Of a stretch of DNA of 64,000 bases, positions 1 to 64,000 are shown one piece after another. The number at the start of each line of letters is the position of its first letter. Position 1 is the stretch's first letter. This stretch comes from Patiria pectinifera. Its lineage: Eukaryota; Echinodermata; Asteroidea; Valvatida; Asterinidae. The DNA lies in NCBI GenBank assembly GCA_029964075.1, contig CM057149.1, forward strand, positions 12,224,465 through 12,288,464, in the 5' to 3' direction. The notes below the pieces were generated by a model. It was not told the origin of the DNA and searched no databases. It saw only the letters and a list, made by a program, of their open reading frames with translations. A program made the translations under genes and the position numbers.

Positions 1-2546
1 ATGCGGAGCGAATATATATCCCTGAAACTCTGAAGCAATATTCTCCCAGACTGTTTTTGTGCGTGGGCGTACATGCAGATTTCAGCCAGCCCAGTGTGTA
101 TGTTCTCCGCTTGTCAGATTTCATCTTTCACCCAGTTATCGTATCTGCAGCCCACGGCTCTCAGGGATATTGTTTCTGACCGTGTCGCCCAGTATGCTTC
201 ATTTGTTTTCCTCCTTTTGGGTATTTACATTTTAGTTCCCCCTGCATTTTTTTCCTTCTTCTGAAAATCTTCCTTTCCACTCGCACCTGTTGTAGTGCTG
301 CATGGCCTTTGCTTGATCAGATTGTCAACTCCAATAGGTTTTGAATTTAAACAAAAAAATGCCTCGCTCTTGATTGAATCAGATATTTCTTGTCAATATG
401 CATTGACGTCTTCTGCATGTATGCACGCATAAATTTTGTTTCCACTTTTATGCGCAAATGGCTGAATGCAGTTTTGGATATTGACAAAGTTGGAAAGGTT
501 TCAAGGAAAAAAGCCCGTTGTTGAACTTTTGCAGACATGAAAATGGCACCATGTTCATCCAAAACGTAAAAAAGCCATATGACTTCCAAGCATGTGATGT
601 GAACAACGTAAATTGTATGTTTGACAAATTATACAGGGCGAGTCAGAATGATCACCATATCTTTTGGTGGCAAATAGAGAATAACTACAATTTGAGTATC
701 TCATATGAATGGTTATTACAAATGTACCTTGTCTTCCATCAGGACTTTGAATTTTTCAAATTAGTGGCTGTGGTGAAGAGTTATGCCATTTTCATTGAAG
801 TGGCTTATTTTCCAGTCTGCACACGGAATTGGTTTTGCCTTTTTTACATACATGTACTGGTACATGTATGTGTCAATAATTTCAAATTAGTACAGCCACC
901 ATGACTACATGTAGGTGTTTATTACACTGCTTCTATCAGTACGCGATTTCAATTACTTTGTTGAATCAATGGAGCCAATTGGTCAGAGTGTTTGTTAGCG
1001 TGTTTTCTTCGCTCATGCTTTTATTTTTAACTTTCTCCAAATTATGTCCAAAATACCAGCCCCCCCCAAAAAATATCTCATTTGCACTTGTTTTGATAAT
1101 TGCTTCATATGTTAAATATTTTCTTTAATTTGGGGCCAGATCACACTGACTCACCCTATGTATGACAAATGTGACATGCCATATTGTAATGAGGAATAGC
1201 CCCCACCTTTGACTTTTCAAGTTATGTACATCATGTCAAAGCGTTTTATAATTGGCTTTCCAATGATACCAAATTTATTTATGTAGCTTTATTTATTCCA
1301 AAGATATGACGCAGAAACTTCAACAGTGTCCTGCTGAACTTCGCCAACCTCATTTCGAGAAAAACGGCTTTGAACATGTTGAAAAAAAGAAATACGCATT
1401 GCGCCGCCAACGACAGTGGAAAACGTTCTTCAGTTTCCAACTTTTGGGGATATTTTTTTCCAACAAAAAATGCATTGTGTGAATCTTGGATACCTTGGCT
1501 ACTCAGAAATAACAAAAAATAATATTGGTTTTGACATAAATTTTCTAGTGTATCCAAATCTAGGCGTTGATTACTCAAACCATGGTTTTGGGGGACATTC
1601 CTCATTTTGCCACAGTAGGTCACAAATATAGTATAACGTTTTGACCCTGCAAAAACTCAAACAACATGAATGTCTCTGTTTCCCCCCCCCCCCACCCCCC
1701 AAAAAATCCCAAAATTTGCAAAATATTGTATTCAGTGTTGACAGATCAGACAAAAAAAGATTGATATGTAAAGTACATGTATCTTTGAACACCTGCAAAG
1801 GTGATCTGGATTTAGACCTCCTTGAGACAAACATAGCAAATTATTCATGTTTATATAGGGCCTACTGCACGTTTAATAATAAATTCTGGTTTTTGACACA
1901 ACTCAGCTGAATGGGCTGCTCAGACCTCAAACAAAGAATGCAGCTCCACTCTACAGGGTATTGAAAAATAAATCCTGGGGGACCAAAGTGGATGAAACGA
2001 GCCGTTGAGACGGAGTATAGACCAAGGGGAACGAGCTGACTGGAGAGAGATTGATTGGGACAGGAAGATGGCATCTGGGTCTGAAGGAGGTTGAATGGGG
2101 CATCTGTGAGGAGGGGGGGGGGGTGGGAGACGTGATTGATGTGATGAGTAGAAGCTTGGCCAAAAGGGCAAGGACTGAAGGAACAGACTTGGGGGAACAT
2201 GAGGAAATTGAGAATGACAAAGGTACGTGCACAAACATTCACTGAGATGAGTTGGAGGTGGAGGAAGGTTTAGACAAAGAAGGTGGAATTGGAAGTCAGC
2301 TATTATTTGCATGCAGCATTCACTTTATAACCTTCCCAAATCCTACAAAATCCTCTTTGCAAAATGGAGGATTTTGAAGAATTGTGGCACATTTTTGCAC
2401 ATATAAGGTGTGGCCGATTTTGGAGGATGCACGGTCTTGGGCCAGACCTTGTTTTGATATGCTCAGCCGTGCATAAATTTAGGCTTAGATGAAATACTTG
2501 TGATGGCCTCGTGATGGACTTGACAATAACACTGCTCGGGACTTAC
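1..2546. other. Intron of the PKC-like gene (left edge), no exon seen
   Basis: No open frame here carries a recognisable domain. Visible features are a mixed C-tract near 1681..1700, a G-tract near 2111..2120, and at 2334..2400 a fragment related to the 'AATCCT(A/G)CAAAATCCTC' repeat that also occurs at 10979..11394. The overlapping minus-strand frames at 1862..2312 are shadows of a purine-rich stretch. Confidence 0.5.
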
Positions 2547-2740
2547 GTTGGTGGTCAGCACGTCGCCGTTGGTGCCACACATGGCGGCCATGTCCATGAC
2601 TTTCATCTCCGTGTCCGCCACCATTTTGTTGTTGTTCTGGATGATGATGTGAATGATGCGGCCCTCGTAGAGATGGGAGTCGAAACACTTGCCCCAGAGC
2701 GGGGTCAGCTTGCGCGTAATCATCAGATTGCTGCCCCCTT
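2547..2740 (-). CDS. PKC-like gene, coding exon 2
   Basis: This exon is 194 nt. It enters in phase 1 after the acceptor ATCAATTTCAG and leaves in phase 0 at AAC|GTAAGT. It encodes GGSNLMITRKLTPLWGKCFD and then SHLYEGRIIHIII, the core of the C2 beta-sandwich. MAAMCGTNGDVL corresponds to the family's LAERCKKNNGK region, where the next exon would carry on. Confidence 0.85.
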
Positions 2741-5700
2741 CTGAAATTGATAATTTAACAACAAAAAGAATATAATTATGCCACAAATTATTTGGGCTGT
2801 CCATTATCAAATAAGTATTTGATTACTTGAAATTGCATTGACCGTATATTTGGATATTTCGAACTGCCACCTGCATTTACGCCCAGCGCCGGTCAAAAGG
2901 TGCTTGCAGAGTGCGTCAGTAAAAAAAATTGCATGCTGCGATCAATAAGCTAAGTATTGGAGCATGTTACAGTAAGTATTTCATAACTGCCAAAGGCATT
3001 AACCTGCTAAAAGGATGGGAACGACCATCAACAAAAAAGTTGCCGTTGACAAAAAAGTAGTACCTGACAGTAAAGTGCCAAAGTTTACGATAAAATAACA
3101 TTACAGTCGCGTGTGCACCATGTGTGCGTGATAGACTGCGAACCAAAGTTGGTCGTACCGGGTGCAGTCAATCTGCGATTAATACTGCACCATGTGACTT
3201 TTCCGAAGTGTTAATTTCTCTTTGGTTGAACTTATTTCAGGTTTTTCTAATATGGCTTTACAGACCTTCGCAAATGCAAAATTGAAACGGACCTGAAACG
3301 ACTTGAATAATGGACAAACCGACGCAAAGTAAATTTCACTTTGGTTTCTGGTCCGGTTTGCACAACAATAACTGTACGGTGTATGCTCAGTTTGTTTGTT
3401 TTCGAATATTCTAACTGGCACAAAGCTTTTTGAATATTGACGATCGAATGTTGATGATCAAATATGTGGATCTTCAGTATATTTGAAACAGCCCTACAAA
3501 TTGGGAAAAGAAGACTATGATTGCCTACCGGTAGTTGGGTTTATCATTCTGAACTATGCACCTACATTGTACCGTACATGTACATGTACATGTACAATGT
3601 ACCGTACGTGCACATATTTGCCTATTCAATCAATTACATTTTGTATCAGTTGTTACCTTTATGATACAGAATAATGTGGTTAAATCCTCAAATAAGAGTT
3701 TAGCTTCATTATTCTGAAATTAACGAACTCAGTTTAGTCTTTTCAACATTGTACACTGTACATTTTGTGTTTCTTTGTTAAATAATAAAAGCACAATTCA
3801 TTTAAATTTTCTAAAGGTACACAGGCCTGTACACATACCAAGTCCACTGTACCGGTACATACAAAAGTTACATGTACCGTACATATAATGTACCGGTATG
3901 TACATGTATGTGAACAATGTACATTGTACATCTGAACACATACAGGTATTTGCATGCCATTTCCGAATTCCGTCCTTTCCTTTTCCTCTCTTCAGTTTCC
4001 TTATGCTATGATCCAGGGCCATGTAATGTCAGAATGCAGAAAGTTTCATACAAAGCACATCTGTTAACCTTTGCATGCATGGGGTGATCAATGTTATGGG
4101 ACCCGGGTGTGTTTTGCAGTTAAATATTTCATAACTGTCATTGGCTTTAACCTGCCAAAAGGATGGGAACAATGAACCACTGTCAAAAAAAAGTCTCAAG
4201 TCCTAAGATCAGTCGCAAGAAATTGTGAAATTGGCTGGTCCTGAGGGACAGTCATGACAGTTGCCAACATCTCAGGGTTCACCCAAATAAAGACTGTTCA
4301 ACATTGCAATTTTTAAAAGTTTGAAAGGGCTACATTTTGCAAGTATACATGTAAATACATGTACACACGTGTACATGTATATGTATGCATCATTGTCTTG
4401 GGTGCATGTATTTATTCCAAATGCAATTTTCAGTTGACAGGGGGTCGGGAAAAAAACTGTGAAGTAAACGTCCTACTACATTGTATAACTTTTCAAGTTC
4501 ATAAGGAAAACAAGACAATGTGCCAGTTGACATGTGATTGGTTGTTGACCAAAAAAAAACCTGAAACAAACTCAACTGTCCAGCTTTTACGCTGAACTCC
4601 TAGTTTAATTTTACCCGTCCAGTACCGTAAAAACATGTGGCCTAAAAAGCAGAATCCACTGTATACCTTGTGGCAATCAATGAATACTCTTCCCCTTCAG
4701 GCCCCCTTTTTTGAGACAACACATTCAGGAAACCCAATTTGCAGGGATGACTGAGGCCTAATTGGGCATGCCAATGCTGGCAAGGGAATCAATATCTGGG
4801 AGACAAACTCAGCCAGACTTTTACCAAAGGTGAAAATCATCGAATGGGCTGAGGTGTTTGTACAGCCAGGGAGGAAGGAAATCTGCATGCATTTTTGGTG
4901 CAGACCTGCAAATTAGACTAGAATTGCCCACACGGGCCAAATCACGATTTGTTTGCCCTCAATTTCTTTGCTATTAGAGCATTTTGTGGACCATGAACTG
5001 GAAGGTTTGAATAAAAAAAAAGGATGGTTGGAAGCCATGCACAGGAGTGCGAGCTCATATTTTGGTGGATTTCAGATGTAATTGGGCCCTAAAATGGCCC
5101 TACATGTACATGTACATGTACATGTATTTTTGGTAATGGAGCACAGGGATCATTTTCAAAATGGCGATGGGCCAAAGAACTACTTTTGGTGGTGATTATC
5201 TATGGATGGAATTTTCCCCCAATAGCCATCAGGTTACCACTCGGAAATTGAACAGAAAATGAAAGATGATGAAATAAGCTGTAAATTTATGGGCGTCTCA
5301 AAGTCAAACATTGTGAGCATTTTAAAATAATGTTGGAAAGTACCGGTACGTACATGTACCAATTATTACTGAGGTCCATGGGAGTCGATTTGTCTGCACC
5401 CTACAGCGCCATGCCGTGCATGCGCTTTACATGCAGCAACAGTGGTTTATCAGTGGGCGAGACCTGGGGGGGGGGGGGGGAGCACACCAGCATTTCAAAG
5501 GGGTCTACAAGGGCGGTTCTGCAATAAATACTCCCAAATCTTAAGGGGGCCCATAGGCAATCAGCCAATTAATCTGCCTGAATTACCGTCTCTTCCATTT
5601 TGGACTATTAAATAATGAAACAAAACACACTACATTATTGTACCGATGGTGACCATGATTTTTCACTTGCGAAAAAAAGCTTCAGTGTACGTGTACATGT

Positions 5701-8700
5701 GCTCCATTAGCTGCAGTTGTACTAAATTCTCAAATGTTTTAGCACAAAACAGTAGGCCCCCCTAACTTCCGGCAATGATACAATTTCACTTCCTACAGAT
5801 AATGGCCTCTGCCATATCTACAGACAGCTGTGTCTGTCAGGCCTGAGCAAAAGCCAAGTTACATGTATATTTATACACTGGTTTTTGGGTTGCTCATCAG
5901 TCGTAAGACTCCCTAGCTGGCCCCTCCCCTCTCGCAGAACGGTCTGCACAGGGCCATTTCAATAACTTAATTTTACACTCGTTTGGTTCTCCCTCAGATG
6001 CCAGTTAGTGGTTCTCTGTTTCCAATTCAATTACGCAGTGTGTGCACGAGGGGCCACTGAGCCGTTTCTGACTAGCGCTGTCTCCTGTTCCCAGAAATGC
6101 TTGCCTCTCCCGAGCTGTCTGAAAAATTTAACCGCCGCTTCAAAGTTTGGGGAGTTGTGTTTGCACAGCATGGGTAGATCAAACGGGGCCGAACGACGAA
6201 GCAGCCGCAACGCGCTTCATATTTGCACTGACGCCGGGCCCGTCATGTGTGCATGAGGGCAAACGAGCAGAAACACAAGCAGGGGCCTTTTCACATACAT
6301 GGAGCTGATGATTAATGCGCAGAAATGACACCATTTGTAATAACAGTGTCCGACATCCATCTGCAGTTCTTAATAAGGTCTCATTTATCTTTCAGAAGGA
6401 AGTTTGTGTGTCATTAATTTCATATTCATTATTCGTCAGTGGCAGCTTTCGTTACAAATTATTTGCCAAATTTTTCTAACGGACCTTGATTTCCATTTTT
6501 GCATCCAAATTAAGTTACACATACCGGTACTGGTACATCTTGCTTTTACATGTACATACGTACCCCAGTACGGTACACTGTATTTCCAATTTTAAAAAAG
6601 AAAATCAAAGAATACAATGTATGTTAATGGGCCACTTTTTAATAACAGCGACAAAATCCAAGCGAAAAATTCACAGCAAGTGCTACGGTATTTTAATAAA
6701 TTATGCCATTTGACTTTTTTGTCCAGGCCATTTTGCACTAGCTATAGACAAATCTCAGGTTGACACGGGGTTGGCGCAGGGTTGAAAGCATGCAGCATTT
6801 CACAGTTGAACATTTTACCCTGCGCAAACCCTGCATCAACCCTGAGATTGATCAAGTTCCGTTTTTAGAAAGTTTTTCATTTCGAATATTCAAACCGGCA
6901 AAAAGTATTCGAATATCCAATTGACGGTCGAATATTTGAATTTTTGATACATATTTAGGACAACCCTACCGTACAACTGATGTGTACGAGAGTTCTCCTT
7001 GCTACACAGTATTAGTACGGCGGATACGTGTAGGTGATGGGATTGTGCCTTTGATGATACAAGCATGGAATTTGGTACTTACCGGTACATTGTAGTCAGA
7101 GTATGTCATGAGAAAGATATTTTCAAACACAGCCATTTTGTAAATTTTGAAAATTGCTTGTTATTCATGTTATTCTACTATTTTTTTCAAAGGACCAAAC
7201 TGCGATGGCCCTATAGCCAAATATCTTTCTCATGACATGGGCCTACATGACATACAGACTGTGTGCAAAATTCCATGCTTGTATCATCAAAGGCACAATT
7301 GCCCCAAATATTTTCCCTATCTGCCCCACTACATGTACGGCCTACATGTGTATAATTACTGAAATGGCACCCAATTTAACATTTCAAAGGGAACCCACTA
7401 TAAGACCAGTGGCGACAGGGCAGCTGCAATTGGTATCCATGTACAACTACATGTACATGTATATTTCAAATTGCAGATCTCGACTAAGGCAATCCAGTAG
7501 ACATTTAGCTGAGACAGATTTTCAATTACGAGACACTCGTCAAAATTCTGTCTTTTGACATTGAAGACAATGGACAGTATGCATATATCTGGCCTCTCAA
7601 TGCTCCCAAAATCAATTTCAATTCAATTCAATTCAATTCAATTCAATTCAAGAAAACATTTATTCCATACTCCTTTAGAGATGTACCGGTAGATGTACCG
7701 GTACATGTACATGTATACTCTTTCTGTGAAATGTACAATGTCGTACATGTACCGGTTCACACACATGTTATACATTTACATGTACATGTACATGTACCGT
7801 ACACACATCTTGCAGAAGCGGCTCGCTTGAGTGCTTGAAATTACAGTCCGTCCTGAAGGCGTAATAAGTAAATTCAATCACGCCGACCCACTAATGTTTT
7901 GATTAGATTCCGATATATTTGGGTTCCCTGCAACCGGGCATGTGACACACAGAATTTGTCAACTTAAGAAATGGGACACAAATGTACGTACCGGTATTTC
8001 ATTGCACTGAGTTCACTAAACAGATGTTATTGGATGATTTACCTCCCCCCCCCCCTTTTTTTGGCTGCCCAATGGACAGAATTTGAGTTAATACAAGTAG
8101 TCATGTATTTATAGTTGAGGTAAAAGTGGTAATCTTTTTTCTTTGAAATTCTATAACGTCAATTTGACTTTTTTTGACAGGCATTTCAATGATTTAAGAT
8201 GCACATTACGGAAATGTTTTAAAATCTCTTTTAAACAGAAAAGAATATAAATATGTACAGTCGTAAGTACAAACTCTGTTAATTCAAAATTCTGGTTATA
8301 ACAAACATAAAGCCTTGGTCCCGACTGTGCATTTATATGCACAATGAATGGGACTGATAATGTTCCTCTTAATACACAATTCTGATATAACAAACAATTT
8401 GGCTCTATCCGAACGAGTTTGTTATTCATAACGAGACTCGACTGTAATCAAACAAAAAGACCAACATAATTTTGGTTACTGTGATTGTACATACAGTGCA
8501 TATGTACCAAAATCCCAGAAAAAAGTCGAAAAAGTGTAATGAGCACTCATTATTTGTAAAGCACAATTACAACAAAACCAAACCTTCCTTGTCAAGCTGA
8601 ACATAAAAGTTTCAGTTTTAAAAGGACAATATTGACACATGTAGAGACTCAGTCAGTCAGTCAGTGATGTAAAAATCAGTCAGAAGCTTGCCCTTCGTAG

Positions 8701-9263
8701 CCATCATTAACCCTATTTTGGAGTGTCATGGCCTAGTGGTTAAGAACACCGGACTCATGCTCTGGTGTTTCAGAGGCAACAGTGGCGTGGGTTCAAGCCC
8801 AGGCCCTGACACTTGTGCCCTTGAGCAAGGCACTTAACCATTATTGCTTCGTCCTTCTGATGGGACGTAAAGCTGTAGGTCCCGTGTGTTGTGTAATGCA
8901 CGTTAAAGACCCCAGTAACACTTATCGCTAAGAGAAGGGGTTTGCCCCGGTGTTTCTGGCAGTGGCTGCAATATGCGCCGCAGCACCTTGTAACCCTTAA
9001 AGGTGCTACATAATGGGTCTCATATTTCTCATATCGAGGGCCTCCATGGAAAGCAGTGCCCTGCACTGATCGGAGCTACCCTCACTAAAGATGACGTAAA
9101 TAAATAAAAAAATAAAAAAACATGTACAACCAAACGGTCGATACTCACGTGCATTGGTAACTTTTTCTTTGATGTGAACCACAACATTACAATCACTGGC
9201 ATCCTGCTTGTCTGGGAGGTCTATATCGTCCACCCGGTGGAGTCGAACCCTCAGAAACACCAT
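2547..9263 (-). CDS. Novel protein kinase C (delta/theta-like), 5' part: C2-domain exons 1-2
   Basis: This is the 5' part of a gene for a diacylglycerol-dependent, calcium-independent serine/threonine kinase that acts at membranes. The join is complement(2547..2740, 9149..9263), giving 103 residues. Exon 1 starts in a perfect Kozak context (GCCACCATGG) and reads MVFLRVRLHRVDDIDL. Exon 2 carries LTPLWGKCFDSHLYEGRIIH, which matches the novel-PKC C2 pattern of KPTMYP.W...FDAHI.+GR++QI. Both introns have consensus donors (GTGAGT, GTAAGT), the acceptor is TTTCAG, and the phase-1 junction closes as CAA (Gln). Later exons (C1 domains, kinase domain) would lie left of base 1, since exon 2 ends in an intact phase-0 donor and I find no further exon before the edge. 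The roughly 6.4 kb intron is full of repeats and holds a SINE beside exon 1. Delta and theta types cannot be told apart from this part. Confidence 0.82.
6752..6846. repeat. Short inverted repeat (MITE-like)
   Basis: The arms ATCTCAGGTTGACACGGGGT and, in inverse orientation, AACCCTGAGAT with the inner ACCCTGCGCAAACCCTGCAT face each other around about 30 bp. The fold would give an imperfect hairpin. No open frame lies inside. Confidence 0.5.
7617..7650. repeat. ATTCA pentanucleotide microsatellite
   Basis: Six to seven uninterrupted copies of the 5-mer ATTCA lie within PKC intron 1. Confidence 0.9.
8256..8445. mobile_element. Pogo/Tigger-like MITE, copy 1
   Basis: This is a roughly 190-bp palindromic element that starts TACAGTCGTAAG and ends CGAGACTCGACTGTA. 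It is homologous to copies at 16900..17092 and 35240..35431. The termini (CAGTCGA.TCTCGTTA next to TA) resemble pogo/Tigger ends, which use a TA target. It encodes no protein and lies in intron 1 of the PKC-like gene. Family assignment rests on the termini only. Confidence 0.75.
8648..8665. repeat. GTCA microsatellite
   Basis: A short run of the 4-mer AGTC (CAGTCAGTCAGTCAGT) lies in PKC intron 1. Confidence 0.7.
8721..9121 (+). mobile_element. tRNA-derived SINE with a widely shared central domain
   Basis: A perfect pol III A box, TGGCCTAGTGG (8729..8739), is followed 50 bp later by a B box, GGTTCAAGCC (8790..8799). The body contains TTGAGCAAGGCACTTAACCA (8821..8840), a motif found in SINE families of many aquatic animals, and the element ends in an A-rich tail with AAATAAA units (about 9094..9121). 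It lies antisense to the PKC-like gene, less than 30 bp from the exon 1 donor, so it could affect splicing. Which named SINE superfamily it belongs to (for example the Meta or Deu type) needs a library search. Confidence 0.85.
9149..9263 (-). CDS. PKC-like gene, coding exon 1
   Basis: This exon holds 38 codons plus one base. The ATG at 9263..9261 sits in GCCACCATGG. The donor is C|GTGAGT with the intron starting at 9148, so the exon ends in phase 1. The encoded N-terminus FLRVRL is typical of the first C2 strand of novel PKCs (xFLRIxx), and VVVHIKEKV corresponds to the family's CAVxVKE segment. The 5' untranslated part continues to higher coordinates, and its limit is not visible. Confidence 0.85.
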
Positions 9264-10978
9264 GGTGGCAGTTGCGGGATGAACTCGGTGTCAGAAGTGG
9301 GATTTCACTGTGGCTTTATACTGTATATCTGTTGCCTGCCGCCACCGACTGATTATCTAAAAGTAGTACCTCTCCCTCTTTCTCTCAGAAAACTGCAAAG
9401 AACAAAAAATTAAAATAACTGTCTTTAGGATTCAGGCTACAATTTTATTACATGTTTTGCATAAAAAAACATGAATGACCATACATTCATTTTGCTAGCA
9501 ATAACTTTTTGTACGTGTACATGTACGTGTACATGTAAACTTGATTGACAAATGTATGGTTCAAATTTATGTACAAAGTACATTTATGTATACATTATTT
9601 GAGAAAAGAAAGCAAGATGTTTGTTAAATTTTGTTTAACTTTTTAACAAGCACACGGCGACTAAAAAAAATTAAGTACTGGTACACAGCTAACAGGTGAA
9701 CCGGTACAATACATATATAAAGTACATTTACCGGTACATACCAGTATGTACAAACAGTGGAAAGGAAGTCTAAAGTCTAACAATATTATACGTAGAATTC
9801 ATAATTCACAACTGACCTGCAGCAGTTTTAAACAACTACGTGTACATGCAGACTTTTCTTTGTTTGCACAATATGTAATAACACACGTGCATACCTACAT
9901 GTACATGTAATATCTGTTGTGCAAAATTTACATTACAAAAATGTCCTAATGACAACACTTGTCATCGCAAATTACACATTAATTCAGCAATATATACAAA
10001 CAAAAAATAACAAGGAAGTTGCGGGTTTCACCACACAATCCATCAATGTACATTATTTGGGTAAATGTACACTCACACAGGTTAGGCCTATAACATGTAT
10101 GTACCCACTTGTATACAAATGTACATGTGTAATGAACAACTTTCTCATATTGTGAAAATGAAAAACTTATTCATGTAAACAATCCAGTTTCGCCATTGAT
10201 ACGGTGACTTTTTTGTTCACCAAAACCTTTCAATAAAGCCTGAGTTCAAATAAATACAAATCTTAAATTCAAGCCCAAAAAAAGCTCTGCATCGGTGACT
10301 AACATAATTTTTGTGAGACGTTCTGGCAAAATGAGACGGAACTGCATAAGGGCACAGGCCGTAAGTGTAGAAAAATGCAAAATAAACTCGAGTGGGGATG
10401 ATTCTTTTTTCTCCAATTTTCAGATTTATTCATACACGTATCTTTGATACATTTGTAACATGTCTACTACAGACAAGATAATTTTGCGGTAGCACCATGT
10501 GAATATATCTCATTCATTTGTCTACATACACATTTTTAAGATGTAGGCCTAGTATAAAATTTGTGGAATGAAAGTGTTTTTATGGAAAAAGAATTGGCAT
10601 CTTTCCTTTTCACGAAGACAAAACTTGAAACTTTAATGGCCTTTTTCTCAGTATTTTACTTTATTGACATGTACCGGTAAATGCAAACCATAATTAGCCA
10701 TTTTTGTTAACGGTATTGTAAGGAGAATTATATTCTCTTTCCTGATATCCCCATAAACCCTTATTCCGACCAGCCCCTCATTGCCCTGTTTTTTTTTTTA
10801 ATTCATTTTGCAAGAATAGGAGAACACCTCACGTTTAACAACAGTGGGTGCTTAGTCTGGGATCTTATCAAAGTGAGGTTTGGATACGTGTACATGTACA
10901 TGTATGGGGCATCCCAGTATTAAATGGAGAAACACCAGTAACAGGCAAATTGGGTTAAATGTACAAATGTAATACGTA
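9264..10978. other. 5' flank/untranslated region of the PKC-like gene, no other gene seen
   Basis: Upstream of the PKC ATG there is no clear TATA box close by, so an untranslated first exon farther upstream is possible. The stretch holds many TACATGTA/ACCGGT words. A fragment at about 10316..10745 is related to the MITE at 35187..35775 (shared GACGTTCTGGCAAAATGAGA and GGCCTTTTTCTCAGTATTTTA). Confidence 0.45.
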
Positions 10979-11394
10979 TTAACCCTAACTCCCTAGGCCT
11001 TTTTGCTAAGATGTAGCCTCAATCCTGCAAAATCCTTCAATTGGCCTCATGGAAAAATAGCATTTATGGCCTTAATCCTGCAAATTCCTCCATTTCTTGA
11101 ATATGGTCCGTGGAGAGGTGACCACTACCTGAATCCTGCAAAATCCTCCAGCTATGACTGCCAATAGGCTGAGGCAGAGGCAGTGACATCCTGGAGCAGT
11201 GCGGAGGATTTCAAGTATAATCAGGGACTAAATTTATGCTAGGCTGAGCATAAACAACACAAGGTCCGGCCCGAGACCTTGACACAGTGCGTCCTCTGAA
11301 ATCAGCAACGCACTTTTGCCATGTAACCTCAATCCTGCAAATTACTCCAATTTGCCAAAAGGATTTTGGAGGATTTGGGATGGTTAGGGTTAAC
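10979..11394. mobile_element. Inverted-repeat element with TTAACCCTAA ends
   Basis: The termini are TTAACCCTAACT and, inverted, GGTTAGGGTTAA. Inside, the degenerate unit 'AATCCTGCAAAATCCTCCA' occurs about four times directly and also inverted near the right end. A short related fragment lies at 2334..2400. There is no coding capacity. Confidence 0.55.
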
Positions 11395-11647
11395 ATTGTA
11401 GATTAACATGTAGTGACACAAAACTTGACAAGTTAGGTTTCTGAAATTGCACTGCAGGAGGCTCACTTAGTCTCTACGGGAGAATACTTGCAAATACCGA
11501 GCAGATGGACTCGATCATCAAAACTATATTAAAAAAAACTCCACTGTCATCTCAGCACACATCAAACTTTAATTACGTGCACGCACGAGCGTAACAAAAG
11601 CCGTTTAATTTTACCCTCAATAAAACCTGACCGGGATATTTCATTAT

Positions 11648-11923
11648 CTGGTTGCTATTAAAAAGGCAGCTTCAATGATCACAGAGCAGAACAGAACAGA
11701 GAAATTTGATCCTTTCTTGTGCTCTATGGTGGGGGACAGCTTGAAACACTTTATGCTGATCATTGTTAGGCACGCCGGTGCTAATCTGGTTGCTATTAAA
11801 AAGGCAGCTTCAATGATCACAGAGCAGAACAGAACAGAGAAATTTGATCCTTTCTTGTGCTCTATGGTGGGGGACAGCTTGAAACACTTTATGCTGATCA
11901 TTGTTAGGCACGCCGGTGCTAAA
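11648..11923. repeat. Near-perfect 138-bp tandem duplication
   Basis: The two units (11648..11785 and 11786..11923) look identical apart from the last one or two bases, so the duplication is recent. The period of 138 bp is a multiple of three. The frame stays open through both units on both strands (plus-strand ORF 11675..12100). I do not recognise the encoded peptide on either strand (plus-strand example: TEKFDPFLCSMVGDSLKHFM), so I treat this as a repeat and not as a proven gene. Confidence 0.85.
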
Positions 11924-12371
11924 ATTATAGGGGAAATTTTTGACAGGCACTTAAAAGTGATAATCTCGTTATTCATTTCTGCAGCTGCTGCTGATGTCCC
12001 CCCATGTCCCCCGATGACTGTAACATTTCGCAATTTTGCAAGTCTAAGTTCACATGGATTCACAGAGCTGTCATGTTATACAAAAGGGAGTGCTGAATGA
12101 TGAGTACACGCTAGGCCAACGAACTGCTTCAAATCTGGTTCGTGTTTGCCCCCCAACAAAAAACAAGAGACTACATGTACATGCACAAAGTTATGTGTTA
12201 TACATGTACATGTACATATGTACATGTACAGTGATCTCCAACCTCCACCAGGCCCCAAAATGAACTTTTGTGGATAAAAAAAAAAAAAAAAAATGAAAAA
12301 AGTCCTAATAGCTTGCTCTGTCCTCACTTAAACCAGTTTGCGTCAAAGGATGTGATAACACGTGCTGGCTG

Positions 12372-12850
12372 TTAAAGAGGTTGTGGAATGCTCGAAGACA
12401 TTTCCGTCATTTTTTCGGGTATATATGTAGCCTAAGGTGTGATGAAATAAAAACGACTATTGTTTCTGTCATGAAATGAGTACCAAAGGTACTTTTGAGA
12501 GCTGTTTTTCAGGTCCAGTTTCGACCCGAACGTGCAACTGTGTAAAAGTCGTCGTTGCGGGCAGCAAACAAAACACAGTAAATCGTGACGTAATAAACAG
12601 GACTCCCGATACACAGTAGCATACACGAGTCCTGTTTATTACGTCACGATTTACTGTGTTTTGTTTGCTGCCCGCAACGACTTTTACACAGTTGCACGCC
12701 TGGTCAAACTGACCTGAAAACAGCTCTCAAAAGTACCTTTTGTACTCATTTCATGACAGAAACAATAGTCGTTTTTATTTCATCACACCTTAGGCTACAT
12801 ATACCCGAAAAATGACGGAAATGTCTTCGAGCATTCCACAACCTCTTTAA
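12372..12850. mobile_element. TTAA-flanked foldback element with ~230-bp arms
   Basis: The left arm (about 12376..12608) and the right arm (about 12628..12846) are almost perfect reverse complements around a loop of about 20 bp. Only small differences are visible (for example near 12500..12530 against 12692..12712). Both ends carry TTAA, followed by AGAGGTTGTGG at the left end. TTAA at both ends is the target signature of the piggyBac superfamily, but no transposase is present. Confidence 0.85.
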
Positions 12851-13310
12851 TTGTTATCCATACATGTATTCTTAGGCAAAATTGTGATGTCATTACGGGC
12901 AGAAACCTCAATGTTTTTACAGCTATTTCAGTGCAAAATGTTACTAGATTTTTGGCTATTTTGCTGTTGTAAATTTTCTTTTCTGATTTGTGTCAGTTCA
13001 TGGCAGTTAGCCAATGCCTAAACTCTTTTTCACAAATGTTTTCAATGAGCAAATTTTGGGTTCACAATTTGAACAGAAAACTTCTAAACTGAACAGTGTC
13101 TTCCTGAAATGACATCACTGCAACAGCGCTCTCAGTTGTCTGGAAAAGCATGGAAAATGTTAAAGAAGTGCACTTTTTAATAAAATGAACCGAAACGGGA
13201 TGTCAAACAGTTTTTATACATTTTAATGAGTAGAAAGTTGCACAAAATGTGTTCCTAAGAAAAATTCATTACAAGGACCCTTTAACCATTTTAACAGGAA
13301 AGAAATTCTG

Positions 13311-13428
13311 TTAAGGAGAATATACACGAGAAAGTGTGGATTCGTAATTTAAGAATTCACGAGGCGCGAAGCACCGAGTGAATTCGTAAATTAAGAATCC
13401 ACACTTGCGAGTGTATTCTTCGACTTAA
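13311..13428. mobile_element. Short TTAA-flanked palindromic element
   Basis: The arms AGTGTGGATTCGTAATTTAA and their complement surround a GC-rich core (GAGGCGCGAAGCACCGA). TTAA lies at both ends. It abuts the next TTAA element, which shares its GTGTGGATTCG words. Confidence 0.65.
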
Positions 13429-14039
13429 ACCATTGCGTCAGTTGACAGAAATATTGGAAAGAATGTTGCAACCTGAGGCCACTTTTTTCTTCATTTATCA
13501 TCTCAATGAAGATCATTCTTTGCAAAAATGATGATAAGACATGAATCTGGGACTGAGAAATGTTTCCAATTTTGTTAGGAAATACTTGAAATGACTCGCC
13601 TAGACTTTGTACACAAGCGCGGAAGTGGCGTCAGGTTGCAACATTTTTTCCTGGCGTGTTTAGTATGTGATGTAGTTTAGTAATGCCACACCTGTACAAC
13701 CAAGTCATTTTGTGTGTATAGGCTCCTTACGGTCAAAATGGATAGTTCAGACGACGATTTCTTTCTGACTAAAAGTAGATTTTGCAGTGACGGCGGAGAA
13801 TCTGACAGTGAAGATGCATTGGTAATTTGCGGAAAGTAAATTTTCACGCAGACGGTCCTATTCATTCTCATTATGGAGAACATTGTGCGACGTGTTCAAA
13901 GTGTGGATTCGTAATTCCGAATCCACACTTTACTCAAGATTCGTCGTTCCGAATCCACACTTTGTGACCAGTGTAAGAGATTCGTAGATATCCGAATCCA
14001 CACTTTTAACAATAGTGTGACGTCATAGCAATGGTTTAA
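13425..14039 (+). mobile_element. TTAA-flanked element with a residual acidic ORF
   Basis: The element is flanked by TTAA at 13425..13428 and 14036..14039. Its terminal repeats are ACCATTGCGTCA on the left and, read inward from the right, ACCATTGCTATGACGTCA. Near the right end GTGTGGATTCG palindromes recur three times (13899..14010). Inside is a 33-codon frame (13738..13839) starting MDSSDDDFFL. The TTAA target and acidic leader together suggest a piggyBac-like deletion derivative. This is inference. Confidence 0.6.
13738..13839 (+). pseudogene. Acidic 33-aa ORF, possible leftover transposase first exon
   Basis: The frame reads MDSSDDDFFLTKSRF and then a CSDGGESDSEDAL segment, with a TAA stop at 13837..13839. 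A donor-like TTG|GTAATT lies at 13821/13822, so it may have been a first exon. Short acidic leaders of this kind begin many piggyBac-type transposases, and the flanking TTAA sites agree with that. No catalytic region is present, so it cannot make an enzyme. Confidence 0.4.
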
Positions 14040-14922
14040 ACAGCACATAAACTACAGTACATAAACCACATATACAACTGTACATGTACATGTACCGGTA
14101 CCAGTATGGTGCATCAATTATGGTACCAAAACACTGTACGCTGATAGCATATCAGAGGAAGTGACAATGCAAAGACATTGATGACAGTGCATGTAATTAA
14201 TCAACAGCAATAGTAATGGACCAGAAAATTCACAGTCAACATGTAAAGTGGTGTAATTTGTAGGCTCAGAACAAATGAGGCATAAAGTGTAAAGAGACCC
14301 CATGCATGTATGATGTAACCACTAGACTGCAGTCAGCCTAATGAGGCATTTTTGACAGCCAAAATGGGGATCATGTATCATGATCACTGGACTAAAACAT
14401 TCAAGACCAAAAACAAAAATTAATTTTAAAAGGTACATTTACAATGTGTGAACTTGAGAATGTTCACAAGATACATGTAGCACATGTACCTGTACATTGT
14501 ACACCCTGAAAAATGAGATTTCATCAACTTTGTTAATTTTTGCAAACAGCGAGTCCGTAAATCATCTAAAATTGCGCCCCTAGAGATGGCACACAAATCG
14601 GCTCGAATATATCATATATAGCGCAGAGTTTTAATTCTGATCTTACACATAAACGTACATGAACAAAAAGGTACATGTACATGTACCGTCATTCTACGTG
14701 TATATTGAAAGAGTTTATATTACATGTACATGTACGTACCAACTGTTCTCACATTGTTACATTATAAGCTCACCAGAAATTAAACTGGAATAATGTACTG
14801 CATGCAAATTTAAAGCAGATCAGTTGAAATATAATCCTACCTTTTCCATGAGCAACATGCAGAAATGCAAATTACATGTACCGTACAGACCAAGTTTCAC
14901 AAAAGATACCTACACGGGTACA

Positions 14923-15030
14923 CCAATCGTACTTGAATGCTAGTGTTCCTGGTTTGATGACAGCCCAGCTCTGCTCGAGGCCTTCTCCATGTGAAATGGA
15001 ATCTTTTTGCCGTGTGATGCACTTGTGTTT
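14923..15030 (-). CDS. Candidate internal exon of an unidentified gene
   Basis: On the minus strand a pyrimidine-rich acceptor (CTTCCTTCCTCTGACCAG) precedes about 100 nt of open frame, followed by a donor-like G|GTATCT. The peptide contains EGLEQSWAVIKPGTLAFKYD, which reads like real protein, but I cannot assign a family. No partner exon was found, so the call is weak. The open frame itself runs farther in both directions (14872..15201). Confidence 0.25.
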
Positions 15031-16717
15031 ATCCTCCTGGTCAGAGGAAGGAAGACTGGCTATCCCTGTGACTATATCCTGCTGCGATATTTGATTATCC
15101 CACATTTCCTGGTCAAACCCCCCTCTTTTATTTCTTTTTATTTGACAACAGTCAACGTTTGCGTGTGCACCGTGACACAACCACTTCCCTGCAAATTCCA
15201 TGTCCTTTCATCTGTGACTACATATATACCGGTGGGGAAATAAACAAAAAATAAAGAAGAGAAAAAAGGTAGACAAACAATGTCTTTCTATTCAATTTTA
15301 CAACCTGGACTGCTTCTCACACCCAACAATAAATTTTATAAGCGCCAGTTTTATAAGCACCTCATTAACTTTGAAATCTCGTTGGGTAGCTTCGGAAAGT
15401 TTGTTCAACTGGAAATAAATTTGTTAATAAGTTTTCCTTATTTCTGCAAACTTCTAGGACATAGTACAATACTGGGTGGACAGTGCTATGGTCATGTACA
15501 GTACAAACCTGTACTGGGCCATTCTTTGGTTTGGGCTCGTCTGATTTTTGAAGCTTTAATTGTAAACCCTTGTTAAGTTACATGTTCATCTGACATGTTA
15601 CTCTCACCGATTCATCAGGTTAGCACAATTCCGAGTATAGTTTCTGCTTTCACAAATTGCGTCATATTAGGAGGGGTCATCAAAGTTTGGCCACGTGTGT
15701 GACATATCAGACGTACATGTACAAATCTTATCGGCCCATATCAGAAATTCACACTTTCCTCCAAAGTTCTAAAGACATTCACACCCATACTAATTTTGGA
15801 GAAGGAGTAGTCTTTTGTGATTCACAGTGTTCCCCTCTGCTTTATTTTAACCAAATTTATGAGAATTGTTTTTTGGTCATGTGAGATTATTTTGATCAGT
15901 GACATATGTGTGACATTTTGTAATTAAATTTATGCCAATGTATACATGGAAAGACTAACTTATGAAAGCTCTTAAGACATTTGCATCTTTCCTTAATAAT
16001 CAACACTTTAGTGCACAATAATCGCTTGTGTTACAAATGTACATCACATCAATATTATTTTTCCCCCAAATTAATTTTGTTTCAATTTCTGAAAAATCGC
16101 CCTACATGTACCGGTACTATTGCCTACCATCTGTTACAAACTACATGGAGTACATGTAGCATACGTAAAGAAGTAGGCCCCCTACTGCATTTAATTTGAA
16201 GACAAGTTCAAACTTTTTGCAGCTCAATAATTCTGGGGTTTGTTTAAGCCTCTAGCAAATATTCATTCATGAAAAAGGAAATATCCTGTTACAGTTTTAG
16301 TGATTGTTCTTCGATGCATGACAAAACCACATCAATTTTTCACATTTCAGAGTTTACAAACAATATTTTCGACCATGATATTAAAAAAATACACACGATG
16401 TGATTATATTCAGTTTCAAGACAAGTGTTACATTCTTACGGTAATTAACGGTCCCGACCAGCGGACGGGTGAACACTTCAAGACAATTATGACACCCCTC
16501 TCCTGACTCATTACAAAGTCAAATGTCTCACCCCTGCGGCCCCCAGCCAGCCAATACAATATGCATTATTCTAACACCTCGGAGCTGAGCGAGAGAGACG
16601 AGGAGGAAATACACACTCAAGACAGCCCGGTCTGTGGGGGTTGGCAGGATCAATATTATAACAAACTCACAGCTAATGCACATTTCAAGTTCAACAAAAG
16701 GCGCAGGCAGGGAGTTC

Positions 16718-17346
16718 AGGGATGTGCATCGGAACCTGTACTGACGAGTATGTAGACCACTGAAGTCATGAAGCAGTTCCAGATTATGGGATCGGGTACC
16801 CGTAACCAATTTTACAAATTCCTCAGTGACTTGAAAAAGAAAGGTTTTGAATGACGTTTGTGGAGAATTATCAAAAATGAAAACTATGGGAAAACAAAAT
16901 ACAGTCGAGTCTCGTTAATACAAACTCGTTCGGACCTAGCCAAATTGTTTGTTATATCAGAATTTTGTATTAAGAGGAACATCAGTCCCATTCATTGTGC
17001 ACATAAATGCACAGTCGGGACTAAGGCTTTATGTTTGTTATAACCAGAATTTGGTATTAACAGAGTTTGTACTAACGAGATTCGACTCTATAGGCCTATT
17101 TCACGTTTACATTCACGTAACACTCGCGAAAGTTACAGTTTACACCGTAAAAGCTCACTGTACACACTTGTGTCTTGCTGTATTGACACACCGATGTCGC
17201 ACGGACCTTTATGAACAATCTGAACAGCAATTTCCGGGATTTATAAAACTTAAGTTTGGGGTTGGGATTTATAATGATGGGTTCTCAGGTACCCGTGTTG
17301 TTTTCTATCAGGTACCCGGTTCCCGAGTATTAAATGCACACCCCTT
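16718..17346. mobile_element. Possible larger element carrying pogo-like MITE copy 2
   Basis: GGGATGTGCATCGGAACCTG at the left and the inverse of a segment near 17310..17346 (GGGGTGTGCATTTAATACTC) look like diverged terminal repeats. GGGTACCCG-type words lie inside both ends. The pogo-like MITE at 16900..17092 sits inside. The assignment is tentative. Confidence 0.3.
16900..17092. mobile_element. Pogo/Tigger-like MITE, copy 2
   Basis: The ends are TACAGTCGAGTCTCGTTAAT and ACTAACGAGATTCGACTCTA. The whole 193 bp forms an imperfect palindrome and matches the copies at 8256..8445 and 35240..35431. Confidence 0.8.
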
Positions 17347-19422
17347 GCAAGCATGCAAACTTGATTTTAAAAACAAACAAATTCCTCCTCCTTTTCAAAC
17401 ACCATTCATCCTCAATCTAGGAAGATTTGGGAGAATTGAGGTGGGTTATTAGGGGGTAATTAATGTAGATTAATTAGAAACTAATTTAAAAACTGCTTCA
17501 GAAACTGCAAGAATAACATAAACAATGCACAATACAGGTACATGTACATGGTACAAGTATTTATTTTGCAAAATATACAAACCCATGTTTCCCCATCAAT
17601 TCTGTGAATTTAAATTTATTGGAATTGCTTCTTAAAAAAAGTCCAAACTGTTTTGAGTGGTGAACGTGTTTGTCCGAGGGGTATCTAACAATAGACCACT
17701 TCCACTCAAATGTACATTACTAGTACATACACTCACTGTACAGTATGTATGTATACATGTACGTATAAATTGAATGTACATGTACCGGTACATGTACGCT
17801 CTCAAGTACACGTACGCTCTCGAGTTTCCTTTTGTGCTGAAGCACACACACAGAGAACAATTGGAAAGACTTTTGCAAGTTCCTGACGGCATCTGAACAA
17901 TGACAGTTCACTGAATCAGCAAAAAAAGTGTGCAATGTGCAAAATCACTGATGTCCACATGTTAAAAAGTGCCACATGCAATGCATATTGCACAGTATTT
18001 TCACTGTATTATGCAGAAAATATTTTTAAAAAGCTGGTTGAATTTTGATAATAGTTTCAGAATTTCAGCAATACAAATTGTTTAAATTAACGCATTAAAT
18101 TTGTGTTGTTCATATTATTTGTACATGTACATGTACCTACATGTATAGTTAAATTCTTTGTTGTCCGACTGTACTTTTTAGTCTATCTTTATGATTTTGT
18201 AACAATATGCCCCTACATGTACCGTACGTGTACATGTATGTCATATATTTCTTCATATTTCCTCATTTTTCCGTAAGGCATTTCTTTTAATTATGTATGC
18301 CTCCTTTGAAAAAAAATTATATTAATATACGTATGAATTGGCAAAACAAATAGCATTTTGGAAATTAAATGTTGATATTTTGTAAATGAAAGATAAAAAT
18401 TAAGTGGTTTTAGGTAGTCCCCCGATGGCTGAAAAAAATATATATTTGTGGCAAATAGCCCAGTATTAAAAGTCCATGTTTGAGGAAACAACCTATGTAC
18501 CGGGTACATGTAGCCCACAAACTTACCCAATCCGATTGATGTACTTCACCTCTAAAGGGAAACTCAGCTATGAAAAATATATTCCCTAACACAAATCCTG
18601 GTAAGGGTGTGGACTAACGACAAACTCAAACAAGCAGGACAATTATAATCCAATTTATCGGTACTGTTGTGTGATCTTGTGTTCATTCCCAGTTACTGTG
18701 GCAGCTGTGATAAGCAGTGCCTTTTATTTGCAAATAAACTTTGTTTAGTCATGTTAGTGTCAGATATTTTTTTATAGCCAAGCTGATGAACTCGCCCAAT
18801 GAATCACAAGATAAAACAGAAGTACTGCTTTCCCAGAATAGACTGATAATACGGTAGGATCGTCGCTAAAACTTTATCTAGGAACCATGATGAATCGGTG
18901 CACCAGCGTGCCTTTAGTCATGTGCAGATGACTGGGTTATTTATAAAGTACCTACTTCCTTAAATGGCCAGTGTGATGGTCTGGTCCCATGCCTGACAGT
19001 TAAAGTGCGTCACTACTCTTTTATAGGCTGATCTGCCTTTAGTCCAAACAGTGCGCAGGTAGATCTCTATTGTGTACACAATAACAAAGAGCAGTACAGC
19101 CAATGGATACAGGGTACACTGTACACTTTTATGCGGCTGACACATGAACAAAACTTGTGAACTACCGACTCAGTCAAGCATTTGATTGTTTGCATAAGAA
19201 TGACACATTGTAAAGGCTATGACTGTGGATTGTAGGCAATGCATCCTACATGTATAGGTCACGGGGAAACCGTGACTCTGTGTTTTGCGGACATAATACG
19301 TGTACTACTTATTTTGACCTTTTATTAACCTACATTGTAAGGAATCTAACAGTTTGTAATACTTTTCACAAGTAGTGTGCATCATGCAAGTTAATAATTA
19401 CAAAATCATATTGTGGATTCTG

Positions 19423-19958
19423 TTAAGGGAATGTACATGTACAACATTGGCTTTTGCTGCAATTTTCTGAAATAAGTGCATTTGGAGGATTTATATGTTT
19501 TAGCAAATATTGTTAAACTGACTTGTTTCACGTTTTTGGCTTGTAGATGCTGGAAAAACCAAGAAAACCAGTTATATTCTTGTACTTGTAGTCTGATTCC
19601 CTGACCACACTTAAGACGATATGGAGCAATTTATAGACTTCTGGGAATTGTATGGCCAAAGTATCAATTTAGCTGGCTTGTACCCGTTCATGAGTGTGTA
19701 ATCGATTGCAAAGAAAATGTGGAATAACTAAATATAACAAATATGGAGTAGTTTTTAAAAAATAGCCAGTTTTCTCCAGCGCTGGTCGGCCGACCAGCAT
19801 TGGAAAAATACAATTTTTCTTGAAAATGTCAGCACACCAGGAGCCATGATTGTACAGGGTGCTTTAGACTGTCATTCCCTAACAATCCAGTAAGGTAATT
19901 TGTGACAAATGGATCATTTCGTTTTGTGATGTTTGCAAATGTAGTATCTTCCCTTTAA
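19423..19958. mobile_element. TTAA-flanked MITE family A, copy 1
   Basis: The element starts TTAAGGGAATGTAC and ends GTAGTATCTTCCCTTTAA. Its centre holds the palindromic CTGGTCGGCCGACCAG. It is homologous along its length to 34647..35136, 40065..40582 and the partial copy at 21743..22383. There is no coding capacity. Confidence 0.8.
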
Positions 19959-20214
19959 CACTCAGAAGTACGAACAATAACTTTGACAAAATGTTGTACA
20001 TGTACTTATGTGTACATACAGAATGAAGATATATGTAATTAACACATTTTTCTCGGTCTTTGTTTTTATGCTCCTACATGTACTGGTACAGTACAGTAGC
20101 TTGTAATTTTTTGCCCATTCTTCAAATCTTGATCGCTCCAAAAATTCTGTTATTTTCAAAGTTACCGGGTGTCTTGCCACAGCTGAGGGGAAAAAAACCC
20201 TCCAAGGATCAGAG

Positions 20215-20631
20215 TAGTGGTGGGAGAAATCGGAGATGTGAAAATCCAGCTATGCTAAGTTGTTTCAAACCGATTTATAAACTCCGATTTCACAAGAAGT
20301 TCCCATTCAGGTCACAGTCATGCCAACAAAAAGTGACAAGTGAGGTGCCACATTCACAATGATTTGGCATACCGGTACCGGCAGTTTGCAGTGTCTGAAT
20401 GACCACTGCACTGGGCCTTCGCAATTTCTCCAGAGCTGTAGGCCTAATGTGGGAAAAGAAATTAGACGAATGGGCAGGGTATTCATGAACCAAGAAGATA
20501 GCTAGTGAGTGAATCTAAGATCATGGAATGAATTGGGGGATTTTCCAGTTGTTGTTCCGGTTTCCAAAACCCAAACCAAAAAGTGGAATTCAAGCGAATT
20601 TTTAAAAATCTGGATTTTAATCCCACCACTA
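20215..20631. mobile_element. hAT-like MITE
   Basis: The terminal repeats are TAGTGGTGGGA and TCCCACCACTA. The 8 bp outside the ends (GATCAGAG and GATCCAAG) match at most positions, which would fit an aged hAT-type 8-bp target duplication. Confidence 0.5.
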
Positions 20632-21468
20632 GATCCAAGCGATACTTTTACATTACCGTGATTTGAGCATTTGTCTTTAACATCTACAATACATGATTAA
20701 TTTTTACAGGTGCGCTCTACGTCTGCCAGTATTACAAACATCCTGTGAATCAACATTAGACATTGTACATGTACATGTATACATCTAATAGAGTAGACAC
20801 AAAAACACATGCACATTTTGTAAGCGATACTGTATACTCTGGACCGTACAACATCTTCTATTATTAAACCCAAATCAATGCATACAAAACAGCTCAACTT
20901 ATAAATAACCAACCCTTCCCAGAGGCATCGTGCACAGCATCTCACAAAGCTCCCATCCATACTCCCCACCTCCCCCCCCCCCCAAGAAAAAATTGTCCCA
21001 GCGGTACACTTGCTCAAAATGTCAAACTATTCTCCAGGTTGTCGTCAAAATAAAGAATTGCATAGAGCGGATCATGCAGAGCCCGAAACTGCGATACTCT
21101 CCGGTCCCAGGTGGACGGACTAGATGTCATTAGTCCATTGCCGGACCATTAGGTGAATTAATGCGCTTCTCCCCCAGACAATTACAAACCTTTTTGCGTC
21201 ATCTACCGGTACGGTGTAACTGCCAATAACAATGCCTTCAGTTGAAACGCTAATAAAATCCTTTTGTGAAATCAACCGCCTCCCTTCTGACTTACGCAGT
21301 GCATTTACAATTTGCAATTAGAGGTGGACAATTCCAAAAATAACTTCTACCATGTCTACAGTTGTGTATGTACGGTACCGGTACATGTGAAAATGTTTGT
21401 TGTTTTTCCTCCAAGATTAAAAAAAAAAAATTCATCCTGTAACAATTTTCAGAAATGGATGATTTGGA

Positions 21469-21723
21469 CATGGGCGTCACCAAGATTTTTTATAGAGGGG
21501 GGCAAAACATATTTTTTCCAAAATATTCCTGTATTTCTCAACATACATGTATTCTCGTTTATCAGTTTTTGAGGGGGCAGGGACATCCCCCAAACCCATT
21601 CAATTTACACCAATATGACTTTGCGCCTCTTTTTCCTTTTCTATTTTTTCTTGCTTTAAAAAAAAAAAAATTTGTTTGTTTTTCTTTGGTTCCGGGTTGC
21701 CCCCCCCCCCCACGACGCCCATG
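21469..21723. mobile_element. hAT-like MITE with CATGGGCGTC ends
   Basis: The terminal inverted repeat CATGGGCGTC/GACGCCCATG encloses about 255 bp with A and C homopolymer runs. The flanking octamers GATTTGGA and GATTTAGG are similar, suggesting a degraded 8-bp target duplication. Confidence 0.55.
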
Positions 21724-21742
21724 GATTTAGGGGTTAGTATTT

Positions 21743-22383
21743 TAAAACCAAGAAAAACAATCATGGTACTGCAGTCTGGTTACCTGACCTCGGTGACTTA
21801 ACCAGTTCGCGCTGGGATTATTTTGACAAGAATGGAACGAGGGTGGGCTTTTTTTTCACTCAACCTCTAGCCAAGCAGGTTCCAAGCCATCACCCTTGGG
21901 CAGCACACTCATATTTCCGGCCTCGCTCGCTGCGTGTTTATCCGTCATTCGTTCTGAATACCGCAAAACCTTTGAGTGTATACACGTCATCCGGCACGAA
22001 CTGGTTCAGAGTAATTTATAGACGTCGGGGAATTGTAAGGTCAGGGAACCGACCTAGCTTGCGTGTATGTTCATACCGGTAGGTGTGTAATCGATTGCAA
22101 ATTTAATGAGGACTAGCGGTACATGCTACTAAAAATACAGTAAGGAAATTTGAAAAAAAAACCAGTTATTCCAACACCGGTCGGCCAACCAGAATTGGAA
22201 ATTGATACAAAAATACCACTTTTCTTGAAAATGACAGCACACCAGGTGCCATGATTTTACAGGATGCTTTAGACTGTCATTCACTAACAGTCCAGTTAAA
22301 GGTACATGTATTTCATAGTAATTTGGTAGTTTTGTGTTTGATGTTTGCAAATGTTGTACATGTACATAGTATAATGCCTTTAA
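21743..22383. mobile_element. TTAA-type MITE family A, copy 4, interrupted
   Basis: Both flanks (21743..21798 and 22007..22383) align with family A copies at 19423 and 34647. The middle is broken by a separate element (21800..22006). The left terminus is missing. Confidence 0.7.
21800..22006. mobile_element. Small MITE nested in a family A element
   Basis: The terminal inverted repeats are AACCAGTTCGCGCTGG and CCGGCACGAACTGGTT. It lies exactly where the host element otherwise continues from the segment CTGACC..ACTTA into GAG(C/T)AATTTATAGAC, so its boundaries are set by comparison with the other copies. Confidence 0.75.
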
Positions 22384-22426
22384 TTTTAGAAAACAACTTC
22401 CGACCGTTACAAGTAGGATACACGCA

Positions 22427-22459
22427 TACATGTACATGTACATGTACATGTACATGTAC
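22427..22459. repeat. Long (TACATG)n run
   Basis: About five uninterrupted copies of the 6-mer TACATG ending in a variant GTGTAC. It is one of the longest runs of the word scattered over the left part of the window. Similar runs are at 5100..5126, 12197..12230 and 28436..28461. Confidence 0.85.
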
Positions 22460-24435
22460 GTGTACTTCAATCAAGTGTATTTTGCATGCAGAAATCAGTC
22501 ACTCAGCACACCGGACCATCTGAAAACACATTTCCACCCTTTTCAAGGCCAAAATCAATAGAACCTGGGCTTTCCAATGCAGTCAGCACTCAAAAATGAA
22601 ACATAAATTGTCCGTGTACCAATCCGGTACGTACGGTTACCCCGGTATCTTCACCAGTGGGCCCAAACACTCAATAACGCCATGGTAAACACGATCAAAT
22701 CAAAATTTTTGATGTGACATTTTCCACAAAATCAATATCCAGTTTGCCGGGGCTTAGAGTCACCATAGCAACATGTTCCATTAGGAGACAGAGAAAAAAA
22801 GCAATAAATTTGTAATGATTTGGATCCTTTACCGTGCTCACGGGGGGAAAAAGAAGAAGAAAAAGAGATTTTGGCATGCCCTGTGCCCAGGACTGCCTAG
22901 GGTACGAGTAACAGACAGCGAATGTGATTATCTTTTTGATACGCAATCCACTAGTTAGACAGATGTGAACGTGATTTGAATACTCAAAACCTAGGCGTGT
23001 ATACCGGTACATGTACCGTACATGATTACAATGCACAAGTCAAGAGACAAAACTGCAATTTTTTGGAATTTGCAGCACAAATTTGCTTTAGAACCCACCA
23101 TGCAGAATGCCGCAGTGCATCACTGGAAAACGTTGACATCCTTTTTTTTTAAAATCAGTTTTTGTCAAATTTCACTTTCATGTCTATGTACTAGGAAATT
23201 AACAGACTTTACGTTAGAATTTTTTTCCTGTGAAAAATGATGCTCTTTATGCACATGCATTTTGTGCATACATGATGAGGCAGCAATCAATGACAAAGTA
23301 CAAACCAGGTCAACCCCGAAATCTTTTCTTCAAAACCGACCAAAAAATACTTTCTCAGACACAATGAAACCCACCCACAAACATACAATATACCGGTTCA
23401 TACATGTACATGTACCCTGGACATGTGTACGCAATCTCAATTTTAAATACTAATATTTTCATGGTAAACAATAGCCAACAATTCAACACATAAACGTGTA
23501 CAAAAAAATGTATGTACATGTACATGTACAGTGTACGGTGTCTTACTGCACGGATTCCAAACACGGAGAACATACGTAGAAAATTGCTTTGAAACCCAAA
23601 ACTTACTTGCTTTGTTACAGAAGAGAAAGCGCTCTTTTTTACTCGCGGGGAATAAAACGAAACTCTAAACCATCGTCCGTCACCAAATAGGCAGGGCTGA
23701 TCGCATCTCTAGTCCAACACGAAACGGCAAACAATAACAGTCTCCTCTTCTGAAATAACTGATCTCTTTCTATCTTCACTTCCCTTCTTGAGTTCCTTTA
23801 AATCATCCCCCCCCCCCAAAAAAAATGGCTTGCCTTTGCCGTTTGAGCTCACACGCATTCCTTCTCAAATCGGGGAGGGATAAAACGAAGAGAGGGGGGG
23901 GGGGGAGAATTACAATGTAGGGGGAAAAAAAAGAAAACAAGAAAAAAAGGAAAAAAAACCTCCTTGAGCTGTTGAGTGTGGACTCACTTTGCAGTCAAAT
24001 TGGAAAAATCTATTCATAGGATCTGATGAAAACACGTTCTAGTGTGTCAACGTACCTAACCGCATGATGGGTTTTACATTACACCGCGCTCGGTGGAAAC
24101 TGGAGGCCCAACATTGGAGCAATTGGCCGGGGATGTCTTTGGGTTACTGGCTGAGTGGCTGTTCAATCAGTGTGATGAGAGAGCCAAGTTTTCTCTGTGT
24201 GTGTGCGTGTGTGTGTTTTTTCGCTGACGGAGGGAACGAGAAACAAGTCAACCTCAATGCAATTTCAATTGCAATGTACAATTGCCGTATTGGAAGATTG
24301 AAAAGCATATGTACGGGCCTAGACTGGAAAAAGACAGTGCGGCTCATTCTGTGCACAATTATGACTGCATCATTTTCTCTGTCCACAAGGTTGTTTCAGG
24401 ACTATCGTTTTATTGACAAAAACAAACATATCCAA

Positions 24436-24808
24436 TAAGGCCCCCCCCCCCAGAAGTCTCCGGTTTCTGGTATGCGCGCGCGTCGCCGTAGCCATGCGCG
24501 TCGGCAAAATGAAAAAGGTTTTTTCAATGAAAGATGATGTCTCAAAACCGCCAAACTCTCTGGTTTGACTGGAATCCTGCTGCTGCACAATTGTAACTAT
24601 TTTTAGATGGGGTTATGATGGAGAATAAGCTTTATGTGGCCTCTCTAGTCTCCCATAATATTTGCACTAAGTTTAGTCAGGCACCATTAGCAGTCATCAG
24701 CCGACATTTGAAGCAAAAATAACAGGTAAAAAAAAAAAAGCCGCGTCGCCGCACCACTTTTTGGGCAAGCTCCATACCAGAAACCGGACACTTTTTTGGG
24801 GGGCCTAA
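24436..24808. mobile_element. MITE with AAGGCCCCCC ends
   Basis: The left end TAAGGCCCCCC.. followed by CCGGTTTCTGGTATG is the inverse of the right end CATACCAGAAACCGG..GGGGGGCCTA. The inner segment has CpG-rich GCGCGCGCGTCGCCG and CGCGTCGCCGC near each end. Confidence 0.7.
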
Positions 24809-25390
24809 AAATTGTAACTTTCACTGAATAAACACTTTACGACAGCAAGTTGTATAAAATTGTTGAATGAGTTTCAGATACTTCTTTTTAATACCAGAAA
24901 GTAAAACAACTTTTCGTTCGTAATGTCATTCAGCTAAAAAATTTTGATATTTGTTTAAAAAAGAGTTTTAATAAAATGTTCCAATTTAAAAATGATGAAA
25001 GTACATGTACTGCATGTACCGGTATTCTATTAAACACAAAATACTGATTGAATATAATTTTTTTAAAACAGGTTTTCTAAGTTTTGTGTCCAGTTTTACT
25101 ATTTTTTTAACAAAAATAATGGTCTATTTTGACACCATCGTTCCTTTGCATATAAATTATTTCGGATCTTTTTTCTTTGAAATCTAGACGTTTGTCTCTT
25201 GTCTCTATTATTCAGTTCCTCGCAACTTTTATCTTCAAAGATCCTGAGTTAAGTTTAGTTGTATCTTTTTACTAGTTTTAGTGCGAGTTCCCCCATACAT
25301 AGTTTGTCATTTTTCTAGGTTACAGTTGTTGTAAATTTTTGGTGTTTGCCACAGAGGGTCTTAACTAAATGCGAATTAAAAGTTTATCAT

Positions 25391-25520
25391 TTGTGCATTC
25401 TTTTTCGTTTGAAGCAACAAAAGTGCTCAAAATCTAAAGAAGAGTGCTGAACAACTAACCTGATGAAGTTTCAGCTCAGTGAATGCTGTCTATCAGAGAA
25501 AAACAAATTCAGTTTCTAAT
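25391..25520. mobile_element. MITE family B fragment
   Basis: The stretch TCGTTTGAAGCAACAAAAGT to about CAGCTCAGTGAATGCTGT matches the left parts of the family B copies at 31612 and 39630. The ends are not preserved. Confidence 0.6.
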
Positions 25521-28500
25521 AGGCACTTCCCACATTATTAAGCCATTTTACAATGTTATCAAATGAAAATGTAACCGTTTGATCACATGATATGATTAGG
25601 GTTACACGTACGTACTAACACAGGGACAGACATTTTGTGACAAATGTCCAGTCTGTTCAAACGTATAAATCCTGATTATAAAATATCAAATAATTCTTCA
25701 CACTGCCTCTGAGTTTTCTAGGTTTTGACTGATAAGCATTCCTCCAGGGTACACCTTCTTAAATAAGTCAACATTAGGGGATCATTAAACTTTATGCATA
25801 CTTTGTGTCTTTATCTAAAATTTCTGTCCTTCATTATAAATGTACGTAACACTTTTTTTAAAACAATATCCACTATATTTTCTAAAATACAAAACCAGTT
25901 ATATCATTTGCAGGCGAGGATATTTGTTCAAAGCTTGCAATGTTTACAGCAAAAATTGAGAGACCAAGATCGCACTTCTATCATCAAAACTTAAAGGTCT
26001 TCTCAAATGTCACACTTTTGGGCCCATTAGTTTGAAATTGCCCAATTACATGAACCGGTAGCGCACTCCCACAACACTCAAAGTTCATACAATCCAAAAT
26101 GTACAAAAATGTATAGCTTCAAATGTCAGAAACTTGCACTTTCATGAACAAAAAACATGGGATCAGATGCATTAATCTTGTCTGAAAATTCGCTCGTTGC
26201 TCAACTGCAATCTCTTCAGGGCAAAGAAGCTGCGAACTGTGTCAATGCAGACAGTTGCCATGGTAACCTACCAGAAGTATGATCTTCATCCACAATTACG
26301 ACCCCAGGGGCGAGTATGAAATGCTGAATAAATTATTAAAAAGCAGTGCTCATTTTAGCTGACAAAAAGACGGACATTTTTTTTTCTCTCAAAAATTCTT
26401 CCCAGGAAATTTTTCATTTGAAATTGAAAGAATCACACAGTGTACGTGTATACGTACATGTACTACATGTAAAACAACTTTTACCAAAATATTCTTTCCC
26501 AGCCTGTGGTTCATGTACCGTACCGGGGTAACTGATCATGTGCTATTGGAAGGTGACAGCAGGAACATACATGCGCGTGTATGTAATGAATTTATCCTTT
26601 ACTTTGTTCAAAAATGTTCACAACAAATTACCGGTAGCTACATTAAAGCTGAGCAGAACAATTATGCACTAGATGGTATTCAAACTGTACGTATGCAAGC
26701 AAAATAATGCATTATTCAAAAAAAAATTTGACACTCTATGCAATTATGTATGAATTTTTCTGACTGGGTCTGGTAAAATTGCTCCACTTTTTCTTTCTAC
26801 ATGTAATTGTATTCCTTTTTGCCACATCACACTACCAGGGAGGGTGTATTTATTGCATCCTTGATTGAAAGCGACTATTTTTTTCCCCCTAGGGCCAGCC
26901 ATGTTTGTTGAATCAATATGTTCTGATATGTGAGAAGGATATGGAATGGGACAGTGGAATTAGTGATATATTGCTTTTTGGGGGGCAGTTCTGGTAATGC
27001 ACAAAGGAAAGTGCACACATTTTGTAGAGACCAGTTTTATACACGTGTATCGGTATGTACCGTGCATGCACATGTTTGCATGCAGTGAAAAAGGGTAACA
27101 AATATTCAACCCATATTTTTTAATTGAATGCACTTTGGAACTGCACTGTGCAACTATTGTATTAATTAGTGAGTTTCCTTTTAAGATTAAAAAGAATGCA
27201 ATAAACTGCAAAAATCTGTCATAACTTGCTACAGAACATAAATTTACAATGCATTAATTACAATCATGGCAATACATTGTACAACCAACACTTGAACATT
27301 TTGCCTAGAATTCAAAGGAGTGCATGATTTTTTGACATTCTTCATGGGTACACGTCTGCCATAAAACTTGCACTTTAAGATTTGTTTTTACGGTTGATTT
27401 ATGCACGGTCAAACTCATTAATTAACGTACAATTTTCCCTGTCCTTGGGTACGTGTATGTCACTATTACATGAAGAATCAGAATAGGAATTCACAAACTT
27501 GGTCATGAGTGCATGTCTGTAAACCCTCGTAGATGCAAACATATGTTCTAAACAAAGAGTCCTTTCAGTCAAAATCAATCAAGTGACTGTTTTCAACAGT
27601 AAAGCTTCCAGCCTGCATAAAGCAGGATTGACTGGCTGTGACTGTTTATGTAATACCTGTGCTCTGATGTGTATGTACATTGTACATGTACGTATGTACT
27701 TGATCTGTGCTCTGACTTTACATACTGTACATGTACATGTAGGCGATTGATGTGCCACAAGTTTCCTGCTTTTGTCTGTCGACTGGATTTGACTAGACTC
27801 GGAGTGCTTGCTTAAAATATGATTTAACTGTTTGTGACTGTCAGGACTACGTAAAAAGCATGGCAAGAGAATTGGATGGAATTTTTGACAGTCTGCAACT
27901 GTTTAAACAGTAGGAGCATTATTGTAAAATGTGAAATTAAAAACACTGAACATTATAACATTGAGCACAGCGCAAAGAAATTACATATTGGGTACATTGT
28001 ACAAACCAAATTTGGTGCTTTATTTAATGACGTACGTGTACATACTGTACAGGAATGTAGCCTCTGAAAAAGAATCAGTTGAAATTTGATTAACGTTCTG
28101 GACAAATCTTTGCTGCAGTGATCATGCAAACCAATCCTTTAGAATACAGTTCACCTGTATCGGGTGCATATGTAGTTGAACTTTGATCAAAAAGCTCGGG
28201 CAAAGACGCACTGAATGTCCTGAAAAATAACCTGGGATGTGAGTCACGAATGTTTATCAGGCAATTTACCAACAATTTCCCATGCAACGTGTTAATATTG
28301 TTAAAAACAAATTAAATAATTACATGTAACTGTGCAAGACTTTTTTATTCACCAAAAAATAGCATTATTTTAGAACAAAACTCATGTGAACCAAAGGGTT
28401 TTGTACGGTATGTGTAGACCTGTATGTACACGTAAACATGTACATGTACATGTACATGTAGCCTACTACATGCATACAATTACAAAACAGTAAGAGTTAG

Positions 28501-28580
28501 CAAAATTGTACGGGTAACGTGTGCAATACCGGGGGTATCAATCAGCAGATGCAAAATTTAGAAAATGTGACATTATACAA

Positions 28581-28740
28581 ATATAACATGGTTAGAGGGT
28601 GGACAGTCGATATTCGCTCCCCGAGGTATTGGAAGTTGACAAACTAGTTCCCGAGGCGAAGCCGAGGGAACTAGTTTGTCAACTTCCAATACCGAGGGGA
28701 GCTAATATCGACTGTCCACCCGAAATAAACCATGTTATAT
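28581..28740. mobile_element. Perfect-arm palindromic MITE
   Basis: The arms (ATATAACATGG...GTTGACAAACTAGTTCCC and its complement, about 70 bp each) enclose CGAGGCGAAGCCGAGG, itself near-palindromic. A related design with a GGCTTCGCC core is seen at 36367..36465. Confidence 0.75.
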
Positions 28741-28742
28741 TT

Positions 28743-29285
28743 GTTTTACTATACCTCATACATATTCAGTTGCCGAATTTTGTTTTATTATTATGCACCT
28801 AAAACAAAATTCGGGGAAACTTGTACAGCTCACCAAAAAATTCAACTTCAATTACTGGTTCGGTTCGTTTGCAATATAATACATTTACTACAGTTGTAAA
28901 TACAGTTGTTTGCAATGTGTACAACTTTCTTTTGTACAGGAGACATCTTTACACGGTCTATAAATTTTCTCCAGTACGGCATCATTGAGCTCTGGAAATT
29001 AACATTTACGCGAACCATGCAACCATGCATCTCTCCTGGGCGATGTTCGCGCGTGCGTACTGCAACCGTGCGACAGTTCCTCGATTGCTCTGTAAAGCGC
29101 ACGCGTAGTAGACTGTCGCACGGGTAACCCATGCGACAGTCTACTACGCATGCGTATTTACAATGTGCATGAATCCTCGCGCGCGCGTTTGGTAAACAGC
29201 AAGAATAACATCTGGCACGTGATGGTGAATTGACCAGTGAACGTTCGGCTCTCGATCATGAATATGTATGAGGTATAGTAAAACT
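28743..29285. mobile_element. MITE with 25-bp terminal inverted repeats
   Basis: GTTTTACTATACCTCATACA (28743 on) is repeated inverted at 29260..29285. Inside is a second palindrome, around GTAGTAGACTGTCGCACGGG (29103..29154), with several CpG-rich words. No open frame is supported. Confidence 0.65.
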
Positions 29286-31611
29286 AAATGAGCAAGTTTA
29301 AATACATATATGTACACGTAAATTAACACTACCGGGCCATGTACCGGTACCTCCAAAAACCTTTTAAAAAATGCAAGAATTATGCCCTAAAATGTTTTGC
29401 TTACAATGTAATTAGATATTTGTAATAGAGACAAAAATAGGAAAAGATGTAAAGTACATGTACACGTGTACATGTATGACACAAGGTGCAAATTTGTACG
29501 CATAGAGTACAAAAGTATGGTAGGCCTACACTGTGCATGCTAAGATGTGTACATGTACATTAAATGCACAATTTGTACAAAAAGTACAAAAAGGAAACCA
29601 GTAGGCCTACCAAGTGGTACATTACCCACAGCGGCCGGATAATGTGTGTAGACGGCTTACGGAACTGTCTGTGCACCTGAGTCGTACCGGTAGCTCGAGA
29701 GTACAGAAAACGAAAAAAAAAACAAATGGCGTTGATCAAATATGCAATACATGCAAATTAGACGCATGCGCATCAGTACTTGCAATAAACAGGTCCACTC
29801 ACTCACCAACCAGCCAACCAATAAGCAGCTCAAGCCCACGGCGTGTTTCACACCCACCGTGGGAAAGACTAGAAGGCTGGTGGATTGTGAAAACCATTAC
29901 AGCCAGCATTAGCATCAATGGACTTATTTCCAGTGATGTTCATACCCCCCCCCCCCCCAAGTGTGGAATGGGGACCACTTGTTGAGCCATGGAGCTATAA
30001 AAAGGAAACTGAAGATTGGCCTTGAACATTTCCAAGTTACATGCACTTTAACCTTCATTTATGTCATGTGGGCATTAAGTATAGATGTACATGGTGCATG
30101 TAATATAATACATGTAAGAACAAGGATTTTCTTTGGGGAGGGGGTTAACAAAGTTTAGAGTTTTACATTTTATGTCCATCAAATACATGTAAAATGAACT
30201 GAATTTATCAACCAGGCATTCACTATGTACTTTGTACACTTCGTGACATATCTGGCTATCACGTACCCCTACAAACTGTACATGGTTGTACACTGTATGT
30301 AACTGCACATGTATACTACAACATGTATTTTTCATGCTTGGTATAAATTAAATGGATAACTGTACAGTGTACATTGTACAGAGCTACATGTACACAGTTA
30401 CATGCACTATACTGTCCATGTAAACATGTTATATAGCAGGAAGTATTAGAAAATGCATGTTCACCTCCACGTGCCAATGCAGACATAAAACAAGTTTACA
30501 TGTACATATTTCCGCAATGATCGAGTCCAAATGAAAGCACTTGACAAGGAAACTATGTTGAAAGCCCATTAGGCCTATAGCCTACAGCGTACTTTATGTT
30601 CACTGTTCAATAGACACAATGAAAAAAGCAAGTTCAGAGCCGGAAAAAAAAGTATTGGATTGTCAAGCAAAACCTGTTCACACTTAGCACAAAACTTATT
30701 CATAGAGTACTGACGTGTGACGTCAGTACGTCAGCACGTGACGTGTCATTTGTCACGTCTGGTTCGCGTGCTGATCTCTTCACGCTGTGCGTGTGGAACA
30801 GAATACAGGGCGCACATATTCCACTGCCATTCGGCCACATGAAAAAACAATCCCGGTTTCTCTTCACGTTCAATGAGGCGTAGTTTTTTTTCTTCAGTTT
30901 CTGAAGTATGTACACATTGTACTTAATTTTGCCTCCAAACTGAAAATAATAAGGTACATGTACGGGTGTATAGTGAAATCCGGCGCCTACATATTCTGTT
31001 TGGATGTTTTAGCCTATAGGCCTATTTTTCAATTAAAACAATAATGAGAAGGCCTTCATCCTCGTCTTTTTGAGAAAAAAACCCTGAACAACCGGTGTCT
31101 TTTTTTTACTTGGCCTGATATCCTGCCAACAACTGTTAGGCTGAGTAAAAAAAAAAGTAGTTTTTTTTTTAATATGAACGAGACGGGCATTTTTTTTTTT
31201 TTTTTCTCCAAAATGGCAGATTTTTCAAGACTGATTCTTCCATTTTCTCCGATACAAAATTGTGTCCAAAGGAGCCTCAACCCTTACTGCATACATATGT
31301 TGGCCAACATACGTTTTGGTAGCTACAACTTTGCTTAAAAAAAAAAAAAAAAAAAAAGTAAATATATTGATAATCTATTTACAAAATATGTATGAACAAA
31401 TTTTGATACCACCACCAAGAAATTAAACACATACTTACATATAGGTTTTTTTTGTTGTAGTATGCACAATGTACCAAACTTCAATGTAAGTATGTGTAGG
31501 TGTAGGTCAACACTCTTGTCAGGCTGTAAACAAAAACAAAACAATCAATTACTGTGATATCCTGTTGAAAAGAAAAGAGATTAAATTTGTGGGAATAAGA
31601 AAATGGAACTT

Positions 31612-32034
31612 TAAAGGTAGGCCTACTGTCCATCATTTGTAATTCGTGCATTTTGTTCGTTTGAAGCAACAAAAGTGCTCAAAATCTAAAGAAGGGTGCT
31701 GAACAACTAACCTGATGAAGTTTCAGCTCAGCTTCAGCTATATATTTTGAGAAAAACAACATTCTAGGATCTCGATTTCAAATCAAAAGTTGCTGAATCA
31801 TGTTTTGAATTGGGCCTGAATTTGGCATCTGAGACACGTTCTCACTGAAAGGCTTTCTTTCATTGATTTCTTCAAAATGACAGCTTGCCAGAAAGAATAA
31901 TTTCACAGGGAGTTTAGTCCCCTTACTACATGTATCTTTCAACCAAGTATGTTTTTTTCAACAATAGTTAAGTCAGTTACTTTTTGGATCTACAATGTAC
32001 AGTAGCTGCAAATGATGGACTGCAGCTTTAAACC
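31612..32034. mobile_element. MITE family B, copy 1
   Basis: The terminal repeats are AAAGGTAGGCCTACTGTCCA with ATCATTTG, and the inverted CAAATGATGGACTGCAGCTTT. It matches the composite copy at 39630..40650 over the TTTGAAGCAACAAAAGTGCT segment and the GAATTGG..CATGTTTTGAATTG segment. Confidence 0.7.
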
Positions 32035-32063
32035 CATGAAGAAATATTCCTCCATGTTTAATG

Positions 32064-32345
32064 CTACATTCCATCATTTGCAGCTACCCAAAAAGTAACT
32101 GACATAATTATTGTTGAAAAGCATACTTGGTTCAAAGATACATGTAGTAAATCGTCGGTTCAGTGTGTGACATTGCTGCAGTCGGCTGAATGAGAACGTG
32201 CACAGGTGAGAGCGTGCACAGGTGGACACGACTCACATAATTGCTATAATTCGTCGGTTCGGTGTGCGACATCATGTAGAGCTCAGCTGAATGAGAACGT
32301 GTCCCGAACATTGAATTCAGGTGCTATTCCAAACATGACTCGGCA
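32064..32345. mobile_element. MITE family B, inverted partial copy
   Basis: The segment from CCATCATTTGCAGCTACC to AACATGACTCGGCAACTTTT is the reverse complement of family B sequence (compare 39775..39890, where CGGGACACGTTCTCATTCAG occurs). It lies tail to tail with copy 1. Confidence 0.65.
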
Positions 32346-32434
32346 ACTTTTCATTTAAAATGGAGATCCTATTCCTACATGCAAAATATTGTTTTCCTGG
32401 AATATACAATACATGTACAGCATTCACTGACCTA

Positions 32435-33130
32435 GCCCCATAAATGTGGCAAATATACTGGACTACCACCGTAAATTAAGGCCACACTTGGAACATGTAC
32501 CGAAAAATGTAGAAAATTTGGATTTTCATGTTTTGACTTTACAGTTTATTTACGCTTTAGAATTGGCGGCAAGATTACCATATGCGAAGTTCACTAATGT
32601 TCCTCTGTATTGACTAACAAGCCCCCAAATAGCAATTTCATGTCATCAAAGTCAATTTGAGCAGTGAAAAAATACAAGCATTTTCTTAGAAAACACTTAG
32701 AATTTTTCAGTCCAATCTCATAGGGTTTGTACACAGGGTGTTGAGTGAACTTCGTATATGGAAATCTTTCCGAATTGGCATACTCACCCTCATAGCGAAA
32801 GAAAATTAGTCCCCCCTTTTTCAGACATCTATCTACTTTTCGTGTAATTTTGTGTTGGAATTTAGATATGCAAACGTGTGCGAACAAACTTGGAAATTAC
32901 ACGAAATGTAGATGTCTAAAAAGGGGGACTAACTTTCTATCACTTTAATTTAGGGAGGGCGAGTGTGCTTCTAAAGCGTAAATAAACTACAAACAAAGTC
33001 TAACTGTGAAAATAAAGACTTGACAAAGTTCTACATTTTCAGGTACATATCATGTTCCAAGTGTGGCCTTTATTTACAGACACCTGACAGAGGTACATGT
33101 AGTCCAGTAAATTGGCCACATTTATGGGGC
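32435..33130. mobile_element. Foldback element family C, copy 1
   Basis: GCCCCATAAATGTGGC on the left and its complement GCCACATTTATGGGGC on the right terminate long arms that reverse-complement each other. The other copy is at 46644..47120. The left arm is broken by a second transposon at 32567..32778. Confidence 0.8.
32560..32778. mobile_element. MITE nested in the family C foldback element
   Basis: Terminal inverted repeats of about 28 bp (left CATATGCGAAGTTCACT, right AGTGAACTTCGTATATG) bound the insert. The same 7-mer GAATTGG stands on both sides (32560..32566 and 32772..32778), consistent with a target duplication. Confidence 0.75.
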
Positions 33131-34646
33131 CACAATCACGTACCGGTACATGCACAAATTACATTACAAATGATGTAGGCCTACTCTACAAAGTTATACC
33201 CCAGCCTCCAAAAAGTGGGCAATTAAAATGGTTAAGTTGGATTGTTAACCAAACAGAAATTATAACTTGGAAATAATGTAGCGTGTTTCGAGCTGTTACA
33301 TTACAGTGATGGAGGAATAAGCAACAGGTATTTCAGAGCGATAAAAACTATGTTTTGGTGTCGCTGCAGGCGCTTGATCGTTGTTGCCTGTATTTCTGTG
33401 GAGTAAAAACCCTCGTCCACCTGCGAGCTGCACAGCATGCAGTGCAGACTGTTGCACTGCAGCACCGGTATGATCTAGGCCTTCATAAAAATCACCGAGA
33501 ATTATTTTCGAAAGCAGACACAAAAAGCTTTCAAACGATGTGACATCTTCTTCAATGTTTCCTTCGAATGATAATGACAAAATCTTCCACCTCATCTACC
33601 TTAGATCTAGACGAAACCCACCTTCTTTCTTGCTCCAAGAATCGATGTCAAACTCACCCGGACACACCAAGCGCACCGCCAGTCCGGAGTATCTGATGCG
33701 GAAATGACTCAGTAGGCTTGAATGTGCGCAATGCATGCATTGTGAACCATGCACACATCCAATGCGGAAAACGACGTACGTACGCGTTAAACAGGTGGTC
33801 TGCGTGCGGTGATACAGGGGCAGGCACCCGACCCCAAAATCTAACTTCCGCGTTAACGCAATGGACAGTGCCACTCATATAGTCCGGGTACCAGGACCAA
33901 ATTTCCCGGGCCAATATGCAGGCATGCATACCCAAACTACCCCCCCCCCCCCCAAAGTTTATTGGGTAAACCATACACCAAAATTGGTCCTTGCTCCTTT
34001 TGGGAAGAAGTCCTGAAAATCTTCAAATTTTCATTTGTTTTTCGCAATTCAAAGTTAAAAAAGGGGAATGTCAGCATTGTTACGCTTTTTAACATCACTT
34101 TTTCTGAGCCTTGAAACTTGTTTTTAATGTTGTTCACGCTGCAAAAGTTAATTTTTACATAGAGGGCGCTGTTCAATATTACTGGATTTGCGCTCAAAGT
34201 AGTGGGGGGTGGTACTGGTAGGCTACTTTCAATGCAGATTTTGAGCGGGAGTAGTGGGAAAAGTACCCGATTGACAATACTAAAAAAAAAAGACAACAAC
34301 AAGAAGAAAATCACATTTCATCAACTTCTCGTGACAGAAATATTTCAAATTTATTCATTTATATCGAGACAACAGCCTTGCGAAAAGGCAACAATAAAAA
34401 ATGTTATACATTACATGCAGACCTAAAATTCGTTCTTTTCACACTGCCGCCATGAGCATGTAGAGCCTTGATCTGGCAACTTTACACAATAGATATAGCC
34501 GGTTCAGTGATTCCCGTGTCGGGGTTCAGATCACTGTACCGGCTATTTTTAAAGTTGCAAAATCGAGGCTCTGCACGCCTAATGGCGGAGTGTGAAAAGA
34601 GAGAATAGACCTTATTCTGGAGGAAGCCATTTTTGATCATGTGCCC

Positions 34647-35136
34647 TTAAAGGGAAAATACAACATTTGCAAACATCAAAAAATAAAACTACCAAATCAT
34701 TTTGAAATACCTTGCTGGACTGTTAGTGAATGACAGTGTAAAGCATCCTGTAAAATCATGGCACCTGGTATACTGTCATTTTCAAGAAAAGTGGTATTTT
34801 TGTATCAATTTCCAACGCTGGTCGGCCGACCAGCGTTGGAAAAAACTGGGTTTTTTTCAAATACTGGCCCCAATTGACCATCGCACTTGTTATGCAATCG
34901 ATTACACACCTATGAACGGGTACAAGCCAGCTAGACTGGTTCCCTGACCTTACAATTCCCCAATGTATGTAAACTGCTCTGTGTTTCTTCTTATATGGAG
35001 TCAGGGAACCAGACTACAGGAAAATGATTGTTTTTCTTGGTTTTTATAGCATTTTCGAACCCAAAACCTCAAAAAAGTCAGTGTAACTATATTTCTGAAA
35101 ATTACAGCAAAAGCAAATGACGTATATTCCCTTTAA
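34647..35136. mobile_element. TTAA-flanked MITE family A, copy 2
   Basis: The element starts TTAAAGGGAAAATACAACAT and ends ACGTATATTCCCTTTAA. The centre is a perfect 28-bp palindrome (34812..34839, half-site CCAACGCTGGTCGG). Confidence 0.85.
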
Positions 35137-35186
35137 TGTATTTATAAATTGTTAACAGTTGAATGGGATGGTGCCAGACTATTCGT

Positions 35187-35775
35187 AAGGCGTTCTGGTA
35201 AAATGAGACAGAACTGGGTAAAGGTCGTGGGCTTGTGGGTACAGTCGACTCTCGTTAGTACAAACTCTGTTAATACAAAATTCTGGTTATAACAAACATA
35301 AAGCCATGGTCCCGACTGTGCATTTATGTGCACAATGAATGGGACTGAAGTTCCTCTTAATACAAAATTCTGATATAACAAACAATTTGGCTAGGTCCGA
35401 ACAACTTTGTTATAACGAGACTCGACTGTATTGGGAAAGGGAATACAATTCTCCTTACAATACTGTTTGTTGCACTTCAATCGGATATTTCATTGACAAG
35501 TTATGGCTGTTACAAGTTGATATGTATCAACATGTCAAAAACATAAAATACTGAGAAAAAGGCCTTTGCTGTGAAAATGAAAGATGCCAGTTTATTTCTC
35601 CTTATACATGTATACTTTTATTGTTCATTTGTATACTATTTCTTGAAAACATGTGTAGCAAATACGTCAAAGCTTACAAATATCAATAAATCTGAAAATC
35701 AGAAAAATTTAATAACTATTCAGTTTTTGGCATTTTTTCCCACTATGGCCTGTGTCATTTTTGCCAGAACGCCTC
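35187..35775. mobile_element. MITE with AGGCGTTCTGG ends, carrying a nested pogo-like MITE
   Basis: The left AGGCGTTCTGGTAAAATGA and the right inverted TCATTTTTGCCAGAACGCCT are terminal repeats. The pogo-like MITE copy 3 is inserted near its left end. A fragment of the same family is at about 10316..10745. Confidence 0.65.
35240..35431. mobile_element. Pogo/Tigger-like MITE, copy 3
   Basis: It runs from TACAGTCGACTCTCGTTAGT to ATAACGAGACTCGACTGTA and is the best-preserved of the three copies. TA is present at both ends. Confidence 0.85.
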
Positions 35776-35869
35776 ACATAATGCGTGCCAAGTCTCACTT
35801 TCAATTTTTTTTAAAATTTTTTCTTAAAACATCAGGATCTGTTTAATCACTAATTCAGAAATACCTAAG

Positions 35870-36880
35870 ACAGTTTACGCATTCCTATTGGTCGAGAGCC
35901 CGTCATGTGGCAGGTCTTCAACAGATGATAAAGACATGGCTGGCTGGTCTTAAACACTTTCCCAGTGTCACATGAAACTTGGACTCCCATGAAATCTGGT
36001 GCTTTTTAACGTTTCATTGGTTGAACGTTCACATTCCTCACGTATGCATGCGCAATACTACCAGTGAATCAGTATTTCATGGTCCGAAATTCACACCATA
36101 CCAGCCCAGCTGCGTTTTACGCGACATCGCGCAGTACGCGGGACACCCATGCCAATGTCCTTATAAGGTAACAAGTTGTGGAGGGGCATTCCACATTATG
36201 GTCGGAGGGGTGTTTTGTAAAATATGAAGTGAAATTGTTGAACAAAATGGTTGGCAACGTCTAGTTTTTGACCTGTTTTGATTTTTGGACCGAAAAGATT
36301 AGTTTTTTTGAGCGAAAAGGTATCTTAAGAATGGGAATAAATATGTGTTCGGTCAGTATTAAACAATCTGTTTAAGACCGGTGGGAGTCTGGATGGGTGA
36401 TAATTACCCTCGGCTTCGCCTTAGGAAATTATCACCGATCCAGACTCCTACCGGTCTTCAACAGAGTGCAATAATACCTCCTGAACACACATTTATTCCC
36501 TTATTATTCATCCGAGCAGACTGGTATTCATTTGTATTTATAAATACCCGAGACAGCTTGTTTAGCCATTCCTATTGGTCAAGAGCCCAACACGTGGGTA
36601 TGTTTAAACGGCCGATAAAACATTGCACAGCCAGTTTTAAACGCTTTTTCGATGTCACCTTAAATTTGGAAGTCTGGTCCATGGTCCTTTCATTGGTTGA
36701 AACCTCACATGCACAATACTGGGCAAGTGCGTATATTAATAGTCCTAATGCACTCTACAACAAACATTACGCCATAATACAGAGCAGCAGGTGGAACGCG
36801 TGGGTCAATATGTGCGTGTGGGAAAAACAATTCAAATAGCTGGAGGGGTGTCCCTCAAAACACGAGGTTAAACAATTGTT
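35870..36880. repeat. Duplicated ~340-bp segments around a palindrome
   Basis: The segments at about 35870..36250 and 36545..36880 are diverged direct repeats (shared CATTCCTATTGGTC.AGAGCCC, TTTCATTGGTTGAA and AATTGTTGAACAAAAT). Between them lies a near-perfect palindrome (36367..36465; arms AGACCGGT.GGAGTCTGGAT around GGCTTCGCC). This looks like one compound element or a segmental duplication. Confidence 0.6.
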
Positions 36881-36930
36881 GAACAAAATCGGAAATCGGA
36901 AAGTCATTCATTGCCAAAACTTTACTGCCC

Positions 36931-37165
36931 TGCGAACAGAAATTAAAGCAATGGAATAAATTGTAGTATTAAAGGGAATAAAAACGTGGTTAGCTGGTAT
37001 TAAAAAAGTATGCATAAAATCAGCCAAGGCATTAACGCGTCCAGGCCCATGAGACGGCTTTAAACATACATTGTACTTGTTTAAAACCGGCCAAAACCAC
37101 ATTTTTATTCCCTTAACATGCTTAATTAACTTTATTCCATTGCTTTAGTTTCTGTTAGCAGAGCA
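36931..37165. mobile_element. Imperfect foldback element
   Basis: TGCGAACAGAAATTAAAGCA at the left pairs with TGCTTTAGTTTCTGTTAGCA at the right. The inner arms (GGGAATAAAAACGTGGTTAG and CAAAACCACATTTTTATTCC) also pair. Confidence 0.65.
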
Positions 37166-37579
37166 CTTAAGTTTTTTTTTACTATTGAAGCAACGAAAGA
37201 GAACGAAAAAGAAAAATGGAAAAAGGAAATTCCTAAACTTCATTTACATGTAGGACAAAACTATTGGAGCACTATCTTTATCATGTTTATATATCTTGCC
37301 AAGTGTTAAAGCATATACATGTATCCCAAAAATACAAAATATTTCATGTTGAAACGTTTGTGTTCTGCATTGGCTCAATGGTAGCGCAAACAGAACAAGA
37401 GCATCCTTGCCCTCCATGCATTTTGAATTGTGGCAAAGTCATAAATTTCTGAATTGATGAGAAATTTACATATATACATGTACACGTCTTCCACATTTTG
37501 CCTTAGAATGACCTCGGAAAAGTGACAAAGAATATGTACATGTTCATGTAGGTGTTCTGTCCAACGCTACCATATGAGT

Positions 37580-39215
37580 CTAGTCACCAAAAGTATATAA
37601 GGCACAAACCAACTCAGCATCTGTTTTTAACTTCTTTGTCTGGTGGACAAAGTCCTCTAACGCATCCTTGTACACGCAAGGGTTCTTCAGGTACCCAGAT
37701 TTGATCCTGGTGACAAAGTCATCCAAATCTGCCAGCACCTTTTTCTGGTTAACCTTTGGAGATACTGCTTTGATTTTCGTCTGTTTAGCTCCTGTGCCAA
37801 TCTTTCTTGCTTCCAGCGGAGTATCGTCAAACTCTGAAGGAGCTTGATCAAAGTCATCTGTTTCGGAGATGTCGTCCTCCCTGGGACGCTTTCGCGATGG
37901 AGTACTCTCCTCCTCCTCTACGGTTCCTGCAATCTCGAAGAGGAGCTTGCTCGTGGCTTCGTCATTCACACTGATGAAGTTCCAGGAGGGGATGTAGAAT
38001 CCTGTCAGGACTGCCAACTGGTGGCAGCAAGGTCCTCCTGTGCTTCCCACACGGCAGGTACAAAGCCCGACAGTCATGTCCACTCTGTAAGGTTGCTCTG
38101 TGGATTTCTCGCTGGGGATGAGGAATATCATTGCAGACTCCCTGATGATTTGGTCTTTGTGGGTACACGCAGCAGTACCCCCACTCGAGACATACCGGGA
38201 CCCTAAGGCCTCATTCAGCCTGTTGTGGCCAACATCCAGGAGACGTTTCTGGTAGTACTGGTCCATCCTGGTCAGGAGGAAATCCACCAGCTGGACAATG
38301 TTGTACGTCTTGGCTCGATGAAAGATCTTGTCCTTCAGGATCCTCATGGCTGATTCGCAAAAGTTACTTGTGTTGTTGCCACACAGGGGCAAATTATGCT
38401 GGTAGCACAGTGCCCATTCTGTTCTTCTCTCATACATCCTGAGATACATAGATTTCACTGATGAGTACTTGTCCGCAATTTCATCGTGGAGAATACTCTG
38501 ATAGGAAGCTTCTAGCTCCGTATCTGAGGATGCATACAGCATGGACTTCATCAACTGGAAGAGGTAGGGCCCATCACCTCTCTGGTTCTTAACCTTGGGG
38601 TCAAACAGGTGCCTCCAAAAGGCCTGCAGGACTTGATAGATGCACAGAATGAGAGTGGACCGGGGATAAACGGCACCCAGGGCAGACCTCTCGGCGTCCA
38701 AGTCATCCGTGAAGAAGACTTCAGGACCTGCCATGCCTCGTCCGTAGAAGGCAGTGTCTCCCAGGATCTCTTGGCCGAGCTGGATGGCTGAATGGACAAG
38801 GGGCTTTGAGTCGCCTGTGGTGATGAAGGCACCCAGGGGCAGGCCGCCGGCAAAGCTGGGTGTCATCATCATGTACACGTGAGTGTTGTGCCGACTCATG
38901 TTGCCCGAGGCATCCATGAAGACCATCTCCCCAGCGTACCTCACCAGGGCGTGGGTGCGCTTCATCAGTGGAGTGATGATAGCCATCACCAGCTGATTCC
39001 CCTCTACTTTCATCCGGACACAGTCTCCATTCTCCAGATTGTACTTGTCAATCTTCTCCTTCATCATCTTCACCATCTCTGGGTTGGAGCTGACAGTGAA
39101 TGACTTCTTGTCCTTATTTTTGCCCAGTGTCTCTTCAGTGACCTCCCTTGACTCAGGCACGTACTTCAGCCTCGCTCGGTTGCTTTTTTCCTTCACAAAA
39201 GTTTGATTGTAGAGC
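37580..39215 (-). CDS. SWIM/MULE gene, terminal exon 5
   Basis: This exon has 545 codons including the stop (37580..37582), entered in phase 2 after TTCAAAATAG. It carries the whole DDE-like core, the SWIM finger and the charged C-terminus. A long uninterrupted exon of this kind is common in transposase-derived genes. No AATAAA was found just downstream. Confidence 0.93.
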
Positions 39216-42200
39216 CTATTTTGAAGGGGAAAAATACAACAAGTGTAAATTTCAAACAACTCATTTACATGTGTACATGAATTAGTGGCCTTCTGATGGT
39301 TCAGAGCTTTGAGTTCTCATCATCTCTTTTCAATTTTTTTGGATAATGCTGTGTTTGACCAGCAATGAGAGAACCCACTGCCACTGTTTCAGAATGCCAT
39401 TCATTAAACTGTATATAAAGTAAAGTTCCAGTGTGTGCAAGATAAATAACACTCTGGAGGTTACTACAGAGATCAGTGATGTTTTTCATTTCAAAGCGCA
39501 GCTGTACATCTAGCCCAGTGAGTGCAAGGAAAGGTCTTCATTACGATGTCTTCCTCATGTGTTGTAATTTTCAGCGTTATTGTCAATTTTGCATGGTGAC
39601 ATTTTTAATTCCTGTAAGTCTCTTAGTATTAAAGGTAGAGTAGATCATTTGTCGTTTGAAGCAACAGAAATGCTAAAAATCAAAAGGAGGGTGCTGAACT
39701 AAACTGATGAAGTTTTAGCTCAGTGAATGTTGTACATTCCAAGAAAACACTATTCCAGGATCTCAATTTCAATTCAAAAGTTGCCGAGTCATGTTTTGAA
39801 TTGCCCCCGTAATCAGCATCCGGGACACGTTCTCATTCAGCCGATTGCAGCTTCGCGATGTCACACACTGAACCGACGAATTATAGCAGCCGGGCAGGCA
39901 TGTGTGTGGTGTGAACGATTGCGCACCCATTCACAGCTTCGCCAAATAAAAAAACAACCTACTAACGGAAAATTCAAATTGCCTTCTTTTTTTTCTTTTT
40001 TCCAAATGACAGTATGCCAGAACGATTAATTTCAAAGGGAGTTTAGTGTCATTACTACCTTAAGTTAAAGGGAATGTACAACATTTGCTTTTGCTGCAAT
40101 TTTCGGAATTGGAGGATTAGTATGTTATAGCAAATACATGTATTGTTAAACTGACTTGTTTCACGTTTTGGGCTTGTAGATGCTGGAAAAACCAAGAAAA
40201 CCAATCATGTTCTTGTAGTCTGATTCCCTGACTCCACTTAAGATGAAACGGAGCAATTTATAGACTTTGGGGAATTGTAAGTTCAGAGAATCGGTCTAGC
40301 TGGCTTGTACCCCTTCACAGGTGTGTAATCAACTGCAAAGAAAATGCGGAATAACTAAATATAAAAAATTAGGAGCAGTTTTTGAAAAAAGCCAGTTTTC
40401 TCCAACGCTGGTCGGCCGACCAGCGTTGGAAAAATACAGTTTTTCTTGAAAATGTCAGCACACCAGGAGCCACGATTTTACAGGATGCTTCAGACTGTCA
40501 TTCCTTAACAATCCAAAGGTACTTCGTGATAATTTGATCATTTCATTTTTTGATGTTTGCAAATGTTGTATCTTCCCTTTAAGTATGCTTTTCAACAAGA
40601 ATGCCATAAGTTACTTTTTGGATGGCAGCAAATGAGATACTCTACCTTTGCATTATAGAGAACAAAAATGTCTCGTACCTCCAGGTAAAGTTGAGATCAG
40701 GATTATGATGTCTGTCTCCACTCAGAAAGACGTAGTTGTCGCCATGCTCCATCTGCAGGTCATACTGATGCATGTTCAGGGCACTGGTGGGCGAGTGGCC
40801 TGCCAGGAAGAGCTTGATGAGCTTCTTGCGTACATGCTTAGAGACGTCTCGGTGCCGGAGAACATCGGCGGCCTTCAAGGGGTGGTTGTGGTCATGCCTC
40901 AGGACTACCGTCATGGGCCACTGGGGGAGATGGTGATCTTCAGATCTGGGGACGGCAGAAAAATGGACAAAAGAGAAATAATAGTAAGGTTTCACATGAG
41001 AATGGTTATGGTTTAAAGGACACTACATCCTGGAATACGCCCAATTGGGCTACAAAACGCGCTTTGAACAAAATGATGTTAATCGGAAAGAACATTTAAA
41101 AGTAGGATAAACATCCATGCAACTATCCTTCAAAACGAGGGAGTTTTTGTGTTATTCTAGTATTATTTGTGCGAGAACGAATTTCAGGGTCCACTTCTGC
41201 GACCCCAAAAATCAGGCTGTTTATGCTTGTTGTGATTCCATCCGTCAAGTGTTCGCCTTTTGCAGACATGTAAGAAACCACATTTGTGCATTGTGTATCG
41301 CATATTGACTGAACACGACAGGAAAAACGTATGCGTACTCTGTCGCGTCCGATGTAAACAACAGGGTTTATTTTTTCGTCTTTTATCAGGAATGGTACGA
41401 CATACGGTTGGTTTCCTTTCAACCAGATGTTTAAAATAGAAGAAGAAAGTAATCCAAAACATGAAACTTTCAGGGATTTCAGAAATTAGAGCCCCTTCGT
41501 GCCAAATAGGGCATCAGTTTGTTTATTTATTTATTTGTTTTGTGTTATTTTACCAGGGTAGCCCCATCAGGGCCCTTTAATGTATTGGAGTATTGGATCC
41601 AGCCCGCCAAAATCCATCACTGACCCTGCTTCACATATAATGCTTTAGGACCAAATCTGCTGAAATCCACCACAAGACCACCACTACTACAGGGTGGATC
41701 AAAAAAAAAAAAAAAAAAGTAACCGAGATATTATTGCTAATTGGACTGAGCAGTGACCAATTTTATGCAAGGGTCTATTTTAAGGCTTGCGCCACTTTTC
41801 ATGGTGAAATCACTTTTTTCCCCCACCTGCCTTGATTGGCAACCATAGCCTTTCACTCTGTGACAAATGACACCACAATTGAAAAGTGGCGCAAGCCTCT
41901 AAATAGACCCTTGCATAAAATTGGTCACTGCTCAGTCAACCGTGAATGTAAGGACATGATCAGGGTGTCATTTTAAAGAGGAGATTCAACCCTAACAGAG
42001 GACATATCTCCCTTTGATTCACATGTGCCCTACTTCTGTTCCAATTAGCAATAAAATCTCGGTTTCGTTTTTTATTATCCACCCTGTATAGGTGGACTTA
42101 CATGTAGTTGCTCATGGCTTGCCTACCAAAATCCCCAAAATAATGAAAATAGGGGGATAGATTTTGAAGGAGTTGGGAAGGTTAGGGTTAAAATGTTGGG

Positions 42201-45200
42201 CAAGTTATGAATGAGCTGGGCATTGAAAAAGTACCGGTAATGTACGTTTAACTTTAGCACTTCCCCGAGCGCAGCAAATAATATATGCATTATCAGGCCT
42301 TCATTTCAGACTAGATGTCACCATACACATACCTGCATGTTCTGTCTTTGCCGTTATGCCGCTTGAACTCTGTTCTCCTGACAATGGCAGTGAGCACCGC
42401 TGGGCAGTTGGTATTCTTGGAGCCTTTTCGCTGGTCCGCTGATTTGGATCGTGGACAGGTCATGTGCTGACATCTCTTTTCCAGCTGCATTTTTACAAAA
42501 TAAATAGAATTCCATATTTGGCTTCAGATTTTCAACCTTCGCAAATGCATTGGTGCTGTTGTTTCTCAATTCACTTCGGGAATCACAATTTAAGGAATCA
42601 TGATTTCAAAATAATCTGCAACAAGCCCTTATAATGGAGGGTCACGTGCTGAAGTAAAGATACAAAAAAATGCGCGCCAAGCGTGACGTGACGAATACAA
42701 CGCCATTTACGTGCACAATGCGCGTTGAGCTAAATTGTGTGCTGAAGGAAAGCTGTATTACTTTACATTAATGTTTTGCGCATGCACGAGAGACCACAAA
42801 AAATGTCATCGCACAGTGATTGGATGCATATGCATGCACTACTGATCTATTCTTTTTATTCCATATGTTTAATAATTTGGGAGGCTAATCATCCTTACTC
42901 GCAGCTGAGAAGATGATTTGCGAAGGACGCGGCTACAACGGGGTTGAGCCGCTGGCATGTAAAGGCACCTCTGGCAGCCAGCCACATCGACCCATGTATA
43001 TGACCACGGAGCACAGCCAGAGATCGAAAGTGTTTGATTTTTCTGGAGGATAGAAAACCGGAGGGCCTGGAGAAAAACCCTCGTGGCATAGGAGAGAACC
43101 AACGCACAACTCTACTCACATACGGCATGTATGGACTGGGGACAGGATTCAAACCAGGGCCACAGTGGTGAGAGGCGAGCGCTTTACGCACAAGTTACCT
43201 ATGCCATCCTATGATCACAAAGGAAAAAAAGACCTGGCCAAAGTGGGAGAGGTCTGTGCAAGCCCTCTACATGCAAACTCTACAGGTACGGTATTTAACT
43301 TACACGACACAACGTCCTACTGCCTCGGTTGGGATACGTCCTTGCCGTTCGCCATGTCGCCAGTGTTGTCTCCTGGTACTTGACCAGCCACTCTTTGGCC
43401 AAGTGTTCGTCCTTGACGTTCACTCGGAAATCCACACGGGGGATGTTTTTGGTGGTCTCCTGCTGACAGCAAATGTACTGGTACCCTTGAGGCAAAGTTT
43501 CCTGCATAAGACCATGTTGAAGAAAAATGTTGGAGTGTGGATGGAATATTATTGCAAACTGAAGTGAGATATCAAATCAATCTTATTCTGGGACTTACAA
43601 GTGTACGTTTTGCAATTTGCAACGTTGCGTCCGAAACCATCAGACTTCGTCAGGCAACTGATGACCCGGTGGGCTGGTCACGTGATTTTAAAATGGCGTC
43701 TGCGCAGTATTCGCAATGGAGCCCTCGCCGATAGATGCTTAACTGCACTTTTCATCTAGATCGTAAGTATCCTTAGTACCTCGATCTTAATCATTGATCT
43801 CTAGTTTGTATCTCAGGGAGCATATTTATTAATTCTGTGGCCATTTTGAGGGTGAAATCTGATATATTTGTTGGCAAAGGGTTGGGTTGATAAATGATTT
43901 TACCGAGGCCATCTCTAACAATCAACTTGAACCCTTCTATCGCCAGACCATGTACCAATGTTAAAAAAGGCGATTTGTAACGTTAGGGTACAAGAACAAG
44001 TTACTTTATACTCGGGCATGTCGGAATAAAGTCAATTGAAAAAAAATATATTTTTGAATGGCTACACTGTCACTGTAGCAAAAAATTAAAAATGGCGTGT
44101 TCTAACACTAGGAAAGATCCACATACACATGTACATGTACATGTATCTGGCCATTACTTGTCACCCTGTGCACAAACTGTATGACATGTACATGTATGAG
44201 ACTGGTCTGAAACTTTCTAGGGGCGTTTTCTCAGTAAATACTTCAATGTTTGCCCCGCTAAATTTGACTTTTAAGAAATACCCACATACATGTAGGCCTA
44301 TTATTTATTATCACTTTCTGATGGCTGATACTATAGGTCACGTCACTGAAGGGAAAAATTAGGAAGTAATGGCCAGATATGGGAATCTTTCCGAACAGCT
44401 GTGATATCACAGAATACAACCATAATATCTAAAAAAAAAAATTGCGTAATTTTTTGAGAAACTCCTCAGTTGTAGGCAGAACCTGGCGTGTAGCCAGAGA
44501 TACAGCGCAGCAATACCGCAGGCTCACCAGTAGGGCTAACGTACGGAAGCGTACCATCCGCGTTCTAGCGGCAAGTTGTTATTTAATAGATGAAAATTGA
44601 TATGACGCCATCATGACGTCATCATGACATCATCACGTGATATGTGACGTCATAATTCAAAGCTCAATTTAAAATGTAATCACATATTTATATACCACCA
44701 TTTTTATAAACAGAACTACATGCTTTCTAGATGGAACTTACAACTGTATACCGGTACTTGAAACTTTACATGTCACATAGTCACAATAAAGTTACCGAAA
44801 CAGCCCTGTGTTTGTCCACAAACATAAATCTAGTTAATTTTGTTATCCCTAACCCTTTCCCCATGTGTGTATAAAACTAATGTAGACTATGACCGTGTAG
44901 AAAATAAAGAAAATATAGTCATAAGAAAAGCAGATTCTGAGGTGTCCCAACATGCCTAGCTTGAGTAACTCCAGCTGACATGTTCCATACTCATAGCTAC
45001 ATGTGAATGAATATGGAACATGTCAGCTGGAGTTACTCAAGCTTCAACATGCCCAAAACTGGTCTTGCCACTTGCAAGTTGCATTCACTAAATCTTCAGT
45101 AGGCCTATCTCTGTCGAGCGCAAAGTGAGTCCCCCACGCAAGTTTAAACTTGCGCGCGCATTCATTTCCTTGCTACAAATTGCGCACGCAAGTTTAAACT

Positions 45201-47700
45201 TGCGCACTGCATAGAATTTCCCGGCCACGCATACAGAGTCGCTAAACTATTTTGCCCCTGGGTATGCTCATGCAGATATGTAACATTATTTTTAAAGCAG
45301 ATTTTTTCTCCGATTTAATAGCATCACTGAGCTTCGGGAGACAATGCCTTAATGCCTTTTTTTTTAAACATTTGATTAAATTCATTAATTAAATAATTTG
45401 CAAATTTATTTACTTTTTAAAATAATTACCATTTTATATGCATAGCGTTTTTAAGTTGTAAACATTTTTTAATATGAATTATTGAGCCTGCAATAAAAAA
45501 TATCTATTAAAGTAATACATTTAATTAATTAATTAAATTAGTAATGCATTCATTAATTTTTTTTCAAATTATGCATTTTTGAAGTGTTCACAGCGCTCGA
45601 AATGTGCAAGTATTTCTAAAAACAATATGAATTATTCAACCGTACAATTTATTAATTGTTAAATTAATTAGTATTTTTTTTAAGAGTAAGTACTTTTTTA
45701 ATTGTAGAATACATAAGCATTTTAAAAATAATGTAAATGATTAGTATAATGTCAAAACTTGAACAATTGAAGGGATCATAATCATTCTTTTTACGTTAAC
45801 AGCGGGTTACACCTAGGAAATTATGATTTATTTACATTCAAGAATATAAATAAAATGCTAATTAGGTTTACAAAGCAAAAAACTTGAAGCTGGTCTCCAT
45901 TTTTGAACAACTTCAGTACACTTTCCAAGCAATCGCCGCTAGTGTGCTTACATGTACAATGTAAGTTGATTGCTTGCCCGGTCCCTTCCATGGCCCCGCC
46001 CCCACGTACCCTTAAACAACTTCTCTGATAAGCACTGCTAAATCTCAATGTTTCTTTTCATTGACGCTAATTGAATTCCCCTTTTTATTTATTTCTTTAT
46101 TCATTCATTTATTCCATTATTTCTCCATGTAGGCCCTACTCGTGTTTTGAAAAAAAAAATCTTCATCAATGAAAATCCCGCCCGCAAAAGAAGGTTGCGA
46201 TCGCCTTTGCGCAAGTTTAAACTTGCGCACGCAAATTAAAATGGCGCGGTGTAATTTGCGTGCTTCAGGAGTCCCTCGCGCAAGTTTAAACTTGCGCGCG
46301 CAAGTTTAAACTTGCGTGGGGGACTCAAATTGCGCTCGACATCTCTAAAACCACAACAGCGATTTGAACGAATCCAACGTCATTCTCAACTACAATATCT
46401 GCTCTGAATATTTAATGCATTATTAGGGCTATGGGTCTATGGGGGAATTCTTAACCAAACACCCTGGTAATGCAATGAAGACGTCGTCCAACCTGGGCTA
46501 GTGCAATATTAGTCCGAAAATTTGGGACTCTCAATACTGTGTATGAGAGTCCCAAAACTTAAGGTATTGAAAACATGCAAAACAAGAAAATAGACTGGCA
46601 CCTAAAACAACCAGTCCAACACAGCTTCAGTACTACATCAATTAGCCCCATAAATGTGGCCTATTTACTGGACTGCCTCCGTAAACATAGGCCACACACC
46701 GACCATGTACAAAAACGTGTCGACGGAGCCAAATTTTGATTTTCACATTTAGGCTTACAGTACTTTGTAGGTTTTTTTTGCTTAAGAAGCATTCTCACCC
46801 TCTATATAGGCTAATCAGAAAGTGCTGCCTTTTCCAGATGTCTAATTTTTGTGAAATTTCATGATGAAATTTTGATACGAAAACGTGTAAAAATGAATCT
46901 GGAAATTTCACAAAAAATGGACATCTGAAAAAGGCAGCACTTTCTGATTAGCCTATATAGGGGCCTAGAGGGTGAGAATGCTTCTAAAGCAAAAAAAACC
47001 TACAAAGTAAGCCTAAATGTGAAAATCAAAATTTGGCTCCGTCGACACGTTTTTGTACATGGTCGGTGTGTGGCCTATGTTTACGGAGGCAGTCCAGTAA
47101 ATAGGCCACATTTTGGGGCTATACATCAATCAACCATGCCAAAAGAATTTTAGAAACATGTGGCATGAAGCGGGAACTAGTCTCAATTTACTACACATTT
47201 CTCCATGGTCAAGCCACCAGACTATTGACACTGAATGAAGAGGTCAGTCTTTTTAAATAGTTGGACCATGGTTGGACATGTACAAGTCTAGTATTTAGCC
47301 CCATTTTGAAATCACTTGACTTCCCTCAGCTCTCATGTGCAAAATATTGAAGAAAAGTCTCCTTTAAAAATTGAATTGAGTCTGCAAACTTGGTTGGTGA
47401 AATACTGAGGACATTTTCTTTGCCCCAGTGGAATTTTTGGAGAAATTTGCTGGCTAAACTGTGAGTAAAGTGGGCCTGATTTAGTTTTGCACCTTTCAGA
47501 GCACTCCAGAGCCCTGTCTGGTGCAATATCAATGGCTTTTGATCCATGTCCAGTGAACATGGTAAAACCACGATGAAATTAATTACCTTGAGGGTCTGAA
47601 GGGTTCCTTCCTGTCTACTTGATGGGCAAAATTCACACCACTTTATTTCAACCTCCGGAAGTTCCGTAACTTCACCGGTGTCTTTGGATATTTCTTCCAT
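37580..47700 (-). CDS. SWIM zinc-finger / MULE-transposase-like protein (788 aa, five exons)
   Basis: The join is complement(37580..39215, 40679..40945, 42333..42484, 43304..43501, 47587..47700). All junctions are GT-AG, the phases agree, and 2367 nt give 788 codons plus a stop. The N-terminal part has a C109..C131..H174xH176 zinc pattern (RCQH, SKNTNCPAVL, RHDHNHP), as in FAR1/FLYWCH-like DNA-binding modules. Residues about 335..560 resemble the MULE DDE domain, with candidate acidic residues D345 (VFMDASG), D414/D415 (FTDDLDAERSAL) and E531 (NFCESAMRILKD). A SWIM finger follows (C629xC631..C640xH642). The tail has a basic KRPRED signal and acidic stretches, so a nuclear site is likely. I see no flanking transposon ends, so it is more likely a host gene of MULE descent than a live element. 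The function is unknown. Similar invertebrate proteins are usually annotated only as SWIM-type domain-containing. Confidence 0.85.
39630..40650. mobile_element. MITE family B, copy 2, with nested family A element (in SWIM-gene intron 4)
   Basis: The outer ends are AAAGGTAGAGTAGATCATTTG and CAAATGAGATACTCTACCTTT. The body matches 31612..32034 on both sides of a family A copy inserted at 40065..40582. Confidence 0.75.
40065..40582. mobile_element. TTAA-flanked MITE family A, copy 3 (nested)
   Basis: It starts TTAAAGGGAATGTACAACAT and ends ATGTTGTATCTTCCCTTTAA, with TTAAG present on both outer sides. It contains the same 28-bp perfect palindrome as copy 2 (here 40402..40429). Confidence 0.85.
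40679..40945 (-). CDS. SWIM/MULE gene, exon 4
   Basis: This 267-nt exon runs from the acceptor CCGTCCCCAG to the donor AG|GTACGA (phase 2 to phase 2). It encodes VVLRHDHNHPLKAADVLRHR (the histidine half of the zinc module) and a DVSKHVRKKLIKLFLAGHSP helix region. A composite transposon stops about 30 bp from its donor. Confidence 0.9.
41688..42087. mobile_element. TA-flanked MITE with CAGGGTGGAT ends, containing an inner palindrome
   Basis: The ends are TACAGGGTGGATCAAAAAA and ATTATCCACCCTGTA, with a second match of TTGCTAATTGGA/TCCAATTAGCAA. A distinct inner inverted repeat (41745..41936, arms ACTGAGCAGTGACCAATTTT) may be another insertion. The element sits in intron 3 of the SWIM gene. Confidence 0.75.
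42333..42484 (-). CDS. SWIM/MULE gene, exon 3
   Basis: This 152-nt exon enters in phase 0 and leaves in phase 2 at AG|GTATGT. It encodes LEKRCQHMTCPRSK and GSKNTNCPAVLTAIV, the cysteine half of the zinc module. The longer frame visible here in another phase is a shadow. Confidence 0.88.
42896..43200 (-). mobile_element. tRNA-derived SINE-like element on the minus strand (SWIM-gene intron 2)
   Basis: Read on the minus strand there is a tRNA-like head (TGTGCGTAAAGCGCTCGCCT..) followed by a B-box-like GGTTTGAATCC and a body with GTTGGTTCTCTCCTATGCCA and GAGGGTTTTTCTCCAGGCCC. These phrases are characteristic of dispersed short elements in marine invertebrate DNA. The named family is unknown to me. 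Confidence 0.55.
43304..43501 (-). CDS. SWIM/MULE gene, exon 2
   Basis: This exon has 66 codons, phase 0 to phase 0, between the acceptor CTTATGCAG and the donor CGT|GTAAGT. It encodes PQGYQYICCQQETTKN..RVDFRVNV and KEWLVKYQETTLATWRTART, typical of the family's segment ahead of the zinc module. Confidence 0.88.
43599..43640 (-). other. Possible alternative first exon of the SWIM gene
   Basis: An ATG followed by 13 codons (MVSDATLQIAKRTL) ends at a good donor, CTT|GTAAGT, in phase 0, and would also splice in frame to the exon at 43501. The upstream flank is CpG-rich and contains GCCATTTT and CACGTGACC. I prefer exon 1 at 47587..47700 because its protein sequence fits the family. This could be an alternative promoter. 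Confidence 0.25.
44614..44652. promoter_or_regulatory. Pair of perfect CRE-type sites with a CACGTG between them
   Basis: TGACGTCA occurs at 44614..44621 and 44645..44652, with CACGTG between, in intron 1 of the SWIM gene. Imperfect repeats (ATGACGCCATC, ATGACATCATC) surround them. These are binding-site matches only. Confidence 0.35.
44948..45052. repeat. Short hairpin repeat
   Basis: TTGAGTAACTCCAGCTGACA with GTTCCATA and its exact complement are separated by about 25 bp. Outer CATG words continue the pairing. Confidence 0.75.
45112..46341. mobile_element. 1.2-kb element with palindromic GCAAGTTTAAACTTGC end arrays
   Basis: The terminal inverted repeat runs from TGTCGAGCGCAA.GTGAGTC to the palindromes, with TCTC just outside both ends. 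Five copies of the 16-bp palindrome GCAAGTTTAAACTTGC lie at 45138, 45188, 46211, 46280 and 46300, all within about 150 bp of the ends. The interior (about 45290..45800) is very AT-rich and has no open frame. The superfamily is unknown. It lies in intron 1 of the SWIM gene. Confidence 0.75.
46644..47120. mobile_element. Foldback element family C, copy 2
   Basis: The two arms of about 220 bp (46644..46870 and 46895..47120) are nearly perfect reverse complements. The ends are AGCCCCATAAATGTGGCC and GGCCACATTTTGGGGCT. The uninterrupted structure shows what copy 1 at 32435 looked like before its insertion. Confidence 0.85.
47587..47700 (-). CDS. SWIM/MULE gene, exon 1
   Basis: This exon has 38 codons from ATG (AAAATGG context) to the donor AAG|GTAATT, phase 0. 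It encodes VEIKWCEFCPSSRQEGTLQT, which joins directly to the next exon's ETLPQGYQYICC. The W.xF..S....L..LP.GY.Y layout fits this family's N-terminus. The frame happens to stay open for 124 codons to 47326, so an unspliced short product cannot be ruled out. Confidence 0.7.
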
Positions 47701-49285
47701 TTTCGTTTAAAAATTAAATTCAGAGCCCTGGAACCCCTGGAACCTGACTAAAACGGAAATTAACACAGCCTCTGTCGATTGAGGGCGCTGTTTAAATTGC
47801 CCAGTCCTCCAACAAAATATAAATTTATAGGTCCACGTAAAGTTTGCTTTTAATTAGTTCCGATGATGATCCACAAGAAAAATTCAGAACTTTCGTCTTA
47901 GACAAATCTGGTGATGTTCTGGGATACCATTAATATAGACCTATAATGCCAAAATTATGAACTTATGCCTGCACAATCAAAAACGCGTCCAGAAATCGGC
48001 GTCCAAACTATAAAATAATGAATACAATTGGCGGACGCCGACGGCCCCCCTCCGTTTGAGATGCCTCTGTCGACTGGCCGGCTTGCTTATTATTATTTGG
48101 GTCAGAAATAGTTTCGTCTGGAAAGAAAATCAAGGGGGGGGGGTGCCTGCGGACGCCCACGCCTTTTCACCTAATAGGCCTATACGTAAGTAAAGTGCAT
48201 TGCATGGGCCGGCTATTCCCACCTGTCAATCTTAACTGCAGCTGTACTTCCAACCAATAGCAGCCACTCTACTTCAGCATGCGTGACCAACTTTTCAGCG
48301 GGTCTCATCTCAATATCGCTCCCCTTTTATGAAAAATAGGCCCTCGGTATTTCTTAAATAATGAAGACGTTTTTGTCATGAGTAACCCTTTTGACGAGCT
48401 ACGTAAGTGGTTTAATTGGAGACAAAACTGTGAAAGTGCACATGTTTAAATACCATTACGTTGAGAAACGCGGCCGCGGAGGGACACATCTACAGTTGAA
48501 GCATTTCCATGTAAAAGACACACGTAGCCTAATTACTATAACCTGTCGGCTACTTTCTTAATTCCGAGCTTGCCTTCGGGTCAATAGTTTAGTCACATAT
48601 TTCCGACAGAATGGCTGGCATTTCTGTGTTGCTCATTTAAATGAGATTTCTTCGGCGTTTTTTGTGTGTGTGTGCATGTCGAGAATGCATGACCCTTCGA
48701 CTCGAATGTGACGATGTGGGCAATACTTCAGCAACGATTCGTGGCATTATGTGGAGCATTTTTGAGAGGGAAACGAGCTTCAAATGTGTCCTCTGGTGAG
48801 ATGGCATTGCATACGGGTCAATGTCACGGCCGGGCTTCCAGATTTCTGCTGCCACATTCAACGTTAATTTGACGCTGATTCATGTACTCCAAAACTAAGG
48901 GTTTTCTGTAAGAAAACGGAGGGTGAGTGAAAGTATCCATGGGCTTTAGTGAACTTTAGTGAACTCTGTGTCAATTTCCCAAACTGTGAAACTTTTCCTG
49001 CACTGAGAACCGGAAATATGACTAAACTTTTAGCGTACTTTGTATAAAAATCATGAAAATTGAACCAAACTGCCACAGACACTATATCGGAGCTGTTTAC
49101 CTGCATCCAAAACTCAAAGGGATCCTACTGTACGTTCTGTAAATGACATGTAAAGCGGGATTAGTGCTTCAAGAACAGAACTACTGTTTTCAGTATTTGC
49201 GACGGAAATAAATTCTTTAGATTGTGCATGAAATCTCCCCGCGGAGCAAGCTGTCTGTGGATTTATCGACGAGTCTGAGTGATCG

Positions 49286-49329
49286 ATGGTTCAACTTCTT
49301 ACAGATCAAGATTACAATCAAGTTTTTGG
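49286..49329 (+). CDS. Weak candidate first exon, divergent to the SWIM gene
   Basis: ATGGTTCAAC.. encodes MVQLLTDQDYNQVF and runs into a strong donor, TTTTTG|GTAAGTG, in phase 1. An in-phase acceptor CTCTACAG at about 51979 would add VDGTPFEAIELTES and a stop. I do not recognise the peptide. The divergent layout with the SWIM gene is suggestive only. Confidence 0.2.
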
Positions 49330-52300
49330 TAAGTGAAAAAACAAATTTCCGAGGTAAGTGAACAATTTAACAAAATTTAACTAAAGTTAACAACATAATG
49401 TGTGGGAAATAATGTATCCTTTCCATATAAGTTGTTGTTTCATTACTACAACCTTTCCACTTTCCAAGATTTCCAGAACTTACTTGTTTATATGTGACTG
49501 TCAAAATGGCTGGTTATAGTTGAAATATTCAGTGCTTAATTACTTGGTTTGACCTTTTTTTGTGTGTAATATTTTAATCTCCCCCCGAGTCTAGCTTTGA
49601 CAGGCCTATTTTTCTTGAGCCAAGTGTGAACAAGATTCTTGTATTAATGTTAACTTTCTCTCTAAGGTCGGAGTTTTGCGTGGTTGAATTGTGTATTTGG
49701 ATATGAATGAAATTAACACCTTTGAATTCTCTACCAACAACGTCTTTGCACGAACAATGTAGACCACTGCCCTGGGCCTCTGTATGCAAATTGTTTGATA
49801 ATTTCTTAACCTGCATGGTTGGTAGTGTTGGTCCATAATAGTTACTTCTGCGTAAGTCGGCACGTGGATCACTGTCGCACCTGTTGTTGAATTGTTGTTG
49901 AACTGGGTCAAAGTTATGTGGGAGCCACGCCTATGTAAGCATGCATAGCGTAACAAAACCTTTATATTATAACAAAAGGAGTAAAAATAGAACATGTTTT
50001 TGAAAAAAGTCAAACTTGCAGCTGATAGCCTTGTTGACGCTGGATCTACTTTAAGTTTATATTCTTCTTCAAATAAGCATAGTCCCTATCAAGTATACAA
50101 AATATAAGTGATGGTTTCAAGCAAATTGTTACGGTAGAGGGAGTTTTTGTGTGGAAATGATCATTAAATGAAATATACATTGTATACAATCGCACTTAAA
50201 CAAAAAGAAAAGATTAAATTAAGTACCGGTATCGAGTGATCAATAATAGTTTCGGTATCGAAAGAACAAATCAATCAATTTTTTGGGGGAAAAAATTCAA
50301 TAATCGATGACGTTTCTGAATATCGATCGTTTCATTATCGAACAAAAATATCGAGTGGTTGAGTATCGAGCAAATAATTCAACTGTAACTTTTGGATTGA
50401 CATTTTCTGAATGGAGTTTCAAGTAATTATTTTGTGATGTGGTAAATATTTCCTTGGACAACATTATGTTATCCCCCAGCAAAAAGCAGCTGGACCTTTC
50501 CTCCCGGGGATACAGGAAGTGGCATGGGAAATGAACACTTGAAAACAAGCATTTTACTAAAATTATACTTATTACGTGTGCAGTGCTAGTGCGGGATGCA
50601 ACACACAAGAAACACTTTAAGGCGTCATCGCCCAAAAGGGCGCCCTCTAGCGGATGTCAAAGAAATTAAAATTTTGCAAAAAAGTTCTGGGTCATATGTC
50701 GAAATTCTACCGAATTGTCCGTGAACACACTTAGGAAAATAAATTCCTATGGCAGATTCAGAATGATGACATGAAGTTGTAGGGAGAATCTGAAAATGAT
50801 AAGTCCCCTCCTCCCTTTTTAAAGACAAAATACATCGTTTAATGTGTACCTAAAGGCGATTACTTTTGCAAATATAGAATCAGCTAAATTGTTTATATTA
50901 AACATATACTAACATAATACTAACGCTGTTACGTCATCAAACTGGAAGTTAGGTGTAATCAATACAAACACATTGTTGTACAGTTTTGTGTAATTTTTCT
51001 TATTTTCAGAAGTTCTGTCACTTTATATCTTCCTTTTGTCTTGACGAAATCCATTTTATTTTGGCACATAACTCAAATATGATGCATTTTGTTTATGGTT
51101 ATAACTGAAAAGGCTAAATTTCATCATTTTTTTTGCGCATGTGTAATTCACAACTGACGTTGACAATATCTATATGACATAGATTCGTGCACGGTCACTT
51201 TGTGCCAATTTGTAACAAAAACAAAAACCGAACGTCTTGCCTTTCTATATTTATATTTCACAAATCCTTAAAGGGACATGGGGCTGAGTAGCATCGTTGT
51301 AACAAGAGTCGTCTTGACTTCTCTGCCGGATTTATTACTCAAAAGAGAAGAAAAAATGACACTTGTTTGAGGCATGACCACCCCCCCCCCTCCGAATTGT
51401 CATGTTGAAATATTTCCGTTCAGGTCATACACCGTCATACAAGGAAATACATGGTAACAGAGGCAAACTTTTCAAATTTCCGATAGTCGTCAAACACCCG
51501 AAACCGTTACAATGCATGACTGGGCCTCTTATTGGCCTATAGGTCCCCTACTTCAGTTTCTTCCACAATTCCACCTCGTCCGTTGCTACAATCTTCACGG
51601 ATGTATACATAATTATTTGTATAACAAGCTACTGTAACGTAAAAAATCAAATCAAAAACCTGAAGGTTCCATATTAACTGAGTACATCGATACCAATACA
51701 TGAGAATAATATAGTGACTATAGTGGAACATCAAGACCGTTATAGTTTACGCACGCTTTCTACCCACATAGGATGAGCCAAAAAGAAAGTGACCTGGATT
51801 AATGATTTCCTTCCCCCTTAAAAATCAATTAAATTGGACACACAATCGATCGAAGCATATATCAATCGAGCATATTCTTACTTAAAAAAAAAATGAGTTA
51901 CTGACATTGATCCATGCTACGAGAAGTTCTGCATACTTTACTAAAAGAATCCATGTTTACAGCTCTACAGCTGTCGACGGAACTCCATTTGAAGCTATTG
52001 AGCTGACTGAAAGCTAGAGTTCACTGCAAGCGTTCAGATACAAATGAGATTTTTGAAATAATCGCTGTCAACTTCAAGATTGAGACATAATTTTTACTGT
52101 CTGATTTTCGTGTTTTGAATGTGAGGATTTTGTCCCTGACATAATAGTGGTGATTTTTTTGTTAGTTTTCCTGAGCAAATTTCTCTTCATTCACGAAGGC
52201 AGGAAAACGCTCTTGTTTCATTGTACGGTAAATGATCATTGGTGGACAGCTGCATTTTGTTATGCTTGTATTAGATTATACATAATTTGTGGACATAGTA

Positions 52301-52434
52301 CCCAAATTTTCACAGTTACTGGTCAAGAATAATACACTTTATCCTTATGTTATTTTTTATGAAATATTTTTGTTGCATTAGGTCACTTTCTTTTCGCCTC
52401 ACCATGTACGTATACGTATTACATAGTAGTTATG

Positions 52435-52440
52435 TTTATT
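52435..52440 (-). terminator. Poly(A) signal AATAAA of the discoidin-SRCR gene
   Basis: The plus-strand TTTATT at 52435..52440 reads AATAAA on the coding strand, 77 bp past the stop codon. Confidence 0.6.
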
Positions 52441-52516
52441 AAAACGTCAGACGATCGAAACCTTGACGAATCAGAGTATAATGGACACGTTTCAACAAAT
52501 GGAAGTGGGTCACCTA

Positions 52517-52554
52517 TTACTGAGCCCCAATTCCGCCAAGAATGTTGTCGTCAT
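52517..52554 (-). CDS. Discoidin-SRCR gene, terminal exon 8
   Basis: After a strong pyrimidine tract and TTTCAG, the phase-1 frame reads DDDNILGGIGAQ and stops (TAA 52517..52519). A poly(A) signal follows about 80 bp later. No membrane anchor or GPI signal is visible. Confidence 0.72.
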
Positions 52555-55500
52555 CTGAAAGAGAGATCAAACCAGAAAAAAACCCCGGAAATTAGAACAG
52601 AAACATGATTTTGTATGAGGTGAATAAAACACAAGACCTATGATAAATTCTTGAACAGAATTCGGAAAACTGGCGATTTGATCGGCTACTTTTTACTTCT
52701 TGTGACGTAATTTTGAGATTTTATTTGATCTGTTTAGCAACAGAACTACACTGCAATTATTTTGTACTTTTTAATTAAACACCGGACATAATTCACAATT
52801 TCAGCGCTGGGTGCGTTATCGTACAAAAAAGGAGGACCTTCTGTATATGTAAACTTGCAGGTGTCAAATCCCGCATAAATTAAATTGTTAAAACGTTTTT
52901 ACCATAACGGCAGACCACTCCAGCATCTTGGGCGTGGCTGCAAGTCGACTCCTCCCAGCACTGGGACGGGCAGTCGCCGAGCGCCTCCTCCGAGCCCTCA
53001 CAGGCCACGCCTTCCATGTGGACAGGGCCGCTGCCCTGCCCGAAGTAGGCCCCCATCTTGGCCTCTTCAGCCTCGGAGAAGCCCAGTTCACGGCATACCA
53101 CGGTAGCGTCGTCGATATCCCACTTGTTGTCGCAGATGGTGCCCCAGGTCTCGTTGCGGTAGATCTCCACCCGGCCGCTAGAGTTTGAGCCTCCCACCAA
53201 CCGAATGGTGTCTAAATAAGGTTCAAGTAAAACATATTTTGGGACGGTTCTAGCTTTCGAGAAACGGCCGGGAGGGTGGGGGGGGGGTGTGATATGAAGG
53301 GGGATGGGGGAGTTGAGTGAAGGCATGCCGAAGGCACGCCCTACTAGGGGGTCCGGGGGAAGGCTTCCAGAGAACTTTGAAATCTACGATAGTTTCTCCT
53401 GCATTTTATGGCAATTTGAGAATGAAGTTAAGAACGTAAGCGTTCAATTAATTATTTTTAGCCCATTTTATTAGTCAGCGGATGAACGGGGGTGGAGGGT
53501 GGGGGTGGGGGGGTGGGGGGTGCAGTGCAACTCCCGATCCAGCAGTGCATGTACATTTTATCGGGGATGTTTGGGGTAGTGATCGGCCGAACATTGTAAC
53601 ACTGAAGAGGCCTTTTGAGCTCCAAAATACCCACGCAAACCAAAGGCGCCCCCTGAACATACATATGCGGTCACAATAGGAGGCCGCTATTTGGATCGGG
53701 TGAAAATAAAATAGCATTCGATCAGGAACCATACAGTAATCATATTTTTGAACAACTCTGATGTAACGCTGGGTAGTCAACGATAATTTGGGTACATATT
53801 CGGGATCCACCAATCGGTGTCGGTCGTATCGCCGGTAGGCCTGTATACCAATATTATGTGCGTATCATCGTAACCCACATCAGGAAGCCAGGACCAAGAC
53901 GTTTCGTGATGATGTTTCGACCATCCGAGTTGCTCATAGTTTACACAAACAAAAGAGCGCCCTCCTGTTGTGGACTTGACCATCATATTTTCCAAAAGGT
54001 TAAGGGGAGAAATGGTGATGTCGACGGCGATAACTTTATAGATCCTTTTCAAGGGAGCCATCTTGGGAGGGGCAGTTAATTTGTAGGGGCGTGTACCGTG
54101 TGTGTCTAGCCATTTGTTCATTTGTTGTTACCGAATTACTCTCCTATTTGTCTGGGTTCAAAGTGTCTATATATGAGGATGATGATGACAATGATGATGA
54201 GAAGAAGAAGAAGAAGAGAAATATAGTATATGAACAACTGCAACTGCTATTTACTTAGCTTGGGCAGACAGACCACACCGGCTACGTCGGAGTTGTTGCA
54301 CTGCTGATAGGCGGTGCAGACAAACGGACAGTCAGCCAGCCGGCTCTCTGTCCCCTCACAGGCGACTTTGTTCATCACGACGGGCAGGTCGCCTGTCCCG
54401 TACTCCGATGCTTTATTAGCCTGGACTGCGGCGCCGAGGTCCAGCTGACGACACACGACGTCAGCGTCGTTGATGTCCCAGTCACTGGCGCAGACGGTTC
54501 CCCAGCTCACCCCTTCGCCGTGGTGGTAGATTTCCACACGGCCGCTCCTTTCGTCGTCGCCGTCAACCAACTTAATCGCACCATCTTCAGGAACTGTTAG
54601 AGGGCAAATTCTACTCAACTGATCCAAAATGGCAAAAAAAACATTGACTCGACTCGACTCGACCACACACTGTGACTCAACTCGACTCGACCTTCTTGAC
54701 CTCAATGACTCGCCTTAAGTTTTCTTTGTACCTGACCGACTCACTGATTGTCACATGTGAATCAACGACGTAGCTATATCGGGGGTGGTGTCGGCGTGGG
54801 GGCGCCCCATGAATAATCGTTCCCCAAGTCGCCCCCACTGGAAATTTGGCGTCCAGAAGAAAAGCACAGTCCTATAAGTTACCATTTATTAACGTGTTGT
54901 TCTTAATGTTCCCGTTTTTACACGTTTTCTGTTTATTTTTCACAAAAACCCTGTTTCCGCGTTTACCCTCCCATGGAAATCGAATACCCCACCTATATCG
55001 TCTGAAATTGACCATGAGTCCCATGTTGAACGGCGCCAACATGGAAAGATGCCCCCCCCCCCCATTTGATTTTAAGGCAGCTGGTGCCCAGTGGAAAAAA
55101 AAACCCAAAACAAAAAAACAAAAACTTGTCTACCTTTCAATTCAGCACGGATGAAATTGGGCGCCCTCCAGCTCCCCCCTCACTTGCACTGTTAGGATGT
55201 AAACCCTGGCTACGCTACTGTACCTTAGCAAAAAGTTGACCAGCTTTACTAGACTCAAGGGCGGATCCAGGGGGGGGGGGGGGCAAGGGGGCCATGCCCC
55301 CCCGAAAAAACAACATCAACAAACAAACAAAACACAAACACTTTTTTTAAGTGACGTCGCAATAAAAGGCACCCAACGAATACACCGCCATCTTTTCCTA
55401 AAAAAACCACACTGTTTATTGGTCACAAATTGCCTCAGATCTCACAACAGAGCATCTAGAATGAACACCAAAATTCAGGGCCCTTATAAAGCGGGCCCTG

Positions 55501-58500
55501 AACCGCACGCCGTATTTTTTGACCCACTTTTTGGGGACCAGCATTTTGTTGCCCCCCCCCCCCCAAAAAAAAATGGGTTCCGGATCCGCCCTTGACTAGA
55601 CTAGCCTATTTAACAAAATGAATAAATTGCATTAACAATGTACCTTGACACCCGAGCACCTCAAATCTTAGATTGTAGCAGCCACCTTGCCACTGAGATG
55701 GGAAGATACGAATATACCTCGCTAGGGGTACCATCGGGAAGCTGACATTTGTCGCTGCACCACTACTCACTCTGAACTGTAAGAGAATTGATTACATGTT
55801 TAAAGGGAGAAAATGTATTGAGTACGTTTGGTTGAGGTCTGTGGCCAAAGATCTCGATATAAAGTGCAACATACTCAAACAATGATTTGACGGCTTTTGA
55901 AATCGGTCATTATTGTCGAAAAGAAAATGTTTAGACTGTGTGAATGATTGACGTGTGAATTATGTTCAGTATTTCATTGCTCTGTGAAATATTTGATTGT
56001 CCAGAAAAAAAATTCTTGCAAAATCGCAAGTCCCCTTCTAGATCCGTCACAGTGTGTGTTCAGAAAACCACTGACCGTGACAGTTTGTCCAACGTCGTTA
56101 GACAAGCTACTCCAGTCACCGGAGTCCGCCGTCATGCTGTACTGCACTGAAAATGCCCTGACAAAATATGTGGAAGTGGAGTATCTGCCTTGCATGGTGA
56201 GCCCAGTAACTGCCGTGGGTTTACCCAGGTCGACCTGGATCCACTGCCCATTTGGCGTTCTCGGTTGCCACCCGTAGCTCCCTGATTGACATGAAAGGTA
56301 TTGGAAGAGTCAAGTTCTTCAAAGGTTGTGCAGTCGCAAGTCACACGTGTTAAAGCAAACTGTCCTTTGTTATCGTTCATCAACTGTTACTTGTGAGGAC
56401 TCGTGAGTGGGCTTAAAATATAGCTTTGATCGGACTTGAAATTGATTGGTGATGGATTCGACTAACACTGTTGTGGAGTAAGTAAAAAATATAGCGTCCA
56501 ATGTGTTATCCCCCCCCCCCCCATTCTGGTGAGGTGGACTTATAGGGGCAGGGAGAACACTGACCTCGGGCTGGAAGTGTGCAACCCATGCGGGATGATG
56601 CAGCCCCCTTTCCCTTGATATGAAGTTGTCATTAATTGATATTGTAATCATTTCCTCAACGGCGGTAGTTTGCAGAAAGACTAACGCAAACTTTTTTCTT
56701 CAAAATGAGAGTATTAACAACACCCGAATCTATAAAAATGAGCAACAGTGTGTTAACGTTTAGTCATTTGGCTAAATTAAAGCATTCTTTTCTTAACATA
56801 ACAGTCACCTTTGTCGGCAATACGTGTCAACGTGTTTTGCATACGATTCATATCACTCCAAACAAACTTGTATAAACCTCGTTGAATAAAATATCGTCAA
56901 AATTGTGTCAACTATTTTTGGGGGGATTTTGACCCAAAAGGCGTTTATAAATGGGAAGTACAAAATAAACAAACAAAACTCACCAACATTAAGACGAGCG
57001 GCACGTGGGTAGTAAATGGCATAATAGTAGAAGGACGATGCTGTGATGCTGCTATCAGGGATAGCCCCGTTTTGCATCCCTAAAGGCCCACCGATGCAGG
57101 GTGCTCATGAAACCGAAGAAAAATTGCATACATTTATTACATTATTTTAATGGCATACAATGTTGTGCGATGATAATCAAATTATTTAGAAATATGTGAA
57201 ACATTTGTTTATTTATATGTGCAGTGTACGATTGTTTTCCTACTTCGGATAATTCAAAACTGTGAGTAGTATTAAAATGTCCAAACTTTGTTTCTCATAA
57301 CAGCGTCGTTTTAGATTGAACACTGACATGTTTGTCCAAACCTTGTGAGTAGGCCGCCGAAATTCTAAGAGAATGAGGACGCTGTAAGGATGCTTTTTTA
57401 AAGTTAAATGATGTGAATCCCAGGTTAATATTATTTCTTTATAATTTGCATCGTTATGGTTTCTTTTCCGTAAGCCTGCATGCTCTCATTCTGAACTTAC
57501 CGGATGTTCCAAAGTGTTCATCTCCATTGATAGGATGAGACATGCATGGTCCTTGAAACGAGAAAGTTCATGGATAACAGGAAAAACATAATTGTATTTT
57601 TATCTGCGGGGTAGCTATAGCAGTTCAACAAGTCATCATGTCTCTCCGTTAGTTAGTTAGTTAGTTGGGGAGTTAGTTAGTTAGTTAGTAACAAACGCTT
57701 TATTTGTTATAGTAACAATCGTTGCAGTTGTATATTGCTCCTACATATTTGGACCGCTTTCAACCAAACTTTGTCAAAAGTATCAGTAGCCCAACCCCAA
57801 GATGTCACATGACGAAACTGGGGTCAAAGGTCATCATGGAGTCTGGGCCAAAATAACTTCACATTCAAGTTCAGATGACAAAATTAGCGCTGTCAATCTC
57901 GTCACCGACACCACGAAGTAACACCAAAGTCCACTTCTGTGTTGCGTGAAAACCGCTTAATGGCAAATTTTGGTTTCACGAAGTATAACACTGAAGTGTG
58001 CGCGCACATCGGACACTGGCACGAGCGATTTTCGTTTTCACAAAGTTACAACACTGTTACAGAAATATTATTTGGATAAAGACGTTTCACTGAAACGCTT
58101 GACAGAAATGTAATTAATCCGTACTCTTGTAGGATTACAGAATATTTTAATAAAAAGCCTTCAAATTGGTGAAATGATGATGAGTGTTACTTCGTGAAAA
58201 CGAAAATGACCGAGTCAGCGCATGTTGTACATGAGTGTTACTTCTTGAAAACGAAAATCATTCGGTTCTGTTAAATACGCGCGCGTAGCGCGTACTCAAG
58301 TCCACTTGGGTGTTACTTCGTGGTGTCGCTGATTATGTTGGCCTAGGTCAAACATTAAAAAATGCCCCTCGTGACCTCTTCGTATGACCCTCAGCTATAA
58401 GGTCAAAGGTCAAAGTAAGGTCAAATGCCAAGAAACATGTTAAGAGTCCTCCAATCATGCCAACCAACAACCGGTATGAACACGAATTCGTTGGCCCGCA

Positions 58501-61132
58501 GCTTCCGAGATCCGATCGAGATGGATTTGAATTGAAACATTGACTTTGTTATCGATTAACTTGAAGGGGAAAACCTGCCAATACTTTTTCACAAAGTCGT
58601 TAAGAATTTTCTTCAGATAGGGGTATATTTGAGAAAACATTGGACTGATTCGGGAAGATTTTACCAACAATGTTTGATAAATGTTTTACCTACGTTGACG
58701 AGAAGTTGTGCAATTACGATTTTTTTTATATATATATATAAAGACAAAAAACTCAGAGTAGGAAGTTGGGCATAGGGTATTGACAATAACGCTGGTGTAC
58801 TGTAGCTTAATGACATGCGCATTGTGACACTTCTGTTCGTTCTCTTCACACAAATTACGATATTTTTTTCTTGATTAATTTCTTATTTTTGTGGTTTTGT
58901 TTGAAAAACTAGAGATTCGCGTTTGTTGAATTGCAAACACGGGGTGATCGGGTGGGCAACTCTTTCATTGAAAATACGTCCAGATAAGTTGTGAATATTT
59001 CAATTTCAGAAAGGAATAAAATGAAGAACTTTTCAGCTTTCAGTGAAACCATTTGTTTTAATTTGAAAAAAAGGGTCCTTTTGCGTTTGATAAATTGTAG
59101 TATAATTTTATTAACACATACTCATAATTTCTGTTTGATGACGTCATCAGTTAAATGTGCAAACACAATATTCATTAGTTCAGCGAGGACACATACAGGG
59201 TGAGTAAAAAAAAAGCGGAACCCAAACCCCCAAAATAATATTTCATATTTAAAAAATATGTATCACCCTAGTAATAATATCTGGAAAGCCAATTTCATAA
59301 GCTACTTTTAGATGAACAAATTACTGAAATCGTCGCCACAAAATTGTCTTCAAACATCACCAGTGATAAAGCCTCAGTTTAAAAATTAATATTCAACAAA
59401 ACTTTTTAAATATGGAATATTTTTTTCGTGGGGGGGAGGGTTGTGTTCCGCTTTTTTTTTTTACTCACCCTGTACAATGCATTCCTCACGAAGTGAAACA
59501 AAAAGTAATTATGCATTTTTAAGTCATATCTCACCATGGGCCGGGTGCAAATTTTCTTTTCACAAACGAAATCCGCATACATGGTTGTTTAGCGCCCTCT
59601 ACGATACTTTTTTGATATAGGTATATTCTTATTTGTTTCCGCATGTGTCTCGTACCCCCCGCCCTGCAAACAGGACGCTGGGATACTCTGATGCAACCTC
59701 GTCCCCAGGGTGTCGAGCAGTACGCACCCACCACTACCTGCTCTCTCACCCTGGTATTGGATCATTTGCATGTGCAAGATTTTTGAACACGTATGCAAAT
59801 GAGGAACAGTCTGGTGCCTGGATGTGCCTTACACATTAGCGTTTGTTTTTGTATGCGGTGTCTGGGGTAAAAACAGAGTCAATTCGTAGCAGCGCGAGCA
59901 CGGCGTGAGTTACGAAAACACGATTTTTGAAATCAAACTGTTACCATCTTATCGAGACAACATGCAGTATCATATTTCATATTAATATGAGCAAATTGGA
60001 AAGGAAATTAGTATTTTCGGGAAGGCGTGGACGAATGATCGTGAAAACACGTACTGCACGTTGTGAATAATAGCACCAAGTACACGATAAAAATCCATTA
60101 CTAGCCAATTGCGGTATCGAATCAGGATACAGGAAGAAAGTTTCCTATCCGGGGTTTACTATTGAAAACGCGGTTGGAAATAAAGTAAGCACTGGGGACG
60201 AGGGTGACTCTGATGAGCTTCACAGAATCTTGTGAAGGAAGTGGCCTATGACATATGTATAAAGCATCTGGCTGCAGCTGTTCAAGACCGCAGTTAGACA
60301 ATGTGCGCAAATGCTATCCGAAAACTTCCCATAGAAATGCGCACATTCTATACCGGATGTGATTTCTGTTTCATTGCGGACTAAGTGGAAACATTTTTGA
60401 GCGTCGCATAATGCAATCCGACCGTTCGTGATTCGAAACGGAGCCTGAGCAAGTGACAGGAATTGTCAATTGACAACACAGATACGTTTTACAAAATTTC
60501 CTACATTATTACGCTTTTCAACGAGAAAAAACCATCTCTAAACTGGAATAAAAGAGTAATGAATCAGTCTTAAAGGCCGTTTCAAACCTTACAGAGTCAT
60601 GACCTTGATGACGCGCAGGTCACTGGTCACGCAAAATCCAACCAATCAGGGCGTGAATTCATCAGAGTATCCCAGCGTCCTGTTCGCAGGGCGGGGGGTA
60701 CGAGCGAAAGTCGATAGAGGATACGATTTTGCACCGCGAGGTTGCGGGTTCGAATCTCGGTTTTGCACCCGAATTTGTTCCCTTTTCTAATCTGAGGCTT
60801 TGGAGTATTTTTTTAAAAATGAAATAAATTCCAAATTTCATAACGTTCAAATTCACTTTTTTTTCTAATTGTATATTATCTTCTCATGTTTTTATAAAAG
60901 TTAAGTCCAAAACCCCATAGGGCGTACATCCATATGTGGATGTCGTTTGGGATAAAAACAATTCGCGGGCCGGGTTTTGTTCGATGTCTCGTTCAAAATG
61001 GAATAACGTTTGTAATGCGGGCAACATTTTGAAAATAGCAAGGACAGCACAAACTTGAAGCGGTACTTTCACTCTTTACTTACCAGAGAAAAGAGTCAAC
61101 AACAGAATCACCAGGATGCGACTGGATGCCAT
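52517..61132 (-). CDS. Secreted discoidin (F5/8C)-SRCR-SRCR protein (406 aa, eight exons)
   Basis: The join is complement(52517..52554, 52903..53211, 54255..54593, 55644..55776, 56076..56281, 56984..57079, 57501..57551, 61084..61132). All junctions are GT-AG and the phases agree. The 1221 nt give 406 residues and a stop. Residues 1..16 (MASSRILVILLLTLFS) form a signal peptide. Residues about 19..177 form a coagulation factor 5/8 type C domain (GMQNGAIPDSSITAS, GQWIQVDLG, ARYIRIFPSQW, ending in LGC). Two SRCR domains follow (about 180..291 and 292..394), each with GRVEIY, WGT(V/I)C, VVCR and VACEG. There is no transmembrane segment, so it is most likely secreted. Discoidin domains bind lipids or glycans and SRCR domains bind microbes and other ligands, so a role in recognition or adhesion is a reasonable inference. 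A TATA/CCAAT promoter and a poly(A) signal bracket the gene. Confidence 0.87.
52903..53211 (-). CDS. Discoidin-SRCR gene, exon 7 (SRCR domain 2)
   Basis: This 309-nt exon (phase 1-1) encodes the second SRCR domain: [40 protein letters not shown] and GVACEGSEEALGDC. It again has seven cysteines, with the extra one in PSQC. The donor is G|GTAAAA. Confidence 0.92.
53480..53531. repeat. G-rich tract with four or more G runs
   Basis: Several runs of four to seven G separated by single T or TGGA form a candidate G-quadruplex sequence, in the intron between the two SRCR exons. Confidence 0.6.
54255..54593 (-). CDS. Discoidin-SRCR gene, exon 6 (SRCR domain 1)
   Basis: This 339-nt exon encodes one whole SRCR domain in phase 1-1, the usual arrangement of SRCR exons. 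Motifs are SGRVEIYHHGEGVSWGTVC, DADVVCRQL and KVACEGTESRLADC. Seven cysteines are present. An extra one (PFVC) precedes the usual QQC. Confidence 0.92.
54641..54694. repeat. GACTC/CTCGA short tandem repeat
   Basis: The 5-mer ACTCG is repeated in two clusters (GACTCGACTCGACTCGACC and CAACTCGACTCGACC) directly upstream of the SRCR-1 exon on the coding strand. Confidence 0.6.
55248..55602. mobile_element. hAT-type MITE with 8-bp target duplication
   Basis: The octamer ACTAGACT stands at 55248..55255 and 55595..55602. The terminal inverted repeats CAAGGGCGGATCC/GGATCCGCCCTTG begin and end the 339-bp element. Long G and C runs lie just inside both ends. The octamer duplication assigns it to the hAT superfamily. 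It sits in the intron between discoidin and SRCR-1 exons. Confidence 0.85.
55644..55776 (-). CDS. Discoidin-SRCR gene, exon 5
   Basis: This 133-nt exon follows the acceptor TCTCTTACAG. It encodes FPMVPLARYIRIFPSQWQGG and then LRFEVLGCQ, the C-terminal strands and last cysteine of the discoidin domain. It ends in phase 1 at G|GTACAT. Confidence 0.88.
56076..56281 (-). CDS. Discoidin-SRCR gene, exon 4
   Basis: This 206-nt exon enters in phase 1 after GTCAATCAG. It encodes SYGWQPRTPNGQWIQVDLG, VTGLTMQGRY and VRAFSVQYSMTADSGDW, the central strands of the discoidin fold. It leaves in phase 0 at ACG|GTCAGT. Confidence 0.9.
56984..57079 (-). CDS. Discoidin-SRCR gene, exon 3
   Basis: This 96-nt exon (phase 1 to phase 1) encodes MQNGAIPDSSITASSFYYYA and then RAARLNV. 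The G-M-x-N/S-G-x-I-x-D/N-x-x-I-x-A-S signature is diagnostic for discoidin domains. The donor is G|GTGAGT. Confidence 0.87.
57501..57551 (-). CDS. Discoidin-SRCR gene, exon 2
   Basis: This 51-nt exon (phase 1 to phase 1) encodes PCMSHPINGDEHFGTS. It supplies the first cysteine of the discoidin domain and is placed by the fit CTCGTTTCAAG acceptor / TCCG|GTAAGT donor. It is the least certain internal exon because it is short and has few diagnostic residues. Confidence 0.68.
57643..57690. repeat. GTTA microsatellite
   Basis: Two runs of the 4-mer GTTA are separated by GGGGA, in intron 1 of the discoidin-SRCR gene. Confidence 0.85.
57902..58331. mobile_element. MITE with CGACACCACGAAGTAACAC ends
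   Basis: The terminal inverted repeats are CGACACCACGAAGTAACACC and GGTGTTACTTCGTGGTGTCG. Inside, the word GTGTTACTTC.TGAAAACGAAAAT recurs twice, and the inverse of TTTCGTTTTCAC also occurs. It sits in intron 1 of the discoidin-SRCR gene. Confidence 0.75.
59194..59474. mobile_element. TA-flanked MITE with CAGGGTGAGTAAAAA ends
   Basis: TACAGGGTGAGTAAAAAAAA with AGCGGAAC and its inverse bound 281 bp. The terminal CAGGGTG is shared with the element at 41688..42087. No coding capacity. Confidence 0.8.
59651..60702. repeat. 1-kb segment bounded by 43-bp inverted repeats
   Basis: CGTACCCCCCGCCCTGCAAA to ..GGGATACTCTGATG at 59651..59693 returns inverted at 60660..60702 with about one mismatch. A SINE begins just at the right arm. 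Confidence 0.65.
60696..60971 (+). mobile_element. tRNA-derived SINE, copy 1
   Basis: A B box, GGTTCGAATC, lies at 60747..60756 inside a T-arm-like GCGGGTTCGAATCTCG, with an A-box-like AAAGTCGATAGAGG upstream. The body is shared with 62385..62646. It lies in intron 1 of the discoidin-SRCR gene, antisense to it. Confidence 0.65.
61084..61132 (-). CDS. Discoidin-SRCR gene, exon 1 (signal peptide)
   Basis: This exon has 16 codons plus one base (phase 1), ending at G|GTAAGT. The leader has a basic residue early and the hydrophobic core ILVILLLTLF, a textbook signal peptide. A core promoter lies about 95 bp upstream of the ATG. Confidence 0.78.
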
Positions 61133-61223
61133 TATTGTACCCGAAGCGGAATATCTTCTTCAAGTGCAAGTAATTAGATTAGACGTCGACCGATCTTCTG
61201 ACAACGGACGGCAGATATTTCAG

Positions 61224-61238
61224 CTTATATACCATTGG
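61224..61238 (-). promoter_or_regulatory. TATA box and CCAAT box of the discoidin-SRCR gene
   Basis: On the coding strand CCAAT (61234..61238) is followed immediately by GG and TATATAAG (61224..61231). The expected start site is about 30 bp downstream (near 61195), leaving about 60 bp of 5' untranslated sequence before the ATG at 61132. Confidence 0.65.
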
Positions 61239-62003
61239 CCTACTGTGTCAGTCAAACCCTTGAAACTTACCGTGATCTATTTTCGTGTTATGAAACCATT
61301 TTGTTAAACAACTCTAGTACTTCAAACCTTCATTCCATATCCTGGTTGACAACGATAAATTGAGGAAATGTAAATTGAAAAACAAAAAACAATACGAAAT
61401 CCCGCAGTTAAACAAAGAAATATAGTGTATATATAGTGTGTCAGTCATGATAAATATAATGACGACGAATAGAATGGTAGACACAAATAATAAGCAAATA
61501 TAAAAAACACCTAAGTTAAAATGTATAACGAGCTTTTTCGATCTCACCGAGACGCAACATCGTACCACCATTACGGGTAAAACAGCGAACAAAACGATCA
61601 TTTCCAAAGCGACCACGGCTTATTTTGATAGAGGGGCAGGAGCCAGTTCAGCTTTTTATTATAGGCATAATAGTGTCAATCAAACCCTTGAAAACCAGCG
61701 TGATCTATTTCAGAGTCATGAAACTAATTTTGGTACACAGTCTGTGTTGACAATGATAAATTGAGGACATTTCGATTGAAGTGACTTTACGAAATCGCGC
61801 AGTTTAACAAGGAAATACAGTAAGTTTTTTATTTTTTATTTCCTGCTTAGTGTGTCAGTCATGACAAAAGCAATGAAGACGAATGAAAATGGTGAACACA
61901 AATAATAAAAAACACAAAGAAAGACTGTACAGAAGATAAAATTGTATAACTGAAAGCATTTTTGGCACAAAGACGTAATATCGTACCGCCATCACGATAA
62001 TAT
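61224..62003. repeat. Diverged tandem duplication of the promoter-upstream region
   Basis: The stretch from about 61224 to 61583 is repeated at about 61655..62003. Shared words include GTCA.TCAAACCCTTGAAA, GACAA.GATAAATTGAGGA, TGTGTCAGTCATGA and CATCGTACC.CCAT. The upstream copy aligns with the TATA region but reads TATAATAAAAAG there. Confidence 0.7.
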
Positions 62004-62384
62004 CCACGGCGATTATGGGTCATTAGATAAGATCCTTGTATTTGTGTCCAATGTAAAACAGGAATCGGTCCGCGCCAAGATGGTTGCGGAATTTTTTTTT
62101 TTTTTTTTTGCATTTGGCGTGCTGTTTGAAAAGCAACAATGCCGAGATCTCCTCCAAATGCCCCCACTTGGATGAGTATCCTTTTGGCAAGCTGATTTAC
62201 CGTAACCGACCACGTTACTACATATTGGTATAAGATAACAGGCAGAACCCCCCCGCCCGCCCGTGAATGTCCTTTTCCCAAATTACATCCACATACATCG
62301 TTGTTTAGCGCCCTCTACGAGACTTTTATGATACGTACGCAGGTACATACATTGTAATTATTTTTCCCTCACGTTTTGGCGAGC

Positions 62385-62646
62385 AGTACGATAGGTCAGT
62401 TGATAGGGTCGTGATTTTGCACCGCTAAGTTGCGGGTTCGAAACACCGTTTTGTACCCGAAATGTTTTTCTTTTCCAACCTGAGGCTTCGGAGGATTTTT
62501 TTTTTTAAGGGAAATAAAGTTCGAATTTCATTACGTTCGAATTCATTTTTTTTTCTAATTTATATTTTCTTCTAATGTTTTTAGAAAAGTAATAGCGTAC
62601 ACCCATATGCGGATGTCGTTTGGGTGAAAAATAAATCGCCCCGCCC
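62385..62646 (+). mobile_element. tRNA-derived SINE, copy 2
   Basis: A B box, GGTTCGAAAC, lies at 62435..62444, with A-box-like TAGGTCAGTTGATAGGG before it. The tail ACCCATATGCGGATGTCGTT and GGG matches copy 1. The two copies are diverged. Confidence 0.65.
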
Positions 62647-64000
62647 ACAACCACCACCGCCATTCGAATTAGACCATCATCTGGACATCGACAGAGTTGG
62701 CCTTTTTTATTTATTGAGGAAGCTTGCTTTACTTTGATTTCCAAGCCCTTTGAAGGTGGTTGGTTGAGAAATTCGAGAAAATAGTTATCAGCTATAGCAA
62801 ATTTATCAAAATACACTCTTTAGGTTACCGTTTTGCGCGGGACTGTCGGCCTTTAGTTTAAGCATTAAAATCTGTTTCACTTTTAAATTACGCAATTGAC
62901 CATAGCTTCAACTGAGAAGTTTCGATATTCGTGACAATGACATACTTTTCGATGCTTTTAAATTTCGATTTTCCATTCCATAAAAAACATAGCACATGTC
63001 CAGTTCAGCGACGGCGGAGTTCAGCTGCAACTGCAGTCCGTATACCTTACCAACAACACAGCCCACTGGTACGGTATCCGTACTTATGAAACCATCTTGA
63101 AACACACGTAAAACAATTTCATTCTAAACGGTGATAACCTAGAGCTATAACTCGGTAACTCTATAAAAGGTAAAATCCACACACACACATTGCACACAGA
63201 CTAGACCATGCACGGTACATCGCACGGTGATCTCCATCTTTATTTTCGTGTTGCGTTTTGTCGTTGTCATTGGACATTTTTTACCCCCAAATTTCCCTAA
63301 ACAATTCAAAACCTTGCCCTTCATTATGACATACCTGTATGTTCTTAATGTCGCAGACTAGTTTGGTCAAATAATTTGAAAGTGGATTTTGTTCCCTCAT
63401 AGGAACCGGGCCGTAGATACACGATCGCCGGTTTATTTCGTTGTCGAGATTGGTAACCGACGCTCGAGGCGTGTATTAAGACAAATGAACCTGACAGATG
63501 ATATACAATGTATACTGTTTTATCTGACTTGTACTGTCAAATTTTGTTGACTTTGAAGTGTTGTAAGGTAATCAGATTAGCCAGCGCATAAGGATTAGTA
63601 ATTTTACATTTAAAGTGTAGGCCCGAAATGAAGGCTATTGCCCCTCTTTTCCATTGTTCATATATCAATTAAACTGGTATTCAGCCCATTTGCACGGCCC
63701 CAGTGGTGCTCCGATGTACCGGGCAAATGTTTAAAAGCCAGGCGCTGATCCAGAGGGGGGAGGGGGGGGGAGTGTCAAACATAAAAATTAATGGAAAATT
63801 CTTGAAAAAATACTAACCCCCCCCCCCCTGCTCCGACACCCAAATTGTTTTTGGTAGTAATAATGTCCACCCTTAATACGTACAGAGCCAGCTTGGTTAG
63901 GGGGTATTGTACATTATTCCGTGATAATAGTGTTAATAATCGTCAATTGGAACAGCGCCCCATTGAAAGAATGGTACGAGCCCCCCCCTCCCCCAGCCCC
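62647..64000. other. Right edge, no gene seen
   Basis: No exon with a recognisable domain. G and C runs lie at about 63757..63771 and 63819..63829. GGCGCTGATCCAGAGGGGGG at about 63742 resembles one end of the hAT-type family seen at 55256. Confidence 0.4.

Follow-up and report, generated by a model that had tools for sequence, protein, structure and literature searches.

The gene and its product

The window, a 64,000 nucleotide stretch of contig C21 of the starfish Patiria pectinifera, carries on its minus strand a gene of eight exons running from position 61132 to 52517. All seven introns have GT..AG ends and the exon phases fit one another, which bears out the eight phase-compatible exons proposed in an earlier, sequence-only reading of the window. 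That reading gave the protein 406 residues; the coding sequence of 1245 nt corresponds to 414 residues and a stop. It also claimed a promoter and a poly(A) signal, and candidates for both are present. Elsewhere in the assembly, the A chain of the starfish relaxin-like gonad-stimulating peptide finds a match on contig C2 at 24 of 24 residues, which points to a starfish and probably to Patiria or a near relative; cytochrome oxidase gave no match. The features are as follows, where L031 is the nearest paralogue of the gene.

TATA box TATATA, 61226..61231, minus strand: 99 nt upstream of the ATG, a match by sequence only
Exon 1, 61084..61132, minus strand: carries the ATG and a likely signal peptide (MASSRILVILLLTLFS), with MASSLNLVILLVSIFI as its conserved counterpart in L031
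Exon 2, 57501..57551, minus strand: short N-terminal linker (PCMSHPINGDEHFGTS), present in L031
Exon 3, 56984..57103, minus strand: opening part of the F5/8 type C (discoidin) domain; holds Cys36 and variable loop 1 (residues 58-65)
Exon 4, 56076..56281, minus strand: central part of the F5/8 type C domain; holds variable loop 2 (residues 106-113)
Exon 5, 55644..55776, minus strand: closing part of the F5/8 type C domain; holds Cys185
Exon 6, 54255..54593, minus strand: first SRCR domain, whose extra cysteine is Cys279 (DCPFVC)
Exon 7, 52903..53211, minus strand: second SRCR domain, whose extra cysteine is Cys384 (DCPSQC)
Exon 8, 52517..52554, minus strand: final 12 residues (DDDNILGGIGAQ) and stop, same peptide in L031
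Poly(A) signal AATAAA, 52435..52440, minus strand: 76 nt past the stop

The TATA box is conserved in L031 as TATAAA at -96, while the AATAAA hexamer shows no conservation there. A convincing counterpart of exon 2 was not found in four further members of the family (L032-L035).

A Pfam search of the predicted protein placed two families, and only these, above their cut-offs: F5_F8_type_C (PF00754) at residues 52-182, with an E-value of 1.3e-21 and 77.4 bits against a cut-off of 28.2, and SRCR (PF00530) in two stretches, with an E-value of 8.5e-55 and 183.7 bits against a cut-off of 26.1. The one discoidin and two SRCR domains of the sequence-only reading were thus recovered. Membership of the SRCR superfamily follows from the curated cut-off of PF00530. 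For the F5/8 type C family it is further supported by a full-length alignment to neuropilin-2 and by Cys36 and Cys185, which bracket the domain and are probably bonded to each other. The N-terminus is hydrophobic, with a 19-residue hydropathy of 1.83, and past residue 30 the value is at most 1.09 with no strong membrane span; these figures are from hydropathy only. A signal peptide at the N-terminus is likely. In six other members of the family (L032-L037) a crude scan gave no convincing signal-peptide exon, and secretion is therefore supported only for the window gene and L031. For the window gene, the exon model, the Pfam matches and L031 together support a probably secreted discoidin-SRCR-SRCR protein of an invertebrate deuterostome, as had been claimed.

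Each SRCR domain has seven cysteines, which fits neither the eight of group B nor the six that define group A (PMC13228809). The extra cysteine lies in both domains four residues past the fourth standard cysteine (DCPxxC), and, once it is set aside, the remaining cysteines line up with all six of the canonical SRCR domains sampled from this genome. It was absent from all six other SRCR domains of this genome that we compared, which were hand-picked from the match lists, and from the seven CD163 domains compared. Among 46 related SRCR pairs both domains have the extra cysteine in 45 and both have serine in one (24.745 Mb), with no mixed pair; Fisher's test for joint loss gives P = 0.022, a value that rests on one event among paralogues that are not independent. 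As the extra cysteines are kept together and lost together, the simplest reading is a single disulfide between the two SRCR domains, which is likely, though still a good guess from sequence patterns. The alternative would be an intermolecular bond.

A family of paralogues and where it varies

The sequence-only reading overlooked that the gene is one of about 40 paralogues. Exon-by-exon searches of the 613.5 Mb assembly, in which part of the candidates were scored (e.g. 101 of 1520 and 150 of 1107) so that all counts are lower bounds, found at least 46 pairs of SRCR1 and SRCR2 exons: 39 on C21, one on the unplaced contig C963 and six on C15. At least 40 genes, the 39 on C21 and the one on C963, join the two SRCR exons to upstream discoidin exons. 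In 37 of these 40, exon 4 was found upstream on the same strand, 2.2-7.9 kb from exon 7, and in the remaining three exon 5 was found instead. Six further members (L032-L037), each followed along the greater part of the gene, have exons 3-7 in the same order. Two of the 46 pairs look damaged (C21 27.026 Mb, with a stop in SRCR1, and 13.010 Mb, with a split frame) and both were kept in the counts. The six pairs on C15 had no match to exon 3, 4 or 5 among the candidates scored genome-wide, and in the one that we read upstream another kind of exon precedes SRCR1, with no discoidin exon found; these pairs concern relatives and not the window gene. Judged from these sequences, the gene model and the family are almost certainly real.

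The nearest paralogue, L031, lies 220 kb away (C21 12.497-12.507 Mb) and has all eight exons with identical phases and a frame of 413 residues; the 12 residues of its last exon are identical to those of the window gene. Between the two genes there are 59.1 silent and 58.9 changing substitutions and an overall dN/dS of 0.26, so that change per site is well below the silent rate, a pattern as in coding sequence under constraint. The discoidin domain taken by itself is under purifying selection overall (dN/dS 0.25). Nonsynonymous change is much denser in the discoidin part than in the SRCR part, with 42 of 348 sites changed in the former and 4 of 530 in the latter.

Divergence between the two genes is a mosaic. 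In the 5' flank identity is 90.4% and ends some 20 nt short of the ATG. Introns 1-5 cannot be aligned, except for a stretch of 21 nt within intron 2, whereas introns 6-7 and the 3' flank are again 88.5-91% identical. Synonymous divergence falls from 0.52 in the discoidin exons to 0.157 in SRCR1 and 0 in SRCR2; in rounded counts, 39 of 104 synonymous sites are changed in the discoidin part against 11 of 154 in SRCR1, SRCR2 and exon 8 (P = 2e-9). Such a mosaic would result if gene conversion had acted on the flanks and the 3' half, or from a re-duplication that kept the discoidin part. We also considered that the discoidin part of one gene had been swapped in from a distant paralogue, but the closest match found for exon 4 of the window gene is the one in L031 (78%, next 69%), and for exon 6 L031 is the nearest too (97%, next 72% among 13 aligned). 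Exchange that homogenised the flanks and the 3' half is thus the simpler reading. Intron 1 is 3532 nt long in the window gene and 479 nt in L031, and the transposon-like inverted repeats it contains in the window gene help to explain this length.

We compared four subfamilies. A lies at 26.4-27.14 Mb and has 21 genes, of which 18 have exon 4; B, at 24.7-25.8 Mb and on C963, has 9 genes; C, at 11.6 and 13.0 Mb, has 6; and D consists of the window gene and L031. Over 28 exon 3 and 37 exon 4 sequences, discoidin variation, with changes in length, falls after the TASS motif of exon 3 and after Q/K-G in exon 4. Two variable discoidin loops beside conserved SRCR exons are solid as a description. The loops were picked after viewing the alignment of these sequences, so the following entropy figures, which cover subfamilies A and B, describe the pattern and do not test it. 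Mean entropy in loop and framework is 1.56 and 0.38 bits in exon 4 of A, 1.62 and 0.28 in exon 4 of B, and 1.46 and 0.20 in exon 3 of A. Among windows of equal length, the loop included, it ranks first for variability in each case (1 of 62, 1 of 61 and 1 of 33, respectively), and none of 10000 random column sets reached its entropy in any of the three. By comparison, the highest 7-codon window in the SRCR exons has an entropy of 0.59-0.91 bits. Exon 3 of B (n=6) has no loop excess, with 0.43 and 0.31 bits, 15 of 31 windows as high and 2564 of 10000 random sets reaching the loop value.

The ratios of mean dN to mean dS in exon 4, SRCR1 and SRCR2 are 0.54, 0.36 and 0.39 in A, 0.95, 0.54 and 0.41 in B, 0.44, 0.31 and 0.11 in C, and 0.28, 0.07 and undefined in D. 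In A and D exon 4 is more diverged at synonymous sites than the SRCR exons are; in B and C it is not. When changes are counted on the tree, the nonsynonymous to synonymous ratio in exon 4 of B is 1.87 in the loop and 0.72 outside it (P = 0.08), which is only suggestive of positive selection in this one subfamily. In exon 4 of A it is 0.46 in the loop and 0.56 in the framework, and synonymous change in the loop is raised as well, so that old variation, exchange between copies or misalignment at gaps may contribute. Given these two results we dropped positive selection as a proven cause.

Comparison with known proteins

Large SRCR families of echinoderms have long been suspected of recognising microbes. 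A comparable protein is ApSRCR1 of Asterina (Patiria) pectinifera, attributed to Furukawa (2012) in the papers that cite it, which is likewise a starfish SRCR protein and reportedly, by its title, has opsonin activity; it is said to be a multi-SRCR protein without a discoidin domain. Starfish SRCR proteins are cited as opsonins in two papers (PMC13409769, PMC10396339). The sequence-only reading was unsure whether its architecture was new, and combinations of F5/8 type C with SRCR are in fact already on record in echinoderms (PMC10855680, PMC10448888). In the SRCR genes of S. purpuratus 36 F5/8 type C domains were counted, and F5/8 type C is among the top domains in those of A. planci (PMC10855680). 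These sea urchin and crown-of-thorns genes resemble ours in having both domain families and tandem clusters, while the passages compared describe no family of one discoidin and two seven-cysteine SRCR domains and no variable discoidin loops (PMC10855680). A DMBT1-like protein of the crown-of-thorns is similarly from a starfish, secreted, and built of F5/8 type C and SRCR domains; it differs in having EGF-like domains as well and in repeating its domains throughout, as far as its published description goes (PMC10448888). Among the open-licence papers listed and the passages compared, we found no description of a family built in just this way and with loops that vary in the discoidin domain. What appears to be new here is the seventh cysteine in each SRCR domain and the concentration of discoidin variation in two loops.

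Neuropilin combines its discoidin domains with CUB and MAM domains and a membrane span, and its VEGF-contact residues are assigned to individual loops of the b1 domain. The discoidin part of the window protein matches neuropilin b1/b2 and the C domains of factor V/VIII over its full length, and its variable loops align with loops of neuropilin-2, the likeness including the loops that contact ligands in b1. The protein nevertheless does not qualify as a neuropilin: no CUB or MAM match is among those listed, no strong hydrophobic span follows residue 30, and the loops vary among paralogues. In neuropilin-1, b1 is described as binding VEGF through Tyr297, Tyr353, Asp320, Ser346 and Thr349 (PMC5947257).

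The SRCR part of the window protein matches those of CD163, CD5L and DMBT1, and is set apart from CD163 by the seventh cysteine. DMBT1 has CUB and ZP domains together with many SRCR repeats, whereas the window protein has two SRCR domains only and, among the matches listed to E = 1, none to CUB or ZP. The Sp185/333 (SpTransformer) proteins of sea urchins are not known to be related or to have an SRCR or discoidin domain. They can be compared only in how they work, as a diverse multi-gene echinoderm family whose proteins are described as opsonising bacteria.

Possible roles of the family

Our preferred explanation is that the gene encodes a secreted soluble recognition protein, one member of a tandem-duplicated starfish family. 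As a whole we hold this with a confidence a little short of even. The discoidin domain would touch its ligand via its variable loops, as neuropilin b1 does, and by this analogy we consider the chances of loop binding to be evenly balanced. The two SRCR domains would form a conserved unit stapled by the disulfide between the extra cysteines. Ligands would then differ somewhat from paralogue to paralogue, and the SRCR half that all of them share could hand the bound particle to a common partner, such as a receptor on coelomocytes or, in aggregates, further copies of the protein. In this way the protein might work as an opsonin or agglutinin; an immune opsonin role, argued by analogy, is plausible while somewhat on the doubtful side. 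A role as a recognition molecule, which the sequence-only reading had already called plausible, is made more so by a large family of about 40 paralogues with variable discoidin loops. What has risen is its plausibility, and the role itself is still one that we infer.

An unlikely alternative is that ligand binding falls to the SRCR domains, as it does in DMBT1 and CD163, with the discoidin domain serving only to hold the protein on a cell surface or on lipid. That the relatives with solved structures of the C-terminal half include SRCR domains of CD163, CD5L and DMBT1 fits this; with conserved SRCR exons and variable discoidin loops, however, the pattern is the reverse of what it would predict if the ligands of the paralogues differ. 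Quite unlikely, too, is a purely non-immune function as an adhesive, mucus or matrix protein of tube feet or epidermis. Here the crown-of-thorns DMBT1-like protein is a precedent, as it is reported from spine secretions and combines F5/8 type C, EGF and SRCR domains (PMC10448888). Against it, loop variation over about 40 paralogues would be unexpected for a structural glue, and Pfam found above cut-off only the discoidin and SRCR families.

The same rapid change of contact loops in tandem copies would suit a gamete or allorecognition protein that has diversified for reproductive reasons, to which we give a small chance. That the model is an artefact made of broken copies, or of exons that belong to different genes, we think very improbable: the two damaged-looking pairs suggest that broken copies may occur, but all eight exons of the window gene have open frame, splice sites and fitting phases, and the structure is repeated in L031 under purifying selection.

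A more specific form of our preferred recognition reading, which we offer tentatively and hold to be rather unlikely, is that the roughly 40 genes make up a germline repertoire. The discoidin domain would be its variable recognition scaffold, and the disulfide-stapled SRCR pair a constant effector half kept uniform by gene conversion. Two ligand-contact loops would diversify on a near-constant framework, much like the hypervariable loops of antibodies. The family offers a simple test case, with a compact protein, a constant half for which an interdomain disulfide is predicted, and paralogues that differ mainly at two mapped loops. If these loops set specificity, the discoidin fold would join the scaffolds used for germline-encoded diversified recognition.

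Elements in intron 1

In the discoidin-SRCR gene of the window, intron 1 carries three transposon-like elements, each with inverted terminal repeats:

57902-58332, element with inverted terminal repeats
59194-59474, element with inverted terminal repeats
59649-60704, element with inverted terminal repeats

Intron 1 of the near paralogue, L031, is only 479 nt long.

Elsewhere in the window

11646-11922, exact tandem repeat, two copies of a 138 nt unit
37580-39316, minus strand, open frame of 578 codons that matches the SWIM zinc finger weakly (E 5.5e-4)

Our guess is that the open frame is perhaps a MULE-type transposase, either a remnant or a gene.

Variation and layout in the family

At L038, an SRCR pair on C15 (7735000-7744600), reading the locus upstream found no discoidin exon ahead of the SRCR1 exon frame, where a stretch of 29 residues stands. 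Farther upstream lies another open frame, by eye C-type lectin in appearance.

On C21, the contig of the window, the SRCR1 exon of one family member holds a stop codon (27026248-27026565) and that of another a split frame (13010262-13010584); damage to these copies or errors in the assembly are the likely causes. Also on C21, the genes of the largest subfamily fall into two blocks (26.41-26.70 Mb and 26.95-27.14 Mb), and those of one block run in the opposite orientation to those of the other, a pattern as after inverted duplication.
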